Shown one piece after another: positions 1-64,000 of a stretch of DNA of 64,000 bases. How positions within the stretch are numbered: position 1 is the stretch's first letter; the number at the start of each line of letters is the position of its first letter. This DNA comes from Xanthocytophaga agilis. Lineage in GTDB: Bacteria; Bacteroidota; Bacteroidia; Cytophagales; 172606-1. The notes beneath the pieces are model-generated. The model made no database searches. It saw nothing but the letters and a program-made list of their open reading frames with translations, and was not told where the DNA came from. The stretch is taken from NCBI RefSeq assembly GCF_030068605.1, contig NZ_JASJOU010000006.1, forward strand, positions 310,001 to 374,000, in the 5' to 3' direction. The translations under genes and the position numbers were made by a program.

Positions 1-156
1 TTAATTCAAAACAATACCGAGCTGCGAGGCCCTACCCAATACATTGGCCTGGCAGAATATAAAACAGCACATGGCAAATCTCCAATTAAACTGCAAGACC
101 ATGGAGATCCTAGTGAGCCTATCAGCTTCAGAAACATCTGGATTCGTCCTTTATAA
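1..156 (+). CDS. C-terminal end of a DUF1080 (3-keto-disaccharide hydrolase-like) protein, partial
   Basis: The first 51 codons are open in frame 1 and end at a TAA at 154-156; the gene begins outside the window. The visible residues include GPTQYIGLAEY, PIKLQDHG and the terminal FRNIWIRPL, which is the usual last strand of DUF1080 domains, a concanavalin-like fold found in secreted glycan-processing proteins of Bacteroidota. Function is inferred from this tail alone, so the assignment is moderately sure. A hairpin terminator follows 28 bases after the stop. Confidence 0.7.
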   Translation, partial: LIQNNTELRGPTQYIGLAEYKTAHGKSPIKLQDHGDPSEPISFRNIWIRPL

Positions 157-184
157 GAAATAAAATTTAACCAGAGAAAATGCT

Positions 185-218
185 ATAGCCAGAGCCAAAA
201 CTCTGGCTATTTTCTTTT
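185..218 (+). terminator. Rho-independent terminator after the DUF1080 gene
   Basis: A 10-bp perfect stem (ATAGCCAGAG at 185-194 with CTCTGGCTAT at 201-210), a six-base loop and a T-rich tail TTTCTTTT lie just after the stop of the upstream gene on the plus strand. Confidence 0.85.
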
Positions 219-329
219 ATTTATTACATTTGGCAGTAATTTTTTCTTTATAAACTATAACTTTTCATCTTTGTTCTTTCGTATAAGTAGTAATAAACTA
301 AGCATGGCCAAATCTGAAAAGTACGCATC

Positions 330-950
330 ATGAAAAATCTGAAAAAATCAATCATTCTGTCTTTATGCATTCTTCAAGGTATTCTATTCTCAGCACAAGC
401 TCAGAATAGTCTTAATAGTCAGTATCAGCAACTTAAAGAAGGGTCTAATAACTATCAGGATTTCAAGGTTATTAAACAAACATCGTTGGATGCATTCTGG
501 AGCAAGGTGCAGGATTCTGTAAATGTAACCAAGAAAAAGTTGAAGGCTTCAACAGACGAAATTCAGGCACTAAAGACGCAGGTAGCGCAACTGGAACAAC
601 AGGTAAAGGCTAAAGAAGATCAGATGCAAAAAAATGATGAGGCTAGTCAACAAGTACCTGTATTGGGAATAAATGTAGATAAGAACGGATATGTAATGTT
701 TAGCTATATAGTGTATGTTGCTCTTCTTGCTGTACTAGCATTCTTTTTCTTTCAGTATAAAAATAGTAATCAGATAACTGTAAGTATACGAAAAGACTTT
801 GAAGAAGCTCGTGACCAGGTAGATGAATACAAGAAAAAACTTCTGGAAATACAGACTGCTCTAGGTCGGGAACTTCAGACTGAACGGAATCGCGTGGATG
901 AAATGAAACAGGAGATTTCTAAATTACGTAACCAGACAGCTGCGAAATAA
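330..950 (+). CDS. Signal-peptide/coiled-coil protein with one internal membrane segment
   Basis: This 206-residue protein starts with a signal peptide (hydrophobic residues about 8-22, AQAQ cleavage region). Two coiled-coil segments follow (about 62-105 and 155-204, rich in K, E, Q and heptad leucines), separated by a single transmembrane helix at about 124-143 (hydrophobic, ending in FFFFQYK). The layout suggests an envelope protein with one coil on each side of the inner membrane. From memory, similar proteins in Bacteroidota genomes are sometimes labelled tRNA (guanine-N1)-methyltransferase; nothing here resembles TrmD, so that label should not be used. Monocistronic, flanked by terminators. 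No function is proposed. Confidence 0.8.
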   Translation: MKNLKKSIILSLCILQGILFSAQAQNSLNSQYQQLKEGSNNYQDFKVIKQTSLDAFWSKVQDSVNVTKKKLKASTDEIQALKTQVAQLEQQVKAKEDQMQKNDEASQQVPVLGINVDKNGYVMFSYIVYVALLAVLAFFFFQYKNSNQITVSIRKDFEEARDQVDEYKKKLLEIQTALGRELQTERNRVDEMKQEISKLRNQTAAK

Positions 951-979
951 AAGCTTTTATTACATGCTCCAAGCAGTAA

Positions 980-1037
980 TTCATCTCTAAAAAGAAAGCC
1001 CTCAACAAATGTTGAGGGCTTTCTTTTTAGAGATGAA
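980..1037. terminator. Very long bidirectional terminator hairpin
   Basis: A perfect 27-bp inverted repeat (980-1006 with 1011-1037) encloses a four-base loop AAAT. The core AAAGCCCTCAAC/GTTGAGGGCTTT with A and T runs can terminate in both directions, between the convergent coiled-coil gene and the purF-like gene. Confidence 0.9.
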
Positions 1038-1046
1038 TTTATGTGA

Positions 1047-2936
1047 TTAATATGCTCTGACAGAAACTCCAGACATATAGTTCATAAAAGCTTTATTTAC
1101 AACTTTGTTACCTCCCAGAGTTGGGTAGTTACCTGTAAAGTACCAATCACCTGTATGATTAGGACAAGCCTTGTGAAGGTTTTCAACAGTTTGGAAAACA
1201 ACTTCTACTTTGGCATACAGATTATGTGGACGAATAATCTCTGCAATTTTATCTGAGATCTCTTGATCACTGAAGTTGTCATAAACCGATTTTACAAAGT
1301 TCTCTTCATGTGCCCGATCATTCCAGAAAGCACTCTTACATTCTTCTAGTACGTTATACAATTTTTCTGATTGACCTCTTTCTTCTAATAACGCAAGTGC
1401 TGCCCGGAATGCCACAAACTCTTTCATTCGTGACATATCAATACCATAACAGTCAGGATAACGTATCTGAGGCGCAGAAGAAACCACAACGATCTTTTTA
1501 GGTCCTAAACGGTCCAGAATGCGTAAGATACTTTTCTCAAGAGTAGTTCCACGTACAATAGAATCATCTACCAGTACCAACGTATCATATCCACGGCGGA
1601 TAACATCATAGGTTGTATCGTATCCAGCTGACACCATATCATCCCGATGATCATCATCGGTGATAAACGTCCGAAGCTTGGCATCCTTAATAACCATCTT
1701 TTCCACCCTAGGCCGTATAGAAAGCAATTTATCTAGCTCTTCCGGTGATGCTTTTTCTGCCACAGCTTTCTTGCGTTGTTCACTCAACCACGTTTCCATA
1801 CCTTCCATCATACCTAGAAATGCAGTCTCAGCTGTATTAGGTACATACGAGAATACCGTATTTTCCAGATCATAGTCAATCGCTTTCAAGACCTGAGGAA
1901 TCAGTAAGCGACCTAATTCTTTACGTTCATTATAGATGGCAGGGTCTGAGCCTCGGGAGAAATAAATACGTTCGAAGCTACATGAACGTTTTTCAAGTGT
2001 ATTAATAAACGGATGTTCAGCAAAATCCCCGTTTTTCTGTATAACTAAGGCATGACCAGGCTGAATCTCCCGAATAGAGTCATAGGAAATGTTAAAGGCA
2101 GATTTTATAGCAACCCGTTCAGAAGCAACTACTACTACTTCATCATCTGCATAATAGTAGGCAGGGCGAATGCCTGCAGGATCCCGGGCTACAAATGCTG
2201 CTCCATGTCCAATCATTCCGGCCATCGCGTAACCTCCATCAAAATCACGGCAGGAACGACGTATTACCCGTGGGATATCCATCTTCTCCTCAATCACATG
2301 ACTCATCTCCACATTGGTGTACTGATCTTTGTACAGATCAAAAATACGTTGGTTTTCTTCGTCCAGGAAGTGACCAATCTTCTCCATTACTGTGATAGTA
2401 TCTACCTTTTCTTTCGGATGTTGTCCTAAAGAAAGCAGCTTATCAAACAGATCGTCTACATTGGTCATATTGAAATTTCCCGCTACTACCAGATTCCGGC
2501 TTCGCCAGTTGTTTTGGCGCAGAAACGGATGGCAGCTTTCAATGCTGTTCACTCCATGAGTTCCATAACGCACATGTCCTAATAGGACCTCTCCTGTAAA
2601 TGCGACATTTTCTTTCAACCATTGAGCATCATAGATCCGGTCTTTGTGGCCTTTGGTAGATTTCTGGAATTTCTTGTTGATCTTCTTGAAAATCTTGGCA
2701 ATAGGCTGGTTGTCGATAGACCGGTAGCGGCTGATGTAGCGAATTCCAGGAGGAACACCTATTTTAATAACTGATACACCTGCTCCATCTTGGCCCCGAT
2801 TACTTTGTTTTTCAAGCATCTGGTATAGTTTGTTGACTCCATATAGGGAGGTGCCATATTTGTCAATATAATATTGATATGGCTTGCGGAGGCGGATCAT
2901 CGCGATACCGCATTCGTGTTTTATAGGATCACTCAT
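1047..2936 (-). CDS. purF: Amidophosphoribosyltransferase, long Bacteroidota form
   Basis: The enzyme family transfers glutamine amide nitrogen to PRPP, the first step of purine synthesis. After a short propeptide, Cys9 in HECGIAMI is the expected class II glutaminase nucleophile. HVRYGTHG (121-128) and GNF (153-155) belong to the glutaminase site, and VDDSIVRGTT (456-465) is the PRPP-binding loop. At 629 residues it is about 120 longer than the usual PurF. Extra basic or helical segments sit at about 76-105 and 380-420, so it may be a PurF-like paralogue; this cannot be decided from the window. A promoter-like TTTG-N17-TATTTTTG lies just upstream on the minus strand. The next gene upstream, nuoN, is 97 bp away. 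Confidence 0.85.
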   Translation of the reverse strand: MSDPIKHECGIAMIRLRKPYQYYIDKYGTSLYGVNKLYQMLEKQSNRGQDGAGVSVIKIGVPPGIRYISRYRSIDNQPIAKIFKKINKKFQKSTKGHKDRIYDAQWLKENVAFTGEVLLGHVRYGTHGVNSIESCHPFLRQNNWRSRNLVVAGNFNMTNVDDLFDKLLSLGQHPKEKVDTITVMEKIGHFLDEENQRIFDLYKDQYTNVEMSHVIEEKMDIPRVIRRSCRDFDGGYAMAGMIGHGAAFVARDPAGIRPAYYYADDEVVVVASERVAIKSAFNISYDSIREIQPGHALVIQKNGDFAEHPFINTLEKRSCSFERIYFSRGSDPAIYNERKELGRLLIPQVLKAIDYDLENTVFSYVPNTAETAFLGMMEGMETWLSEQRKKAVAEKASPEELDKLLSIRPRVEKMVIKDAKLRTFITDDDHRDDMVSAGYDTTYDVIRRGYDTLVLVDDSIVRGTTLEKSILRILDRLGPKKIVVVSSAPQIRYPDCYGIDMSRMKEFVAFRAALALLEERGQSEKLYNVLEECKSAFWNDRAHEENFVKSVYDNFSDQEISDKIAEIIRPHNLYAKVEVVFQTVENLHKACPNHTGDWYFTGNYPTLGGNKVVNKAFMNYMSGVSVRAY

Positions 2937-2956
2937 ATTGAGAAGAAAGGATGCTC

Positions 2957-2985
2957 AAAAATAATAGTTTTGTGATGGAACAAAA
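2957..2985 (-). promoter_or_regulatory. Bacteroidota-type promoter of the purF-like gene
   Basis: On the minus strand, TTTG (complement of 2982-2985), a 17-base spacer and TATTTTTG (complement of 2957-2964) match the TTTG/TAnnTTTG consensus. The predicted start of transcription is about 14 bases upstream of the purF ATG. Confidence 0.65.
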
Positions 2986-3033
2986 AATTAATATTTTCTA
3001 AAAACATGTACGTATATAGAATCCTTTTGTTTC

Positions 3034-4584
3034 TTAACGCAGGAATAATCCTAAAGATTCAGTAAGCCATGAGGATTTAAAAAATAATACCAGTACAGGA
3101 GCCAATACAGCAATTAAAAGGATAATTTCTGTCCAATGAAAAGCTTTAACAGATGTAGGATAAGAGGTTGTTCCGGATTTAAAAAAAAGATAATACGGGA
3201 TACGTAAATAATAAAATATAGAAACCGCGATATTAAGTAAACCCCAACCAAAAAGAATCAATAACAATACATTGTCTGACTGGTTATAAATAGTCCATAA
3301 GGAAGAAAAGATCAGAAGTTTGGCTGTAAAACCAACTGTAGGAGGCAAGCCTGCCAGAGCAATCATGACAATAACTATTGCAATACCTAAACCTGGAAAT
3401 TTCATACCGAGGCCTTTATAATCATTTATGGTATGAGAATCAGTGATTCGTTCCAGCCAGAGCAATAACAGAAATGCACTTACATTGATAAATAAATAGG
3501 TTATTGAATAAAATAAGAAAGTTTCAGCAGAAAATGTATTTCTTCCTAGGAGTCCTATCAATAAGAAACCTGAATGTGCAATAGATGAGTAAGCCATCAT
3601 TTTGCGTGAATTGGATTGAGTCAGAGCTGAGAAATTACCGATAGTAATGCTGGCAATAGACAAAATAGCAATAAAAGATTGGAACCCAAATTTATCAATC
3701 ATATCTATTTGACTAATCACCAATAATATAAATAGAGCAGCAAGTTTAGGTGAAATAGAGAAGAATGTAACAACTGATAAAGGAGCTGCATCATATATAT
3801 CAGGAGCCCATACATGAAAAGGTACTACCGCAATTTTGAACAATACACCTGATAGTGTTAAGATTACGGCTATAGTGACAAGTAATGGAGGTTGTGTGGC
3901 TAGTGTTTCCCAGAATACAGTATCCAGAAATGCGAGAGATCCAGTGAGTCCGTATAACCAGGATATGCCATAAAGCATGACTCCTGAACTCATGGCTCCA
4001 AATAGAATATAACGAAGGCTTCCCTGAGCACTTCGTTTATTATCTGCAAAATAGGTCAGTACATACGAACTTATAGAAACCAGTTCAATACCCAGATATA
4101 CTATTATCAGATGAGAACCCATAATCATCAGGTGCAATCCCAGCAATAAGGCTGTGAGAATTGCAAAGAATTCCCCACTTTTGGCATATGTTTTTTTCTC
4201 AATCCAAGCTAACAGGATGGTAAGAATACCCATAAGCTGGAATAGGCACTTGAAGAGAATTGTATATTGGGTACTATGAACCATTCCCAGAAAAGATCCG
4301 GAAGAGTTCTGAAAAGAGAGAGGATATTGAGTAACAGATAGAAAGAATATGCAACAAAAACCTGCCACAGCAAGCCAACCTGTAGGTTTGTAGGATTGCT
4401 TATGAAAGATAAGATCCGTTGTGATCAGAAGTATAAAAAGCAAAACCAGTCCAGTTTCTGGATAAAATCCTGATAAACTTATAAGTAATTGGTTTAGTTT
4501 TTCAGAAAGCGAAAGTGCCAAGGCGAGTGAAAGGTTGCAATGATAAACAGAAAATGAGGTATTTGTTCGCCAAAAATAATCCAC
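3034..4584 (-). CDS. nuoN: NADH-quinone oxidoreductase subunit N
   Basis: This is an antiporter-like proton-pumping membrane subunit of respiratory complex I. The 516-residue protein is almost entirely hydrophobic, with about 14 predicted helices. Family features include GIELVSISSYVL near residue 165, the charged pattern FKIAVVPFHVWAPDIYD near 250, and GLPPTVGFTAKL near 415. The first 25-30 residues precede the usual family start (around GFYPETGLVL), so the true start may be internal. It stands alone here: no nuoM or nuoL is adjacent, and nuoHIJ lie about 22 kb away on the same strand. No terminator separates it clearly from purF. Confidence 0.92.
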   Translation of the reverse strand: MDYFWRTNTSFSVYHCNLSLALALSLSEKLNQLLISLSGFYPETGLVLLFILLITTDLIFHKQSYKPTGWLAVAGFCCIFFLSVTQYPLSFQNSSGSFLGMVHSTQYTILFKCLFQLMGILTILLAWIEKKTYAKSGEFFAILTALLLGLHLMIMGSHLIIVYLGIELVSISSYVLTYFADNKRSAQGSLRYILFGAMSSGVMLYGISWLYGLTGSLAFLDTVFWETLATQPPLLVTIAVILTLSGVLFKIAVVPFHVWAPDIYDAAPLSVVTFFSISPKLAALFILLVISQIDMIDKFGFQSFIAILSIASITIGNFSALTQSNSRKMMAYSSIAHSGFLLIGLLGRNTFSAETFLFYSITYLFINVSAFLLLLWLERITDSHTINDYKGLGMKFPGLGIAIVIVMIALAGLPPTVGFTAKLLIFSSLWTIYNQSDNVLLLILFGWGLLNIAVSIFYYLRIPYYLFFKSGTTSYPTSVKAFHWTEIILLIAVLAPVLVLFFKSSWLTESLGLFLR

Positions 4585-5049
4585 ATTTTTGAATTATAAC
4601 TCAGATTAGCAAACACTCTTTCTTATTTGGAAAGATTTATATAAATCTACAGAAGTACATATAGTCTCTGATTTTGAAGTTGTGAAATGATTTTTGTGGA
4701 TTTGGTATAAAATTTTATAAAAATAATCTAATTTAAAGGGGCTGAAAAAACAAAGCTTTTATCTTTGCAATACAAAATTAAGGCAGGATAAATAAAATTT
4801 CGCATAGAAAATCCATACTATAGCTTATTAGAATCTCCTAAAAGCTTGGAATAATTGGATGTTAAATAGAGATATTAGGCAAAAGAGCAGAAAGAATTAT
4901 GAAAAATTAATCATTTCTTTACTTATTTTCTTATATAAACTTGTAACTTCGGAAGGAAAGAGGAAAGAATTGTTTCCAATTTATTTTTTTCTGAAATAAA
5001 TCAGTACATTTTCAGCGATTAAAATACCCATTTACCCCACTCATCAGAC
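4585..5049. promoter_or_regulatory. Divergent intergenic region between nuoN and the trehalose gene
   Basis: No ORF is credible here. A perfect -7 box TATCTTTG at 4760-4767 (plus strand) would give a leader of about 275 bases for the trehalose gene. A weaker match, TAACTTCG at 4943-4950, is closer to it. No well-placed -33 TTTG was found for either, so the start is uncertain. Confidence 0.4.
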
Positions 5050-7263
5050 ATGCCAAGACTTATTACCATATCGAACCGGCTTCCAATCTCTGTTAAGGTT
5101 AAAGAAGGAGAATTTGTTTACGAACAGAGTGTAGGTGGATTAGCTACCGGTTTGAGTTCAACCGATGCCAAAGAAAATTATTGGGTAGGTTGGCCAGGAA
5201 TGACCATCAAAGCGGATGATCAGGCTGCATTGGCTGCACGTATGAACAAAGATAACCTGCAACCAGTGTTCTTAACAGATCGGGAATATGAAAATTTCTA
5301 TGAAGGATTCAGTAATAAGATAATCTGGCCGTTATACCACTATTTCAAGCAATATGCCAGCTATAAGAAAACATACTGGGAAGCATATCGTCAGGTAAAT
5401 GAACGATTTTGTGAGGAAGTACAGAAAATAGCTCGTCCGGATGATGTTTTCTGGGTACATGACTATCAATTGATGTTGTTACCCAAAATGTTACGTGAAA
5501 AATTTCCGGATGCTACAATTGGTTATTTCTTGCATATACCTTTTCCTTCCTATGAGTTATTCCGTTCACTGCCATGGCGTAAAGAAGTACTGGAAGGAAT
5601 ATTAGGTGCGGATCTGGTTGGTTTCCATACATATGATTATGTAAGACATTTTTTAAGTGCAACTACCCGTATTCTTGGATTAAATCATTCGTTGGGCAAA
5701 GTAAATATGGCAGGCCGTATAGCTGAGGTAGACTCTTTTCCTATGGGGATTGACTATGATAAATTTGCCAAGGCTGTATTTGAGAAAGAGACGATTCGTG
5801 AAATTATAGAACTGAGGCAACAGTTAGGAAAAGATAAAATTATCCTTTCTGTTGACAGGTTAGATTATTCCAAAGGCATTTTACAGCGTATTCAGGCGTT
5901 TGAACGTTTTCTGGAGCGGTATCCGGAATGGCAGGGGCAGGTAACACTATTGTTAATATTAGTTCCTTCCCGTGCTACTGTAGATCAGTACCAGCAACTG
6001 AAAGAGGATATTGACCAGGCTGTAGGACGTATTAACGGTAAGTTTAATACATTACGCTGGACACCTATTCATTATTTCTACAGAGCGTTACCTTTCAATA
6101 CATTAGCTGCTGTGTATTATATGGCAGACATTGCCCTCATTACTCCTTTCCGGGATGGAATGAACCTGATCGCGAAAGAATATATTGCAACCAAAACAGA
6201 TCAGACTGGTGTGTTGATTTTAAGTGAGATGGCAGGGGCTGCAAAAGAACTGACTGAGGCAATTCTTGTAAATCCGGATGATCCACATGATATAGTACGT
6301 GCTATTCACAAGGCATTGACTATGCCAGCAGAAGAGCAGATGGCCCGAAATACAGCTATGCAACAGACGTTGCGCCGTTACAATGTAAAGCGCTGGTCAG
6401 AAGTTTTCCTGGATCGATTGAAAGAGGCAAGACTATCTACCGAAAAAATCAAGCGGAAACAATTTAATGAACGTGTATTGACCGAAATAACTGAAGCCTA
6501 TACTACAACAGAAAAGAGACTCTTCCTGTTGGATTATGACGGGACATTAGTAGATTTCCATGATGATCCTCAAAAAGCTTCTCCGGATGAGTACTTGTAT
6601 AGCCTGCTGAAAAAACTTAGCAAAAATCCGGATAATTGTGTGGTTGTTATAAGTGGTCGTGACAAAGAAACACTGGAAAGATGGCTGGGGCACCTGCCGT
6701 TAGGGATTGTAGCAGAGCATGGTGTATGGAACAAAGATATGGATGGCGAATGGACACATGCCGATTTCCTGGAAACAGACTGGAAAGAAGAAATTCGTCC
6801 GATTATTGAATACTTTGTAGATCGTACACCCGGATCTTTCATTGAAGAAAAACATTTCTCTCTGGTATGGCATTACAGAAAATCAGATCAGGGATTGGCA
6901 GAGATGCGTGTGCATGAATTGATTGAGCAGCTGGCACAGTACATAACTCCTCGTCGCTTACAGATACTGGAAGGAAATAAGGTCATAGAAATTAAAAATG
7001 CCAGCATAAATAAAGGACATGCTGTACATCGTTGGATGGAGAAATATCCCGGTTGTTTTGCTTTAGCAGCAGGAGATGATCATACAGATGAAGATACCTT
7101 TAAAGCCTTGACAAATTATCCTAATGCCTATACATTGAAGGTAGGACACAACCAGACGGCTGCTATGTATAATCTGCCTTCGAATCGGGATGTATTACGT
7201 ACACTCCATACATTATCAGAACAGCCTGTAACAGAAGCAAAATACGCTAATAAAACGGCCTGA
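5050..7263 (+). CDS. otsAB: Fused trehalose-6-phosphate synthase / trehalose-6-phosphate phosphatase
   Basis: This cytoplasmic enzyme makes trehalose-6-phosphate from UDP-glucose and glucose-6-phosphate, then removes the phosphate. Residues 1 to about 470 are a GT20 OtsA domain: SNRLP at 8-12, GGLATGL at 29-35, WVHDYQLML near 137, DRLDYSKGI near 270 and a DGMNLIAKEY loop near 373. Residues about 485-725 are an OtsB HAD phosphatase: DYDGT at 495-499 carries the nucleophile and acid/base aspartates, with SGRD and GDDHTDED as later HAD motifs. Both active sites look intact. The fusion is common in Bacteroidota. Trehalose usually serves as osmolyte or stress protectant. Monocistronic, ending in a strong bidirectional terminator. 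Confidence 0.95.
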   Translation: MPRLITISNRLPISVKVKEGEFVYEQSVGGLATGLSSTDAKENYWVGWPGMTIKADDQAALAARMNKDNLQPVFLTDREYENFYEGFSNKIIWPLYHYFKQYASYKKTYWEAYRQVNERFCEEVQKIARPDDVFWVHDYQLMLLPKMLREKFPDATIGYFLHIPFPSYELFRSLPWRKEVLEGILGADLVGFHTYDYVRHFLSATTRILGLNHSLGKVNMAGRIAEVDSFPMGIDYDKFAKAVFEKETIREIIELRQQLGKDKIILSVDRLDYSKGILQRIQAFERFLERYPEWQGQVTLLLILVPSRATVDQYQQLKEDIDQAVGRINGKFNTLRWTPIHYFYRALPFNTLAAVYYMADIALITPFRDGMNLIAKEYIATKTDQTGVLILSEMAGAAKELTEAILVNPDDPHDIVRAIHKALTMPAEEQMARNTAMQQTLRRYNVKRWSEVFLDRLKEARLSTEKIKRKQFNERVLTEITEAYTTTEKRLFLLDYDGTLVDFHDDPQKASPDEYLYSLLKKLSKNPDNCVVVISGRDKETLERWLGHLPLGIVAEHGVWNKDMDGEWTHADFLETDWKEEIRPIIEYFVDRTPGSFIEEKHFSLVWHYRKSDQGLAEMRVHELIEQLAQYITPRRLQILEGNKVIEIKNASINKGHAVHRWMEKYPGCFALAAGDDHTDEDTFKALTNYPNAYTLKVGHNQTAAMYNLPSNRDVLRTLHTLSEQPVTEAKYANKTA

Positions 7264-7291
7264 GTTATAAACCCAAGAAAATAGAACTAAC

Positions 7292-7324
7292 AAAAAAAGC
7301 CTTCTCAAAAAGAAGGCTTTTTTT
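7292..7324. terminator. Bidirectional terminator between otsAB and the WG-repeat gene
   Basis: A 14-bp perfect stem (7292-7305 with 7311-7324) has a five-base loop, with A and T runs at its outer ends suitable for both convergent genes. Confidence 0.9.
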
Positions 7325-7379
7325 ACGTTAGGTTTAATTGAAATCCAGCTATAGGTATTGTTTTTATTTTTTTAATAGT

Positions 7380-8801
7380 TTATTTCTGGCTTACCAAAAT
7401 ATCTTCTACTCCATCACACTTGCAATCTTTGAATACCAGACATTTTCCTGATTTATTTATATAGAAAGTTTTTCCATTGCGTTCTACTTTTGATAATCCA
7501 TCCTGATAAGGTTGTACAGAATCAAACTCTACAGGTACTACCAGTTTCCCTTTGATATCCACAAAGCCATATTTACTGCCAATTTTGATTGTAGCTACAT
7601 CTTCTGCAAAATCGTAGGCATCGTCATATTTGATAGGGATGATTTCATGGTTTTGAATATCTATAAAGCCTGCTTTGTTATTCTTTCTTACAATAGCTAA
7701 GCCATTGTTGAATGGATAGATATGATCATATACCATTGAAATAACCATCTGGCCTTGTTTGTTAATGCAACCTTTTTTGCCATTTTGTGTTACAATGGCA
7801 ATTCCATCTGAGAAGTGAGATACTTCATCATAAACCAATGGGATGACAGTTTTGCCACTTTTATTGATAAAACCCCACTTGGTACCACGGCGTGCTTTGG
7901 CCAAGTTCTCACTAAATGCAGAAACCTCTTCATATGGTAACTCAGTAACCACTTTGCCCAGTGTATCAATCATCAGGTATTTTCCATCCTTTTTTACTTG
8001 AGCAATTCCTTCTGCAAAAGGGCTAGCTGATTCATATTGAAAAGGAATAACCTGTTCACCTTCTTTGTTAATATATCCAAACATGCCATCCTGTAAGGCT
8101 AGTGCAAATCCTTCTGAGAACGAAAGTACTTCATCATAATACAATCCATACATTTTCATTCCTTTCTTATCAATTCGTTCCCAGTGTGCACTCTTCTTTA
8201 CGAGGGCAGATCCTTCTGTAAAAGGTGTTGCTTCTTCATAGTTAAACTGAATAGCTACAGTTCCATTTTTATTCAGATAACCCCATTTGTTGCCTCTGCG
8301 TACAGCTGCCATTCCTTCTGAGAAGAAAGTTATTTCATCATTAATCAGAGGGATTACATTAATACCTTTTTTGTCAATAAATCCTTTACGTCCTGCTTTT
8401 TCAACCAATGCCATACCTTCTGAAAATGGGGTTGCCATATCATAGGATGCGGCAATAACTACCTTTCCCTTTTTATCGATAAATCCCCATTTGCCATTCT
8501 CATTTTCAAAACGTGCTAAGCCATCAGAGAAAGAGGAGACATAGTGAAATGTTAGTGGGATGATTTCTGTGCCTGTGCTATCAATAAAGCCTGCTTTTCC
8601 ATCTTTTGTGACTTTGGCAAACCCTTCCCGAAAATCGTAGGCCATATCATATTTGGGGGCAACTTTGACTGCATTTGCTTTGCTGTCTTTGTACCCAAAA
8701 ATACCACCTTCTGAAAACGGAGTAATTTCCTGAGCATTTGTTGCTATAGTAGCAGCAAGAAGTGATAAAGATAGAATACCGTATTTTTTTAGCTGGTTCA
8801 T
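7380..8801 (-). CDS. Exported WG-repeat protein, 12 repeats
   Basis: A signal peptide (residues 1-23, cleaved near TNAQ) is followed by an array filling the protein. I count 12 WG/KWG-type units of about 35 residues, each with the pattern YDxxxxFxEGxAxVxxxGKxGFIDxxGxxVIP. Such arrays are thought to form propeller-like or solenoid binding surfaces outside the cytoplasm; the ligand is unknown. The C-terminal 15 residues (CLVFKDCKCDGVED) carry three cysteines that may form a disulfide or metal site. Monocistronic, with the terminator shared with otsAB at its 3' end. No -7 box was recognised upstream. Confidence 0.88.
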   Translation of the reverse strand: MNQLKKYGILSLSLLAATIATNAQEITPFSEGGIFGYKDSKANAVKVAPKYDMAYDFREGFAKVTKDGKAGFIDSTGTEIIPLTFHYVSSFSDGLARFENENGKWGFIDKKGKVVIAASYDMATPFSEGMALVEKAGRKGFIDKKGINVIPLINDEITFFSEGMAAVRRGNKWGYLNKNGTVAIQFNYEEATPFTEGSALVKKSAHWERIDKKGMKMYGLYYDEVLSFSEGFALALQDGMFGYINKEGEQVIPFQYESASPFAEGIAQVKKDGKYLMIDTLGKVVTELPYEEVSAFSENLAKARRGTKWGFINKSGKTVIPLVYDEVSHFSDGIAIVTQNGKKGCINKQGQMVISMVYDHIYPFNNGLAIVRKNNKAGFIDIQNHEIIPIKYDDAYDFAEDVATIKIGSKYGFVDIKGKLVVPVEFDSVQPYQDGLSKVERNGKTFYINKSGKCLVFKDCKCDGVEDILVSQK

Positions 8802-9045
8802 AAATTATTCGGATGAAAGCGTATTAGAAGAAATAGTCATGATTGACTGAAATTCATGGATGGATACGTTTTCCCCTAAATTGGTATTCAAGGAGGCTTT
8901 TTTTACATGTAAGAGTTATGTAAGGAAAATGTTGAGGATGTAAAAAAAAGTCGGTTTTTTTATCGGGAAATAATCTTGGCCAAGATCAACTTACATTCTT
9001 TTGCCAAGGTTAATAAATTTTTTTATTAAGGTAATTGGTTGATAG

Positions 9046-10119
9046 CTAGCTCCATACCTGGGTTCCTTCTGTGCAGTTTTTGCACATTTCTATCTTGCTG
9101 CGTGATTGAAGTAATAATTGGCGGAATTGAGAATATGATTTTCCAGCCCATAGGTTGCTGAAAGACTGCTTACTAACATCTCCCATTCGGTGGTGTGCGT
9201 CCTTGTCAAAACAACAAGGTACTACCAAGCCATCCCAGGTAATGACACACGAGTGCCACATTTTCCAGCAATGATTTCCAAGACCATTTTTTACCTGATA
9301 CGTACCTGAAGTAGTTTGACGATAACGACTATATTTGTCAATGGACGGGATTAGCGGGGAGCCTTGCTCATGATCATAAATCTGAGCTGTTTTTAAACCA
9401 ACTGCATCTACTCCCAGTTCACTGGCAAGTTTTTGTACATCAGCAATCTGGTGTTCATTGGGCTTTACTACCAAAAACTGAAAGACAATAAAGGGTGTTT
9501 TAGAACCTAATTGTTGCTTCCAGCGAATAACGTTTTTTGCACCTTCAATCACTTTATCCAGCTTCCCTCCTACTCTGTATTGCTGATAGGTTTCCTGTGT
9601 AGTACCATCTATGGAGATAATCAATCTATCGAGGCCGGACTCAACTGTTTTGCGGGCATTAGCGTCTGTCAGATAATGAGCATTGGTAGAGGTCGACGTA
9701 TAAATTTTTTTGCTTGCTGCATATTGCACCAGTTCCAGAAACTGAGGATGTAGATAGGGCTCGCCCTGAAAATAAAAGGTGAGATACAGCAACTTTTTAT
9801 GAAGTTCATCTATAGTCTTTTTGAACAAGTCTCCACTCAGCATACCTGTAGGGCGGGTAAAAGATCGTAAACCACTTGGACATTCTGGACAACGAAGATT
9901 GCAAGAAGTAGTAGGTTCAAAAGCAATGCTTACAGGTAGCCCTTTATGTATAGCTTTTCGTGTAATTCTGGAAAGATAATAACTGCCCAATACCTGTAGT
10001 CCATTCCATGTGCGAGATAAGGTAAGCTTTGATAACAGGTTAAGAGTATCTGAAATGGTTGCTGGTGTTTTCACGGGATTATTAGAAAGTAGTACACAAA
10101 AATAGATTTCTTCCATCAT
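9046..10119 (-). CDS. Radical SAM protein with SPASM-type C-terminus
   Basis: The 357-residue protein has the radical SAM cluster motif CNLRCPEC (Cys73, Cys77, Cys80) and GEPYLH near residue 119 as the glycine-rich SAM motif. Cysteines near the C-terminus (GNHCWKMWHSC, VPCC and CKNC) fit a SPASM domain binding extra Fe-S clusters. SPASM proteins often modify peptides or protein side chains, but no precursor peptide, transporter or partner gene is adjacent, so the substrate is unknown. The N-terminal 60 residues are family-variable. It is transcribed alone; 244 bp separate it from the WG-repeat gene. Confidence 0.85.
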   Translation of the reverse strand: MMEEIYFCVLLSNNPVKTPATISDTLNLLSKLTLSRTWNGLQVLGSYYLSRITRKAIHKGLPVSIAFEPTTSCNLRCPECPSGLRSFTRPTGMLSGDLFKKTIDELHKKLLYLTFYFQGEPYLHPQFLELVQYAASKKIYTSTSTNAHYLTDANARKTVESGLDRLIISIDGTTQETYQQYRVGGKLDKVIEGAKNVIRWKQQLGSKTPFIVFQFLVVKPNEHQIADVQKLASELGVDAVGLKTAQIYDHEQGSPLIPSIDKYSRYRQTTSGTYQVKNGLGNHCWKMWHSCVITWDGLVVPCCFDKDAHHRMGDVSKQSFSNLWAGKSYSQFRQLLLQSRSKIEMCKNCTEGTQVWS

Positions 10120-10318
10120 ATTTCTGCATCAATCCTTCTCCTTTTATATATGTGAGAAATTAGCCATCTTTTACTTGACTGAAATAGTTTCTGTTATCTC
10201 ATAAAGATAGAGCAATTGTATTTTCTGACTTTGGAATTATATTATTTTTATTTATTTTCAGTATTAGATTTTGACAATTTGGAAAAGTGTGGAATTTTTT
10301 ACCTGTATGATTGTATTT

Positions 10319-10348
10319 TTTGGAATAAAATTTTGTATTTTAGTTTTG
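10319..10348 (+). promoter_or_regulatory. Promoter of the susCD operon
   Basis: TTTG at 10319-10322, an 18-base spacer and TAGTTTTG at 10341-10348 match the Bacteroidota consensus. Transcription would begin near 10355, giving a leader of about 400 bases before the susC start codon. Confidence 0.7.
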
Positions 10349-10400
10349 CATTAATATATTGCTCTTACTAAAAGCAAAATTTATTTATGTAAGTTCCCTG

Positions 10401-10498
10401 TCTGTTTCGAAAGCCGCAATAAGAAACAGAAGGAATAGTAACTCAATACAAGACTTCTCATTAGAAGTTATTTTATTGTATATACCCAATACTATTCC
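10401..10498 (+). promoter_or_regulatory. Structured 5' leader element ahead of susC
   Basis: Two structures follow one another in the predicted leader. The first is an 8-bp stem, TCTGTTTC at 10401-10408 with GAAACAGA at 10423-10430. The second has three nested perfect stems: GGAATAGTA (10432-10440) with TACTATTCC (10490-10498), ATACAA (10446-10451) with TTGTAT (10476-10481), and ACTTCT (10453-10458) with AGAAGT (10463-10468). It is not a riboswitch class I recognise. A regulatory role is inference. Confidence 0.5.
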
Positions 10499-10752
10499 GA
10501 GAAAGTAAAAGTCAGCATTGTTATAACTACTGAATAGCAGGAGTATTTGGCGTTTGTGAGGCAAATGTCTGTGAGGTACTTTGTCTTCATTAATGGCTGT
10601 CTGCTGTGTATCAGATCTGGAAAATGGTTTTAGAGTTTCTCTACTACTATTTACTCTGATTGATCAGTAAGCGATTTCTTTTATTGACCTGTTCCAGGTG
10701 TAGTTAGTACCTGAATAGTGTTTATTCAACCCCCAACTTATTAGCCAAAATT

Positions 10753-13700
10753 ATGAAAAGAAAACTACTCGTTTTTTTAATGGGATTACTATGGGCGTAT
10801 ACATATGCCACTGCTCAGGATCGAACCATTTCAGGATCAATCTCTGATCAGGAAAGTAAATCTGCTTTGCCTGGTGTAAATGTGATAGTAAAAGGTACTA
10901 CTATAGGAACGACAACTAACTCGGAAGGGAAATTTCAGCTTAAAGTACCTCAGGAGAATGCAACATTGATTATCTCCTTTATTGGATATGTAGTACAGGA
11001 AATACCCATTGGAAATCGGACTACAATAGATATAGTATTAGTACCAGATGTTGCTGCTCTTGGAGAAGTAGTGGTAACGGCTCTCGGGATAGAACGAGAG
11101 AAGAAGGCATTGGGCTACTCTGTACAGGAAATTAAGGGTGACCAGTTGAATCAGGCGCGGGAAACAAACCTGGTAAATGCACTGAGTGGTAAGATTGCAG
11201 GTATTCAGGTAACAGGTACCAATGGAACACCTGGTGGTTCATCTCGGATTGTGATCAGAGGATCTTCGTCTATCGGAGGTAATAATCAGCCTTTGTTTGT
11301 GGTAGATGGTGTACCTATTGACAATGGAAACTATAGTTATGGAAGTAAAAGCTCCGACAGCCAGTTTGGCACATCATCTACAAGTGTCGATTATGGTAAT
11401 GGGGCAGGAGCGATTAACCCAGATGATATTGCTTCTGTGAGTGTCCTGAAAGGACCCAATGCAGCTGCCTTGTATGGCTCACGTGGTACTAATGGGGTTA
11501 TTCTGATTACTACCAAATCAGGTAAAGGCGTCAAAGGCATAGGTGTCACAGTAAATACCAATACTACGTTTGAGAAACCCTTCAGACTTCCTTCATTTCA
11601 GAATGCATACGGACAAGGTGCGAAAGGGTTGTTTGAGTACAAAGATGGCAAAGGTGGAGGTGTGAATGATGGTGTAGACGAAAGCTGGGGACCACAAATG
11701 GATGGAAGGTTGTTACCTCAATATAATTCGCCTGTAGATGCGAACGGGGTGCGTACTCCTACTCCTTTTCTGCCTCAACCAGATAATGTCAAAAATTTCT
11801 TTGAAACAGGAGCAACATATACCAATAGTGTAGCTGTGGCAGGTTCCAATGATAAAGGTGACTTTCGCTTGTCTTATACCAATCTTTCACAGAAGGGTAT
11901 TTTACCTAATACGGATTACAAACGAAATACAGTCTCTCTTAATGCTGGTTTGAACATCACTCCGCGACTGTCTGCAAAGGTATCTGCTAATTATATAAAG
12001 GATGGAAGTAAAAACCGTAATAGTTGGGGCTTATACTTTATCTGGTTTGGTCGTCAGGTTGACACAGATGATCTGAAAGATTATATCGTAGATGGAACAG
12101 ATCCCAGTGACTGGCCAGTGCAGCGTAACTGGAATACCAACTATTGGAACAATCCTTATTTTGTATTGAATCGGGTGCTGCGTCCTAACAATAAAGATCG
12201 TTTGTTTGGCAATGTAAGCCTTAATTACAAATTCACGGACTGGCTTAATCTGACAGCACGTTCCGGAACAGACTTCTTTACAGATCGTAGATATGTACAA
12301 ACCCCTAAATCAGTAGGTAATACCTATGGTAGTTATACAGAAGACGTATTCTTTGTAAAGGAAAACAATTCTGACTTCCTTTTGAGTATGAATAGAAATC
12401 TATCCTCTGCCCTACAGTTAACTGCCAGTGTGGGAGGTAATCATCGTCGTCGGGATTACCAGCGAAATTACATTAACATTGCTGAGTTGTCGTTACCTAA
12501 TATCTTTAATGTAGGCAATGCCCGTTCCCGGCCAGATGTAGCCAATAATCATCAGACTAAGGTGGTGAATAGTTTGTATGCTTCCGCTCAACTTTCATTC
12601 AAGGATTATTTGTTTATAGATGCATCTGCCCGCAATGACTGGTCCAGTGCGCTGCCAAAAGGGAACCGGTCTTACTTCTACCCTTCTATTTCTGTGAGTG
12701 GAGTACTTACAGATATGCTGAACATACAGTCTTCTGTATTATCTTTTGCGAAAGTGAGAGCTAGTGTGGCACGTACAGGTAATGATACAGAAATCCTGTA
12801 TCAGGATCAGCAGACATTCAAATATGAAAGTGCCTGGGGATCTACTCCTACAGTATCCGAAAACAATGTAATTGCCAATGCCCGGCTGAAGCCTGAACTT
12901 ACCACTGCCTATGAAGTTGGTGCAGAAGTAAATCTGTTTCACCGTATCTCACTGGAGTTTGCTTACTATGAAAAACAAACCAAAAACCAGATCCTGAATG
13001 TCAATATTTCTCAGGCTAGCGGCTATCAGTCGCGGGTGACAAATGCAGGTCTGGTAACCAACAAAGGAATCGAGATTGAAGCCAGTGGTGCTATCATCAA
13101 AACAGAAGCTGGGTTTACCTGGGATCTGGGACTAAACTTTTCCAGAAACCGGAACAAGGTAGTGGAACTAGGTGAAGGATTACAAAACTACCAATTGGGT
13201 ACGGTTCGAGGTATGAGTGTAGAGGCAAGGGTAGGACAATCTTATGGTACATTCTTCGGAACAGCCTATGCCCGTGATCCACAAGGACGTATCATCTATG
13301 GCACAAACGGATTGCCTGTCGTTTCTTCTACACGAAAAATACTCGGAAATTTTACACCTGACTGGACTGGTGGGATCAGTAATACCTTCTCATTCAAAGG
13401 CATTAGTATAAGTACTCTGATAGATGCAAAAATGGGTGGAAACATCTATAGCCAGACAGTGGCTATTGGTCGCTATACTGGAGTGTTAGCAGAAACTAAT
13501 ATAGGACGTGAGACAGGTATTGTAGGAGATGGCGTTGTCAATACTGGTACTACAGATAATCCTGTTTATGCAGTAAATACTAAGAATGTGTCCTCTGAAG
13601 ACTGGCATCATGGCTACTATAACCGAAATAATAATGAGCCTTTTGTATTTGATGCCAGCTATATAAAACTGCGTGAGATAAAACTAAGTTATACACTGCC

Positions 13701-13902
13701 ACAAAAATGGTTTGGCAAAATACCTGTGCGTAATGTACAATTGGCAGTTGTAGGTCGTAACCTGGCCTTGTTGTATTCTAAAGTACCACACATAGATCCG
13801 GAAACCAGCTTGTATAGCAGTGATAGTAATGTGCAGGGGCTGGAAAATGGTCAGATACCTACCACTCGTAGTTTAGGATTTAACCTAAGCTTTGGATTAT
13901 AA
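10753..13902 (+). CDS. SusC/RagA-family TonB-dependent outer-membrane transporter
   Basis: The 1049-residue protein has a signal peptide (cleaved after about residue 21), a CarboxypepD_reg-like beta-sandwich (about 25-105, with LPGVNVIVKGT), a plug domain (about 115-235, ending in GSRGTNGVILITTKSGK, typical of SusC plugs) and a 22-stranded barrel to the C-terminal FGL. It imports a ligand together with the SusD-like lipoprotein encoded 52 bp downstream. No glycoside hydrolase, peptidase or regulator is adjacent, so glycan, peptide or another substrate cannot be chosen. The long leader and the promoter at 10319-10348 point to regulated expression. Confidence 0.93.
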   Translation: MKRKLLVFLMGLLWAYTYATAQDRTISGSISDQESKSALPGVNVIVKGTTIGTTTNSEGKFQLKVPQENATLIISFIGYVVQEIPIGNRTTIDIVLVPDVAALGEVVVTALGIEREKKALGYSVQEIKGDQLNQARETNLVNALSGKIAGIQVTGTNGTPGGSSRIVIRGSSSIGGNNQPLFVVDGVPIDNGNYSYGSKSSDSQFGTSSTSVDYGNGAGAINPDDIASVSVLKGPNAAALYGSRGTNGVILITTKSGKGVKGIGVTVNTNTTFEKPFRLPSFQNAYGQGAKGLFEYKDGKGGGVNDGVDESWGPQMDGRLLPQYNSPVDANGVRTPTPFLPQPDNVKNFFETGATYTNSVAVAGSNDKGDFRLSYTNLSQKGILPNTDYKRNTVSLNAGLNITPRLSAKVSANYIKDGSKNRNSWGLYFIWFGRQVDTDDLKDYIVDGTDPSDWPVQRNWNTNYWNNPYFVLNRVLRPNNKDRLFGNVSLNYKFTDWLNLTARSGTDFFTDRRYVQTPKSVGNTYGSYTEDVFFVKENNSDFLLSMNRNLSSALQLTASVGGNHRRRDYQRNYINIAELSLPNIFNVGNARSRPDVANNHQTKVVNSLYASAQLSFKDYLFIDASARNDWSSALPKGNRSYFYPSISVSGVLTDMLNIQSSVLSFAKVRASVARTGNDTEILYQDQQTFKYESAWGSTPTVSENNVIANARLKPELTTAYEVGAEVNLFHRISLEFAYYEKQTKNQILNVNISQASGYQSRVTNAGLVTNKGIEIEASGAIIKTEAGFTWDLGLNFSRNRNKVVELGEGLQNYQLGTVRGMSVEARVGQSYGTFFGTAYARDPQGRIIYGTNGLPVVSSTRKILGNFTPDWTGGISNTFSFKGISISTLIDAKMGGNIYSQTVAIGRYTGVLAETNIGRETGIVGDGVVNTGTTDNPVYAVNTKNVSSEDWHHGYYNRNNNEPFVFDASYIKLREIKLSYTLPQKWFGKIPVRNVQLAVVGRNLALLYSKVPHIDPETSLYSSDSNVQGLENGQIPTTRSLGFNLSFGL

Positions 13903-13954
13903 TCTTTGCTGTGATAGTCTAATATTCAGTTAAACCTTTTGACTTTAATTCTCT

Positions 13955-15403
13955 ATGAAAAAGATATATATAAGTGCAGTTCTGATACTTCTTACCTTGG
14001 TAAGCTGTGAAAAGAACTTTGATGAGTTTAATAAGAATACCAATGACCCCACCAGTGCAACAGCAGAGTCATTGTTACCACATGGTATCGAAAGTGCTGT
14101 TGACCTATATATGGGCAATGCAACCTATAGCTTGGGGATGGATGTCGGGAATCTGTGGCCTCAGCATTGGGCCCGTATTCAGTATGTAGAGTCAGATCAG
14201 TATAACATTCCAGCAGAGGTTATTGATCAGAGTTGGCGCGATTTTTATACAGAATCACTGGCAGATTTTAATAAGATCAACATCCTGGGACAAGCTGCTG
14301 GCAATGAAAACTATCAGGCGATTGCAATTATCATGCGTTCATGGGTATTTCAGTTGCTGACTGATATCTATGGTGACATTCCTTATTCTGAAGCATTAAA
14401 AGGAAGTGATGGTACTTATACGCCTACTTATGATAGCCAGAAAGATGTATATGCAGGTTTGGTGGCAGATTTGAAGTCTGCTAGTGATATGATTAATACA
14501 AAGACAGTTTCATCTACGGGAGATATTCTGTTTGCGGGCAATATGAGTAAGTGGAAGAAATTTGCCAACTCATTAAGCCTACGTATTCTGATTCGAATGA
14601 TCGGGAAAACAGATGCTTCCATTGATGTGAATGCTGAAATCACCCGTATTCTAAGCAATCCAGAAACCTATCCTGTCTTTACCTCCAAATCAGATATGGC
14701 TTCACTAGCCTATCTGGCGCAATCTCCCAGTAACAATCCGATAAACGAAAACCGTAAGACACGTGATGACCACAGAATAAGCAAAACTATGGTAGATAAG
14801 CTAAAACTTTTCAATGATATCCGACTTACAGTGTATGCGAATAAGCCAGAAGCTGGTGGTGATTATGTAGGCTTACCTAATGGTTTGAATGCTGCCGATG
14901 CCAACTCTTATGGGCTTGCCAAGACTTCTAAAATTGGGTCTTATTTTACTGCAGCTACGGCTCCTGGTGTACTAATGAGTTATGCAGAACTATTGTTTAT
15001 CAAAGCTGAAGCAGCCTATAATGGAATTACTGCTGCTGGAGATGTTGAAACAAACTACATTGATGCAATCAAAGCCTCTCACGAGCAATTTTCGTTGGCT
15101 GCGTCTGATACTTATCTGAGTGGTGTAGCCTATAAAGGAGGTAATGAAGGATATACTCAGATTATGGAACAGAAATGGATTGCCTTATTCGGGCAAGGAT
15201 TGGAAGCATGGGCTGAACAACGTCGTTCTGGAATACCTGCTCTGACAGCTCCAGTGTCCAATTTCAATGACAACATTGTTCCAACACGTTTACCATATCC
15301 AAGTTCGGAAGAAGCATTGAATAGCAGTAACTTTGCCAATGCGTTAAGCCGTCAGGGTGGAGAGAATGATAAAAAACTAAAACTCTGGTTTGAGCAGGAG
15401 TAA
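13955..15403 (+). CDS. SusD/RagB-family outer-membrane lipoprotein
   Basis: This surface-exposed lid lipoprotein pairs with the SusC protein just upstream. The lipobox LVSC places the lipidated cysteine at residue 18, followed by the usual NFDEFNKNTNDPT start. The 482-residue helical-repeat protein belongs to the SusD-like_2 branch, with motifs such as RSWVFQLLTDIYGDIPYSEAL near 130 and an alignment-friendly C-terminal RLPYPSSEE. The gap to susC is 52 bp, so the two are very likely co-transcribed. The substrate is unknown. Confidence 0.92.
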   Translation: MKKIYISAVLILLTLVSCEKNFDEFNKNTNDPTSATAESLLPHGIESAVDLYMGNATYSLGMDVGNLWPQHWARIQYVESDQYNIPAEVIDQSWRDFYTESLADFNKINILGQAAGNENYQAIAIIMRSWVFQLLTDIYGDIPYSEALKGSDGTYTPTYDSQKDVYAGLVADLKSASDMINTKTVSSTGDILFAGNMSKWKKFANSLSLRILIRMIGKTDASIDVNAEITRILSNPETYPVFTSKSDMASLAYLAQSPSNNPINENRKTRDDHRISKTMVDKLKLFNDIRLTVYANKPEAGGDYVGLPNGLNAADANSYGLAKTSKIGSYFTAATAPGVLMSYAELLFIKAEAAYNGITAAGDVETNYIDAIKASHEQFSLAASDTYLSGVAYKGGNEGYTQIMEQKWIALFGQGLEAWAEQRRSGIPALTAPVSNFNDNIVPTRLPYPSSEEALNSSNFANALSRQGGENDKKLKLWFEQE

Positions 15404-15430
15404 AAGCCCGGTATTTATAACAAAAATATA

Positions 15431-15463
15431 TAAATGTCAATCGCATTTTGTGATTGACATTTA
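15431..15463 (+). terminator. Hairpin terminator after susD
   Basis: A 12-bp perfect stem (15431-15442 with 15452-15463) has a nine-base loop, 27 bases after the susD stop. The T-tract after it is short, so termination strength is uncertain. Confidence 0.65.
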
Positions 15464-15522
15464 TTCTACAATGACTATACCGCTGTAAGTAATTTCAGGT
15501 GTGACAAAGAAAAGATCAGGAT

Positions 15523-15750
15523 TTAACTTTTTTGATGTAGAAGTGAAACAACACGTTTATGAGTAGGTGGAAAGACAGTTTTCTTGTCATACATCTCTTT
15601 AAAGGGAGGATGCATCCAAAGAATATAGAATGTTGTGAGGCATATATATATACCTACAATAAGTGCAATTACCAACTTAAAAGAATCACCAAAGAGTTTT
15701 TGTACTACTTTAATCTTTCTGCTGGCAGAGAGAGAGTCTCTGTTATTCAT
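15523..15750 (-). CDS. Small single-pass membrane protein, hypothetical
   Basis: The 75-residue reading frame has a basic N-terminus, a clear hydrophobic helix (residues about 25-45, LVIALIVGIYICLTTFYILW) and a basic proline-containing tail. This resembles a small inner-membrane protein. The overlapping plus-strand frame (15559-15756) lacks such organisation, so the minus strand is preferred. No family is recognised. It lies between susD and the response regulator operon and may be its own unit. Confidence 0.5.
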   Translation of the reverse strand: MNNRDSLSASRKIKVVQKLFGDSFKLVIALIVGIYICLTTFYILWMHPPFKEMYDKKTVFPPTHKRVVSLLHQKS

Positions 15751-16070
15751 AACTAGTTAAGAAATTCTTTTATCTTTTGACAGGCAATAGGTTTTAAAAA
15801 GGCGAATGTGCAGTTTTCATACTATTATTATGCACACAAAGCTTGTTTAGTAAAACGGTTGCTCTATTCAATTATTTCCTGCCAATACACAATGTTTAAT
15901 TTTGAATAGATGTTCAAAATTAAATTATCTGTCTTTCTCTACCAGAAGTTTGTAGTATTTTTTCAAAGAATTATGAGTTGTTATTTCTTGTTTTAAGGAA
16001 AATGCCGGAAAAATACTAGTTCTAAACGAATGTACTCTAGTCTGAAGTGAGAGAGTACATGTAATGAAAA
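15751..16070. promoter_or_regulatory. Intergenic region with a 12-bp perfect dyad
   Basis: There is no ORF here. TTTAATTTTGAA (15895-15906) and TTCAAAATTAAA (15913-15924) form a perfect dyad with a six-base centre. No T-tract follows, so an operator for the small membrane gene is as likely as an RNA hairpin. Confidence 0.4.
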
Positions 16071-16727
16071 TCAGATTTTGATAAGTGAATTTTTAATCGC
16101 ATATACAACAAGACCTGTTCGGGAACGCACCTGAAATTTTTCAAACAAAGATTCTCGATAATTATCAATTGTATGAGGGCTTACATTCATTCTATCTGCG
16201 ATTTCCTTATAGGTTAGTTCAGAAGAGCATAGCTCCAGAAACCTAAGTTCATTTGCACTTAGCTTTTTCCCTTTTTCTTCTATGATATCATTCTTTTGTA
16301 AGGTGTTCAATATCTTTCCTGAAACATATTCATTGATATAAAACCCCTGATTGTTGATTGTTTTAATAGCTGTGATGACTTCCGAAACTTTTGACTCTTT
16401 CAATAAATATCCCATAGCCCCACTTCTAAGCATTTCCATGATGGATGTTTCCTTGTCAGACATACTTAGAGCCAAAATTTTAATGTCAGGATAATGTTTG
16501 CGTAGCCATAATGTAGAAGCATGTCCATCCATTACAGGCATAGTAATGTCCATCAGAATTACTTGGGGCAAAGGATTGTGACTGGCTATTTTCTTTATCA
16601 TATCCGCTCCGTCAGATGCGTCAAAGACTACCTGTATTTCTCCAGACTCTGAGAGTAAGTGTACAAGACCTTGACGAAACAATGTATGATCATCAATAAT
16701 GGCAATATGTATAACTTCATTTATCAT
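16071..16727 (-). CDS. NarL/FixJ-family response regulator
   Basis: This DNA-binding regulator has an N-terminal receiver domain (acidic pair Asp12-Asp13, phospho-acceptor Asp60 in LMDITMP, and a lysine in LLKES near 110). A LuxR-type helix-turn-helix lies at about 150-215 (LSANELRFLELC, YKEIADRMNVSPHTIDNYR). It is 14 bp downstream of the histidine kinase gene and surely its partner. Likely targets include its own operon or neighbouring genes, but no operator can be assigned. Confidence 0.93.
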   Translation of the reverse strand: MINEVIHIAIIDDHTLFRQGLVHLLSESGEIQVVFDASDGADMIKKIASHNPLPQVILMDITMPVMDGHASTLWLRKHYPDIKILALSMSDKETSIMEMLRSGAMGYLLKESKVSEVITAIKTINNQGFYINEYVSGKILNTLQKNDIIEEKGKKLSANELRFLELCSSELTYKEIADRMNVSPHTIDNYRESLFEKFQVRSRTGLVVYAIKNSLIKI

Positions 16728-16741
16728 GGTAAAATAAAATT

Positions 16742-17527
16742 TTATGGATAGGGTACTTCTATCTTAACAGAGGTGCCTTGCCCTGGAGCTGTGTCAAACT
16801 GGACAGTTCCCTGAATCATTCCTGCTCTCTTTTCAATTGTATACAGTCCCATCCCGGTTTTCTGAGGTTTGTTTTTTGTAAAGCCTACTCCGTTGTCCTT
16901 TACTGTCAGCTGTAATGTATTAGTGTGACTTTCAAGCAAAATAGTTATTTGTGTAGCATGAGCATGACGAATAATATTGCTGATCAATTCCTGAAAGAGG
17001 CGAAAGACAATGACATCCTTGTTATTGTGAGATGAGGCTGGATTAAATTCCTTTTTGTTAAATGTAAGAGTATATCGTTCCAGACGGGATAACCAGTCCA
17101 GTTCCAGTTCAATTGCTGCGACCAGTCCACGTTTCAATAGATTCTCTCCATTGAGTAGTTGAGACAGATCTCGGATCTCTCGAATAGCTCGTCGGGTAAG
17201 TTCTGTGGCTGAGGTTAGCTTACGTGTGGAGCTAGCTGCATCCTCTAAGTTGATAGACGTAAGTGTAATGGTTGTCAGACTCAGAATCTGCCCGATGTTA
17301 TCGTGTAGTTCGGCTCCAAGTGTTTTCAGCGTTTCTTCCTTTACTTCCATTTGTACTCTCAACATTTCCAGATCAAAATCACGTTTGAGTTGTTCTTTTT
17401 CTTCCTGGTGTTTCTTCTTTCGCTGATTGTATAAATTAACATAGCTTACAAGAAAGAGAGGTGCAATCAGGAAAATAACAGAAATGATTACGATGAGTGT
17501 TGCGACATTCTCAGGCGATATCTGCAT
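16742..17527 (-). CDS. Membrane-anchored sensor histidine kinase (HisKA_3 type)
   Basis: Residues about 9-31 form one transmembrane helix and residues 33-70 a charged coiled coil. The HisKA_3 motif ELHDNIGQ carries His75. The HATPase domain shows an N box FQELISNIIRHAHA, G1 DNGVGF and G2 GMGLYTIEKRAG. There is almost no extracellular domain, so signal detection probably depends on a partner. The upstream membrane protein gene overlaps it by 40 bp and is the obvious candidate. It phosphorylates the response regulator encoded next to it. Confidence 0.93.
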   Translation of the reverse strand: MQISPENVATLIVIISVIFLIAPLFLVSYVNLYNQRKKKHQEEKEQLKRDFDLEMLRVQMEVKEETLKTLGAELHDNIGQILSLTTITLTSINLEDAASSTRKLTSATELTRRAIREIRDLSQLLNGENLLKRGLVAAIELELDWLSRLERYTLTFNKKEFNPASSHNNKDVIVFRLFQELISNIIRHAHATQITILLESHTNTLQLTVKDNGVGFTKNKPQKTGMGLYTIEKRAGMIQGTVQFDTAPGQGTSVKIEVPYP

Positions 17528-18150
17528 AGGAAAGCATAAGACCAGCAGGAATATAAAATGATGTTAAGAATATTGATGATGTAGTATCTGATAGTACCTG
17601 TAATATTAGTAGTATCTGTCAAAACGTAATCAAATAACACATTACAGGCAGTACTGCCAAAGTAGAAAAACAATACACCATTAACCCACCAGAAAGGTGC
17701 ATAGTGGCTTAGGCGTCTGAATTGTTCATCCTTAAGTATCAGATAATAGAAATACAGACTTGCTATGACAAACACTACAGACATGGCAATTACAGTTTTG
17801 AATGCAAAACTATTCATGTGATTGTAGATCATCTCACTAGTAAAGCTTATAGAAAAGGTAACAAGCCAGATAATCAGCCAGTTTAACCTATTCTTATAAG
17901 CTTTAAACAAGTAAAAGAAAAAATAACTTACCATTAGATTCTCAAAGACAAGCAGAAAGTTATATAAAAGGGAGTTTTGCTTATGCAGAACTTTCCACAT
18001 ATGCATGCCTGTCATCTCAATAGAACATACCAGAAGTAGATAAAAGCATAGCAGCTTCCAAGATGCCTCACTATCTTTATATAAACATATAACTCCTGTC
18101 AGGAAACAAATAATTTCTGCAACAGTACTAATGGTAAAATAGATTTCCAT
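17488..18150 (-). CDS. Polytopic membrane protein of the two-component operon, hypothetical
   Basis: The 220-residue protein has about six to seven hydrophobic helices connected by short loops and ends in a basic tail (CRYRLRMSQHSS). I do not recognise a named family, though small membrane proteins of this shape often sit next to NarL-type kinases in Bacteroidota. The 3' end overlaps the kinase start by 40 bp, which implies translational coupling, and the upstream lipoprotein gene ends 11 bp before it. It may be the sensor half that the kinase lacks; this is inference from context. Confidence 0.8.
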   Translation of the reverse strand: MEIYFTISTVAEIICFLTGVICLYKDSEASWKLLCFYLLLVCSIEMTGMHMWKVLHKQNSLLYNFLLVFENLMVSYFFFYLFKAYKNRLNWLIIWLVTFSISFTSEMIYNHMNSFAFKTVIAMSVVFVIASLYFYYLILKDEQFRRLSHYAPFWWVNGVLFFYFGSTACNVLFDYVLTDTTNITGTIRYYIINILNIILYSCWSYAFLCRYRLRMSQHSS

Positions 18151-18161
18151 AAGTTATGATA

Positions 18162-18707
18162 TTACTCCAATAGTTCTGCTCCCTGACATGGTGTAGGAGG
18201 AGGGCATAATCCAGCTCTGTTTATTGCGGTTGGTGCATCACTATCTAAACCCTTTCCTATATTTTTTGCTTTAAAATAATCCATATGGATACCACTCGAG
18301 TCTCTTGTTGGTACTAGGATCAGGGTATTATGGCCCCAGTATATTTTATCTGGAGCATGTGGATTTTTAGGGGAATAGGTACTATCATAGGCTGCAAAAT
18401 AAATACGGACACCATCTCCGTTCTCTTTTTCTATTTTGCTGATAAATGCCTTTAGTTTCTTTAACTCAAACCATACAACACGTGTATTAGGACTTTCCTG
18501 AGTTAGACTTGTGGCGGGAATACTGTCAAAGGCATGGTTTCTACCAAAGTTATTGACATATCTCTGTGCTGTGTCACGACTGATAAAAACTTCTTTAAGG
18601 ATTTCTTTTTCTGTTGTAGTGTCAGTGTTGTCCTGACAAGAAATCAATTCTGTAATTAGTAAAGTAAGAAGGATACAGAAAAAGGAGTTTTGTAATGATG
18701 ATTTCAT
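18162..18707 (-). CDS. Lipoprotein at the head of the two-component operon, hypothetical
   Basis: The start is placed at ATG 18707 (MKSSLQNS), because this gives a standard signal peptide with lipobox ELISC; a start eight codons upstream (18731) is possible. The mature protein of about 155 residues has no recognised domain. It has a central part with FELKKLKAFISKIEKENG and a C-terminal PPPTPC segment with a second cysteine. It is first in an operon with the membrane protein, kinase and response regulator, so a role in sensing or as an output is plausible but unproven. Confidence 0.78.
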   Translation of the reverse strand: MKSSLQNSFFCILLTLLITELISCQDNTDTTTEKEILKEVFISRDTAQRYVNNFGRNHAFDSIPATSLTQESPNTRVVWFELKKLKAFISKIEKENGDGVRIYFAAYDSTYSPKNPHAPDKIYWGHNTLILVPTRDSSGIHMDYFKAKNIGKGLDSDAPTAINRAGLCPPPTPCQGAELLE

Positions 18708-18932
18708 AATTAGATAATTGGTTTGAAACAAAAATCCATAAAAACCTCATAAAGGCAAACCTTTTTTTGTCTTTATTTTATCCTTTTAAAAAGGTTGTTT
18801 TCACCCTTTTTCAGCCTTTTAGTATTTATTACCTTTCGGCGCAGTAGTTTAATTATGAACCTTGTCTATATATAAATTATATAAAGGCTGGAAAATTCAA
18901 TGCTACCTGTTACTGTATAATTTTAGCACAGC

Positions 18933-19370
18933 ATGAATGCTAACAAGGATATACAATCCTTAATAGAAGAGAATCCTGCATTGGCACTTTGGCAATTTGT
19001 AGTAAGGGAAAACCTACTACAAGTACGTAGAGTGTCGTTTATCATTGACCCCCAGCATCCTGTCGTTCTCAATCAGTTACCAGAAATGGTGGCAGCCAAT
19101 CAAATGATGCAGCTTTTTTTATCTGCAGGAGAACTGCATCCTTTAATTCCTGTAGCAGAAAAACAAGAAAGGAACCAGGATGAAGTTTACTTTATGGGTA
19201 TTGCTTTTTTATTGGCCTTGGCAAGGATAAATAAAAATTCTGATTTGGTCTCAGGGTTGGAAGACGAATTACAGAAATACACAAATAGCAACTGGACATG
19301 TTTTCTTCAACAATGTATTGAAGACTATGTGATTTATTATACCAAATACGTTGGCGAAAACAAGCAATAA
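18933..19370 (+). CDS. Small cytoplasmic protein, hypothetical
   Basis: The 145-residue soluble acidic protein has no signal peptide or membrane segment. It contains a stretch of helices (VYFMGIAFLLALARI near 90) and ends in IYYTKYVGENKQ. No family is recognised. It is divergent from the two-component operon across 201 bp that carry several CCTTTT runs, and it ends at a hairpin with a T-tract. A regulatory link to the neighbouring operon is possible only on position. Confidence 0.7.
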   Translation: MNANKDIQSLIEENPALALWQFVVRENLLQVRRVSFIIDPQHPVVLNQLPEMVAANQMMQLFLSAGELHPLIPVAEKQERNQDEVYFMGIAFLLALARINKNSDLVSGLEDELQKYTNSNWTCFLQQCIEDYVIYYTKYVGENKQ

Positions 19371-19408
19371 GTCACATATAACACCATAGCAAATTAGATT
19401 CTAAAAAT

Positions 19409-19448
19409 CAGACCCGCTTTATCTGAATACAGATGTCTGGTTTCTTTT
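19409..19448 (+). terminator. Two-part hairpin terminator after the small unknown gene
   Basis: CAGAC (19409-19413) pairs with GTCTG (19435-19439) around an inner stem ATCTG (19421-19425) with CAGAT (19430-19434). A tail GTTTCTTTT follows. Confidence 0.5.
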
Positions 19449-19557
19449 AGATGTTCCCCTCCCTTAATTACCTAACAAAGAAACTACTTGTTGAAAATTA
19501 GAAAATTTCGTTCTCTGGGTTTAACCTGTTTTTAATTACATTAGGAGTAGAATATAG

Positions 19558-19565
19558 TATATTTG
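19558..19565 (+). promoter_or_regulatory. -7 box for the DUF2007-cdsA unit
   Basis: TATATTTG matches TAnnTTTG. It overlaps the earliest possible TTG start at 19563, which shows that translation must begin further downstream, at ATG 19650. Confidence 0.55.
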
Positions 19566-19649
19566 CAGGATAACAGACTTATTCTTGTTTGGAAGTCATT
19601 ATTTTATATTCCTCTGTCTTTGTATTTTAGCAAGTATTTAACTGTGATC

Positions 19650-19853
19650 ATGCCACAATGGGAAAAATTATACGAATCACCGGTAGGATATCGCGCTGAA
19701 ATGGTTCGGATTGCACTGGAAAGTAATAATATTCCAACAGTTGTTTTAAACAAAAAGGATAGTTCTTATCTTTTCGGCCATTTTGAAGTGTATGTATATC
19801 ATGAACATGTTATTCAGGCACTCATTGTTATGGAGCAATCTAATATAGAGTAG
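19650..19853 (+). CDS. DUF2007-type putative signal-transducing protein
   Basis: The 67-residue protein starts MPQWEKLYES and has the pattern typical of DUF2007: acquisition of a hairpin YRAEMVRIALESNNIPTVVLNKKDSSY followed by a short beta strand VYVYHEHVIQALIVM. The domain is a PII-like or ferredoxin-like small fold of unknown biochemical role. ATG 19650 is chosen because a -7 box covers the upstream alternative start. cdsA begins 16 bp after the stop, so the pair is an operon; DUF2007-cdsA adjacency is recurrent in this phylum to my knowledge. Confidence 0.8.
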   Translation: MPQWEKLYESPVGYRAEMVRIALESNNIPTVVLNKKDSSYLFGHFEVYVYHEHVIQALIVMEQSNIE

Positions 19854-19869
19854 GCAGACCTGATCTTAA

Positions 19870-20724
19870 ATGATACCATCTTATACTGTGAATCAACATC
19901 TAACCAAGCTTTCTAATCTTCAGCAACGTATCATTGCCGCACTCATAGGCGGAATAGCCATAATTGGTGCTATATACTGGAACCAGTGGGGCTATTTTGG
20001 GGTATTTTTTCTGATCTGTGGATTTACTCTGCGGGAGTTTTATCAACTGGTTGGACTAGATGGCAATGCTCCTCTAACCTATTATGGTACTTTTACAGGC
20101 CTTTGTATTTTTCTGCTTACGTTTCTGATTGAGAAAAAACTAATAGGAATCGAACACTATTTCTGGATCTCTCCTATTGCATCAGTGATATTCTTTATTA
20201 AGTTATACAAGAAGAACGAGAAGAAGCCTTTTACCAATATAGCTTTTACCTTCTTAGGTATTATCTATGTGGCTGTACCGTTTTCTTTGTTGAATATCTG
20301 TGTGTTTCTGGAAGATGCGGTGTATAGCTATCAGGTGATTCTTGGTTGCTTATTTTTACTATGGGCAAGTGATACAGGGGCTTATTTTGCTGGAACTTAC
20401 TTTGGGCGTACAAAACTTTTTGAACGGGTTTCTCCAAAGAAATCATGGGAGGGAAGTATAGGGGGACTTTGTTCTGCTTTGATTGTAGCCTCTCTGCTGG
20501 CATATTTCTTTACTGATCTTAAGTATTGGCACTGGTATTGCGTTGCCATTATTATAGTAGTAGCAGGGACATATGGAGATTTGGTAGAGTCCTTATTTAA
20601 ACGGAGTATGGATATTAAGGATTCTGGAGCAAGTATTCCCGGACATGGAGGGTTTTTAGATAGATTTGATGGATTATTGCTTTCAGCTCCATTTATTGTG
20701 ACTTTTTTACGCATTTTTGCCTGA
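19870..20724 (+). CDS. cdsA: Phosphatidate cytidylyltransferase
   Basis: This inner-membrane enzyme makes CDP-diacylglycerol from phosphatidic acid and CTP, the branch point for phospholipid synthesis. The 284-residue protein has seven to eight transmembrane helices. The family signature is complete near residues 236-261: SLFKRSMDIKDSG followed by PGHGGFLDRFDG, with the metal-binding aspartates. It is directly downstream of the DUF2007 gene. Confidence 0.95.
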   Translation: MIPSYTVNQHLTKLSNLQQRIIAALIGGIAIIGAIYWNQWGYFGVFFLICGFTLREFYQLVGLDGNAPLTYYGTFTGLCIFLLTFLIEKKLIGIEHYFWISPIASVIFFIKLYKKNEKKPFTNIAFTFLGIIYVAVPFSLLNICVFLEDAVYSYQVILGCLFLLWASDTGAYFAGTYFGRTKLFERVSPKKSWEGSIGGLCSALIVASLLAYFFTDLKYWHWYCVAIIIVVAGTYGDLVESLFKRSMDIKDSGASIPGHGGFLDRFDGLLLSAPFIVTFLRIFA

Positions 20725-20765
20725 GAATATCCTGCAAAAGAACAACTTGTCTGTAACATAAAATT

Positions 20766-20782
20766 GGTATACTATTTTTACG
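20766..20782 (+). repeat. 17-bp direct repeat, copy 1 (possible promoter element)
   Basis: GGTATACTATTTTTACG occurs here and again, identically, at 21756-21772. Both copies are in intergenic DNA upstream of plus-strand genes, about 150-185 bp before the start codons. TATTTTTA inside it is one base from a TAnnTTTG -7 box. Confidence 0.6.
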
Positions 20783-20966
20783 TTTTAGTAAAATAGAACA
20801 TCAACTGGAAGAATGACTTGTCTGTAAATTTTTATGGAACAAAATGATAGACAGGTCAATGGCTGGCAGGTGTTCGTCGAGAATAATGGGGGCTGTAACG
20901 AAAACAAAGTCACCTTAGCCTGCTTTTTTGAATTAAAATATGTATCTTTCCTGAAAAAAGTAGACA

Positions 20967-21620
20967 ATGAAGCCATTTTTTAAATTATTTACATGGAGTA
21001 TTATAGTATTGGCCAGCTTTTTAATCGGTAAGGTAAATGTACAAGCACAAGGAAAAGTACATATTGTACAATTTTCGGGTCTTGTATTGAGTGGAGATGA
21101 TGGACAACCTGTTGTAGGTGCAACCTTATATATTCCAAAGGCTGGTAGAGGAGGCGTCACCAATGAATATGGTGCATTTTCAATGCCAACTCTGGTTGGA
21201 GACAGCATTGTTATTACAGCTATTGGGTTTAAAAAGAGATTCTATAAAATACCTAATACAACTGATGAAGGACATTCTGTTGTAATAGAATTAAAAACAG
21301 ATACCACCACACTTCCAATCGTTGAAGTATATCCTTATCCAACAGAAGAGTTATTTAAGAAAGCAATTTTAGCATTGGATTTACCAGATGAAGATCAGCA
21401 AAAGCAATTGGCAAAGAATTTTGACCCGGTTGCACTGGCAAAGATGACTCAAACTCTGGGGGCTAGTTCTGAAATGAATTATCGTTATATAACTCAGCAA
21501 CAACTTAACTACACAACCAACCGCTATTTTAGTCCAACATGGACATTCCTGGACCCATTCCGATGGGCACAGTTTATCAAATCGTTGAAAAAGAATAAAA
21601 ATAATAACAAGAAAAAATAA
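20967..21620 (+). CDS. Exported CarboxypepD_reg-like domain protein
   Basis: A signal peptide (residues 1-28, cleaved near VQAQ) is followed by a CarboxypepD_reg-like beta-sandwich at about 33-105 (GQPVVGATLYIPKAGRGGVTNEYG and VITAIGFKK). A helical C-terminal part of about 100 residues ends in a lysine- and asparagine-rich tail (KKNKNNNKKK). This domain is typical of SusC N-termini but here stands alone. Similar stand-alone proteins are common in Bacteroidota, and their function is not known to me. It lies between cdsA and the cas6-like gene, with its own upstream copy of the 17-bp repeat. Confidence 0.82.
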   Translation: MKPFFKLFTWSIIVLASFLIGKVNVQAQGKVHIVQFSGLVLSGDDGQPVVGATLYIPKAGRGGVTNEYGAFSMPTLVGDSIVITAIGFKKRFYKIPNTTDEGHSVVIELKTDTTTLPIVEVYPYPTEELFKKAILALDLPDEDQQKQLAKNFDPVALAKMTQTLGASSEMNYRYITQQQLNYTTNRYFSPTWTFLDPFRWAQFIKSLKKNKNNNKKK

Positions 21621-21663
21621 ATTTGCCTTTAATTGTTTTATTGACAAACCCGACAACCAGCTA

Positions 21664-21698
21664 GTGTATTATTAATCTGTTTTGACAGATTTATACAC
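21664..21698 (+). terminator. Two-part hairpin after the CarboxypepD_reg gene
   Basis: GTGTAT (21664-21669) pairs with ATACAC (21693-21698) around AATCTGT (21674-21680) with ACAGATT (21685-21691). There is no T-tract, so it may be a processing or attenuation structure instead. Confidence 0.4.
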
Positions 21699-21755
21699 AG
21701 AATCGCTGTCTTTCCTCAAGGAATGATCTAAAGGATTTTATCTTTCTAAGAATAA

Positions 21756-21772
21756 GGTATACTATTTTTACG
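21756..21772 (+). repeat. 17-bp direct repeat, copy 2, upstream of cas6
   Basis: Identical to 20766-20782. It is the best candidate for the promoter region of the cas6-like gene, 146 bp before its GTG start. Confidence 0.6.
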
Positions 21773-21804
21773 GCGATTTTTTATAAAATAATTTTTCATC
21801 CCTT

Positions 21805-21882
21805 TTACCAATTATAGAAAATATATTAAATTAATTTAAGGAATAAACAATTTAATTTAATATATAGTTACCAATTGTAGAA
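21805..21882 (+). repeat. Direct repeats flanking an AT-rich inverted repeat, upstream of cas6
   Basis: TTACCAATTATAGAA (21805-21819) and TTACCAATTGTAGAA (21868-21882) differ at one base and are 63 bp apart. Between them lies a perfect 13-bp inverted repeat, ATATATTAAATTA (21821-21833) with TAATTTAATATAT (21853-21865). The block ends 35 bp before the cas6 start codon. Confidence 0.7.
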
Positions 21883-21917
21883 GGTGACACATATTCATAT
21901 AATATAACGCCAATATT

Positions 21918-22745
21918 GTGAGGGTCAGAATCATTTTCATGGTAAAAAATAAAGGTGGATATGTACCTTTTTACCACCAGTCTCTGCTAACGCAGCTAAC
22001 GGACTCTCTGTTGGCTGGTAGCAAGGAAGTAGAGCAAAATACAGAATATAACTTTTCCGGACTGAAGGGGCAGACAAAAGTAAGCAAAAATGGCCTGCAT
22101 TTTTATTCAAGTCGGGCTACACTTGTTTTCTCAAGTCAAAGTGTTGAAGTGATAGATACTTTTTTACAACATTTATTTGAAAGAGGAGAAATAGAAGTCG
22201 GTAACCTGCAATTAATTCCGGAAAGTGTTGAAAAAGAGCAACCTCCTGTTTTTCAGGAAGAGCTGAAGTGCGTATGTATATCACCAATTGTAGCTGTAGA
22301 TCCGATTACAAATGATTTTTATGCCAAAAAGTTTATCTCTCCGGATACAGATACGTTCTCAGATTTTCTGTATGAATCAACAATGATGCGTATGGAGAGA
22401 TCAGGAAGATTTACAGCGGATCAGATTGCGTCATTTTACCGATTCCAGATTATTCCGGATAAAACCTATCTTCAGAAGATAAAAGAAGGTGACAAGAAGT
22501 TTGCCCGCATTTATCCTATTGAAGAAAATGGGGTGAGGCATGAGATTCGGGGATACACTTTTCCTTTTGTCCTGTATTCGGCTCCGGAAGTTCAACAATT
22601 TATATTCGAATGCGGAATGGGTTATTTTTCGAACAAAGGTTTTGGTATGATTGATATTATCAATGCTGATCTGGTACGTCGGACTGAACCGTACCATTTT
22701 GAGAAACATCCTATGTCTGTTAACTCGTTTGATAAAAGGAACTAA
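21918..22745 (+). CDS. cas6: Stand-alone Cas6-family CRISPR RNA endoribonuclease
   Basis: Cas6 proteins cut CRISPR precursor RNA within repeats. The 275-residue protein starts at a GTG with RVRIIF, followed by PFYHQSLLTQLTDSLL, the usual first strand and helix of the N-terminal ferredoxin fold. Near residues 233-246 it has the glycine-rich loop GMGYFSNKGFGM, characteristic of the family's second domain. The catalytic histidine is not fixed in sequence; His24, His81 or a tyrosine could serve. There is no other cas gene and no repeat-spacer array in the window. It would either serve a CRISPR locus elsewhere or have taken another RNA target. The DNA just upstream is unusually patterned. Confidence 0.85.
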   Translation: MRVRIIFMVKNKGGYVPFYHQSLLTQLTDSLLAGSKEVEQNTEYNFSGLKGQTKVSKNGLHFYSSRATLVFSSQSVEVIDTFLQHLFERGEIEVGNLQLIPESVEKEQPPVFQEELKCVCISPIVAVDPITNDFYAKKFISPDTDTFSDFLYESTMMRMERSGRFTADQIASFYRFQIIPDKTYLQKIKEGDKKFARIYPIEENGVRHEIRGYTFPFVLYSAPEVQQFIFECGMGYFSNKGFGMIDIINADLVRRTEPYHFEKHPMSVNSFDKRN

Positions 22746-22749
22746 TTGT

Positions 22750-22806
22750 TTATCTCTTAAGTAAGCAAGGTGTTTTTAATAATTACCTTGCTTACTTAAG
22801 AGATAA
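22750..22806. terminator. Long bidirectional terminator between cas6 and the plug gene
   Basis: A perfect 22-bp inverted repeat (22750-22771 with 22785-22806) has a 13-base loop and lies immediately after both convergent stop codons. No strong T-tract is present outside the stem, but the loop is T-rich. Confidence 0.75.
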
Positions 22807-24087
22807 TTACCTGCGCTTATTGTGATCAACCATTATATAGCCAATAATCATGTCTGCTCTGGCTCCGGGAGGACGGTTATATACAATAATCTCATATACA
22901 TTCTCTGTCTCAAAGTGGTTGCCTTCAAACCAGGCTTCGTCCAGTTTATTACCAGGTTTGGCTACCACATACCGAAAATTATAATACCCCTGCTTAAGTA
23001 GAAGAGAGCCTCTATAAACCTGGTCTTCCGCACTATAAGTCATACGGTTGGTATTGCTTGTCTGCCAATCGGTTAGGGCACCCCATATATAGACAGGCTC
23101 TTTCACAGGGTCTGCTTTCAATGTAAAGAATACGCGTACATAGTCGGCTTCAGTACTACCATTGCTAAACTCATACTGGTCTATAACAAACCGTCCATTC
23201 TGATCCACTACCTGACTGTAACCTTCCCGACTGCGAGATTCACCTACAGCCAGATAAACCTGTGTCGTATCCTGAGATGAATTGATTTTAGCTACATTTT
23301 GTCCAAGTGTACGTATACTTCGGATATCAAAGAATCGAAATTCATTGACACCCGGAAAGTTATTTTCAAGGTTAAATTGCCGATATTCCGCTATATGCTG
23401 ATCTTCCCTTACTGAAGTGGGTTTGAGATTAGTAATCGTTGTATACCACTGGTAGTTTTGGCGGATTACTACCTTAAGATCCGTCCATGGGTTACCTACA
23501 TTGAGAGTGCCATAATCGATGGTAAATTCTACCTGTTGGTTGGTGGTACGTTCAGTAATGCCCGTAGAAAAGGTAATTCTGGGAGTAATCACTGCTTGGG
23601 TATTGTAAACCACAAATCGGCGGGTGACAACCAAGTCTTTGGGATTGTTTTCGTGATAAACAACCAGAAGGTAATTACCGGGTAGCTTTACTTGTGGTAC
23701 TTCCAGCCGTTGATGCGTATATAGAACTCGTGCATTGTTTCCCGAGAGTTGAGGTTGCTCGAAAGTAAACTCATTAAAACGAGGTGTGATATCCATGTCA
23801 CTTAAATTGGATATACTCCAGTCCACATTACAGAATATTACTTTTGCTCTGTAATAGTTGATCTTATCTCCAAGTTCGTCAAACTCCAGTATTAGTGGGG
23901 TGGCTTGTTGTAGTGAGACTACTGGTGGTTGTAAGACAGCAGCTACCGGGTCAGAGCCTGTTGGATAAAACAAGACAGTACGAATCTGAGGCTCATACAC
24001 AAAGTCTGTTGTTTTGAGTGGTGTTTCAGTAGCAAAGCTAAGCATTGCTATAAGCCATGCACATCCTGCAAGAGTATATTTTACCAT
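22807..24087 (-). CDS. Type IX secretion system plug protein (DUF5103 family)
   Basis: The 426-residue protein has a short signal peptide (residues 1-19, SFATE), then LKTTDFVYEPQIRTVLFYP, which is the family's usual start. Further DUF5103 hallmarks are PPVVSLQQATPLILEFDELG, RAKVIFCNVDW and the C-terminal ANMIGY-like ADMIIGY. In the known SprA complexes of Flavobacterium this protein closes the periplasmic side of the giant SprA channel. It therefore implies a functional type IX secretion system elsewhere in the genome. It is transcribed alone here and shares a long terminator with cas6. Confidence 0.9.
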   Translation of the reverse strand: MVKYTLAGCAWLIAMLSFATETPLKTTDFVYEPQIRTVLFYPTGSDPVAAVLQPPVVSLQQATPLILEFDELGDKINYYRAKVIFCNVDWSISNLSDMDITPRFNEFTFEQPQLSGNNARVLYTHQRLEVPQVKLPGNYLLVVYHENNPKDLVVTRRFVVYNTQAVITPRITFSTGITERTTNQQVEFTIDYGTLNVGNPWTDLKVVIRQNYQWYTTITNLKPTSVREDQHIAEYRQFNLENNFPGVNEFRFFDIRSIRTLGQNVAKINSSQDTTQVYLAVGESRSREGYSQVVDQNGRFVIDQYEFSNGSTEADYVRVFFTLKADPVKEPVYIWGALTDWQTSNTNRMTYSAEDQVYRGSLLLKQGYYNFRYVVAKPGNKLDEAWFEGNHFETENVYEIIVYNRPPGARADMIIGYIMVDHNKRR

Positions 24088-24545
24088 ACAAATAGATGAA
24101 TCAGAAAATCAAATAAAACAATAAAAACGAAGGAATACCCCAGACAGGTTATATTTTATGCAAATCATTCTGTCTTCGCTTCCTAAGCATTGAATTTTAT
24201 ACAGATTTTTATCCAGTTCAGTTTCTTTTTTTGTTAGTTTATAATAACCTATGATATTATGTGTTTAGTTTATCAGTGTATTTTTATTGTAGCTATATAT
24301 GTTTGAAAAGGTTAAAAATCCTATCCAAACTCAAGGGGGTTTAATAACTGTTCAGGAAAAAAACAATGCCTTTACCAGTATCAGTGGAACAAAGGCTGTA
24401 GATGGTAAAACGGCTTTTATATCTTCATATTCTCTAAGTATATTAGATGCTTCCAGTGTAAAATCGGTAATTACTGTGTCTACGGAAATAAAAAGTAGCT
24501 ACCAATTTTGGTTGGTAGCTACTTTTAGAAAAAAGCGCTGTAAGC
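24088..24545. other. Intergenic region between two minus-strand genes
   Basis: It holds the upstream region of the plug gene and the terminator of the barrel gene. A plus-strand reading frame of 88 codons (24299-24565) runs through the terminator hairpin and into the barrel gene; I do not consider it a gene. No TAnnTTTG box was found for the plug gene. Confidence 0.4.
24491..24526 (-). terminator. Terminator of the 422-residue barrel gene
   Basis: A 15-bp perfect stem (24491-24505 with 24512-24526) has a six-base loop. It lies 20 bases past the stop on the minus strand and ends in TTTT followed by TATTT. Confidence 0.8.
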
Positions 24546-25814
24546 TTAATTCAATGCATATCTGAATATAAGATAGAGTGAGTTTTCAGAGCCTGAATTA
24601 TATAAACCCTGAAATACACCTTTAGTATGTTCATACCGTAGTTCACATCCCCAGCGGTTCCATTGAATTCCTCCTCCTCCCTGCAAGCCAAATATTGCTT
24701 TCTCAAATGAGTCTGCATCTTTCTCGTTATTGCTTATTATATTACCTTCAGCATTTGTTATAAACGAATAGGATATACCTGCATTAAAGAATGGTTTGAT
24801 TGTACGGGTTGCCATAGTATAACGTACCATAGCAGATCCTTTTATATATCCTACCTTCAGATGCCGGTCAAAGGCATTAGAAGTAGAGTAATCTGCGGTG
24901 ATGCTGTAAGATCGCCATAAAATTTCTGTATAAGCGGACCATGACTTATGATTACGGGGCAATACAAAGTTAAAAGATATACCTACAGTTGGATCATACG
25001 ATTTGTTGTAGTGTAAATAAGTTGTTCCGTTTTTATAATACGATGGATAGCTTTGTATATACAACGTCTGTACGCCTCCCGCTATAATACCTATTTCCGT
25101 TTTTGTTTTTTCAGTCTTTTGGATAAATTGTGTATTACTGGTACTAAAACATGTATTATACTGGTTTACAATTTTCGTTAGTGAATTTTTGGTATACTCT
25201 GCAAGTTTTATAGCCTTTGTCGCCTTCTCACAATCTTTGAATGCAACATTTAACTGGCCTTTATACTTTTGTAGTACTTGTATCTGCTTGCCTCCATTGT
25301 CCTGATCCAGTAGAAATTTCTGATAGCCTAATTCTTCAGGTAATTTCTGGTCTTTTTGTAGGAAATAATGAATTTTTTCCTGCTTATCCTTATAGGAGTA
25401 TAAAGAGGCTGTCCCTCGAATAATAACTGTAAGAAATGCAGTATCTACTATAGTAAAATCTTTTTGCAGGAAATGATTGATTTCTGTTACCTCAATCATT
25501 TTGTCGGCTTTAATAGGAGTAGCATCTATCTTGCCAATATAGCTGATGTAGTATTCATTTGAGGATTGAACGTAAAAACTATGAATAGAGACAGGGGTAT
25601 ATTGTACAGGTTCATTGTCCTGAAGAGTCTTCTTAAATAAAATCTCTTTGGGTGACTTTTCCCAATTTTTGTCGTTAATAAATCCTCTAATTGTGTCATT
25701 TTGTGTAGTGACTATATAGCCATTTACATAGTTTTTCTGGGCAAAGGCAATTTTCTGCCAAAAAAAGATAGTAATACATAAGAGAATTCTGAAGAATAGT
25801 ACGTTGGTTTTCAT
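24546..25814 (-). CDS. Outer-membrane beta-barrel protein, hypothetical
   Basis: This 422-residue exported protein has a signal peptide ending near IAFAQ. An N-terminal soluble part (about 27-210) has repeated short beta motifs such as YVNGYIVTTQNDTIRGFI. The C-terminal half (about 230-422) shows alternating hydrophobic strands (TEIGIIAGGVQTLYI, GISFNFVLPRN, AYTEILWRSYSI) and ends with LYLIFRYALN, as expected for an outer-membrane barrel. Many Cytophagales genomes have several such paralogues; the function is unknown. The upstream 1.2 kb contains direct repeats and hairpins but no gene. Confidence 0.78.
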   Translation of the reverse strand: MKTNVLFFRILLCITIFFWQKIAFAQKNYVNGYIVTTQNDTIRGFINDKNWEKSPKEILFKKTLQDNEPVQYTPVSIHSFYVQSSNEYYISYIGKIDATPIKADKMIEVTEINHFLQKDFTIVDTAFLTVIIRGTASLYSYKDKQEKIHYFLQKDQKLPEELGYQKFLLDQDNGGKQIQVLQKYKGQLNVAFKDCEKATKAIKLAEYTKNSLTKIVNQYNTCFSTSNTQFIQKTEKTKTEIGIIAGGVQTLYIQSYPSYYKNGTTYLHYNKSYDPTVGISFNFVLPRNHKSWSAYTEILWRSYSITADYSTSNAFDRHLKVGYIKGSAMVRYTMATRTIKPFFNAGISYSFITNAEGNIISNNEKDADSFEKAIFGLQGGGGIQWNRWGCELRYEHTKGVFQGLYNSGSENSLYLIFRYALN

Positions 25815-26002
25815 GTAGGGTTACTGTATGTAGAATAGATATGCGGTCTCGATGGGACCAGCAAGCAACTCTATATACAGGGAAATTACAATAGTAACCT
25901 AACAAAATATTTGTTTATCAGTTTGCTGATAGTGCACACTTCAGAGAACATATTCTGGAAAAGAATGCTAATCTGATAAAGAGTCTAGCCAGAGTCAAAA
26001 TG

Positions 26003-26086
26003 TATCAAAACCTCGATCAACTTTTCAAAATATCAAAATACTGATTACTTCTCACAACTATCAGAATACCGATCATTATTTTGGTT
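26003..26086 (+). repeat. Three degenerate direct repeats with exact 28-bp period
   Basis: Units begin at 26003, 26031 and 26059 with TATCAAAA, TATCAAAA and TATCAGAA, and share a GAT near the centre; the second and third also share AATAC. This iteron-like arrangement lies 190-270 bp upstream of the barrel gene start (minus strand). Confidence 0.5.
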
Positions 26087-26133
26087 GTGCATAGTTTACG
26101 GCAAGAAGAAATATTTCTGTAAACTATGCACAA
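26085..26133. repeat. Perfect 15-bp inverted repeat
   Basis: TTGTGCATAGTTTAC (26085-26099) pairs with GTAAACTATGCACAA (26119-26133), with a 19-base centre. There is no T-tract and no neighbouring gene end, so it is not an ordinary terminator. Confidence 0.7.
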
Positions 26134-26582
26134 AGCTTCCTGGATAACTAGAGAAGTGATTTTTTGATAATTGGATAAATCAAATACTGAACACCTCTAA
26201 AAATCCCTTCTGGATACTCTGTAACTCCATTTTTTTTTAACTGTTTGATATTCGCTGATGGCTCATAATCAGGTAGTAAATGTATTATGTTTGCTTGAGA
26301 CTCTGTCCTGAAGTAATGAAAGGTTCATTGCTGGTTCTGATTTTGGATTTGGGGTGATTTTTTAGCCTGATTAGAGGTGTTTTTACTATATAGTACTCTT
26401 AGTTAATTAGTACATGAGCAGATAATGGTGAACTAGAACAGGTTTTGATATTTTTGTAATTTGCTGTGTGGTAGCTATTTGGGTTGGTTCATTTAATATT
26501 TTAATTTATCATAATTGTATATGTTGTTGATTTTTAGCGTTTTCTTATCTGGTTATTGGTTGGTAATTGCTTTGGGATTATG

Positions 26583-26644
26583 GGATTTATTGGTGCATAT
26601 GCGTACCCCTTTATAGGGGGGTACGCATATGCACCAATAAATCC
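26583..26644. repeat. Perfect 27-bp inverted repeat in gene-free DNA
   Basis: The arms 26583-26609 and 26618-26644 are perfect complements around an eight-base centre. The arm contains the self-complementary GCATATGC and ends in GTACCCC/GGGGTAC at the loop. No T-tract follows. It is more than 400 bp from the nearest gene end. Confidence 0.8.
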
Positions 26645-27057
26645 TCTGTTAAGCAATCCTGTTTGGTCTAGATCAACACATGGTGAATATGTATCCAGCG
26701 AATAGAATGGGTATATACGCATTGAATGATTTTTCAGAGAGATAAGATTTTAAAAAAACGCATTTTAATGCCTATACATTGCACGATATTGAAGTGAGAT
26801 ATGCTAGGAGCTGGTACGATGGACATAAGCGTTCTGATGAGCTATTAAAGGCCTTAAAACGATTGATAATACTTTTGTTTAAGTGAGGAATTGTAAATAA
26901 CACTGGTTTTTGCCCTGTTACAAGATAAATAGACCTTGATAGAGTAAGCTTTATTCTGGCTGAATAAAAGTAGTTGGTTTTAAATTGTATTTTTCCACTA
27001 TTGAAAAGCTGTTTTAGTAAAGCTAACACGATTAATTATCTTCTTCTCCAGAAGAGA

Positions 27058-27618
27058 TTAAGAACGTTTCCTTCCTGCAATGTAAGCGGCTCCTATCAAC
27101 GCTACCATCAGAAGTATACCCGCTATTTCAAAAGGAAGCAGATAGTCCGTCATTAGACCAATACCAATAGGCGTAACAGAGGACTGGGGTGAGGGTTTAG
27201 GTAGTGGAAACGATAAATTAGCTTTCAAAAAGGCAATGAAAAATAATACAAGTAATCCGCCTGCTGCCAGAATACCTGTAAACTGATTGATTCTGCCAGA
27301 TATAGGTGCATGACCAGTGCCAGGACGATTGGTAAGCATAATGCCAAAAATAAGTAACACCAGTACACCTCCTACATAGATCATAATCTGAACAATGGCC
27401 ACATAGTCAGCACCTGCCAGGACATATAAACCTGCTATACCCAGCAATGTAAATAATAATGCAAAGGCAGAATACAGGAGTTGTCGGGTCCAGAGTACTA
27501 TTAGTGCTGACAGCACCGTCAATGTGGCAAAACAATAGAATGCGATATTCAAACTACAACTATGGTTAATAAAATGAGAATGTAAAGAAACAGAAAAACC
27601 ACAGACTTGATCACTCAT
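27058..27618 (-). CDS. nuoJ: NADH-quinone oxidoreductase subunit J
   Basis: This membrane subunit of complex I has five predicted helices. YVAIVQIMIYVGGVLVLLIFGIML (about 73-96) is the conserved third helix with the pi-bulge. The start codon overlaps the end of nuoI by 8 bp. The first 25 residues (MSDQVCGFSVSLHSHF) are unlike the family, so the true start may be a little downstream. It is the last gene of the cluster here; nuoK does not follow. Confidence 0.9.
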   Translation of the reverse strand: MSDQVCGFSVSLHSHFINHSCSLNIAFYCFATLTVLSALIVLWTRQLLYSAFALLFTLLGIAGLYVLAGADYVAIVQIMIYVGGVLVLLIFGIMLTNRPGTGHAPISGRINQFTGILAAGGLLVLFFIAFLKANLSFPLPKPSPQSSVTPIGIGLMTDYLLPFEIAGILLMVALIGAAYIAGRKRS

Positions 27619-28513
27619 CAGTCTTTTTTTTAATCATAGGTTTAATTATAGGTTTTTTCATGACAGGTTTGGAAGGAGCCTGCTCAGGCTGGTTTGCTTC
27701 CTCTGTTTTAGTATCCTGTGGTGAAACTTCCTGTGTTGCCTGAGAGGTTTCCGGAGTCACTTCTGTAACAGTTGGCGTTACCTCTGGAATAGAAGGTGTT
27801 GAATCTGTAACTATCGGGTTAGTCACAGGTTTTATGGCCGGCTTCTTCATCACAGGCTTGGCTGTTGTTGGTGTTGAAGCTGTTTGCTCTACCGTTTTTT
27901 CTTCTGTTGGTTGAATAGCGGGTACTGATACACTATTTTTTGCCTGCTGTTTAGCGGCTTGCACAGCCTCATAGTTCTGACGTTTCTCTACCGCTTGTTC
28001 CGGTGACAGATCTGAGAAATGATAGATCATATCACGAATATCAAACTCACTGAAGTCGTAGGTTTTGGTCATGGTGAGGCATTCAGTAGGGCAAACAGTT
28101 GTGCATAGTCCACAAAAGCAACACTTGGCCATATCAATATCAAATCGTGCAGCATAGAGGCGCACAGAGTGACCATCAGATGTTTTGCGGATTTCTTCAG
28201 TTGATTTGACTGCTTCAATGTCAATGCAGCTTACCGGACAGATCTCTGCACACTTATCGCATACAATACAATCTTCCATCTCATTGTGCAGACGATAGCG
28301 GCCATTATCAGGTACTGGTAGTGACTCATATGGATATGTAAGCGTCACAATTCCTGTCTCCTGTTTAAAATAATCAGGATCTGTAATACTGATAGGAGTA
28401 CGACGCTGACGTGCTTCCCAGATATGTTTTAATGATAGTTTCAAACCCTGCCAGGAAGAAGCAATTCCTTCCCAAATATTGCCAAAGTATGAATTATTAG
28501 CTCCTTTTTGCAT
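27611..28513 (-). CDS. nuoI: NADH-quinone oxidoreductase subunit I with long proline/threonine tail
   Basis: The subunit carries two [4Fe-4S] clusters (N6a, N6b) that pass electrons toward NuoB. Ligands are Cys82, 85, 88 with Cys92, and Cys131, 134, 137 with Cys141, all intact. The usual protein ends near residue 190. Here about 105 further residues are rich in P, T, E and K and contain two near-identical blocks, KPVMKKPAIKP (219-229) and KPVMKKPIIKP (282-292). The tail is probably disordered and its role is unknown. The gene lies between nuoH (84 bp upstream) and nuoJ (overlapping). Confidence 0.93.
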   Translation of the reverse strand: MQKGANNSYFGNIWEGIASSWQGLKLSLKHIWEARQRRTPISITDPDYFKQETGIVTLTYPYESLPVPDNGRYRLHNEMEDCIVCDKCAEICPVSCIDIEAVKSTEEIRKTSDGHSVRLYAARFDIDMAKCCFCGLCTTVCPTECLTMTKTYDFSEFDIRDMIYHFSDLSPEQAVEKRQNYEAVQAAKQQAKNSVSVPAIQPTEEKTVEQTASTPTTAKPVMKKPAIKPVTNPIVTDSTPSIPEVTPTVTEVTPETSQATQEVSPQDTKTEEANQPEQAPSKPVMKKPIIKPMIKKKTDE

Positions 28514-28597
28514 AATCTCAATCCTCAGTTACAGACTCAAAAACAGCCTGACAATAAAATGTGTTCAAAACAAAGCAGGTTTTCAATATGTAATTCC

Positions 28598-29695
28598 TTA
28601 CAAAAGCTTCCATAAAGCTGAAATAAACAGCAGCAACAATGATAACGGAGTCAATACCTTCCAGCATAAATGCATCAACTGGTCAACCCGCAAACGAGGG
28701 TATGTCCAGCGAACCCACATTTGTATAAATACACCGATGAACGCCTTCAGAATTATCCAGAATGCTCCTGTTAGTGTTCCATAAATAGTGCCTGGTATGC
28801 CACTTGTCCAGTCGGCCAGTCGTACTGATCCTATATTTGGAAAAGGAGTATTCCAGCCTCCGAAGAACAATACAGCTCCCAGAAAGCTAACCAACAGCAT
28901 CATACCATATTCTGCCAGAAAGAGCAATGCCCACCGGAACCCAGAATATTCTGTATGGAAACCACCTACAAGTTCTGATTCAGCTTCCGGAATATCGAAT
29001 GGTGCCCTGTTTGCCTCTGCTAATGTGGCTATAAAAAATATAATATACACAATGAAGAATAAGGGCATACGAATCACATTCCAGGTCAAGAACCCTCCTA
29101 CTTCTGTTATATCAATGCCCAGTCGTTTGATGCCCAGTAGATAATTAGTTGACTCGCTGTATACTGGTAGTGTACGCATATAAATCCCCTGCTGGTAACA
29201 GATTTCCTGAAGATCCAGTGTCTGGCATAGAATAACCACACACAATACTGATAAGCCTACAGGTATCTCATAAGAAACGATCTGTGCTACAGAACGCATA
29301 GCGCCCAACAATGAATATTTATTATTACTACTCCAGCCAGCGGCTAACAAACCCACAATATCAATAGAAATGATAGTCAGCAGATAAAACACCCCTACTA
29401 CAGCGCCTGACCCCTGTAATGTAGGAGTAAGTGGCATAACAGCAAATCCTGCAAAGATTGCTGTGAAGATAACGGCTGGAGCAGCCAGAAATACCCATTT
29501 GTCTGCTTTGACAGGAACAATGTCTTCTTTCTGTAATAACTTAACCAGATCGGCAAGAGTTTGGAACATGCCATAAGGACCAATTTCTGTAGGTCCCAGC
29601 CGATCCTGGATAAAAGCAGAGAGTTTACGTTCGGCATACACTGCAAAAACCATGTATACCAGTAGAAAGACCAGAAAGAATAAAAATGCAATCAT
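28598..29695 (-). CDS. nuoH: NADH-quinone oxidoreductase subunit H
   Basis: This membrane subunit links the peripheral arm and the quinone site of complex I. The 365-residue protein has eight to nine helices. Diagnostic motifs are AERKLSAFIQDRLGPTEIGPYG (split by about residue 30), the loop LVKLLQKEDIVP, and EANRAPFDIPEAESELVGGFHTEYSG near 225-250. It is first in the nuoHIJ unit; a -7 box lies 24 bp upstream and a terminator isolates it from the preceding gene. Confidence 0.95.
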   Translation of the reverse strand: MIAFLFFLVFLLVYMVFAVYAERKLSAFIQDRLGPTEIGPYGMFQTLADLVKLLQKEDIVPVKADKWVFLAAPAVIFTAIFAGFAVMPLTPTLQGSGAVVGVFYLLTIISIDIVGLLAAGWSSNNKYSLLGAMRSVAQIVSYEIPVGLSVLCVVILCQTLDLQEICYQQGIYMRTLPVYSESTNYLLGIKRLGIDITEVGGFLTWNVIRMPLFFIVYIIFFIATLAEANRAPFDIPEAESELVGGFHTEYSGFRWALLFLAEYGMMLLVSFLGAVLFFGGWNTPFPNIGSVRLADWTSGIPGTIYGTLTGAFWIILKAFIGVFIQMWVRWTYPRLRVDQLMHLCWKVLTPLSLLLLFISALWKLL

Positions 29696-29719
29696 GAGGC
29701 AATCTCAATAGTAGAAAAG

Positions 29720-29727
29720 CAAAAGTA
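29720..29727 (-). promoter_or_regulatory. -7 box of the nuoHIJ unit
   Basis: Read on the minus strand the bases are TACTTTTG, a perfect TAnnTTTG match, 24 bases before the nuoH ATG. The -33 element would fall inside the upstream terminator and is not evident. Confidence 0.55.
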
Positions 29728-29742
29728 GGGCTAAAAAACGAA

Positions 29743-29769
29743 AAACCTGCATAACAGCTATGCAGGTTT
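29743..29769 (-). terminator. Terminator of the PorT-like barrel gene
   Basis: An 11-bp perfect stem (29743-29753 with 29759-29769) has a five-base loop and is followed on the minus strand by TTTTTCGTTTTTT. It separates this gene from nuoH. Confidence 0.85.
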
Positions 29770-29841
29770 CTGAATAAATAAAAGGGGAATTATTTAGATA
29801 TTGTGGATTTACTGTATGAAGCGTTAATTACAAGTAAGATG

Positions 29842-31128
29842 CTATAGCCCAAACGCATAGCCTACACTAAGAGAAAAAGCTCCCTGAGAAATTTGGTTAT
29901 CGTTGACAAATAAGAATCTGTACTTGGTATTGAGAATATTGGATGTTCCCAGATCAAATCGCATATCAACTGTCATACGGTTGCGTCTGGAAGCTTTAAA
30001 GTCAAAGCCCAGTCCAAGAATCACATTGCCATCATAGCTCTGAAAGTAGTCTGTTTGATCAAGACTTTCACTCGCGTTACTTCTTTTAGAAGAAGCTGAA
30101 AGCAGGAAGGCTGGTGCATAACCCAGGTTTATATAAGGTTTGAACCGATCTTTACCCAGAATAAAAATATTGACAAACACAGGGACTTCCACATAATTGA
30201 GCTGGAAGTCGGTTTTTATATTAGAAGATTGGGTCGTAACAGTAGCTCCTTTTGCTACATATAACAGGTCCATACCTAAACCCATGTGGCTATAACGCTT
30301 TCCATAGTAGCGCATGTAGATACCGGCAACACCTCCTAGCTTTCCACCCAGTTCATAGCTGCTTGCAACATCTCCAACCCAAACAGAAGAAGCAACTCCT
30401 ACCTTAACACCTATATTAAAGGGTCTTTGTTCAGTAGTATAGGCTGGTTTGATTTCTCCTTTCTCATACGAAAGATCTGGTTGCTTTTCGTCTGCATACG
30501 GATTCGTGTTAATTACAACTACGTCGTTTTCGGTTGAGGTAATCGGTTTGAACGGATCATAAAATGTAATACCAATGATACGAGTCTGCCAGCTATAACC
30601 GATTTTATCTGCCCGGATAACGGCCATACGTTGTTTGGTGGTATAGACAACAGATGATTTTTTGAATTTACTGTCAAACTTGCTGTCAAAGACAACTTTC
30701 ACATACAGATAATCTTTCTTTTTGACATTGGAAACCTGCACATTGGTAAGGTGAATAGAGGGTTCAGATGTTTTTTCGTAATATACATCCAATGTGTTCA
30801 GATACTTATCGGCTTCCAGGTCTTTTGTATTGTCTTTATTAAAACCAGGAGTAAGATCATCTTCAATCACTACCTTCCTATTAAAAAAGAGATGATTATT
30901 GGATGATGCTGTATAAGATCTTTCAATCACGCTCTGAATCTCAGTAGTACTGGCTGCATTGAAGGTGACAAAGTTCATTAAATTCTCCAGTTCGGTTATA
31001 TTGCCTTTGGCTTTGGATTGAATCTCCTGAACGTCTTTGTCTGTAAGTTTGGTTTGTGCATGTATCCAGGTAAGTGAAATAAGAATAAATGCAAAAGAAA
31101 GGTACGCAGAGCGATAGAAAATATTCAT
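29842..31128 (-). CDS. PorT-like outer-membrane beta-barrel protein, hypothetical
   Basis: A signal peptide (residues 1-24, ending IHAQ) is followed by an N-terminal soluble domain (about 25-225) and a C-terminal barrel (about 235-428). The barrel has the alternating pattern of PorT/OMP_b-brl_2 proteins: FNIGVKVGVASSVWVGD, LGMDLLYVAKGATV, LNYVEVPVFVNIF and a final GAFSLSVGYAFGL. The strand LNYVEVPV is also found in the smaller barrel protein encoded at 35660-36310 as INYIDVPI, so the two share a fold. Function is unknown. Monocistronic with a strong terminator. Confidence 0.8.
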   Translation of the reverse strand: MNIFYRSAYLSFAFILISLTWIHAQTKLTDKDVQEIQSKAKGNITELENLMNFVTFNAASTTEIQSVIERSYTASSNNHLFFNRKVVIEDDLTPGFNKDNTKDLEADKYLNTLDVYYEKTSEPSIHLTNVQVSNVKKKDYLYVKVVFDSKFDSKFKKSSVVYTTKQRMAVIRADKIGYSWQTRIIGITFYDPFKPITSTENDVVVINTNPYADEKQPDLSYEKGEIKPAYTTEQRPFNIGVKVGVASSVWVGDVASSYELGGKLGGVAGIYMRYYGKRYSHMGLGMDLLYVAKGATVTTQSSNIKTDFQLNYVEVPVFVNIFILGKDRFKPYINLGYAPAFLLSASSKRSNASESLDQTDYFQSYDGNVILGLGFDFKASRRNRMTVDMRFDLGTSNILNTKYRFLFVNDNQISQGAFSLSVGYAFGL

Positions 31129-31216
31129 AATATATAGTCATTTGATAGATTACAATGCTTAATCTGGATGACTTCAGCCTTTCCTTGTTATCTGTGCATA
31201 GTGTTTCTGAGATGAA

Positions 31217-32209
31217 CTAAAGTTCCTTTGTCAGAAAGACATCTTCCACCTTCTTCTGAAGTATCCTGTTTTCAGAACCAATGGTTACTGTGATCTTTTC
31301 TCCATACTGTATTTGCTGCTTTCGGGATATCCATTGCATAGGGTCATTGCCTGCAAATGGATCATACACATAGCGATTACTCTGGATAGCAACTTTCTGA
31401 AGTACTACAGTTTTTTCGGAGGCAGAAACCTTGACATCAATAATTTCATAGTGACCACCTGATAATTTTTTATTCAGTTTATCCTGTAATGTTTCTGCTG
31501 GAAAGAAGAACAGGTTTTGTATACGTTTGTCCCTAAAATCGAAAGTTGTAAACATAATTCCTTTCCAATTATGCTCCATATCTTCTGCAATGTTTGCCAA
31601 AAATACTGTTCCATCTGACTCTGGAATCAGCACAAACCGATTGCGTCTTGTTACATCTGCTCCTACTTCAAGTAAATCTGATGACTGAGTTTGAGGTTGG
31701 TAGCGCATTACATAAATGGCATCATCCGATTCTGTATAGACTGCATAGACATCCCCTTTGTTGTCAATCCAATACCCATGACTACTAGTTCCATTATCAA
31801 CAGGCAGCGAAAAGCTCTGCTGAACCGAAAAACTGGCATTCAGTATTTTGAACGATGTTTGTAATTGTGGCTGGCTATAGTCATAGCGATACACCAGATA
31901 AAGCTTCTTGTCAGGTGAAGATACAACATTGTATTGATATTCAAAGGGATATAAACGAGGCTGACCAGATAGAATGGCATTCTGAAAGCTTTGACGTACC
32001 GTTGCTTTGCCTGGACTGGATTGCATAGGGGATATCTGTACCGAATCAATCGTTTTACGATTTACTTTCAGTGTTGTATAATGTTTTTGCACACTGAAAT
32101 CTTCCCAGCGAAATGGTTTTTGAGGTAGAGGCGCCTGTAATTCCTGCCCTTGAACAGATAGGATTGTGTATATAAATAATAAACTTGTATATAGCTGTTT
32201 CTGAATCAT
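31217..32209 (-). CDS. Exported protein at the end of the bio operon, hypothetical
   Basis: The 330-residue protein has a signal peptide (residues 1-21, ending SVQGQ). Its body is beta-rich, with repeats resembling a propeller (YLVYRYDYSQPQLQTSFKILNASFSVQQSF, YWIDNKGDVYAVYTESDDAIYVMRYQP). No family is recognised. The start codon overlaps the bioA stop by 4 bp (ATGA type), so it is translationally coupled to biotin synthesis genes, although an exported protein has no obvious role in that pathway. Confidence 0.75.
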   Translation of the reverse strand: MIQKQLYTSLLFIYTILSVQGQELQAPLPQKPFRWEDFSVQKHYTTLKVNRKTIDSVQISPMQSSPGKATVRQSFQNAILSGQPRLYPFEYQYNVVSSPDKKLYLVYRYDYSQPQLQTSFKILNASFSVQQSFSLPVDNGTSSHGYWIDNKGDVYAVYTESDDAIYVMRYQPQTQSSDLLEVGADVTRRNRFVLIPESDGTVFLANIAEDMEHNWKGIMFTTFDFRDKRIQNLFFFPAETLQDKLNKKLSGGHYEIIDVKVSASEKTVVLQKVAIQSNRYVYDPFAGNDPMQWISRKQQIQYGEKITVTIGSENRILQKKVEDVFLTKEL

Positions 32210-33564
32210 TCGTTTTCCACCATTTTGTTTAACAAATTTTCAATCTCCTGATAAAGTACCTGTAGTTCTTCATCTGTAATGATATAAGGTGTCATAAGGT
32301 AAATAACATTTCCCATTGGACGGAGTAAGATGTCGTGTTCCAGAAAATAGTCATATAGGCTGTTGCGTACTTCGTTAAAATAAGATGTTTTCGCATTTGT
32401 TCTGATTTCAAGTGCTAACACAATACCTGTTTGCCGGATGTCCAGTATGGCTGGATGTGATGCTATATGCTTGGCAAAAGAAGTATGACTTTGTTCAATG
32501 CGGATAATTGCTTCCTGACAACTAACAGACAGTAGTAAATCCAGACTGGCATTTGCTGCTACACAGGATAATGGGTTTGCTGTGAAGGAATGCCCGTGGA
32601 AGAATGTTTTCAGCAAATCTTTGGTATGATAGGGGCGTTGTACTTCATCAGTACAGGCCGTTACACCCAATGGCAGTGTTCCTCCTGTTAAACCTTTAGA
32701 CAGACAGATGATATCAGGTTTAATTTCGCAATGGTCAGAGGCGAACAGCTTGCCAGTACGCCCAAATCCTGTCATCACTTCATCTGCAATACAGAGTATC
32801 TGATATTGTTTGGCAATACCTAATAACTGGTTCAGTATTTCTGGAGAGCACATACGCATACCTGCAGAACCCTGTATCAGGGGTTCATAGATAAACGCTG
32901 CAACTTCTCCACTTTCAGCCAATGCCTCAAATTGATGAACGATTTCTTCCTGCACATGTGTATGTTCAATGAGATCTGTTGTGTAGGTTTTGGGATTTTC
33001 TGGAAAAGGAATAAACTCAACCTCAAACAGAAATGGATGAAACGGAGTAGTGAATGTATTCCGTTCTCCAACAGACATGGCTCCAAAGGTATCACCATGA
33101 TACGCTCCTTCAAACGCAATGATGCGTCGTTTTTGTATGCCCTGATTGTGCCAGTACTGAAAGGCCATTTTCATGCCTACTTCTGTAGCTGTACTCCCAT
33201 TATCTGAGTAAAATATCTTTGAGATAGTGTCTGGTAAAATATCCAGCAGCCGTTCTGCCAGTGTAACAGCTGGTTCATGAGTAAAGCCTGCAAAGATCAC
33301 ATGTTCCAGTGTACGTGCCTGCTGTGCTATTTTCTCCGCAATGTATTCATTAGAATGCCCATGTAAATTTACCCACCAGGAACCAATAGCATCCAGAATT
33401 TTACGTCCGTCAGCGCGATGTAAGTAACAGCCTTTGGCACCTGTCAGAGGTACTATTTTATGGCTATCGGTAAGAGGGGTAAAAGGGTGCCAGATAGCTT
33501 TCTGATCCCTTGTTTTCCAGTCGTTCTGATCTATTTCTGGCAGATTATCAATGCTCGTACTCAT
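32206..33564 (-). CDS. bioA: Adenosylmethionine-8-amino-7-oxononanoate aminotransferase
   Basis: This PLP enzyme converts KAPA to DAPA, using SAM as amino donor. The start is set at ATG 33564 (MSTSIDNLPEIDQ): the frame stays open 35 codons further up, but that extension is a hydrophobic run not found in BioA. Motifs include WHPFTP near residue 25, GSWWVNLHGH at 61-70, the PLP aspartate in IADEVMTGFGRTGK and the Schiff-base lysine in LSKGLTGG. The length of 452 is near normal. It follows bioD by 109 bp and overlaps the next gene by 4 bp. Confidence 0.95.
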   Translation of the reverse strand: MSTSIDNLPEIDQNDWKTRDQKAIWHPFTPLTDSHKIVPLTGAKGCYLHRADGRKILDAIGSWWVNLHGHSNEYIAEKIAQQARTLEHVIFAGFTHEPAVTLAERLLDILPDTISKIFYSDNGSTATEVGMKMAFQYWHNQGIQKRRIIAFEGAYHGDTFGAMSVGERNTFTTPFHPFLFEVEFIPFPENPKTYTTDLIEHTHVQEEIVHQFEALAESGEVAAFIYEPLIQGSAGMRMCSPEILNQLLGIAKQYQILCIADEVMTGFGRTGKLFASDHCEIKPDIICLSKGLTGGTLPLGVTACTDEVQRPYHTKDLLKTFFHGHSFTANPLSCVAANASLDLLLSVSCQEAIIRIEQSHTSFAKHIASHPAILDIRQTGIVLALEIRTNAKTSYFNEVRNSLYDYFLEHDILLRPMGNVIYLMTPYIITDEELQVLYQEIENLLNKMVENE

Positions 33565-33673
33565 ACAAATAATTATAACGTAATTCTTTTCGCCTCGATC
33601 AAAGAGGAAAGTAAGAAAATAAAAAAGGGTTACAGTTCCGAGAAGAAAATTTAAAAGTATAGTAGACAACTTT

Positions 33674-34297
33674 TTACATAATAAAGGCTTTTCTCAATTG
33701 TTGTGCATAGCTGTGTACTACTTCTGGAGTGATCTGTTCTTCCGGATAGACATGTAACAATAACGGATATTGACTGTAGTTCAATATAAATTGTTCGGAG
33801 TCTTCGTTGGCAGGGCCATTAAAAATAATTCCTTTTACAGGGATATTACGGTGTTTTAGTTCATTAATGGTAAGCAGTGTATGGTTAATGCTACCCAGAT
33901 ATATGTTAGCTACAAGAATAACTTCTGCCTCAAATTTCCGGGCTATGTCTATCACAAAATGCTGATTGCTGACAGGTACCAACACTCCTCCTGCTCCTTC
34001 AATAATTAGTGTATTATGAGTATTGGGTAGTACCAATGCCTGAATATCTATTTCGACTCCTTCTCTGTGCGCTGCTGCATGAGGCGACATTGGATGTTGT
34101 AAGAGATATGCCTCATTATGAAACTGCGAAACGGGATTGCTTACTAGGGTTTGAACTTTTTCTGTATCACGGGGAAAGCCTGCCTGAATGGGTTTCCAGT
34201 AATCGGCCTGTAAAGCCTCTGTGACTATGGCACTGATCAGCGTTTTGCCAGAATCTGTACCAATAGCTGTAATGAAGTATAGGTTAGATGGATTCAT
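33674..34297 (-). CDS. bioD: Dethiobiotin synthetase
   Basis: This ATP-dependent enzyme closes the ureido ring of dethiobiotin from DAPA and CO2. The P-loop GTDSGKT spans 13-19 (usually GTDTGKT). KPIQAG and IEGAGGVLVPV are the other nucleotide- and substrate-binding motifs. The length of 207 is normal. It sits 18 bp after bioF and is followed by bioA. Confidence 0.95.
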   Translation of the reverse strand: MNPSNLYFITAIGTDSGKTLISAIVTEALQADYWKPIQAGFPRDTEKVQTLVSNPVSQFHNEAYLLQHPMSPHAAAHREGVEIDIQALVLPNTHNTLIIEGAGGVLVPVSNQHFVIDIARKFEAEVILVANIYLGSINHTLLTINELKHRNIPVKGIIFNGPANEDSEQFILNYSQYPLLLHVYPEEQITPEVVHSYAQQLRKAFIM

Positions 34298-34315
34298 AGT
34301 GGTTTGCTTGTATTC

Positions 34316-35503
34316 TTAATTCTCAACAGATATAGGAGTATTCTGGAGGACAATTGATAATTCTTCTAGTAAAGCTTCCATTTCCTGTTCTGTGTTATAA
34401 AGGTGCAGGCAGATACGTAACCGTTCTTCGCCTTCTTTAACTGTGGGTGAAAGAATAGGACGTACATCAAATCCACTTTGTTGTAGTTGGATTGCCACCA
34501 TTCGGGTACGTTGATTTCCTCCAATCTTTACAGCCTGAATAGGGCTCTGTGACTCAATAAAATGAGGTTCCAGAGAAGGATAAGTTGAGAGTGCTTTTCG
34601 GAAAAACTGAATACTTGCATGCAAAGAATCCTGCAGAATCATATGATCTTGTTGAAAGCGGAATGACTCTTCAATAGACACCAGACTATGCAGGGGTAAT
34701 GCAGTTGTATAGATCAATGGCCGGGCAAAGTTGATCAGGTATTGAATCAAGACTTCTGATCCGGCAATACAGCCACCATGTACACCTGGTCCTTTGCCAA
34801 AGGTATATACCCGTGCAAATATTCTTTCATGAAGATTCTCCATACAAGCAATACCATTCCCTTCCCTACCCCAAACACCTGTACTGTGAGCTTCGTCCCA
34901 GATCAGATTTGCCCCATATTTTTCACACAGTGTTACCAATTCCAGTAGAGGAGCAAAGTCTCCGTCCATAGAGTAAACCGATTCTGCTACCACAAATACA
35001 TCTCCTGTTGCCTTTTGCATTTTTCGTTCCAGATCATGAAGATCGTTGTGATGAAATGCAAACCGATTCGCAAAGCTCAGACGGGCACCTTCTTTTAGGC
35101 TGGCATGGATGTATTCGTCGTAAATGATTGTATCTCCTTTTTGAGGAATAGCTGAAAGAATAGCTGTGTTGGCAGCATAGCCAGAATTGAATAGCAATGC
35201 ACTTTCAGATTGAAACAGACTGGCAAGCTTTTTTTCCAGAGAGATATGATACTCAGAGTTTCCGGAAATCAATCGGGAACCTGTGGCACCATTGTGAATA
35301 TCTGAAACGTTTGTATAGGCTTCTTGAATACGTTGATGTAAGGATTTATTACGGGCAAGACCCAGATAGTCGTTTGAGCAAAAATCTATTTTGTTTTTAT
35401 CTGCAACAGATAGCTTTCTCAAACTGCCACTGGCTTCCCGTTGGTTTAGCTTATCCTTTAGCTTTTGTTGTATACTCATAAGTTGCAGCATTCTAATGGC
35501 CAA
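34316..35503 (-). CDS. bioF: 8-amino-7-oxononanoate synthase
   Basis: This PLP-dependent alpha-oxoamine synthase joins pimeloyl thioester and alanine to form KAPA. The PLP lysine is Lys237 in TFGKGPGVHGG; DEAHSTG (203-209) binds the cofactor, and FCSNDYLGLA is the usual start region. Three in-frame ATGs (35503, 35491, 35479) precede the conserved part; the longest is given, but MSIQQ at 35479 fits the family equally well. It is the first gene of a bioF-bioD-bioA unit with a -7 box about 70 bp upstream. No bioC or bioH for pimelate supply is visible. Confidence 0.92.
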   Translation of the reverse strand: MAIRMLQLMSIQQKLKDKLNQREASGSLRKLSVADKNKIDFCSNDYLGLARNKSLHQRIQEAYTNVSDIHNGATGSRLISGNSEYHISLEKKLASLFQSESALLFNSGYAANTAILSAIPQKGDTIIYDEYIHASLKEGARLSFANRFAFHHNDLHDLERKMQKATGDVFVVAESVYSMDGDFAPLLELVTLCEKYGANLIWDEAHSTGVWGREGNGIACMENLHERIFARVYTFGKGPGVHGGCIAGSEVLIQYLINFARPLIYTTALPLHSLVSIEESFRFQQDHMILQDSLHASIQFFRKALSTYPSLEPHFIESQSPIQAVKIGGNQRTRMVAIQLQQSGFDVRPILSPTVKEGEERLRICLHLYNTEQEMEALLEELSIVLQNTPISVEN

Positions 35504-35566
35504 TAAATATATCTGAAAGAGAGAGCGTTAAGCTTAATTGTTCTCTCTGAAAATAATTAATGACTA

Positions 35567-35574
35567 CAAAAGTA
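35567..35574 (-). promoter_or_regulatory. -7 box of the bioFDA operon
   Basis: Read on the minus strand the bases are TACTTTTG, matching TAnnTTTG. The leader then contains an AGAGAG/CTCTCT hairpin (35520-35525 with 35543-35548). The -33 element is not well placed. Confidence 0.5.
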
Positions 35575-35598
35575 AGGAAAGACGAAAACAAAAAAGCC

Positions 35599-35629
35599 TT
35601 TCAAACGTAGATATCTCATTCTATTTTTG
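35599..35629 (+). promoter_or_regulatory. Promoter of the small barrel gene
   Basis: TTTC (35599-35602), a 19-base spacer and TATTTTTG (35622-35629) fit the Bacteroidota consensus. The -7 box covers the ATG at 35627, so translation must start at 35660. Confidence 0.6.
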
Positions 35630-35659
35630 CACGTTTTATTATCAACTTACACCTATTTT

Positions 35660-36310
35660 ATGCAAACAAAGCAGCGTTTTTTATTCTTCTGTACTTGTTT
35701 TATTCTATTACTTTCTTTTTCAGGAGTGAAAGCTCAACAGCGTTGGAGTGTGGGGCCTCGGTTAGGTGCCACGATCTCAAAGATTACAGGTGATGCTCCA
35801 AACAATGGCTTTCTGCCTGGTTTCACAGGTGGTTTGTATGTAATGTATAGCGACATAAGCCATTTTGGGATTTCAGGAGATGTTCTGTTTGCACAAAAGG
35901 GAGCTAAATATGACTATAATGGTACTAAGTTTATCCAGCGGATCAACTACATTGATGTGCCGATTATGGCCCGCTACTTTATGAATCTGAAAGGAAAAGT
36001 TCGTCCGAATATCTTTATAGGTGGAAACATTGCTTTTTTGCTCAATGCCAAGGCAAAAGATCGTACTGATAATGGAGTAGCCCGACCTGATGTAGAGAAT
36101 ACAAGTTCATTTGCCAGTACTGATCTGGGATTTTTGGCGGGTGTAGGGTTTAACTTCAAAGTTTCCAAAGCCCGTTGGGTACAAACAGATTTCCGCTTTC
36201 AGCAAAGTCTGACTCCGATTCAAATTTCTTCAGCTCCGGATCGTCGCAATACAAGTATCAATATATTGCTGAGTTATGCCTTTGGAGTAGGCAAGAAATA
36301 CAGAAACTAG
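35660..36310 (+). CDS. Small PorT-family outer-membrane barrel protein, hypothetical
   Basis: The start at 35660 gives a classical signal peptide (MQTKQRF to GVKAQQ); an ATG 33 bases upstream is excluded because it lies in the predicted -7 box. The 216-residue protein is an eight-stranded OMP_b-brl_2 type barrel: RWSVGPRLGATISKI, FGISGDVLFAQKGAKY, INYIDVPIMARYFM and a terminal NILLSYAFGVGKKYRN. Function is unknown. Its stop codon is 10 bp before the left end of a terminal-inverted-repeat segment. Confidence 0.82.
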   Translation: MQTKQRFLFFCTCFILLLSFSGVKAQQRWSVGPRLGATISKITGDAPNNGFLPGFTGGLYVMYSDISHFGISGDVLFAQKGAKYDYNGTKFIQRINYIDVPIMARYFMNLKGKVRPNIFIGGNIAFLLNAKAKDRTDNGVARPDVENTSSFASTDLGFLAGVGFNFKVSKARWVQTDFRFQQSLTPIQISSAPDRRNTSINILLSYAFGVGKKYRN

Positions 36311-36319
36311 GGTTAAAGA

Positions 36320-36722
36320 TGTAACATGAGTCATCCCAGATTTTGAGGAAAATAATATCACATTCCTTAAGAAAAAGAGAAACAAAGGAGTTACAAAGAG
36401 AGCCAAGATCACTTCAATCGTGGAAGGTTACGTAGGTGCGTGAGAATAAAAATTCCGCGGGCCTAGCGTTGGCCCTGTGGGGCGAAGCTTTGGAATTTTT
36501 TGCTCACGCACCGATCTGGCTCACCAAACTCTCGTTTGGTGCCCTGTTTTTTGGCAAGCAAAAAATGAAGGAGCCTAGAGAAGAGGGATGAAAGTGACTA
36601 TAAACAAACTCAACTAAAGAGATTGCTTAAAAATTAACCAGCGTCTATACTCTTTTCAAAAGCATAGACGCTGGTTTTGTAAAACAAACTCTCATCCAAA
36701 ATTCGGGATGACTCATGTTACA
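36320..36722. mobile_element. Candidate 403-bp element with 18-bp perfect terminal inverted repeats
   Basis: TGTAACATGAGTCATCCC at 36320-36337 is exactly repeated in reverse complement at 36705-36722, and similarity continues a few bases inward (ATTTTG on both sides). Inside are GGTGCGTGAG/CTCACGCACC (36435-36444 with 36503-36512), AATTCC/GGAATT (36451-36456 with 36492-36497), CACCAAAC/GTTTGGTG (36522-36529 with 36534-36541) and a 13-bp terminator-like stem. The central 36430-36560 is visibly more GC-rich than its surroundings. No coding capacity. The right end supplies the stop codon of the AlbA_2 gene. A MITE-like origin is inference; no clear target duplication was seen. Confidence 0.5.
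36636..36676 (-). terminator. Terminator of the AlbA_2 gene, inside the inverted-repeat segment
   Basis: A 13-bp perfect stem (36636-36648 with 36664-36676) has a 15-base loop and is followed on the minus strand by TAATTTTTAA. It lies about 40 bp past the AlbA_2 stop codon. Confidence 0.7.
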
Positions 36723-37365
36723 CTTTTCCAGAAAGGTTTCTGGATGATAATGTATAGACTACATCTTTGTCTCTCTCAACTGGCAACACAATCTGATGGC
36801 TGGACAACTCCATGAGCAGTCGGGTGGCTCTACGCTCTGAAATATTGATCAGCTTTGCATACCGCTTGACTGTAATGTATTCATTAGACAAAAGGTATTT
36901 CAATAGGTTTTTCACATTTCCAGATTGCAGTAATGTCTTATCTGCATCGTTAGTATAACTTCCCAGATTACGGGCTGTCAGCTTTCCTGTAGGAACACTC
37001 TTATCGTGCATACGTACATATACCGTTTCCTCCCCATTTCTTTCTTTCAGCAAATGAGGTTTATCTTCACTTTCAGGTATGGTTACGGCCAGTATTTCCT
37101 TCCCATCTATGGGAATAAGCTCATAGCGAATAAGAATAGGCGGATGACAATACATATCTGAAGCTTCTTCCAGCAAGCTGATTATTTCTACTTCAGATTT
37201 TATCCCACATATTCTTTTATCATCTGTAACACCTATTAGTACTATTCCTCCTCCAGTATTGGCAAATGCAACTAATGTTTTGGCGATTTTGGCAGGACTT
37301 TCAATGGTGCTCTTAAATTCCAGTGTGCTACTTTCGCCTTGCCCAATAAGTTCTATAATATTCAA
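36718..37365 (-). CDS. AlbA_2 (Schlafen AlbA-like) domain protein
   Basis: The 215-residue cytoplasmic protein begins GQGESSTLEFKSTI, followed by KTLVAFANTGGGIVLIGVTDD, the hallmark of AlbA_2 domains (residues about 8-125). These bind nucleic acid or nucleotides and occur in Schlafen-like proteins and in many bacterial regulators. The C-terminal 70 residues look like a winged-helix segment (LLKYLLSNEYITVKRYAKLINISERRATRLLMEL), which suggests a DNA-binding regulator. It is divergent from rtcB, 187 bp away. The stop codon lies inside the right terminal repeat of the adjacent element, so the last residues may have been altered by that insertion. Confidence 0.85.
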   Translation of the reverse strand: MNIIELIGQGESSTLEFKSTIESPAKIAKTLVAFANTGGGIVLIGVTDDKRICGIKSEVEIISLLEEASDMYCHPPILIRYELIPIDGKEILAVTIPESEDKPHLLKERNGEETVYVRMHDKSVPTGKLTARNLGSYTNDADKTLLQSGNVKNLLKYLLSNEYITVKRYAKLINISERRATRLLMELSSHQIVLPVERDKDVVYTLSSRNLSGKV

Positions 37366-37376
37366 GTATCAAAATG

Positions 37377-37408
37377 TTTTATAATTAAAAACGTTTCCCT
37401 TATCTTTG
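37377..37408 (+). promoter_or_regulatory. Promoter of rtcB
   Basis: TATCTTTG at 37401-37408 is a perfect -7 box. TTTT at 37377-37380 with a 20-base spacer is a weak -33. The predicted leader is about 137 bases. Confidence 0.55.
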
Positions 37409-37411
37409 CAG

Positions 37412-37506
37412 CGCCTTTCAGAAAGGCGGCTGCTCTAACATCGGTGTCAGGCACCAGATTCCTCTTATTCAAACTCCAAATCAGGAGTTGTGAGTCTTTT
37501 CAGACT
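37412..37506 (+). promoter_or_regulatory. Structured rtcB leader with four hairpins
   Basis: Four small stems follow one another: CGCCTT/AAGGCG (37412-37417 with 37423-37428), GGTG/CACC (37443-37446 with 37452-37455), AACTCC/GGAGTT (37472-37477 with 37484-37489) and AGTCT/AGACT (37493-37497 with 37502-37506). It is not a tRNA or riboswitch that I recognise. Confidence 0.45.
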
Positions 37507-37552
37507 TGCACAAATTTTCTTTTATACAAGTTTACTAAGATTTTGATTTTTG

Positions 37553-39070
37553 ATGAAGCGAATTTCTTCATTTGAATCTGTTATTGGCAATGCCTACGGT
37601 ATTCCGGTGCATCTATTTGCCAATGAACAGGTAAAAGTTGAAAACTCAGCCATTGAAGAATTGCTGGGCTTTCTTGAATTACAGCAGACCCTTGAACAGA
37701 TACAACAAGCTGATCCCGATTTTTTTGGGACGACAGATATTGGCATTGGCCGGGTGGCTATTACACCTGATTTCCATAAAGGATCTGGCATACCTATCGG
37801 AACAACAATTACTACAAAAGGGTTTATTCTGCCTCAGGCTATCGGCAAGGATATTAATTGTGGCATGCGGTTATATATAACGGATCTGTCAGAAGAGCAG
37901 GTTCGTTCTAAGCTGAAAGAGATGACAAAGCGAATCCGTCATGTATACTTTCAGGGAGGTCGCGAGTTGCCGATTACACCCCGCCAGAAGAAAGCCTTGC
38001 TTCAATATGGTTTACAGGGCTTATGGGAAACCAGTCATGAAACTGTAGGCAAGGGATTGTGGCGTCAGTACAACGCACTACAACAAGAGGCTGATCTGCA
38101 ACGGATAATCGATCGGGGTTCTTTACAGGCTGGTGGTATTTTCAATGGCCTGGAGAATTATACAAGTATTGATTATACATCCTATGATGCACAATTAGGA
38201 TCTATTGGGGGCGGCAATCACTTTGTAGAAGTACAACGTGTGGCTGATATTACAGATGGTGCCATTGCCTATGAATGGGGGCTGAAGAAGGATGCTGTTG
38301 TGGTAATGATCCATACCGGTTCTGTTAGCATTGGGTATCCTACAGCGATGGCTTTTAAAGATTATCTTACAGATCTGTATCCAACAGGATTGCGAAAACC
38401 TGATAACGGAATTTTGCCCTTACCTATATCTGAGAAGTATGCAGGTTTTGTGGAGAACTTCTTTATGGGTTTATACAACGCAGCCAACTTTGCTTTTGCC
38501 AATCGGTTGTTTCTGGGACTGATGATGCAGAAAGTGTTTTCAGAGTTTTTTGGTGATACAGATTTTCGTTTGCTGTATGATTCAGGCCATAACATGGTAT
38601 GGCAACAGAAAACAGTTGGCGAAGAATGGTTCCTGCATCGCAAAGGCGCTTGTCCGGCACGAGGTGCAGAACAGCTACAAAATACACCCTTTGCGTGGAC
38701 AGGAGAACCTGCACTGATTCCGGGATCTATGGGAACCTCGTCATTTATTCTGGCGGGATGTGGCAATGCGCAAAGTAATTTCAGTGCCAGTCATGGTGCA
38801 GGGCGTAGTCTGTCACGTGGTGAGTCCATGAAATACGATGAGGCTGCCTTTTCAAAGTTTCTGGAAGAATTCCATATCATCACGCCTATTGATCCGGAGA
38901 GTACAGAAATCAGATCCAGGCGGGATATAATCCAGAAATGGCACGATGAACTGAAAAAAGAAGCCCCTTTTGCATTTAAGCCTGTGCGTCCGGTTATTGA
39001 CACACAACTGGAAGCTGGTATAGTTCGCCAAGTTGCTGAAACAAAGCCAATTTTTACTGTGAAAGGATAA
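37553..39070 (+). CDS. rtcB: RtcB-family RNA ligase
   Basis: RtcB joins 2',3'-cyclic phosphate or 3'-phosphate RNA ends to 5'-OH ends, with GTP and manganese, in RNA repair. ATG 37553 is used; an in-frame TTG lies directly before it. The 505-residue protein keeps DFHKGSGIPIG, GKDINCGMR (metal cysteine), GGGNHFVE, IPGSMGTSSFI and the guanylylation region SHGAGRSLSRGE, and ends IFTVKG, much like E. coli RtcB. The usual HSGSRGxG motif is HTGSVSIG here, so its arginine is missing. No prfH (release factor H) or rtcA is adjacent. Confidence 0.93.
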   Translation: MKRISSFESVIGNAYGIPVHLFANEQVKVENSAIEELLGFLELQQTLEQIQQADPDFFGTTDIGIGRVAITPDFHKGSGIPIGTTITTKGFILPQAIGKDINCGMRLYITDLSEEQVRSKLKEMTKRIRHVYFQGGRELPITPRQKKALLQYGLQGLWETSHETVGKGLWRQYNALQQEADLQRIIDRGSLQAGGIFNGLENYTSIDYTSYDAQLGSIGGGNHFVEVQRVADITDGAIAYEWGLKKDAVVVMIHTGSVSIGYPTAMAFKDYLTDLYPTGLRKPDNGILPLPISEKYAGFVENFFMGLYNAANFAFANRLFLGLMMQKVFSEFFGDTDFRLLYDSGHNMVWQQKTVGEEWFLHRKGACPARGAEQLQNTPFAWTGEPALIPGSMGTSSFILAGCGNAQSNFSASHGAGRSLSRGESMKYDEAAFSKFLEEFHIITPIDPESTEIRSRRDIIQKWHDELKKEAPFAFKPVRPVIDTQLEAGIVRQVAETKPIFTVKG

Positions 39071-39183
39071 TTTCTGCTCAACTCGTTGTAGGAGGCAATC
39101 GTCAGTCATCTCTACAACGGTATAAATTGATCAGAAGTCTGATATTTCTGAGGTGTGATCAATATTCAGATAATTTGGAAAAA

Positions 39184-39229
39184 TGACTGGAGTTCCATTC
39201 AAACAGAAATTTGAACTAAACTCCAGTCA
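39184..39229 (-). terminator. Second, distal hairpin downstream of bioB
   Basis: TGACTGGAGTT (39184-39194) pairs with AACTCCAGTCA (39219-39229), with an inner stem TTCAAA/TTTGAA (39198-39203 with 39210-39215). On the minus strand it is followed by TTTTTCC, so it fits a terminator for leftward transcription. Confidence 0.55.
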
Positions 39230-39403
39230 AATAAAAAAATGAACACTATTCGAATATTTCCTGGATGTAACCTGTATTCAGTTCAAAACAGGAAGTGATC
39301 GGAATTCTAGTCAAAAGCGATCTTGATCAGTTGGGAGTTGGATAATGACAGACCTGATCTATTTTTATAAATTGTGGCACATCGTGGAAGGTTATAAAGA
39401 GAA

Positions 39404-39433
39404 AAGCCTTTTTGTTTCCAAACAAAAAGGCTT
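39404..39433 (-). terminator. Terminator of bioB
   Basis: A 14-bp perfect stem (39404-39417 with 39420-39433) has a two-base gap at the tip and is followed on the minus strand by TTCTCTTT. It starts 26 bases after the bioB stop. Confidence 0.85.
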
Positions 39434-39459
39434 CTCATACTTAGCTATAAACGTATTTA

Positions 39460-40434
39460 TTAACAAGCTGCTACTGATTCTTCTTTGAATGACTTACGAG
39501 GTTTCAGATTTAATGTCTGGAACAACATTTTATCCGCATCTACTTCCGGATTTGGAGTTGTCAGCAGTTTATCTCCGGCAAAGATAGAGTTGGCCCCTGC
39601 CAGGAAACAAAGTGCCTGCTCTTCTGTATTCATACGTACACGGCCTGCTGATAAACGAACCATTGCCCGTGGCATTATAATACGTGCAGTAGCAATCATC
39701 CGTACCATTTCCCAAACAGAAACGCGCTCCTGGTCTTCCAGTGGAGTACCTTCTACAGGAACCAATGCATTTACAGGAACAGACTCAGGATGTTCGGGAA
39801 GGGTTGACAATACATGTAACATACCTATACGGTCGTTTTCTGTCTCTCCTAATCCAATAATACCACCAGCACATACAGAAATACCTGATTTACGCACATG
39901 TTCAATAGTTTCCAGACGATCATCGTAATTACGGGTAGTGATGATTTCGTTATAAAACTCCTCACTCGTATCCAGGTTATGGTTATAGGCATATAAACCT
40001 GCATCTTTCAGTTTTATTGCCTGTTCATGTGTCAGCATACCTAATGTACAGCATACTTCCATACCCATCTGGTTGACACCTTTGACCATATCCAGTACTT
40101 TGTCAAAGTCTTTGTTGTCACGTACTTCCCGCCAAGCAGCTCCCATACAAAAACGAGTACTACCATTGTCTTTGGCTCGCTGGGCTGTTTCCAGCACTTC
40201 CTCTACCTCTAGCAATCTATGCACTTTTACATTGGTCTGATAGCGTGCTGCTTGTGGACAATAGGCACAGTCTTCCGGACAACCACCTGTTTTCACTGAA
40301 AGCAAAGTACAAACTTGCACTTCTTGTGGGTCGTGGTGCTGACGATGTACAGTGCCTGCACGATAAATCAAATCTAATATAGGGGAGTTGAAAATTTCAG
40401 CGATTTCTTCGCGGGTCCAGTCGTTACGAATCAT
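39460..40434 (-). CDS. bioB: Biotin synthase
   Basis: This radical SAM enzyme inserts sulfur into dethiobiotin to form biotin. The [4Fe-4S] motif is CPEDCAYC (Cys52, Cys56, Cys59). [16 protein letters not shown] and VCAGGI hold the [2Fe-2S] ligands, and YNHNLDT is the substrate region. The length of 324 is normal. It is transcribed alone on the same strand as bioFDA but about 4 kb away, with the AlbA_2 and rtcB genes between. A -7 box TAATTTTG is at 40530-40537 on the minus strand. Confidence 0.96.
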
Positions 40435-40529
40435 AATTAATTAAGTTCTGGGTTCTTGGTTTGAAGTTTAACGTTGGCAAGTCATCCCTTATTCAGAAAG
40501 AACGCAAGACGTATATTCTCTTAACGAGG

Positions 40530-40537
40530 CAAAATTA
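40530..40537 (-). promoter_or_regulatory. -7 box of bioB
   Basis: Read on the minus strand the bases are TAATTTTG, matching TAnnTTTG, about 95 bases before the start codon. A TTTG lies 14 bases further upstream, closer than the usual spacing. Confidence 0.5.
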
Positions 40538-40689
40538 CGATAAAAGTACAACAAAAAATCTACCCTTGACAAGGTTTCTGTGTTTTGGATGGAAACGACA
40601 GAATCGCAAATAGAGTTTCCTACAAGTTATTGATGATTAAATATACTTTCTGATAGGTCTATACCTTAGGATGGGAAGCCAACAGACTA

Positions 40690-40852
40690 AGAGGTTGTCT
40701 AAACTTATTTTTAAAGGCTGAAAAGTCATCTTTTAGGCTGCACCTTTGCCTGTTTTTCGGCCCATAGTCTCTGACTATGCCCCTCAAAATAGTCTTGGTT
40801 CGCTCTAAAATCTGCTCTTTTCGCCTCTTTAAAAATAAGTTAGACAACCTCT
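40690..40852. mobile_element. 163-bp MITE with 26-27-bp terminal inverted repeats
   Basis: The left end starts AGAGGTTGTCTAAACTT and the right end is its reverse complement with one A missing; homology runs 27 bases on the left (40690-40716) and 26 on the right (40827-40852). Ends beginning GAGGTTGTC resemble those of IS5-family elements of the IS427 type. Flanking TA dinucleotides are compatible with a TA target but not a clean duplication. No transposase is encoded; a 62-codon minus-strand frame (40659-40847) is carried by the element and is not a gene. Element family is inference. Confidence 0.75.
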
Positions 40853-41379
40853 ATATAAACAATTAAAGTCAATATCTCATACTTATACAATTCTTGTCTA
40901 CTTTCTAAGAAAAGCTGTGAGAGTCTGATTTATACATTTTCTAAAAATAAATAACCTTACATATTTCGAGTAGCAGATAGCTATAGTTTAATTAAAATAA
41001 ATGCAATTTCTGTTCTATTCTGTTGAAAACTATCTGTGCTTGTTAATGAGATGATTTTGGTCTGTAATTGTTTTAGTCCACTTTTTAATCATGGAAAAAG
41101 TATATTTATTTTTTATGTTCTCACGGGCGATAACTGGAAGATAGTTCATTCTTTTTGTTAACCAAGAAGAATAATTTGCCTCAGGAAGAAAAAATATGCA
41201 TTTTGCCTGAATAAAAAGCGCATATCTGCATCAAATCTTACGTGAGGTATATATCTTATTATTTTCATATCTGCTTTTTTTTAATTACCTCGCTGTAAAT
41301 CAGTTGAATAAAATAAAATTATTACATGCGCGTAACATACACATCATATTGCACGTATTGAGTACGAGTAAGCGAATTT
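40853..41379. other. AT-rich intergenic region upstream of the STAS gene
   Basis: I see no gene or strong hairpin. The promoter of the STAS/HATPase pair should be here, but no clean TTTG/TAnnTTTG pair was found; a one-base-short TAATTTG lies near 41173. Confidence 0.3.
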
Positions 41380-41724
41380 ATGAGAATTAATAGTTTAGAT
41401 AAAGAAGACCTGACCATTTTGGTAGTAGATGGAGAGTTAGACGCGAGTTCTTCCATTTTGCTGGATGAATCAATTGAATCGGTGGTTGCGCAGGGAAAGA
41501 AGAAAATACTAATTGACGGACGATCCTTGAATTATATTTCTTCTGCGGGGTTAGGTGTTTTTATGTCACATGTACAGGAATTTGAAGAAAAAGGAATACA
41601 AATGATTCTTTTCGGCCTGAACGAGAAAGTTCTACGGGTATTTCAGATACTAGGCCTGGACCAGCTCCTTTCCATTACAGCTTCAGAGAACGAAGCCATA
41701 CAATTGTTAAATGCAAGTTTGTAA
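41380..41724 (+). CDS. STAS-domain anti-sigma factor antagonist
   Basis: The 114-residue single-domain protein has the SpoIIAA/RsbV fold. ISSAGLGV (53-60) carries the phosphorylatable serine (Ser54 or Ser55) that controls binding to an RsbW-type kinase. The kinase-like partner is encoded 67 bp downstream, so this is a partner-switching pair. No sigma factor or PP2C phosphatase is adjacent, so the controlled target is unknown and may be a response regulator or sigma factor elsewhere. Confidence 0.9.
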   Translation: MRINSLDKEDLTILVVDGELDASSSILLDESIESVVAQGKKKILIDGRSLNYISSAGLGVFMSHVQEFEEKGIQMILFGLNEKVLRVFQILGLDQLLSITASENEAIQLLNASL

Positions 41725-41791
41725 TATTGAATGACAAAATATTTACTAGTTACAAAGTCTGCATAGGATATAAAATCAATATGTAAGTGAG

Positions 41792-42223
41792 ATGAATTAC
41801 CACTATCAGTTTTCGTGTGACCGGAGGAATCTGAAATCAGTGCGGGATTTTGTAGCATCTGTACTGCGTGATGAGAATTTTTCTGAAAATGAGATTCCTG
41901 CAGTTGTATTGGCTGTAGATGAAATCTGTGCTAATCTGATTGTTCATTCCCATCAATCAGATCCTAATGATGTGATCGAAATTTGGTTAAAAGTTACTCT
42001 TGAAACCGTAATTTGTGAGATTATTGATCAGGACAGTATGTTCTATGATTTTTCAGCCCATAAAAATCCCGATATTCACCAGATTGTACGGGAAGGAAAA
42101 AATGGAGGAGTTGGATTAATGCTTGTTAAGTGTCTGGTTGATAAAGTAGAAGTAGAACGTCATGGTACACAAAGTATATGGCGTTTGACTAAAGAGTCTC
42201 CACGCCCTGTATTTAATTCATAA
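41792..42223 (+). CDS. RsbW-like serine kinase / anti-sigma factor (HATPase_c_2)
   Basis: The 143-residue protein is a lone GHKL ATPase domain. AVDEICANLIVHSH (41-54) is the N box (Glu44, Asn48), and GKNGGVGLMLVKCLVD is the G2 lid. The usual DxGxxF G1 motif is degenerate here (DQDSMFYDF), which is common among these kinases. It should bind and phosphorylate the STAS protein encoded upstream. A hairpin with T-tract ends the unit. Confidence 0.88.
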   Translation: MNYHYQFSCDRRNLKSVRDFVASVLRDENFSENEIPAVVLAVDEICANLIVHSHQSDPNDVIEIWLKVTLETVICEIIDQDSMFYDFSAHKNPDIHQIVREGKNGGVGLMLVKCLVDKVEVERHGTQSIWRLTKESPRPVFNS

Positions 42224-42250
42224 TCAGGATATACTATTTGTTTTTTGCTG

Positions 42251-42280
42251 ATCCAGAGTTATTGCTCTGGATTTTTATTT
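42251..42280 (+). terminator. Terminator of the STAS/HATPase unit
   Basis: ATCCAGAG (42251-42258) pairs with CTCTGGAT (42265-42272) around a six-base loop and is followed by TTTTATTT. Confidence 0.85.
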
Positions 42281-42426
42281 TCTGGTTTGTATGTGTGATT
42301 ACCAGATATATGTTTGGTAAATAAAAAACACAGAAAACTTACAACTATCTCTTTATTTTCTGAGGGACAGACTATTTACTTTAAAAAATCGTTAAAATTG
42401 CGTTCTGTTTTTACGAAACTTTACGT

Positions 42427-44739
42427 ATGCGAATTTTTCACCGAATAATGCTTGTGGTGGCCCTGCTTTTGTACTGGGGATGTAAGACCAACAAATCGGC
42501 CACTCAAAACACTACTACTAATCCAAACGACCCTGTTATCGCCTACCTTGGCCAGTCGCCAGTGTATCGCTCAGAGTTTTTATATGTATATGATAAAAAT
42601 GGTGGTATTGCAGATACTACCAATCAGGTAAAAAGCATTGCAGAATACCTGGATCTGTATCTTAACTTCAGGCTAAAGGTACAGGAGGCTGAGAGCATGG
42701 GACTGGATACACTGGGTTCGTTTAAACAAGAGCTTTCCGGATACCGTGAACAACTGGGAGAGCCTTATCTGGTTGACAGCAGTGTAACCCGTACGCTAAT
42801 ACGGGAAGCTTATGAGCACATGAAAGAGGAGATCAGAGCTTCACATATTCTTCTTTCTGTTTCTCCTGAAGCGCCTCCTGAAGACACGGCAAAAATATAT
42901 AACCAGATTCTGGACATCAGGCAAAAGGCACTCAATGGTCAGGATTTTAATGAACTGGCACGGCAAAACTCCCAAGATCCTTCTGTGCAAACCAATGGAG
43001 GTGACCTGGGATACTTTACTGCTTTGCAGATGGTATATCCTTTTGAGAAAGCTGCCTATCAGACGCCAGTAGGTTCTATTTCACAACCTGTACGTACTAA
43101 ATTCGGTTATCACCTGCTAAAAATAGCAGATCGTCGGCCAAGTCGCGGAAAAGTAACCGTGGCACATATTATGGTTCGCATCAATCCGGATGCGCCAGAG
43201 GCTGACGCCAAAGCTGCAAAGCAAAAAATAGACGAGATCTACAGCCGTATCCAAAAAGGCGAAAGCTGGGATAAGCTTTGTGCTGATTTTTCGGAAGATG
43301 GCAACTCACGTAACAAAGGTGGTGTATTAGCACCATTTAGTACAGGTAGTACACTTCCCGAATTTGAAAATGTTGCCTTTGCACTAAACAACAAAGGTGA
43401 TATTAGTCAGCCTATACAAACACCTTATGGCTGGCATATTCTGAAGTTAATTGAGAAAAAGAACTTAGAAACTTTTACTCAACTGGAACCTACCCTACGC
43501 CAGAAGGTAACGAAAGATTCCCGTTCAGAACTCAATCGTAAACTGCTTTTGGACAGATTGCGTAAAGAAAATAAACTAGTTGAGAATGCAGATGCCCGGA
43601 AAATTGCTTTTGCTCAGGCTACAGACTCGCTAAAGAGGGCTGTATGGAAATACAACGAGACTGATAAAAACTTGGGTCTGACATTATTTACAATCAAAAG
43701 TCAGAAATACACAGTTAAAGAATTTTTTAACTATGTAAAAGCCAATCAACAACCCCGTGAGAAGCTGACACCAGTTTATCAGATGCAATTGCTTTATACA
43801 GAGTTTGTCAATGAGTCTCTTATCAAATATGAAAAGCAGCATCTGGAAGAGAAGTATCCTGACTTTAAGTATCTTTTAAAAGAATACCATGATGGAATCT
43901 TGTTGTTCCAACGGATGGAATCAGAAGTATGGTCCAAATCCTTGTCTGATACAACCGGACAAAAGCGATATTATGAAGTCAACAAGGCTAATTATCAATG
44001 GAAACAACGGGTAATAGGTACTATTTATAATGCAGCAGATAACAGTGTACTTACAGAACTAAAGTCCAAACTGGCAAGCCGGCCTTTCGCTGTTGCTAAT
44101 CCAAAGTATCCGGCATTATCTTTTGCAAAAAATGTAACTACATTGACCCCTCAGCAAAAAGAACAACTTGATCAGATTATTCAAACTTTGAATTTGGATA
44201 AAGCTCTCATAGTGGAAATTTCCGGACATGCAGATAAGAGTGAGAAAGCGGAGACATCAGCAGCCCGTAATCAGGCAGTAAGCACCTATCTGACAGAACA
44301 CGGCGCAGATATTACACAATTGATTATTCGCGACTTTGGCTCTTCTACTCCTGCTTCCCGTACTGATGCCAAACGCAATTCGCGTGTAGCATTTGCAATT
44401 GTGAGCAATGATAAGAGTGTCCTGGAAAGACAGCTGAATGCGAAAAAGCCATTAAGTATAGAAATCACAGAGGGTATTTTCCAAAAAGGAGATAATGTAT
44501 TTCTGGATCAAGTTGCCTGGAAACCGGGTACATATACCATAAATAATAATGGTCGTGTTGTATATATAGAGATTGTAAGTGTAGAAGAACCTCGTGCCAA
44601 AACATTTGAAGAAGCTCGTGGACAGCTGATTTCAGATTACCAGAGCTTTCTTGAAAAAGAATGGCTGAACACCCTTCACCAGAAATTCCCTATAAAACTG
44701 GTAGATACAGAAATTGAAGCCTTGAAAAACAGAAAATAG
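42427..44739 (+). CDS. Periplasmic lipoprotein with two PpiC rotamase domains and an inserted OmpA-like domain
   Basis: The 770-residue protein has a signal peptide and a lipobox-like YWGC at about residue 19. It is followed by a SurA/PpiD-like N-terminal helical region and two parvulin domains, about 136-238 (RASHILLSV, DLGYFTALQMVYPFE, KFGYHLLKI) and 239-346 (VAHIMVRI, GWHILKLIEKK). Residues about 572-658 then read as an OmpA-like peptidoglycan-binding domain: LTPQQKEQLDQIIQTL, VEISGHADKSEKAE, AARNQAVSTYLTEHG and RNSRVAFAI. The last 100 residues resemble the SurA C-terminal part. It is probably a chaperone or isomerase for outer-membrane proteins that can touch the cell wall. The combination is unusual. 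Confidence 0.87.
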   Translation: MRIFHRIMLVVALLLYWGCKTNKSATQNTTTNPNDPVIAYLGQSPVYRSEFLYVYDKNGGIADTTNQVKSIAEYLDLYLNFRLKVQEAESMGLDTLGSFKQELSGYREQLGEPYLVDSSVTRTLIREAYEHMKEEIRASHILLSVSPEAPPEDTAKIYNQILDIRQKALNGQDFNELARQNSQDPSVQTNGGDLGYFTALQMVYPFEKAAYQTPVGSISQPVRTKFGYHLLKIADRRPSRGKVTVAHIMVRINPDAPEADAKAAKQKIDEIYSRIQKGESWDKLCADFSEDGNSRNKGGVLAPFSTGSTLPEFENVAFALNNKGDISQPIQTPYGWHILKLIEKKNLETFTQLEPTLRQKVTKDSRSELNRKLLLDRLRKENKLVENADARKIAFAQATDSLKRAVWKYNETDKNLGLTLFTIKSQKYTVKEFFNYVKANQQPREKLTPVYQMQLLYTEFVNESLIKYEKQHLEEKYPDFKYLLKEYHDGILLFQRMESEVWSKSLSDTTGQKRYYEVNKANYQWKQRVIGTIYNAADNSVLTELKSKLASRPFAVANPKYPALSFAKNVTTLTPQQKEQLDQIIQTLNLDKALIVEISGHADKSEKAETSAARNQAVSTYLTEHGADITQLIIRDFGSSTPASRTDAKRNSRVAFAIVSNDKSVLERQLNAKKPLSIEITEGIFQKGDNVFLDQVAWKPGTYTINNNGRVVYIEIVSVEEPRAKTFEEARGQLISDYQSFLEKEWLNTLHQKFPIKLVDTEIEALKNRK

Positions 44740-44918
44740 ATATACAGCGGATTGAATAATAAAATGCCTGGATATCAATATACTAAATAAGCTCTCTTTT
44801 GTTATATCCAACTTTAGAGAAATAGTAGCCTTGTTTAGAATGTTGGTCTTCAGGTGTTTTTGTTCTTAGTCCTTGAAATTAGGTTTAAATATTTTTTTAT
44901 TTATTTTAGTATATATTT

Positions 44919-46514
44919 ATGTTGTTTTCTGAATCCAGAATGCGAGGGCTTTTGATCTTTGTATTGCTGCTGGGAGTAGGTTTGAGATGTTATTGGTATA
45001 TTTATGATCGTTCTTTGTGGGGAGATGAGATAGCAATTGCAAGTAATTTTCTTAAGTATGATTTGAAATATTTGCTAACTTCAACCTTAGATAATTTACA
45101 AGCTGCACCTCCATTATATATAACACTTGAAAAGTTAGTAATCAGTATATTTGGAAATAAAGAACTTTCTCTGCGATTAGTTTCCTTCATTTCCAGTATT
45201 GCTAGTGTATTTATATTTTTCTTTATTTCTGCAAAAATTTTTAATAGAAGAACTACAATAGTATTTGCAAACCTATTATTCAGTATTTCCACCCCACTGA
45301 TTTATTACTCTGCAGAAGTTAAGCAATACCAGACAGAGATGCTGGCCTCGCTTATTATTTTATGGATAGGCATCAAATATCGTTATTTTTTGTCATGGAA
45401 AGGCGCCTGCATAATAGGTGTATTAGGAGGAATACTTCTTTGGCTATCTAACCCTGCCATTTTTGTACTTGCAGGGATAGGATTCTGTATGTTTTTTTGG
45501 TTGCTTAAAAAGAAAGATTACTCATCTTTAGTTGCTTTACTTTGTGTGGGTACTTTTTGGTTGTTTTGCTTTGGCTTATACTACCTTCTTATTATCTCTA
45601 AAAATCAAAATGTATCTGTTCTTGTCTCAATGTGGCAAGATAAGTTTGCTCCACTGCCAATTTATGGTTCTTGGTATCTCAGAAGCCTTATCTATACATT
45701 CAATGATCCTTTGGGTTTGTCTATTGATTATTCTCTTATTCCTAGCCTTTCTATTCAATGGCGCTACCTGCTGTTATTTGGATATAGTGCTTTTATCTTG
45801 TTGATTCTTGGAGGTGTAGTTCTGTTTAGGACAAACAAGTATATATTAGGGTTACTCGTTTCACCTATATTACTAACTCTCGTTGCATCTTTTCTTAAAC
45901 AGTATCCGTTTCATGAAAGATTTCTTGTTTTTTTGGCACCTTTCTTTTATCTGATAATAGCAAAGCCGCTAGATACAAATGAAGGATTTATAAAGAAAAG
46001 TTTATCACGCTTTATATCCGTTAAGTTTGTTAAAGCTATGATGATAATTAGTATACTATATTTACTGGTAAATATTATTGTCAAGTTGATGAATCCTGAG
46101 CTATTTGGTAATAGCTATAAGTTTTCCAACAAAAGAGAAGCTATAGAGCATATCCGAATAAAAAGCAGTCCAACCAGTACTATATATATATCTATTAAGG
46201 ATAATCAGACATTTACCTATTATTCACAATTGGCTAAATATGATAAAAAGGCAGTTACATTTTTTCCACCGGATTTGTTTCGGAATAAACTTGAATTTGA
46301 GAGATATTTTTTTGATTTGATAAGTCAAAGTTCAAATAAACAGGTTTGTTCTTATATTATGTGTGTGAAGAATAAATATACATATAAAGAAAGTATTCAA
46401 GAGCAAACTGTTAATGAGAGCATTGCTCGAGAATTAATGAAATATGGGAAAGTAAGAGAAGTATATAATGGTTTTGATGTTGTAGTTTATGAGTTTACAT
46501 ACTCTAATAAGTAA
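44919..46514 (+). CDS. GT-C (GT39/ArnT-like) membrane glycosyltransferase
   Basis: The 531-residue protein has about 11 to 12 transmembrane helices. SLWGDEIAIA near residue 34 contains the catalytic-type aspartate-glutamate pair of the first periplasmic loop. YYSAEVKQYQTEMLASL near 129 is the typical second loop motif. Such enzymes move a sugar from a polyprenyl phosphate donor to a lipid, protein or glycan outside the membrane; donor and acceptor cannot be named. It is notably AT-rich with many ATA and TTT codons compared with its neighbours, which may point to transfer. It stands alone between the PpiC fusion and the hydrolase gene. Confidence 0.82.
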   Translation: MLFSESRMRGLLIFVLLLGVGLRCYWYIYDRSLWGDEIAIASNFLKYDLKYLLTSTLDNLQAAPPLYITLEKLVISIFGNKELSLRLVSFISSIASVFIFFFISAKIFNRRTTIVFANLLFSISTPLIYYSAEVKQYQTEMLASLIILWIGIKYRYFLSWKGACIIGVLGGILLWLSNPAIFVLAGIGFCMFFWLLKKKDYSSLVALLCVGTFWLFCFGLYYLLIISKNQNVSVLVSMWQDKFAPLPIYGSWYLRSLIYTFNDPLGLSIDYSLIPSLSIQWRYLLLFGYSAFILLILGGVVLFRTNKYILGLLVSPILLTLVASFLKQYPFHERFLVFLAPFFYLIIAKPLDTNEGFIKKSLSRFISVKFVKAMMIISILYLLVNIIVKLMNPELFGNSYKFSNKREAIEHIRIKSSPTSTIYISIKDNQTFTYYSQLAKYDKKAVTFFPPDLFRNKLEFERYFFDLISQSSNKQVCSYIMCVKNKYTYKESIQEQTVNESIARELMKYGKVREVYNGFDVVVYEFTYSNK

Positions 46515-46610
46515 ATTAAATAGGAGTAATTGTTAATGATTTATGGCTGGATTTAATAGGTCCAGTTTATTATCAGTTTGTGGTAGATTGGATCATTATT
46601 TGAGTTATAA

Positions 46611-47405
46611 ATGAAGTTTATACTGGATACTATTCTCTTTCTGGGTTGTTTGTATGTGATTGTGTGCATCATCTTATTTTTTCTACAGGAGAAAATTTTA
46701 TTTTATCCTGAGAAATTGCCTTCTAATCATACATACCATTTCTCGACTTCATTTGAAGAGATTGACTTTCATCCTGACTCTGGTACTACAATTAATGCTC
46801 TACTATTCAAACATCCCAGGCCCAAGGGTGTAATTCTATATTTTCATGGCAATGCTGGTTCTCTGCAAAGTTGGGGTGCAGAGGGCGAATACCTAAGCCG
46901 GTTTAAATATGATGTACTGATGGTCGATTATAGGGAATATGGGAAGAGTCGAGGTGCAGTAAGCGAAGAAAATCTTTATAAGGATGCACAATATGTGTAT
47001 GACTATCTGAAAAAAAACTATGCAGAAGAAGATATAATTGTTTTCGGGAGATCGCTGGGTACAGGTATTGCAACATTTGTTGCGTCTCGCAACTCTCCAG
47101 GAAAACTGATTCTGGAAACTCCTTATTATAGCATGCGAGCAGTTGCGCAGGATCGGTTTCCCTGGCTCCCCATTCGACTATTGTTAAGATATCCCCTTCT
47201 GACCTATGCCTTTATTGAAAAGGTACGCTGCCCTATCTGTATTTTTCATGGAACTCAGGATGAGGTAATTCCTTATCAATTTGGCTGGCAGTTGAAAAAA
47301 CTACTAAAAAAAGAGGATCAGTTTATTACAGTGAAAGGAGGACATCATAATGATCTAGGACAGTTTTATGAATATGAAAAAGCGCTGACTTTGTTTTTAT
47401 TATGA
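46611..47405 (+). CDS. Membrane-anchored alpha/beta hydrolase
   Basis: The 264-residue protein has one N-terminal hydrophobic helix (residues 4-24) and an alpha/beta hydrolase domain. FHGNAGS (78-84) forms the oxyanion hole, GRSLG (146-150) is the nucleophile elbow with Ser148, Asp217 in HGTQDEVIP is the acid, and His245 or His246 in KGGHHNDL is the base. It resembles the BEM46/YfhR group of serine hydrolases. The substrate is unknown. It lies 96 bp after the glycosyltransferase gene and may be co-transcribed. Confidence 0.88.
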   Translation: MKFILDTILFLGCLYVIVCIILFFLQEKILFYPEKLPSNHTYHFSTSFEEIDFHPDSGTTINALLFKHPRPKGVILYFHGNAGSLQSWGAEGEYLSRFKYDVLMVDYREYGKSRGAVSEENLYKDAQYVYDYLKKNYAEEDIIVFGRSLGTGIATFVASRNSPGKLILETPYYSMRAVAQDRFPWLPIRLLLRYPLLTYAFIEKVRCPICIFHGTQDEVIPYQFGWQLKKLLKKEDQFITVKGGHHNDLGQFYEYEKALTLFLL

Positions 47406-47578
47406 AAATAAAATAGGTATAAATTAAAATAGGTAAGTGTAACGGAACGGGTTTATAAATCTATCGGTTTTTATCTTTTTTCATATAATTTCTTTTGACT
47501 GCTTGCAAAATCAACTAAAAAATCTTTTTTTCGATGACGTTTTGCAGTGTATACCTAATCACCAAACCACATTGATTT

Positions 47579-48493
47579 ATGTTCCTAAAAAATTACGTAC
47601 GTGAGACCTCTCTTTTTTTACTTGCTTTAAGTGGTGTATTTCTTTTGAATTCCTGCGGAGGTGAGAAAAAAGCAGATGAGACTACAGCAGTAGATACTGC
47701 AGCAACCATGACAGAAGATACTACAGCTGTTGAACCTGCTGCTACATCTCCTATTTTGAGTGCACTTCCTAAAACCAGTGATATTCCTGCTACAATCCAA
47801 TTGACTGGTGCTGATTTCAATCAGTCTTTGATTAACCCATCCAGTAAAGTTGCAAGTTACACTACTACTAATGACAAAGCTGCATTGAATCTGGGTGCTT
47901 ATGCGACTGATATCGGCTATTTGAGCGTATACAAAAAAACACAGGATGTTTTGACTTATCTGAAAGGTGCACAGAAACTTTCTGATCATCTTGGATTAAG
48001 CAATGCATTTGGTGAAGCTATGCAGAAACGTTTTCAGAACAACCTTGCTACAGAAGATTCTCTGGTTAAGATTGTAGATGAGTCTATGCTATATGTTCGC
48101 AAATATCTTGCAGACAATCAGCGCGATGCTACAGGTGCTCTGGTTGTTACTGGTAGTTTTGTAGAAGGCTTGTACATTTCAACAGGCTTGATTAAGAAAT
48201 ATCCAAAAGATGTTCCTGCAGATGTACGTAATGGTGTATTGACTCAATTAATTCTTGATATTATTAAACAGAAACAATCACTGGCAGACTTGATTACAAT
48301 TCTTAAGAGCGTAAAGCAAGATGAAGCAGTTGTGGCTTATACTCAGAAGCTAAATGATCTGTATGGACAGTTTGAGGCACTAAAATTCGAAGAGAGCCTG
48401 AAAAGTAATGCAGGAAACTTTGCTGTAACAGATAAAACATTAACAGAGATTACCAAAAAGGTAGAAGCTATCCGTGCTGATATTGTGAAGTAA
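47579..48493 (+). CDS. Lipoprotein with helical periplasmic domain, hypothetical
   Basis: The lipobox LNSC places the modified cysteine at residue 26. A threonine/alanine-rich linker (27-60, ADETTAVDTAATMTEDTT) follows, then about 240 residues of predicted helices (LNLGAYATDIGYLSVYKKTQDVLTYL, AIRADIVK). The pattern recurs in Bacteroidota lipoproteins, but I know of no assigned function. It is monocistronic, with a good terminator, and is encoded just before the ECF sigma operon. Confidence 0.78.
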   Translation: MFLKNYVRETSLFLLALSGVFLLNSCGGEKKADETTAVDTAATMTEDTTAVEPAATSPILSALPKTSDIPATIQLTGADFNQSLINPSSKVASYTTTNDKAALNLGAYATDIGYLSVYKKTQDVLTYLKGAQKLSDHLGLSNAFGEAMQKRFQNNLATEDSLVKIVDESMLYVRKYLADNQRDATGALVVTGSFVEGLYISTGLIKKYPKDVPADVRNGVLTQLILDIIKQKQSLADLITILKSVKQDEAVVAYTQKLNDLYGQFEALKFEESLKSNAGNFAVTDKTLTEITKKVEAIRADIVK

Positions 48494-48516
48494 GCAAAAT
48501 ATATATCTATATAATA

Positions 48517-48556
48517 AAGAGCGTGTTTTAGTAATAAGACACGCTCTTGTGTTTTT
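48517..48556 (+). terminator. Terminator of the helical lipoprotein gene
   Basis: AAGAGCGTGT (48517-48526) pairs with ACACGCTCTT (48539-48548), with a 12-base loop, followed by GTGTTTTT. Confidence 0.85.
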
Positions 48557-48647
48557 ATACTAATTTTTAATCAGGATTAAACGTTTGCTTTTATTTTCTA
48601 TCTAACCGCTTAGCAACTCACTACAAATAGTAAGAGATCTTACCGAT

Positions 48648-48655
48648 TACTTTTG
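48648..48655 (+). promoter_or_regulatory. -7 box of the ECF sigma operon
   Basis: TACTTTTG matches TAnnTTTG and predicts transcription from about 48662, only 13 bases before the TTG start codon of the sigma gene. No good -33 TTTG was found. Confidence 0.55.
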
Positions 48656-48674
48656 TTTTTAACTTCTCTACACT

Positions 48675-49217
48675 TTGGAAGACAAACAGATTTTAGAGCA
48701 GTTCCGGATTGCGGAAACGCGAACTGCTGCATTTAATGCGTTAGTAAAAAAGTATCAGCAAAAAATCTATTGGCACATACGAAAGATGGTCATTGATCAT
48801 GATGATGCAGATGATTTAACACAGGAGGTCTTTATTAAAGTATGGCACAACCTTAGTGAATTTCGGGCAGAGTCTCAGTTATATACCTGGTTATATCGTA
48901 TTGCCAGCAATGAGTGTCTCAATTTTCTAAGCAAGAAAAAACGAGCTTCTCTGACATCTATTGATGATGTTGTTGCCAATGAACTGAGCCAGAAACTGGA
49001 TGAAGGTGTATTGATATCAGGAGATGAGATACAAATTAAACTACAGAAAGCGTTGCTGCGTTTACCCGATAAACAAAGACTTGTATTTAATATGAAGTAC
49101 TATGATGAACTTACCTATCAGGAAATCTCTGAGATTACTGGAACATCGGAAGGTGCGTTAAAAGCTTCTTATCATCTGGCTGTGAAAAAAATAGAAGAAT
49201 ATCTGATGTCGAATTAA
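48675..49217 (+). CDS. ECF-family RNA polymerase sigma factor
   Basis: The 180-residue protein starts at TTG 48675. The next ATG would remove most of region 2, and a -7 box lies just upstream, so TTG is favoured. Region 2 is DADDLTQEVFIKVWHNLSEFR with LYTWLYRIASNECLNFLSKKKR; region 4 is LLRLPDKQRLVFNMKYYDELTYQEISEITGTSEGALKASYHLAVKKIEE. The next gene encodes a single-pass membrane protein in the position of an anti-sigma factor. The operon then continues with a Spy-like protein, which suggests envelope stress control. Confidence 0.92.
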   Translation: MEDKQILEQFRIAETRTAAFNALVKKYQQKIYWHIRKMVIDHDDADDLTQEVFIKVWHNLSEFRAESQLYTWLYRIASNECLNFLSKKKRASLTSIDDVVANELSQKLDEGVLISGDEIQIKLQKALLRLPDKQRLVFNMKYYDELTYQEISEITGTSEGALKASYHLAVKKIEEYLMSN

Positions 49218-49297
49218 ACTTTTATAAAAAAAACAAGTCAAAGTTGTAAAAATCCTGCTGCTTATACCATAAAAATAGATGTAACCGCTTGTGAGTG

Positions 49298-50158
49298 ATG
49301 GAATCAAAAATTAATCTGCAAAACCTAACCAGGGAAAATGTTTTTCAAATACCGGAACAATACTTTGCATCATTGCCTTCTGCAATTCAGAAACGTCTGG
49401 CAGAGGCAAGCGATGATACATTGAACGATGATAAACCATTGCTGGAATATAGCGCTATAGAGGAAATAACCATAGATCACATTTTTATTACACCTCCCGA
49501 TTATTTTGAAAATCTTTACCAAAAAATCCAGAGTAAAATATCAGATCAAACCGAGTCCTTGGTTAAACTGAATTTATCTGCATTGGATGGTTTTGAATCA
49601 GAACTGGAAAATACACATGGATATACAGTACCTGAAAGTTATTTTGAGACACTGTCAAATCGTATCATGACGCGAATAGCGTCCTCTGAAACAACTAACC
49701 CGTTGGACTTTGAGGAGTTGGACAATGCTGAATCAGGTATATTGGCAAGCATACCCAAACAAAATATCTTTCAGGTGCCTGATGCTTATTTTGAGAAACT
49801 GAATATCCAACTGGACGAAGATACTGCTATTGAAGAATCAACTACTGAGAAAACAAAATCTATCCGACTAATTCCTTCATGGGCAAGATATACAACTGTA
49901 GCAGCTGCCTCTGTGCTTTTATTGATGACAGGGTACTGGTTTTATTCGTCTACCACTCCTTCTTCTTCTCAGGAATGCACAGAATTGCTTTGTAATCTGA
50001 CGGATGAAGAGATACTACATTATCTTGAAAAACAGGATACACGATTGACAAATACTAAAATGCCCGCTATCTCAGCCAAACACTCGGATAGTGAGATAGT
50101 AGACCCGATAGATATAAGTGATGAAGATATATTGAATGCTGCTGAAGGTATAGAATAA
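49298..50158 (+). CDS. Putative anti-sigma membrane protein with four VPxxYFExL repeats
   Basis: ATG 49298 is used (a GTG precedes it in frame). The 286-residue protein has no signal peptide, an acidic N-terminal cytoplasmic part of about 190 residues, one transmembrane helix (about 200-217, YTTVAAASVLLLMTGYWFY) and an acidic periplasmic tail. Four copies of a short motif occur: FQIPEQYFASL, ITPPDYFENL, YTVPESYFETL and FQVPDAYFEKL, each followed by an amphipathic helix. The topology and position next to the sigma gene fit an anti-sigma factor, although no zinc anti-sigma motif is present. This role is inference. Confidence 0.78.
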   Translation: MESKINLQNLTRENVFQIPEQYFASLPSAIQKRLAEASDDTLNDDKPLLEYSAIEEITIDHIFITPPDYFENLYQKIQSKISDQTESLVKLNLSALDGFESELENTHGYTVPESYFETLSNRIMTRIASSETTNPLDFEELDNAESGILASIPKQNIFQVPDAYFEKLNIQLDEDTAIEESTTEKTKSIRLIPSWARYTTVAAASVLLLMTGYWFYSSTTPSSSQECTELLCNLTDEEILHYLEKQDTRLTNTKMPAISAKHSDSEIVDPIDISDEDILNAAEGIE

Positions 50159-50176
50159 CAATTATTTTTAACGAAC

Positions 50177-51064
50177 ATGATATTTAGAAAGCAGAAGATG
50201 AGAACATGGATGCATGTGCTGTTGTTAACGATAAGTAGTATAACTGTGGTTTTAGCTCAGGATGAAGATACAGGAGAAGATAGGGTGCAATCTGCTAAGG
50301 TAGCATTGATTACCCGACGGTTGAATCTGACAACAGAACAGTCTTCTCCTTTTTGGGCAGTGTATGACGAATTTGATAAGGAAAGAAAGGAGAATATCCG
50401 TTCGCTGAATAAACTGAAAGATCGGTTTCAGGTTGCTTCTGACGAAGAGTTGAAGGCTGGATTAAAACAGATGGTAGAGGTAAGACAGAAAGATGTATCT
50501 ATTGAAAGAGACTATTTGAATAAGTTTACAAAGGTAATTACCTCACGTCAGACAGCTGATTTGTATAAAGTTGAATTTGAGTTTCAGAAGGCCATATGGG
50601 ATAGAGTAGTAAAAGGGTATGGAAAAAATGGAGAATCTCTTGAAAGTGAAAGAGTTGCCTTTCTGACAAATAAGATGAAGCTGACCGCCGAACAGGCAAA
50701 ACAATTCTGGCCTGTTTACAATGAGTTTGAGAAGGAAAAAGAAAAAGCTCAACAAGCAGCATCACAGGTACGGAATAGTATTAGTTCCGGTTCCAGTGAA
50801 GAAGAAATAAAAAGTGTATTGAAACAACTGATTGAGCTTCGGCAGAAAGAGGTTGACAGTATGAGACGCCAGGTAGATAAGTTCCTGAAAATAGTCAATA
50901 GCCGCCAGGTTGCTATGTTTTATAAAGGAGAGATTGACTTCCGAAGAAAGATTATCCGGGAATGGCGGGAACAGCGTAGGGAACGTATTCAGGATAATAT
51001 GGGAGGGCGTCGTCAGCAGTTTCAGGAACGCAGAGAGCAAAGACAGGAACGTTTGAATCATTAA
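50177..51064 (+). CDS. Exported protein with duplicated Spy/CpxP-like helical domain
   Basis: A signal peptide (to about residue 27, VVLAQ) is followed by two homologous halves. Half A (about 36-140) has VALITRRLNLTTEQSSPFWAVYDEFDKE and VRQKDVSIERDYLNKFTKVITSRQTADLYKVEFEFQ. Half B (about 158-263) has VAFLTNKMKLTAEQAKQFWPVYNEFEKE and LRQKEVDSMRRQVDKFLKIVNSRQVAMFYKGEIDF. The C-terminus is a very basic, arginine- and glutamine-rich tail. The LTxEQ pattern recalls Spy/CpxP-type periplasmic chaperones and sensors. It is third in the ECF sigma operon and probably part of envelope stress sensing. Confidence 0.82.
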   Translation: MIFRKQKMRTWMHVLLLTISSITVVLAQDEDTGEDRVQSAKVALITRRLNLTTEQSSPFWAVYDEFDKERKENIRSLNKLKDRFQVASDEELKAGLKQMVEVRQKDVSIERDYLNKFTKVITSRQTADLYKVEFEFQKAIWDRVVKGYGKNGESLESERVAFLTNKMKLTAEQAKQFWPVYNEFEKEKEKAQQAASQVRNSISSGSSEEEIKSVLKQLIELRQKEVDSMRRQVDKFLKIVNSRQVAMFYKGEIDFRRKIIREWREQRRERIQDNMGGRRQQFQERREQRQERLNH

Positions 51065-51065
51065 A

Positions 51066-51104
51066 AAAATACCCCGAGAGTTTATCTGCCGGGGTATTTT
51101 TATG
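51066..51104 (+). terminator. Terminator of the sigma operon (bidirectional)
   Basis: An 11-bp stem (51066-51076 with 51090-51100) with flanking A and T runs ends the Spy-like gene and may also serve fumC, which converges on it. Confidence 0.85.
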
Positions 51105-51112
51105 TAGATGAA

Positions 51113-52510
51113 TTAGATCTTGCCTACCATATCTTCAGGTTTTACCCATTCATCAAATTCTGCTTCGGTGAGATAGCCAAGTTTTAATGCTGTCTCTTTC
51201 AGAGTTTTACCTTCTTTATGAGCAGTTTGGGCAATCTCAGCAGCTTTGTAATAACCAATTTTTGTATTGAGGGCAGTTACAAGCATTAGTGAGCTTTCTA
51301 CGTGTTTGCGAATATTGGCTTCCAATGGCTCAATTCCTTCTGCACACTTGTCATTAAAGGATACACATACATCTCCAATCAAACGGGCTGAATGCAGGAA
51401 GTTGTAGATCATAACAGGTTTGAACACATTCAGTTCAAAATGGCCATTAGATCCACCAATATTGATCGCAACATCATTACCTAATACCTGAGCTGCAACC
51501 ATTGTCATCGCTTCACACTGGGTTGGGTTTACTTTGCCAGGCATGATAGAAGAACCTGGTTCGTTATCAGGAATAAAGATCTCCCCTATCCCTGCACGTG
51601 GACCTGATGACAACATACGAATGTCATTACCTATCTTCATCAGACTTACAGCCACTGTTTTCAATGCGCCATGAGCTTCTACAATTGCATCATGGGCTGC
51701 TAGTGCTTCAAATTTATTTTCAGCAGTAATAAATGGAAGACCAGTAAGGTTTGCAATATGTTTGGCTACATTCTCTGAATAATTTGGAGGAGTATTGATA
51801 CCTGTACCAACAGCAGTACCGCCCAATGCCAATTCTGATAAGTGCGCCAATGTATTCTTAATAGCTTTCAGGCCATGATCCAGCTGAGATACATAACCTG
51901 AAAACTCCTGTCCCAGTGTTAACGGTGTTGCATCCATGAAGTGAGTACGTCCGATCTTTACTACTTTCATGAATTTTTGCGCTTTGGCAGCTAGCGTATT
52001 GCGAAGTTTCTCAATACCAGGAATCGTTACTTCAATCAACATTTTGTATGCTGCAATGTGCATTGCAGTTGGAAATGTATCATTAGAGGACTGGGATTTA
52101 TTGACATCATCATTGGGATGCAATGCTTTCTTCTCATCTGTAAGGCTTCCTCCATTAATAACATGAGCCCGATAGGCTACCACCTCATTTACGTTCATGT
52201 TAGATTGTGTACCAGAGCCTGTCTGCCATACCACCAGTGGAAACTGGTCATCCAGCTTACCTGCCAGCACTTCATCACATGCTTTACCGATCAGATCACA
52301 TTTTTCTTTTGATAGTACACCTGCATCAAGGTTTGTTAATGCGGCTGCCTTTTTCAGATATGCAAACGCCTGGATAATCTCACGAGGCATCTTATTAATA
52401 TCCTGAGCTATTTTGAAATTTTCAATGGAACGTTGGGTTTGTGCACCCCAATATACGTGGGAAGGTACTTTTACTTCGCCCATCGTATCTTTTTCAATTC
52501 TATAATCCAT
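51113..52510 (-). CDS. fumC: Class II fumarate hydratase
   Basis: This enzyme of the citric acid cycle interconverts fumarate and malate in the cytoplasm. The 465-residue protein has [12 protein letters not shown] near 96, [20 protein letters not shown] near 185 and the fumarase/aspartase signature [13 protein letters not shown] near 315. All active-site motifs are intact and the length is normal. It is transcribed alone; a -7 box TACATTTG is at 52613-52620 on the minus strand. Confidence 0.96.
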
Positions 52511-52612
52511 GCTTCGTAAGTAAGAATTAAAATGAAGAATAAGATAACCAGATGTTTTGTGAATGAGTCTATAGTAAGCGGAGAGCGCTTATACAAAGCT
52601 CAGACAGTGGCG

Positions 52613-52620
52613 CAAATGTA
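52613..52620 (-). promoter_or_regulatory. -7 box of fumC
   Basis: Read on the minus strand the bases are TACATTTG, matching TAnnTTTG, about 105 bases before the fumC start. No -33 TTTG is in the expected place. Confidence 0.45.
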
Positions 52621-52689
52621 CAAAGCAAATTAACTTTTAATGCCTTTAAACCAGATTTTATAAAAGGTTAACCGAAAAAAGTTTCCCAA

Positions 52690-52732
52690 AAACAAAGCCC
52701 CGCAACAGATCTGGTATTGCGGGGCTTTGTTT
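52690..52732 (-). terminator. Terminator of the YcxB-like gene
   Basis: A 16-bp perfect GC-rich stem (52690-52705 with 52717-52732) has an 11-base loop and is followed on the minus strand by TTGGG after a T run. It begins right after the stop codon. Confidence 0.9.
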
Positions 52733-52733
52733 A

Positions 52734-53288
52734 TTATTTGATCAGATTTTTTTGTCGGAGTATTCGTTCAAAAAATTTAAGATCGTTGTCGGAGTTAAAA
52801 ATGTTGAAAGGAAGGTGGATAAATTGTCCACGGGATAATACCAGTGTATAGGCATCTTTCTCTTTATACACATCTTTTACCATATCCCAGCCAATCTGCA
52901 TTCCTTCTTTGGCATTAATCATCGCATTGATCTGCTTGGTATTGATGTCATAAGAGAATTTATCAAACATCACTTTGTATTGCTCAAGCTGAGAGATACC
53001 AGTAAACTGAATGGCCCAGAACAAAACATAACCCAATGCTACCAGAAAAGCAATAAGATAGATCCACCAGTTGGTATATACTTTTGTTATATTCAGAATA
53101 ATGTTTAAAACAATAATTCCAACAGGCACAAATACCCAGTACCACTGAGTTTTAAGCAGATGTGTCATTCCAAGGCGTACATATACTTTTTTATCCATCT
53201 GATACTTTTTCGTCTTTGCGCCAGGTACAGGTACCGCCTGCTGTTGCATCATTGGATTACGGAAAAACTGATTTGGATTGCGTGCCAT
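52734..53288 (-). CDS. YcxB-like membrane protein
   Basis: The 184-residue protein has a proline- and glutamine-rich N-terminus, two transmembrane helices (about 52-72 and 74-95) and a C-terminal PH-like YcxB domain (about 105-184). That domain carries WDMVKDVYKEKDAYTLVLSRGQFIHLPFNIF, the usual WxxIxxIxExxxxFxLxxxxxxxxxxP pattern. The function of YcxB proteins is not established. Monocistronic, upstream of fumC and separated from it by a terminator. Confidence 0.8.
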   Translation of the reverse strand: MARNPNQFFRNPMMQQQAVPVPGAKTKKYQMDKKVYVRLGMTHLLKTQWYWVFVPVGIIVLNIILNITKVYTNWWIYLIAFLVALGYVLFWAIQFTGISQLEQYKVMFDKFSYDINTKQINAMINAKEGMQIGWDMVKDVYKEKDAYTLVLSRGQFIHLPFNIFNSDNDLKFFERILRQKNLIK

Positions 53289-53733
53289 ATATTGTGAAAA
53301 TTAATAAATATGCAATATAGTGTATTTTTTAATTGGTTGATTACTAGATGTGTATATGGTGGTTTTGCTGTTTTGCCTAAAATTGTATAATGAAAAGAAT
53401 GATAAAAAAATGTATACTTTTTATGTCTTCACTATGAAATAGTATGAGTTTAAAATAGTTTATACACTTTTCCCCAATCAGGGATACAAAGGTAGATAAG
53501 TAATTATAGAAATGAAACCGTTAATAGAGAAGAATTTTAAATATTTTTTTGTTATTTAACTCATTGATTTACAGGTGTTTATTAGATTAGTAGGATGTGA
53601 GGTTACAGGAAAAACAGTAGAATAAGGAAACCTTCTAAAAGTAATGTCGTAGAATATAATATACTGATAGTCAAATGCTTGCAATCAGCTATTTTATATT
53701 GTTTAATTTTTAGACTACAAAACCTTGCAACTC
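53289..53733. other. Divergent intergenic region, no gene seen
   Basis: It is AT-rich. An inverted repeat TATATTG/CAATATA (53288-53294 with 53313-53319) sits at the start of the YcxB-like gene. No reading frame or clean promoter pair was found. Confidence 0.35.
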
Positions 53734-53943
53734 ATGAAAAAGAATTGGATTTTAGCCGTAATTATTGCTGTAGGTGTAACTTTTAGTGGATTTGCCCAAA
53801 CCACACCTTCTCAAACTACGCCTTCTCAAACAACTCCTTCCGGAAATAAAAAAGATAAAAAGATGGAGAAAAAAGAGAGACGAGATAGCACTAACACACG
53901 TAAAGCCCCTGTTCAAAAAACAGATACAACTGGACGTAAGTAA
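53734..53943 (+). CDS. Small exported lysine-rich protein, hypothetical
   Basis: ATG 53734 is chosen over an in-frame TTG nine bases upstream. The 69-residue product has a signal peptide (residues 1-24, SGFAQ), a short repeat TTPSQ-TTPSQ-TTPSG and a basic tail (KKDKKMEKKERRDS, then TDTTGRK). It would leave a mature peptide of about 45 residues, low-complexity and probably disordered. No family is recognised; similar small exported basic proteins are frequent in this phylum. A strong terminator follows. Confidence 0.7.
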   Translation: MKKNWILAVIIAVGVTFSGFAQTTPSQTTPSQTTPSGNKKDKKMEKKERRDSTNTRKAPVQKTDTTGRK

Positions 53944-53974
53944 AAGACTAATTACATATAGAATATATATCTGG

Positions 53975-54002
53975 AGCCGATGCATTGCATCGGCTTTTTA
54001 TT
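53975..54002 (+). terminator. Terminator of the small exported protein gene
   Basis: AGCCGATGC (53975-53983) pairs with GCATCGGCT (53987-53995) with a three-base loop, followed by TTTTATTTT. It touches the nadC stop from the other side. Confidence 0.9.
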
Positions 54003-54872
54003 TTAGAACGCCTTTAGACTAATATCCAGACTTTTAACAGAGTGTGTCAGCGCACCTACAGAGATATAATCTACTCCACTTTCTGCTACAGCCCCTATTG
54101 TTTCTTCTGTAATACCACCAGATGCTTCTGTTGGAAAGCGACCATTAATTAATGCAATGGCTTCTCGCATACGATCTGGAGGCATGTTGTCCAACATGAT
54201 CCGGGTTATATTACCAATTTGTAATACTTCTTCTACTTCTTTCAGATTACGGGTCTCAACAACGATATTTAAGTTTTTGTCTTTCTCCTTCAAATACTGA
54301 TGAGTGGCCTGAATAGCCTGAGTTACTCCTCCCGCATAATCGATATGGTTATCTTTTAAAATAATCATATCAAATAGGCCGAACCTGTGGTTTAAGCCAC
54401 CTCCAATAGCTACAGCCCATTTTTCCATAAGTCGGAAGTTAGGAGTTGTTTTTCGGGTATCCAGGAGTTTGGCTTTGGTATGTGAAATCAGTTGCACTAA
54501 TTGATGTGTATAGGTCGCAATACCACTCATACGTTGCATACAGTTTAATACCAGTCTCTCTGCTTGCAGAATGGATTGGGCTTTACCTGTAACTGTAAGG
54601 CCTATATCCCCATATTTTACCATAGACCCATCTTCAATCAGAGTTGTTACCTGTAGTGCAGGATCAACCGCATGAAAGATATATGACGCCAGTTCCATTC
54701 CTGCCATCATGCCAGTATCTTTAATGATAAGCCTAGCCTGACGCTGGGCAGTTGCTGGAACAGCTGCTAATGTAGAGTGATCTCCATCTCCGATATCTTC
54801 GTGAAGAGCAGTCTGAATGAATGTATCAATAGATCGAGTATTGAGATAGGTAGGACGAAAGTTTAGAGCCAT
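54003..54872 (-). CDS. nadC: Nicotinate-nucleotide pyrophosphorylase (carboxylating)
   Basis: The enzyme makes nicotinate mononucleotide from quinolinate and PRPP in NAD synthesis. The 289-residue protein has HEDIGDGDHST at 19-29, LNCMQRMSGIAT near 110, DTRKTTPNFR near 137 and GLFDMIILKDNHI near 165. The C-terminal ASGGITEETI and DYISVGALTHS motifs complete the barrel. All PRPP and quinolinate residues appear intact. nadA and nadB are not in the window. It is divergent from prs, across 270 bp. Confidence 0.95.
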   Translation of the reverse strand: MALNFRPTYLNTRSIDTFIQTALHEDIGDGDHSTLAAVPATAQRQARLIIKDTGMMAGMELASYIFHAVDPALQVTTLIEDGSMVKYGDIGLTVTGKAQSILQAERLVLNCMQRMSGIATYTHQLVQLISHTKAKLLDTRKTTPNFRLMEKWAVAIGGGLNHRFGLFDMIILKDNHIDYAGGVTQAIQATHQYLKEKDKNLNIVVETRNLKEVEEVLQIGNITRIMLDNMPPDRMREAIALINGRFPTEASGGITEETIGAVAESGVDYISVGALTHSVKSLDISLKAF

Positions 54873-54947
54873 AGATAAATACTGGTTGTTGCATCTGTCC
54901 AGAGCAGGAGAGGCGCATTTTTTAGGAATGGTCTGAATGATGCCGAA

Positions 54948-54978
54948 AACTACATTTTTCAGCGGATAAAATGTAGTT
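54948..54978 (-). promoter_or_regulatory. Hairpin in the predicted nadC leader
   Basis: AACTACATTTT (54948-54958) pairs with AAAATGTAGTT (54968-54978) around a nine-base loop. A -7 box TATTTTTG on the minus strand (55005-55012) places it in the untranslated leader of nadC, where it could act as an RNA structure or operator. Confidence 0.45.
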
Positions 54979-55064
54979 ACAGTCTACCATATTTCTATTG
55001 TGGTCAAAAATACTGCCTTTTAGGAAGAAAACGTGATAGCTTGTATGAAATTTTAAGCATTTCA

Positions 55065-55096
55065 TTTGTTTACTTGTAACGAAACCTATAATTTTG
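55065..55096 (+). promoter_or_regulatory. Promoter of prs-rplY
   Basis: TTTG (55065-55068), a 20-base spacer and TAATTTTG (55089-55096) are a full match to the Bacteroidota consensus, 47 bp before the prs ATG. Confidence 0.75.
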
Positions 55097-55142
55097 CCCC
55101 CTCAATTTTCAAAGCTTCTGCTACCTACGCCTTCCTTTTATT

Positions 55143-56084
55143 ATGGCATCGTCTTATTCAGTCAAGTTATTTTCGGGTACCGCTTCGCGATATCTGGCAG
55201 AGAAGATTGCGTATTATTACGGGAAGCCTTTGGGAACCGTTACTTTACAGCAATTCAGCGATGGCGAAATGTCGCCTTATTTCGAAGAGTCAGTAAGAGG
55301 ATGTGATGTGTTTCTGATTCAGTCAACATTTCCACCTGCAGACAATCTGATGGAGTTACTTCTGATGATTGACGCAGCTAAACGCGCTTCAGCAAAATAT
55401 GTAACAGTAGTAGTTCCTTATTTTGGTTATGCTCGTCAGGATAGAAAAGATAAACCTAGAGTGGCCATTGCTGCCAAGTTGGTCGCAAATCTTTTGTCTG
55501 CTGCTGGAGCAAGCCGTCTTATGGCATGTGATCTTCATGCGGGTCAGATTCAGGGATTCTTTGATTTTCCTGTAGACCATCTGGATGGATCAGCTGTTTT
55601 TGTTCCCTATTTCAGAAGTTTGAAACTTGATAACCTAATCATTGCTTCACCAGATGTTGGGGGGGTAAGCCGGGCAAGAGCGTTCGCCAAGTATTTTGGT
55701 GCTGATATTGTGGTTTGTGATAAGCATCGTAAACGTGCCAATGAGATTGCTTCGATGCAGGTTATTGGTGACGTAGAAGGTGCCAATGTTGTTTTGATTG
55801 ATGATCTGGTAGATACGGCAGGTACTATCACCAAAGCAGCCAAGATCATCATGGAAAAAGGTGCAAAGTCGGTGCGTGCTATTACCACACACCCTATTTT
55901 GTCTGGAAGCGCCTATGAAACGATCAATAATTCTGTACTGGAAGAATTGGTAGTAACAGATACTATTCCACTGAAGCAGGAATCTCCAAAGATCAAAGTC
56001 CTTACTGTAGCTGAGCTTTTCGCGAAAGCTATTCGTAACGTACATGATCATGAGTCAATTAGTACTTTATTTTTACAAGTATAG
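55143..56084 (+). CDS. prs: Ribose-phosphate pyrophosphokinase
   Basis: It makes PRPP from ribose-5-phosphate and ATP, for purine, pyrimidine, histidine and NAD synthesis. The 313-residue protein has VVVPYFGYARQDRK (about 93-106), the metal site DLHAGQIQGFFDFPVDHL (about 128-145) and the PRPP loop VLIDDLVDTAGT (about 218-229). It forms an operon with rplY, 37 bp downstream, the usual arrangement. The product is used by nadC (divergent neighbour) and by the purF-like enzyme encoded at the start of the window. Confidence 0.96.
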   Translation: MASSYSVKLFSGTASRYLAEKIAYYYGKPLGTVTLQQFSDGEMSPYFEESVRGCDVFLIQSTFPPADNLMELLLMIDAAKRASAKYVTVVVPYFGYARQDRKDKPRVAIAAKLVANLLSAAGASRLMACDLHAGQIQGFFDFPVDHLDGSAVFVPYFRSLKLDNLIIASPDVGGVSRARAFAKYFGADIVVCDKHRKRANEIASMQVIGDVEGANVVLIDDLVDTAGTITKAAKIIMEKGAKSVRAITTHPILSGSAYETINNSVLEELVVTDTIPLKQESPKIKVLTVAELFAKAIRNVHDHESISTLFLQV

Positions 56085-56121
56085 TTTATATTTTATTTAT
56101 TTCACTTAATCTATTTATTTT

Positions 56122-56688
56122 ATGAAGACAATCGAGATTATAGGGTATAACAGAGCAAATCTCGGAAAGAAAACAGCGAAAGAGCTGCGTACATTGAGCC
56201 AGGTACCTTGTGTACTATATGGTGGAAAGCAGCAAGTTCACTTTTCCGTTCCAATGATTCTTTTCCGTGACCTGTTGTATACACCAGAAGTTCATCAGGT
56301 AGATCTGAACATCGAAGGAACACATTACAAAGCGATTGTACAGGATGCGCAGTTTCACCCGGTAAATGAAATGATTCTGCACGTTGATTTTCTGGAACTG
56401 GATGAAAATAAACCTGTAAAAATGAACATTCCGGTTCGTTTACAAGGAACAGCCGTAGGTGTGACTAAAGGGGGGAAATTGATTTCAAAACTGCGCAAGC
56501 TTACTGTTAGTGCATTACCTAAAGATATGCCTGACTATGTAACTGTAGATGTATCAGGACTGGATCTAGGTAAGTCTATCAAAGTTGGCGAAGTAAACGC
56601 TGAAAACTTTGTTATTCTGAATTCTCCTTCTAACCCAGTTGCTTCTATTGAGATCCCAAGAGGTCTTCGTGGAAAAAGCGCTGAATAA
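56122..56688 (+). CDS. rplY: 50S ribosomal protein L25 / general stress protein Ctc
   Basis: This 188-residue two-domain L25 (Ctc form) binds 5S rRNA. The N-terminal L25 domain (about 5-93) includes RANLGKKTAKELRTLSQVPCVLYGG and HPVNEMILHVDFLEL. The C-terminal beta domain (about 95-180) includes KMNIPVRLQGTAVGVTKGGKL and YVTVDVSGLDLGKSIKVG. The usual longer acidic tail of some relatives is absent. Co-transcribed with prs; terminator directly after. Confidence 0.95.
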   Translation: MKTIEIIGYNRANLGKKTAKELRTLSQVPCVLYGGKQQVHFSVPMILFRDLLYTPEVHQVDLNIEGTHYKAIVQDAQFHPVNEMILHVDFLELDENKPVKMNIPVRLQGTAVGVTKGGKLISKLRKLTVSALPKDMPDYVTVDVSGLDLGKSIKVGEVNAENFVILNSPSNPVASIEIPRGLRGKSAE

Positions 56689-56704
56689 GAACATATATTC
56701 GCTC

Positions 56705-56743
56705 AAACAAAAAAGCTTTCTCTTACAGGAAGCTTTTTTGTTT
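56705..56743 (+). terminator. Terminator of prs-rplY (bidirectional)
   Basis: A 14-bp perfect stem (56705-56718 with 56730-56743) has an 11-base loop and A and T runs on both sides; it also faces the convergent metalloprotease gene. Confidence 0.88.
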
Positions 56744-56770
56744 TATAGAGCAGGTCTCATTAAAATTACA

Positions 56771-57814
56771 CTATAGCATACTCTCTTTAGGATATTTCTT
56801 CTTCAGATATGCAAAATATCTCTTAAAGTCAGAGTTGAATTTTGTACGAAATTCTTCTTCAAATTGATTCTGTTTTGCCCGATACCTGATGTATTCCATA
56901 AAGAAAGTATTATTAGGCAGAGGTCCCTCCCACCCTAATGGATTGGGTTTCCCATTCACTGTTATTGTATCTTCCGACTGAATAATCTGACGAATAAGTC
57001 TGAATTTTAATGTATCCTTTTGCTGAGTTGTTAGTTTATTGGTAAAAGTCTTATAAAGGCTATCCAGTTGCTGAGATCCCCGCAGAATATGGGAATAGTG
57101 CTTTTCACGATATATTTTTCTGGATGTGTATTTGGTATACTCAGGAGATTCTTTTCCATATTTATGAATTAGAAAAAGCTTGGCTCCCTCGTCTCCTACA
57201 AAGTCAGCAAGGTTTTCATTATATTCTATGTTATCTTTAATAAAGAGAGTACCATGCGTTAGTTCATGAATAATCAGATTGGATAGGCTACCTGGCTGAC
57301 GATAAAGCATGCTACTCAGAATAGGATCCTTGAACCATCCCAATGTGCTCCAGCCTGCTGCTGTGCCAATGTCTGTGTCCAGACCTTTTCCTTTCCAGAT
57401 CTTTTCCTCTTTTACTGCCTTCAATGAGTCAAAGAACCCTTTGTAAGGCATACTTCCCAGAAACGAGTACTCCCATTGGTGAGGCTTTAATTCATATGGA
57501 TCGCATGCCGTTACAACCCACATCAGCGTCTTACCTTTCTGATCAAATAAGGTAGTATAGTTATCGGACTCATTAATACCCAATGAATCTATAGCAAAGC
57601 TTCGTATCTCCTGTATAAGTGCTAGTTTTGTTTTTAATGAATCCGGAAAACTCTTATCCTGCATTACCTCAGTTATGGGGCGTGCATTCCAAACAATAGT
57701 TAATTGTCCTTTAAGTTGTCCTAGTCCGTAAATGATTAATTGTAGATTCCATACAATCATGATTAAAAGTATACCTACTAAAATAAGACCTGCTCTTTTT
57801 AATTTTCGTTTCAC
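56771..57814 (-). CDS. Membrane-anchored zinc aminopeptidase-like protein (Aminopep family)
   Basis: The 347-residue protein has a basic start and one transmembrane helix (about 9-27). The catalytic domain has the zinc motif HELTH (His183, Glu184, His187) with a third ligand Glu200 in NENLADFVGDEGA. AAGWSTLGWFKDPILSS (about 152-168) is also typical of the Aminopep (PF10023) family. Activity of this family as an aminopeptidase is predicted, not well proven. Monocistronic, with a shared terminator at its 3' end. Confidence 0.85.
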   Translation of the reverse strand: MKRKLKRAGLILVGILLIMIVWNLQLIIYGLGQLKGQLTIVWNARPITEVMQDKSFPDSLKTKLALIQEIRSFAIDSLGINESDNYTTLFDQKGKTLMWVVTACDPYELKPHQWEYSFLGSMPYKGFFDSLKAVKEEKIWKGKGLDTDIGTAAGWSTLGWFKDPILSSMLYRQPGSLSNLIIHELTHGTLFIKDNIEYNENLADFVGDEGAKLFLIHKYGKESPEYTKYTSRKIYREKHYSHILRGSQQLDSLYKTFTNKLTTQQKDTLKFRLIRQIIQSEDTITVNGKPNPLGWEGPLPNNTFFMEYIRYRAKQNQFEEEFRTKFNSDFKRYFAYLKKKYPKESML

Positions 57815-58148
57815 AGTTGTTAAAATTTATATAAACTCAGAAGCCTTTAGTCTAAAAAGATGTTATTTTTGAGTTAAAGATAAAAGATACTTTTGAATGC
57901 CTGAATGATAAAGTCGTTCTTATTTGAGAGACAGAAAAATATAGTCACCAACTGAACGTTTTTATAGATAGAACACCTTCTTTTTTTATTTGTGACAATT
58001 GTCTGATTATCAAAAATGTATATTTTATGTCAAATTTTAATAACCATTTATAATTAAAAAATTATTTTACTCGATATTGGTATTATTAAAAATAATACAT
58101 ACCTTGCATTCGCAATAAGAAACTTTCACGATTAAAAGACCTATACAA
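57815..58148. promoter_or_regulatory. Divergent region with a dyad upstream of recA
   Basis: GTATTATT (58080-58087) and AATAATAC (58091-58098) form an 8-bp perfect dyad with a three-base centre, 50 bp before the recA ATG. A partial -7 box TACCTTGC lies beside it. It could be an operator or the leader hairpin of recA; no known SOS box sequence for this group can be matched. Confidence 0.4.
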
Positions 58149-59240
58149 ATGGCAGAAAAAGATAAGTCAGCAGATGACAAACTAGCAAAACTTAAAGCTC
58201 TGCAAACCACCATTGAGAAGTTGGACAAGGCATATGGCAAGGGTACGGTGATGAAGTTGAGTGAGAATAAAATTATGGATATTGCTACAATTTCTACAGG
58301 CTCTATCGGTTTGGATATTGCTTTGGGAATTAGTGGCGTACCTCGCGGACGTATTGTTGAGATTTTTGGACCGGAATCTTCAGGGAAAACAACTTTGACG
58401 ATGCATTGTATTGCAGAGGCACAGAAAGCTGGCGGACTTGCTGCATTCATCGATGCAGAGCATGCTTTTGATCGTGTGTATGCTGAGAAACTAGGTATTG
58501 ATGTTAGTAACCTATATATAGCTCAGCCAGATAATGGTGAGCAAGCCTTAGAAATTGCAGAGAACCTGATTAGCTCAGGAGCCATAGATATCATCGTGAT
58601 TGACTCTGTTGCTGCATTGGTGCCCAGAGGTGAACTGGAAGGTGAAATGGGAGATAGCAAAATGGGCTTACAAGCACGTTTGATGTCTCAGGCATTGAGA
58701 AAACTGACTGGTACAATTAATAAAACAAATTGTTGTTGCATCTTTATTAACCAGTTGCGTGATAAGATTGGGGTTATGTTTGGTAGTCCGGAAACAACTA
58801 CTGGTGGTAACGCATTGAAATTCTACGCCTCAGTTCGTATGGATATCCGTAGAATTGGGCAGATCAAAGAAGGTGCTGACAATGTGATTGGTAACCGTAC
58901 CAAAGTGAAGGTTGTGAAGAATAAACTGGCACCTCCTTTCAAAGTGGTAGAGTTTGATATTATGTATGGTGAGGGTATCTCAAAAATTGGTGAAATTATA
59001 GATTTAGGTGTAGAGCTTAGCATCATCAATAAATCTGGTTCTTGGTTCTCTTATGAAGGAAGCAAGATCGGACAAGGCCGTGATGCTGTGAAAAAGATGT
59101 TGGAAGACAATCCTGAACTAGCAGTTGAGATTGAAGGTAAAATTCGGAAGAAATTCAAAGAAGGCGCTGATGTGGCTGAGGAACCTTTGACTCCGGAAGA
59201 GGCTAAAGAAGCGAAAGAGATTGTAGAAGACGAAGCATAA
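58149..59240 (+). CDS. recA: Recombinase A
   Basis: This ATP-dependent strand-exchange protein acts in homologous recombination and the DNA damage response. The 363-residue protein has Walker A GPESSGKT (74-81), Walker [13 protein letters not shown] near 155, the loop 1 region [24 protein letters not shown] and loop 2 [29 protein letters not shown]. The C-terminal tail is acidic, as usual. Monocistronic, strong terminator. Confidence 0.97.
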
Positions 59241-59244
59241 TTAT

Positions 59245-59283
59245 AAAAAGAAGCCTCATTCTTCAATGAGGCTTCTTTTTTAT
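59245..59283. terminator. Terminator of recA (bidirectional)
   Basis: A 16-bp perfect stem (59245-59260 with 59265-59280) has a CTTC tetraloop and A and T runs; it also serves the convergent threonine aldolase gene. Confidence 0.92.
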
Positions 59284-59293
59284 GTGTGAAATC

Positions 59294-60322
59294 TTAAACA
59301 GTAGCTTTATGCAATACTTCAGAAACTTTTGTGAGCATTTCGTCATCAAAATCAAGATGTGTTACAAAACGTATTTGTTCCTTTCCAAATGCTGAAGCCA
59401 GAATTTCATTGGCTTTCATATAATGAAGTAACTTTTGGGTGATTTCTGACGAAGGCAATGTGAAGATAACAATGTTAGTCTGAACAGGTAGTATGGACGT
59501 AACATAAGGTAAATCATTTAGGGTTCTTTCAAGATCCCTTGCTCTTTGATGATCTTCTTTCAGACGTGTTACATGATTATCTAAAGCATAAATACCAGCA
59601 GCTGCCAGATAACCAGCTTGTCTCCATGCTCCTCCAAATACCTTACGGATACGTCTGGCTTTTGCTATATGTGCTTTTGTTCCTACTAATACAGATCCGA
59701 CAGGTGTACCCAAACCTTTAGAAAGGCAAATGGAAATTGTATCAAAATAGCTTCCAATTTCTTTAGTTGTCTGATTGGTTTCAACCAGGGCATTAAACAG
59801 CCTTGCTCCATCCATATGAAGTGGAAGATTGTACTGCTTACAAACCTTATTTATCTCTGCTATTTGGTCTGTTGTATAATAACACCCTCCTCCTTTGTTT
59901 ACTGTATTTTCTATTTCTACCAATGCTGTCTGGGGGAAATGAATATCATCTCCGTTAATATTAGCTATTACCTGCTCTGCTGTAAATATTCCTCTCTGAC
60001 CATCGAGCAAACGGATAGAAGCTCCAGAGTTAAAGGCGATACCTCCTCCTTCATAATTGTAAATATGCGAAAGTTTATCACAGATTACTTCATCTCCAGG
60101 CTGTGTATGTACCTTGATGGCAATTTGATTAGTCATTGTTCCGGAAGGGCAGAATAAACCAGCTTCCATACCAAACAATTGTGCCGCCTTTTCCTCCAAG
60201 GCATTTACAGTTGGATCTTCACCATACACATCATCGCCAACGATGGCTGAAAACATAACCTCACGCATTTCTTTTGTTGGGCGTGTTACCGTATCACTTC
60301 GGAGGTCAATAAATTTTGTCAT
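59294..60322 (-). CDS. ltaE: Low-specificity L-threonine aldolase
   Basis: This PLP enzyme splits L-threonine or allo-threonine to glycine and acetaldehyde. The 342-residue protein shows [15 protein letters not shown] (6-20), [12 protein letters not shown] (28-39), [10 protein letters not shown] (169-178) with the PLP aspartate, and the Schiff-base Lys202 in [11 protein letters not shown]. Length and motifs are normal. The symbol is by homology; gly1 is also used. It is divergent from pheT. Confidence 0.92.
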
Positions 60323-60401
60323 AGTTTGCTATGGTTTTAGTTTTGCAGATGTATATATTTCAGCTATTTTAATTTCCATCGGAACTGCATAATAATTTTT
60401 T

Positions 60402-60409
60402 TACTTTTG
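60402..60409 (+). promoter_or_regulatory. -7 box of pheT
   Basis: TACTTTTG matches TAnnTTTG, 29 bases before the pheT ATG. TTTC near 60373 is the closest -33 candidate. Confidence 0.5.
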
Positions 60410-60437
60410 CTGCTTCAATTTTAGTAAAAAATCGTAT

Positions 60438-62861
60438 ATGAAAATTTCCCTTAACTGGCTTAAGCAATACATTGACCTTCCTGAGTCTCCTGAAGAAATT
60501 GAAAAGCTCCTGACTCGGTCAGGATTGGAGGTGGAGCATATTGATGAGATACAGCCTATTCCAGGTGGATTACGTGGATTTGTTGTAGGAGAAGTACTAA
60601 CCTGTGAGCGATTTGAAGTAAAGGACAAAAAACTTAGTCTGACAACAGTAGATATTGGTACAGACACTCCTTCAACTATTGTTTGTGGTGCTGCTAATGT
60701 GGATGCAGGACAAAAGGTGATAGTCGCAACCATTGGTACTACCTTATATGACAAAGAAGGTAAACCTCTTTTTACCATCGACAAGAGAAAGGTATATGGA
60801 CAACCTTCTGAGGGGATGATCTGTGCAGAAGATGAAATAGGCATAGGAACATCACATGATGGGATACTGGTGTTACAGACCGATTTGCCTAATGGTACAC
60901 CTGCTGCAAAGTATTTCAATATTGAACCGGATTATGTATTTGAGATTGGGCTAACACCTAATCGGGCCGATGCAGCTTCGCATATAGGAGTAGCTCGTGA
61001 TTTGAAAGCATTACTGGATAGAGATATGACTCTACCAGAAGTATCTGGATTTGCAGCTATAAAGGATACTACATTAGTTGAGATACTAGTAGAGAATAAG
61101 GAGGCTTGTCCTCGTTTTTGTGGAGTTTCTATTGAAGGAGTTAAGATAGGTCCATCACCAGACTGGCTACGCAAGCGACTGGAGGCGATAGGATTGAACC
61201 CGATCAATAATGTGGTTGATGTAACTAACTTTATTTGTCATGAGTTAGGACAACCCATGCATGCCTATGATGCAAATGCATTAGCAGGGAATAAGATTAT
61301 TGTAAAAACATTGCCAGAAGGAACTCCTTTCACAACATTGGATAAGGTAGAACGTAAGTTATCCGCAACAGATCTGATGATTTGTGATGCAGAAAAGCCT
61401 GTTGGCATTGCTGGAATAATGGGAGGGTTGGATTCTGGAATCAAAGATACAACTACTAACGTTTTTCTGGAAGTTGCGTATTTTTCTGCTGATTGGATTC
61501 GGAAGACCGGGCAACGCCATGGTTTAAAAACGGATGCCTCATTCCGCTTTGAACGTGGTACAGACCCTAATCTGAAGCTATATACATTACAACGTGCAGC
61601 TTTGCTGATTCTGGAAGTAGCTGGAGGCAAAATTGCGTCTTCCGTTACAGATTTTTACCCTGAACCGATTGGTAACTTTGAGTTTGCTGTTACTTACAAA
61701 AACATCAATCGGTTGATTGGTAAAGAACTTGGAAATGCCTACATCCGGAAGACACTTGAATCTCTGGATATTCAGATTCTGGATAAAACCGAGGAAGGTT
61801 TCCGTGTGTCTGTGCCTCCTTATCGTGTAGATGTACAACGGGAAGCAGATATAGTAGAGGAGATCCTGCGGATTTATGGTATTGACAATATTGAACTGTC
61901 AGACAATCTGAATACAGACTTCCTGGCACAGTTTCCGGAACCAGATCCAAATACCTTACAAGCAAAGATTACTTCTCTGTTGGCATCCAAAGGGTTTCAT
62001 GAGATTCTAACCAATTCACTAACCAAGCCATTCTATGTACAGCAGTTTCCTGCTATAGCCAATGGGGAGAATGTAGAGATTCTGAATTATCTGAGTGAAG
62101 ATTTGATGGTGATGCGTCAATCGTTGTTATTCTCAGGGCTGGAAGTGCTGGCTTATAATATTAACCGTCGTCAGAAGGATTTGAAAACCTTCGAGTTTGG
62201 TAAAATCTACTATAAGAAAGACGATAAGTATATAGAGAAGAAAAGGCTTTCAATATTTATAACAGGTGATCAGCATACGGAGAGTTGGATTAGCAAAAGT
62301 CAGCCTGTAGCATTTCATGATCTGGCAGCTGTAGTACTACAACTGCTACACCGGATGCAGGTAAAGAATATTGATAGTGTAGAAACAGAGAATTCTATCT
62401 ATTCCTATGGATTGAGTTATCAGGTCAATAAACGGGAGATCGTATCATTAGGCTTATTGAAGCCGGGTGTCACAAAAGCAGCGGATATTAAAGTCCCTGT
62501 CTTTTATGCTGATATTGATTGGGAGTATTTACTGAAGCAATACAATCCAAAAGTAGTATTCGCTGAGATTCCGAAGTTTCCAGAGGTGCGTCGTGACTTG
62601 TCATTGGTAATTGATAAATCACTCTCATTTAAAGAAATTAAGGCGTTGGCTGAGCGTACAGAGAAGAAACTTCTTAAAGCAGTAAATGTTTTTGACATAT
62701 ACGAAGGTCAAAACCTGGGAGAAGGTAAAAAATCCTATTCTGTGAGCTTTACACTTCAGGATGAGAGCCAGACATTGACAGATACAGTAATTGAAAAGAC
62801 TATGCAGAAGTTGATTCAATTGTATGAAAAAGAACTGGGAGCCGAAATCAGAGGTAAATAG
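60438..62861 (+). CDS. pheT: Phenylalanine--tRNA ligase beta subunit
   Basis: This is the large subunit of the alpha2-beta2 synthetase that charges tRNA-Phe and edits misacylated tRNA. The 807-residue protein has an N-terminal tRNA_bind (EMAP-type) domain (about 40-150), B3/B4 editing domain (about 210-370, with FICHELGQPMHAYDA), B5 domain (about 400-475), core (about 485-690) and C-terminal FDX-ACB anticodon-binding domain (about 712-807, FPEVRRDLSLVIDK). It starts MKISLNWLKQYIDLP, the standard start. pheS is not adjacent, as is common in this phylum. Confidence 0.97.
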   Translation: MKISLNWLKQYIDLPESPEEIEKLLTRSGLEVEHIDEIQPIPGGLRGFVVGEVLTCERFEVKDKKLSLTTVDIGTDTPSTIVCGAANVDAGQKVIVATIGTTLYDKEGKPLFTIDKRKVYGQPSEGMICAEDEIGIGTSHDGILVLQTDLPNGTPAAKYFNIEPDYVFEIGLTPNRADAASHIGVARDLKALLDRDMTLPEVSGFAAIKDTTLVEILVENKEACPRFCGVSIEGVKIGPSPDWLRKRLEAIGLNPINNVVDVTNFICHELGQPMHAYDANALAGNKIIVKTLPEGTPFTTLDKVERKLSATDLMICDAEKPVGIAGIMGGLDSGIKDTTTNVFLEVAYFSADWIRKTGQRHGLKTDASFRFERGTDPNLKLYTLQRAALLILEVAGGKIASSVTDFYPEPIGNFEFAVTYKNINRLIGKELGNAYIRKTLESLDIQILDKTEEGFRVSVPPYRVDVQREADIVEEILRIYGIDNIELSDNLNTDFLAQFPEPDPNTLQAKITSLLASKGFHEILTNSLTKPFYVQQFPAIANGENVEILNYLSEDLMVMRQSLLFSGLEVLAYNINRRQKDLKTFEFGKIYYKKDDKYIEKKRLSIFITGDQHTESWISKSQPVAFHDLAAVVLQLLHRMQVKNIDSVETENSIYSYGLSYQVNKREIVSLGLLKPGVTKAADIKVPVFYADIDWEYLLKQYNPKVVFAEIPKFPEVRRDLSLVIDKSLSFKEIKALAERTEKKLLKAVNVFDIYEGQNLGEGKKSYSVSFTLQDESQTLTDTVIEKTMQKLIQLYEKELGAEIRGK

Positions 62862-62870
62862 TTACCAAAA

Positions 62871-62915
62871 TTCCGGGAGAAGTCAATTTTAGAAAGATTC
62901 TCCCGGAAAATTTTA
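62871..62915 (+). terminator. Terminator of pheT
   Basis: TTCCGGGAGAA (62871-62881) pairs with TTCTCCCGGAA (62898-62908) around a 16-base loop, followed by AATTTTATT. Confidence 0.8.
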
Positions 62916-62956
62916 TTATATTACTAAAACAACACTCTTTCCACTGTAAGTAACCT

Positions 62957-63289
62957 ATGGAACTCAAAGACCTGATTGCACAGTTTGATCTTTTGGAAAA
63001 ACGGTTGCAGGAGGTACTGGCAGAAAAGAATGATCTGCGTCGTCAGTTAGAACGTGCAGACGAGGAGCGTGAACAACTGCGAGGACACGTACGTCAGCAA
63101 GCAGATCTAATAAAAAAATTACAAAAAAAGCAAGAAACCCTACAAAACAATTTTCAAAAACAATTTAATATTACTAAAATTGTAAATTCAATAGGTGCAG
63201 ATGTTAAAGATACTGCAGAGTTGAAGGGAAAAATAGAAGCTTATATACAAGATATTGATAAATGTATTGCGTACCTGAGTCAATCGTAA
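62957..63289 (+). CDS. Coiled-coil protein encoded with zapA, hypothetical
   Basis: The 110-residue soluble protein is a long coiled coil over residues about 3-70 (LIAQFDLLEKRLQEVLAEKNDLRRQLERADEE pattern, split into heptads), with a short C-terminal helix KIVNSIGADVKDTAELKGKIEAYIQDIDKCIAYL. It is encoded 6 bp upstream of zapA. Such partners are usual in Bacteroidota and are often compared with ZapB; a role in division-ring assembly is inference. Confidence 0.82.
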   Translation: MELKDLIAQFDLLEKRLQEVLAEKNDLRRQLERADEEREQLRGHVRQQADLIKKLQKKQETLQNNFQKQFNITKIVNSIGADVKDTAELKGKIEAYIQDIDKCIAYLSQS

Positions 63290-63295
63290 CGCAGC

Positions 63296-63583
63296 ATGGA
63301 TGAGGTTATTTCGATTAAGATAAAGATTTTAGATAAAGAATATCCACTGCGGATTCCTGCTGCTGAAGAAGAATTATATCGTGCAGTAGGGAAAGAGCTA
63401 AATGAACGTTGCCGCGAGTTTCGGGAAAACTATGGGGCACGGGCTGACAAGCAAGACATCCTGTCTATGGTAAGTTTTGTGGCCATGTTGGAAAAATTTA
63501 AACTCGAAGCCGAGAAAGACACATTACAGAATACAGTTACTCAAAAGATTGTATCATTACAAAATTTACTCCATCCATCTTAA
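63296..63583 (+). CDS. zapA: Cell division protein ZapA
   Basis: ZapA crosslinks FtsZ filaments at the division ring. The 95-residue protein has the usual beta hairpin start (SIKIKILDKEYPLRIPAAEEELYRAVGKELNERC region) and a C-terminal coiled helix (DKQDILSMVSFVAMLEKFKLEAEK). The length is normal. It is 6 bp after the coiled-coil gene and 134 bp before rny. Confidence 0.88.
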   Translation: MDEVISIKIKILDKEYPLRIPAAEEELYRAVGKELNERCREFRENYGARADKQDILSMVSFVAMLEKFKLEAEKDTLQNTVTQKIVSLQNLLHPS

Positions 63584-63640
63584 CAGATAGAGTTCTTCTA
63601 TTATATCTCTCCTGCCTGTTTGTCTGCATTTGCATTTAAA

Positions 63641-63672
63641 GACAGCATAAGGGTACATAGAGTGTACCTGTC
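63641..63672 (+). ncRNA. Possible structured RNA or leader between zapA and rny
   Basis: GGTACA (63652-63657) pairs with TGTACC (63663-63668), with an outer GACA/TGTC (63641-63644 with 63669-63672) and a bulge. In other phyla the 6S RNA gene follows zapA, but the 134-bp spacer is short and no 6S consensus was recognised, so a simple rny leader structure is more likely. Confidence 0.25.
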
Positions 63673-63717
63673 TGTGCTTTACATGTGGTCTACGTTTCAC
63701 TTAAAGACAAAAGGAAA

Positions 63718-64000
63718 ATGTCTAATACAAATTTTTTGATTCTCTCATTGGTAGTTGAGGTAGTCATCGGTGTAATAGTTTGGTTAGTCCTGTTTCGGAT
63801 CTTTGCTAAGAAATCTCTGAAAAGACGTGAAGAAGAGATTGACGAAAAAGCACGCCTGATCATAAAGGAGGCGGAAATCCATGCAGAGACTATCAAGAAG
63901 GATAAGATACTGGAAGCAAAAGAAAACTTTTTGAAGCTCAGAACGGAGTTTGAAGAGGAATCAAATAAGAAAAAGCAAATTATTATTACGAACGAAGGTA
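63718..64000 (+). CDS. rny: Ribonuclease Y, N-terminal part (runs off the window)
   Basis: The frame opens at ATG 63718 and is still open at the window end (94 full codons). It has an N-terminal transmembrane helix (LSLVVEVVIGVIVWLVLFRIF region, about 9-29). A charged coiled coil with the typical KEAEIHAETIKKDKILEAKE pattern follows, as at the start of RNase Y. RNase Y is a membrane-bound endonuclease that starts mRNA decay. The KH and HD domains lie outside the window, so the call rests on the N-terminus and the zapA-rny order known from this phylum. Confidence 0.88.
   Translation, partial: MSNTNFLILSLVVEVVIGVIVWLVLFRIFAKKSLKRREEEIDEKARLIIKEAEIHAETIKKDKILEAKENFLKLRTEFEEESNKKKQIIITNEG

Follow-up and report, generated by a model that had tools for sequence, protein, structure and literature searches.

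A MITE-like element of Xanthocytophaga agilis with the ends of a Tn5-fold IS family that probably replaces or duplicates terminator-like hairpins

We consider it likely that the element at positions 36320-36722 of the window (the whole 64,000-nucleotide stretch of X. agilis DNA that was analysed) is a non-autonomous member of a Tn5-fold IS family which replaces or duplicates terminator-like hairpins. Hairpins were replaced or duplicated at most of the resolved sites, and no fixed duplication accompanied them. In the resolvable site pairs of two genera, the empty allele opposite an IS or MITE insertion mostly carries a terminator-like hairpin, which was removed symmetrically from foot to foot and in a few cases duplicated. 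The features of the site are:

36323..36719, + strand: element proper, 397 bp, MITE-like and non-autonomous (boundaries from a 24-copy alignment and the X. flavus empty allele)
36323..36345, + strand: left TIR, AACATGAGTCATCCCAGATTTTG, common to other copies and IS ends
36697..36719, - strand: right TIR (CAAAATTCGGGATGACTCATGTT on the + strand), from the inverted-repeat search, other copies and IS ends
36320..36322, + strand: TGT, putative left stem remnant of the target hairpin, with 6 bp of uncertainty in the boundary (X. flavus empty allele TGTAACATGCCTT..AAGGCATGTTACA)
36720..36722, + strand: ACA, putative right remnant of the same target stem (sequence, ORFs and X. flavus empty allele)
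36390..36590, + strand: core module (GTTACAAAGAGAG ... CAAAAAATGAAGGAGCC...), bounds approximate (similar cores elsewhere)
36435..36512, + strand: hairpin 1, arms 36435-36451 and 36496-36512, cassette type A in the window copy (repeat search, copy alignment)
36522..36541, + strand: hairpin 2, inner stem CACCAAACTCTCGTTTGGTG, terminator-like on the + strand (terminator consensus scan)
36636..36676, - strand: hairpin 3, 19 pairs, arms 36636-36654 and 36658-36676, terminator-like in the AlbA_2 direction, tail AATTTTTAAG (repeat search, terminator consensus scan)
35627..36310, + strand: left neighbour, outer membrane beta-barrel protein (PF13568; ORF and Pfam)
36718..37365, - strand: right neighbour, SLFN_AlbA_2 protein (PF04326; ORF and Pfam)

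The preliminary description gave the element perfect 18-bp TIRs. The ends are indeed exact inverted copies, 36320-36337 (TGTAACATGAGTCATCCC) being the exact reverse complement of 36705-36722, and in the repeat search the inverted arms extended to 31 nt with 87% complementarity (36315-36345 and 36697-36727). The outermost 3 bp are a different matter. The inverted end proper to the family, AACATGAGTCATCCC..., starts at 36323 and, inward, at 36719; the outer TGT and ACA lie outside the family sequence, are also present in the element-less X. flavus, and are probably remnants of the stem of the target hairpin. The GC-richer core noted before was borne out (54% at 36420-36519 vs 34% in the first and 35% in the last 100 bases). 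Three interior hairpins are clear and RNA folding suggested further weaker ones, so that the earlier count of four was roughly right. The predicted RNA fold had an energy of -152.4 kcal/mol (z -9.3), which none of 100 shuffles equalled. The consensus scan found the intrinsic-terminator pattern (a GC stem followed by a T tract) at 3 sites compared with 0.7 expected, the stems at 36636-36676 (- strand) and 36522-36541 (+ strand) being predicted terminators.

The element was described as free of genes and as filling the space between its neighbours, and both claims held. No ORF of at least 60 aa in the ORF list lies wholly within it, and an antisense 60-aa ORF (36230-36412) overlaps its left part. 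The barrel and Schlafen/AlbA_2 genes are convergent and the element fills the spacer between them; the AlbA_2 stop codon (36718-36720, - strand), rightly placed inside the right end, spans the junction between the element and the right ACA remnant. The site is surrounded at 32206-40434 by what are presumably biotin genes (bioA, bioD, bioF and a bioB-like gene, from our reading of the ORFs), and RtcB was identified by Pfam nearby at 37550-39070. The convergent spacers of the window have long symmetric hairpins, mostly of the form A-tract/stem/T-tract, in a highly regular bidirectional terminator style.

In the element's own genome (G000), at least 99 match pieces at E 10 or better were found by BLAST, with the best 40 of 153 candidates scored, and a profile search of selected stretches gave at least 46 element loci in G000 and at least 17 in X. 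flavus (G001). The preliminary description had regarded a single copy with the same flanks in all relatives as the mark of two facing terminators. Two facing single-copy terminators are ruled out by the multiple genomic copies, and the X. flavus allele is without the element, as are 7 more of the 20 sites tried. The many copies, the IS-like ends and the absence from the orthologous X. flavus site agree with the earlier proposal of a non-autonomous mobile element or multi-copy intergenic repeat. Full-length or nearly full-length G000 matches were only 68-79% identical to the window copy, and most Xanthocytophaga copies therefore look old at the sequence level. Among 39 genomes of relatives, 7 gave some match; beyond G000 and G001 these were just 23-43-base pieces, one of which, in G034, is the end of a 256-bp element. 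The exact 20-mer of the family end, AACATGAGTCATCCCGAATTTTG, occurred in at least 117 stretches of public genomes. Among the 80 matches listed, the hosts were Lewinella, Neolewinella, Spirosoma, Flectobacillus, Emticicia, Saprospiraceae, Chloroflexi MAGs and others, and many of these stretches could be bounded as ISs of 1433-1467 bp or as MITEs of about 150-420 bp. Similar cores were also found elsewhere without recognisable inverted ends.

The TIR of the window element is also carried by ISs with intact ORFs in other genomes (L099, L103, L105, L117, L127, L134, L150 and L173). Like a MITE, the element thus has TIRs, many copies, no transposase gene and ends in common with an autonomous transposon. 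The intact ISs have a single ORF encoding a protein of 443-455 aa; two ISs of F. longus (L143 and L151) are full length as DNA with shortened ORFs (404 and 364 aa). Residues D129, D231 and E356 and the YREK motif (Y-2-R-3-E-6-K) were invariant in the 8 aligned transposases, and 7 of these 8 ORFs end in ..QNSG-stop within the right inverted repeat. The AlphaFold model of the transposase had a pLDDT of 72, and its six best PDB matches were Tn5 transposase or its inhibitor form (E 1.5e-14 to 3.2e-9, TM-scores 0.45-0.58). By sequence, the PDB gave weak Tn5 matches alone (E 0.026 and up). The nearest NCBIfam models were those of IS4, under the curated cut-off (best 58.6 bits vs 152, E 5.5e-16), and no IS1182-family model was listed for the five transposases. 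Pfam DDE_Tnp_1 was above its cut-off for L099 and L127 and just below it for L117. The DDE residues with YREK, the single ORF and the Tn5-like fold are those of the IS4 family; direct repeats of 7-13 bp were not found, and the NCBIfam IS4 cut-off was not reached. No intact transposase was found in G000 or G001, so that current mobility there is unproven: G000 has a decayed relative alone (C21), two pieces of which gave nothing useful in Pfam, and G001 had none at E 0.001. By sequence comparison, the window element appears to be a non-autonomous MITE-like relative of the 1.43-1.49 kb ISs with a Tn5-fold DDE/YREK transposase in Bacteroidota and Chloroflexota.

In X. flavus, the place of the element at the window site is taken by a terminator-like hairpin, TGTAACATGCCTT-TGTAAAT-AAGGCATGTTACA. 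The X. flavus allele reads TGT AACATGCCTT TGTAAAT AAGGCATGTT ACA, with a 13-bp stem, and that of G000 reads TGT [397-bp element] ACA; the empty allele was bracketed as TGT[AACATGCCTTTGTAAATAAGGCATGTT]ACA. The X. flavus hairpin contains AACATG/CATGTT, as do the element ends, and the boundary at this site is therefore uncertain by 6 bp. That the empty allele is itself a hairpin goes beyond the preliminary description, as do the modular interior, its covarying stems and some cassette exchange.

For 20 G000 copies, a search of G001 with their flanks gave 8 sites without the element, 9 shared or complex sites and 3 unplaced on both sides (L004 and two copies at C4:481119). Five of the nine align through with the element in both genomes and two are shared with nested repeats; the remaining two are L232, which lacks the element but has another repeat and unalignable flanks, and L234, with one flank. 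From G001, 8 of 10 copies were searched in G000. The breakpoint set described below did not include L237 (occupied by another repeat), L238 and L241 (a single flank each) or L239 (element in both genomes), nor the nine shared or complex sites and the three unplaced copies. At the intergenic site of L081 (G001:C55:480800) and L239, both species carry the element but in opposite orientations, and a terminator-like hairpin flanks it on one side or on both. The empty alleles of L003, L063 and the second C5:430600 copy each consist of a perfect, unrelated hairpin, and the filled alleles keep no recognisable trace of it. The filled alleles of L002 and L017 have the whole hairpin on either side of the element (26 and 45 bp), and a third duplication, of 24 bp, was seen by eye at L085, which the algorithm did not resolve. 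The empty allele of L025 has no hairpin, that of L070 only a weak, offset one, and L075 fitted at the left junction only.

Earlier breakpoints had been set by hand with the hairpins in view, and their algorithmic repeat is the more trustworthy version. In this repeat, 16 site pairs from two genera were listed and 15 evaluated (L076 was skipped). Exact symmetric replacement of a hairpin was found in 7 of the 15 pairs (L001, L003, L063, L059b, L143, L151 and L155), with end-to-end stems of 11-22 bp within 3 nt and replaced structures of 27-48 bp. Hairpin duplication was found in 2 of the 15 (L002 and L017), and the flanks of L160 and L122 were too diverged for a judgement. Random segments showed such symmetry in about 0.65% of cases per site at 6 of the 7 hand-set sites and in 1.3% at L070. 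The main weak points are the small number of fully resolved Xanthocytophaga sites and the lack of an outgroup: the 1600 bases of G001 flanks used as queries had no match in the outgroup G002, and the Xanthocytophaga sites are therefore unpolarised.

In Flectobacillus, five insertions were compared between F. longus and strain BAB-3569, and the ISs L143 and L151 and the MITE L155 exactly replace hairpins, which include AAAAAGGCAAAGTCC-AC-GGACTTTGCCTTTTT. The left anchor of L143 was short (score 12.5) because it adjoins another repeat. Many contig ends of strain BAB-3569 carry IS copies with 91-95% identity to L143, and 9 of 27 flanks of these copies, from 7 insertions, were placed at orthologous F. 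longus loci; L281 is the same junction as L156. The other 18 flanks were unused, with no match, matches in repeats or, for L286, one weak match (best 40 of 545 candidates scored). In the empty alleles, a strong hairpin lay at the junction in 9 of 9 cases and started exactly there in 7; at the two sides of one insertion (L270/L274), it lay within about 10 nt of the junction. At L118 and L156 of Flectobacillus sp. BAB-3569, the IS end is shortly preceded by a partial and older copy of that left end, as though the IS had hit a hairpin beside an earlier insertion.

It is unlikely, in our judgement, that the copies are instead a selected family of structured RNAs or bidirectional terminators, kept for a host function with mobility incidental. 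The strong folding and the terminator-like hairpins of the element would suit such a family, and crude ORF calls place 21 of the 46 G000 copies and 9 of the 17 G001 copies between convergent genes. The three interior stems also covary. Pairing was kept in 95.1% of the cells of the 24-copy alignment, and the covariation score was 0.307 vs 0.139 in shuffled and 0.047-0.127 in slid alignments. However, doubly changed pairs and pair types were no more numerous than in the shuffles, and the presence of the element varies between close species. Moreover, hairpin 1 occurs with alternative cassettes (stems AAAAATTCC/GGAATTTTT, CTTTTCTCC/GGAGAAAAG, CCTTTTCCC/GGGAAAAGG and others), and hairpin 2 likewise. 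One copy matches its orthologue at 93-99% identity in the ends, whereas its middle is nearest to other copies; two further orthologous pairs have differing middles. The covariation therefore partly reflects the swapping of whole stems, which needs no selection at the RNA level. Some copies appear to have exchanged interior hairpin cassettes. This is not general, since one orthologous pair has 317 of 330 positions identical over its whole length, and at five shared sites the alignment runs from one end to the other at 88-95%. The stem-broken chimera L021 also speaks against a selected RNA, as does Rfam, in which nothing was near the cut-off for the element and microRNA matches were far under the gathering scores.

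Two further arrangements of the interior were seen. The orthologues L072 (G000:C16) and L080 (G001:C2), of about 700-800 bp, have two cores head to head, and their cassettes differ between the species. In G001, members of another repeat family, with ends like CCTTATCNTGTYCCATA and with TTTCAGGAGGACAG-type units, are inserted in the element at the apex of its hairpin 1; such nested repeats lie at G001:C62 near 333000 (L227) and G001:C11 near 809400 (L233) and are absent from the G000 orthologues.

The usual sign of a DDE transposon is a short target duplication of constant size. No target duplication of fixed length, otherwise a mark of MITEs, was found among 92 and 96 elements. Direct repeats of 4 or more were present at the ends of only 1 of 96 elements, and 2-bp direct repeats were mildly in excess (15 of 92 vs 8.0 expected). 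An ordinary MITE, moved into AT-rich spacers by cut-and-paste and making a short target duplication, is very improbable here, even if that excess is counted in its favour and the old copies could have lost short duplications by decay. The empty-allele hairpins would then be the usual terminators of convergent spacers, and a strong hairpin was indeed found in 8 of 8 usable convergent intergenic regions of the window, supplied at this site by the element itself. Terminators are common in such spacers anyway, and the telling points are only exactness and hairpin loss. Both count against the ordinary MITE: the hairpin was lost symmetrically, foot to foot, in the 7 of 15 pairs, and the junction was exact at 7 of the 9 placed junctions of the closely similar Flectobacillus IS copies.

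Replacement of palindromes should leave stem bases behind, so that the flanks on either side of an element are complementary. The summed complementary run at the flanks of 96 elements was 96 compared with 55.3 in permutations (p 0.0002). For the 51 elements outside the main Xanthocytophaga set, nearly all from other genera and with at least one X. flavus element (L174) included, it was 66 vs 36.5 (p 0.0002); the main Xanthocytophaga set alone (45 elements) gave 30 vs 22.8, which was not significant (p 0.14). A general enrichment of hairpins beside filled sites was not seen, a score of 11 being reached by 6 of 190 flanks.

The least probable reading is the reverse direction, with the element or IS ancestral and a hairpin formed in its place in the other species (deletion with a new terminator, or collapse of the element). 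It would be allowed by the AACATG/CATGTT common to the window-site hairpin and the element ends, by the unpolarised Xanthocytophaga sites and by the several copies common to both species, which are therefore older than the species split. Against it, the other empty-allele hairpins share little with the element besides A/T tracts, and for the strong, unrelated terminators at seven Flectobacillus insertions the simplest reading is that they came first.

For replacement and duplication of hairpins by a Tn5-fold IS family, the reading we prefer, the target palindrome would be extruded as a cruciform or a single-strand hairpin, and the feet of the two hairpins would be where the two 3' ends of the element are joined. 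The hairpin would be lost if these were the 3' feet and duplicated if they were the 5' feet; because the outcome would be set by the feet joined, no fixed target duplication would arise. The element hairpins at 36522-36541 and 36636-36676, predicted terminators, may take over termination for both convergent genes, and the insertion would be tolerated because a terminator is swapped for a terminator. Later, some copies may swap interior hairpin cassettes by recombination or gene conversion. This would be the two-outcome chemistry of IS1272 running with a Tn5-type transposase, and the data fit both branches of the IS1272 model, deletion and duplication. We also lean towards a broader reading, namely that an IS4-type Tn5-fold family in Bacteroidota and Chloroflexota targets terminator cruciforms by shape and not by sequence, that deletion or duplication is set solely by the feet attacked, and that the family, as its MITEs carry terminators, spreads by terminator swapping. 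This would supply the missing model for the long variable duplications of the IS4 superfamily. If true, it would also explain why insertions are tolerated, 3' of genes and terminator for terminator. Furthermore, annotated "perfect TIRs" can include left-over target stem.

A literature search, with subscription journals partly and ISfinder wholly outside its scope, found no publication on the TIRs of the family or on hairpin replacement of the IS4 type. The palindromes of REP/BIME are reportedly IS targets, a finding said to be that of Tobes and Pareja in 2006. The present insertions resemble the insertion of ISs into palindromic intergenic repeats as described for REP/BIME (PMC3733652), but the targets here are unrelated hairpins that are removed or duplicated whole. 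By description only, the element can be likened to BOX, RUP and SPRITE of pneumococcus (Croucher et al., 2011, PMC3049150), which are MITE-like and multi-copy; BOX is modular with variable middle modules, and SPRITE is terminator-like. BOX and RUP are said there to cause target duplications, whereas here the target is a hairpin and the ends are of an identified IS kind. The partner IS is like the IS4 family (De Palmenaer et al., 2008, PMC2266710) in its DDE spacing, YREK, single ORF and length of about 1.45 kb, but the direct repeats of about one helix turn that mark the family according to that paper were not found here. IS1549 and IS1634 have long variable repeats of 8-514 bp, for which the account in the same paper names no mechanistic model at that date; if our broader reading is true, these variable-length duplications become testable as palindrome lengths.

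IS1272, of the IS1182 family, moves by "replacement by structure-dependent transposition" (Wan et al., 2017, PMC5678879). In the model set out there, the stem-loop is deleted if the 3' ends are joined to the 3' feet of a cruciform and duplicated if they are joined to its 5' feet. As for IS1272, an inverted-repeat target of any sequence was exactly replaced here with no target duplication, at most but not all of the resolved sites. The targets are of similar kind in size, 21-85 bp for IS1272 (model A) vs 27-48 bp in the exact cases here, and both predicted products were seen in the present family, whereas duplication is given as a possible pathway in the account of IS1272 (PMC5678879). Unlike IS1272, the transposase is IS4/Tn5-like with YREK and had no IS1182-family model listed, the targets look like intrinsic terminators, and MITEs take part. 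If our reading is true, structure-dependent targeting is no peculiarity of IS1272, as a widespread Tn5-like family does likewise. What is new relative to IS1272 is hairpin-targeting behaviour with a different type of transposase.
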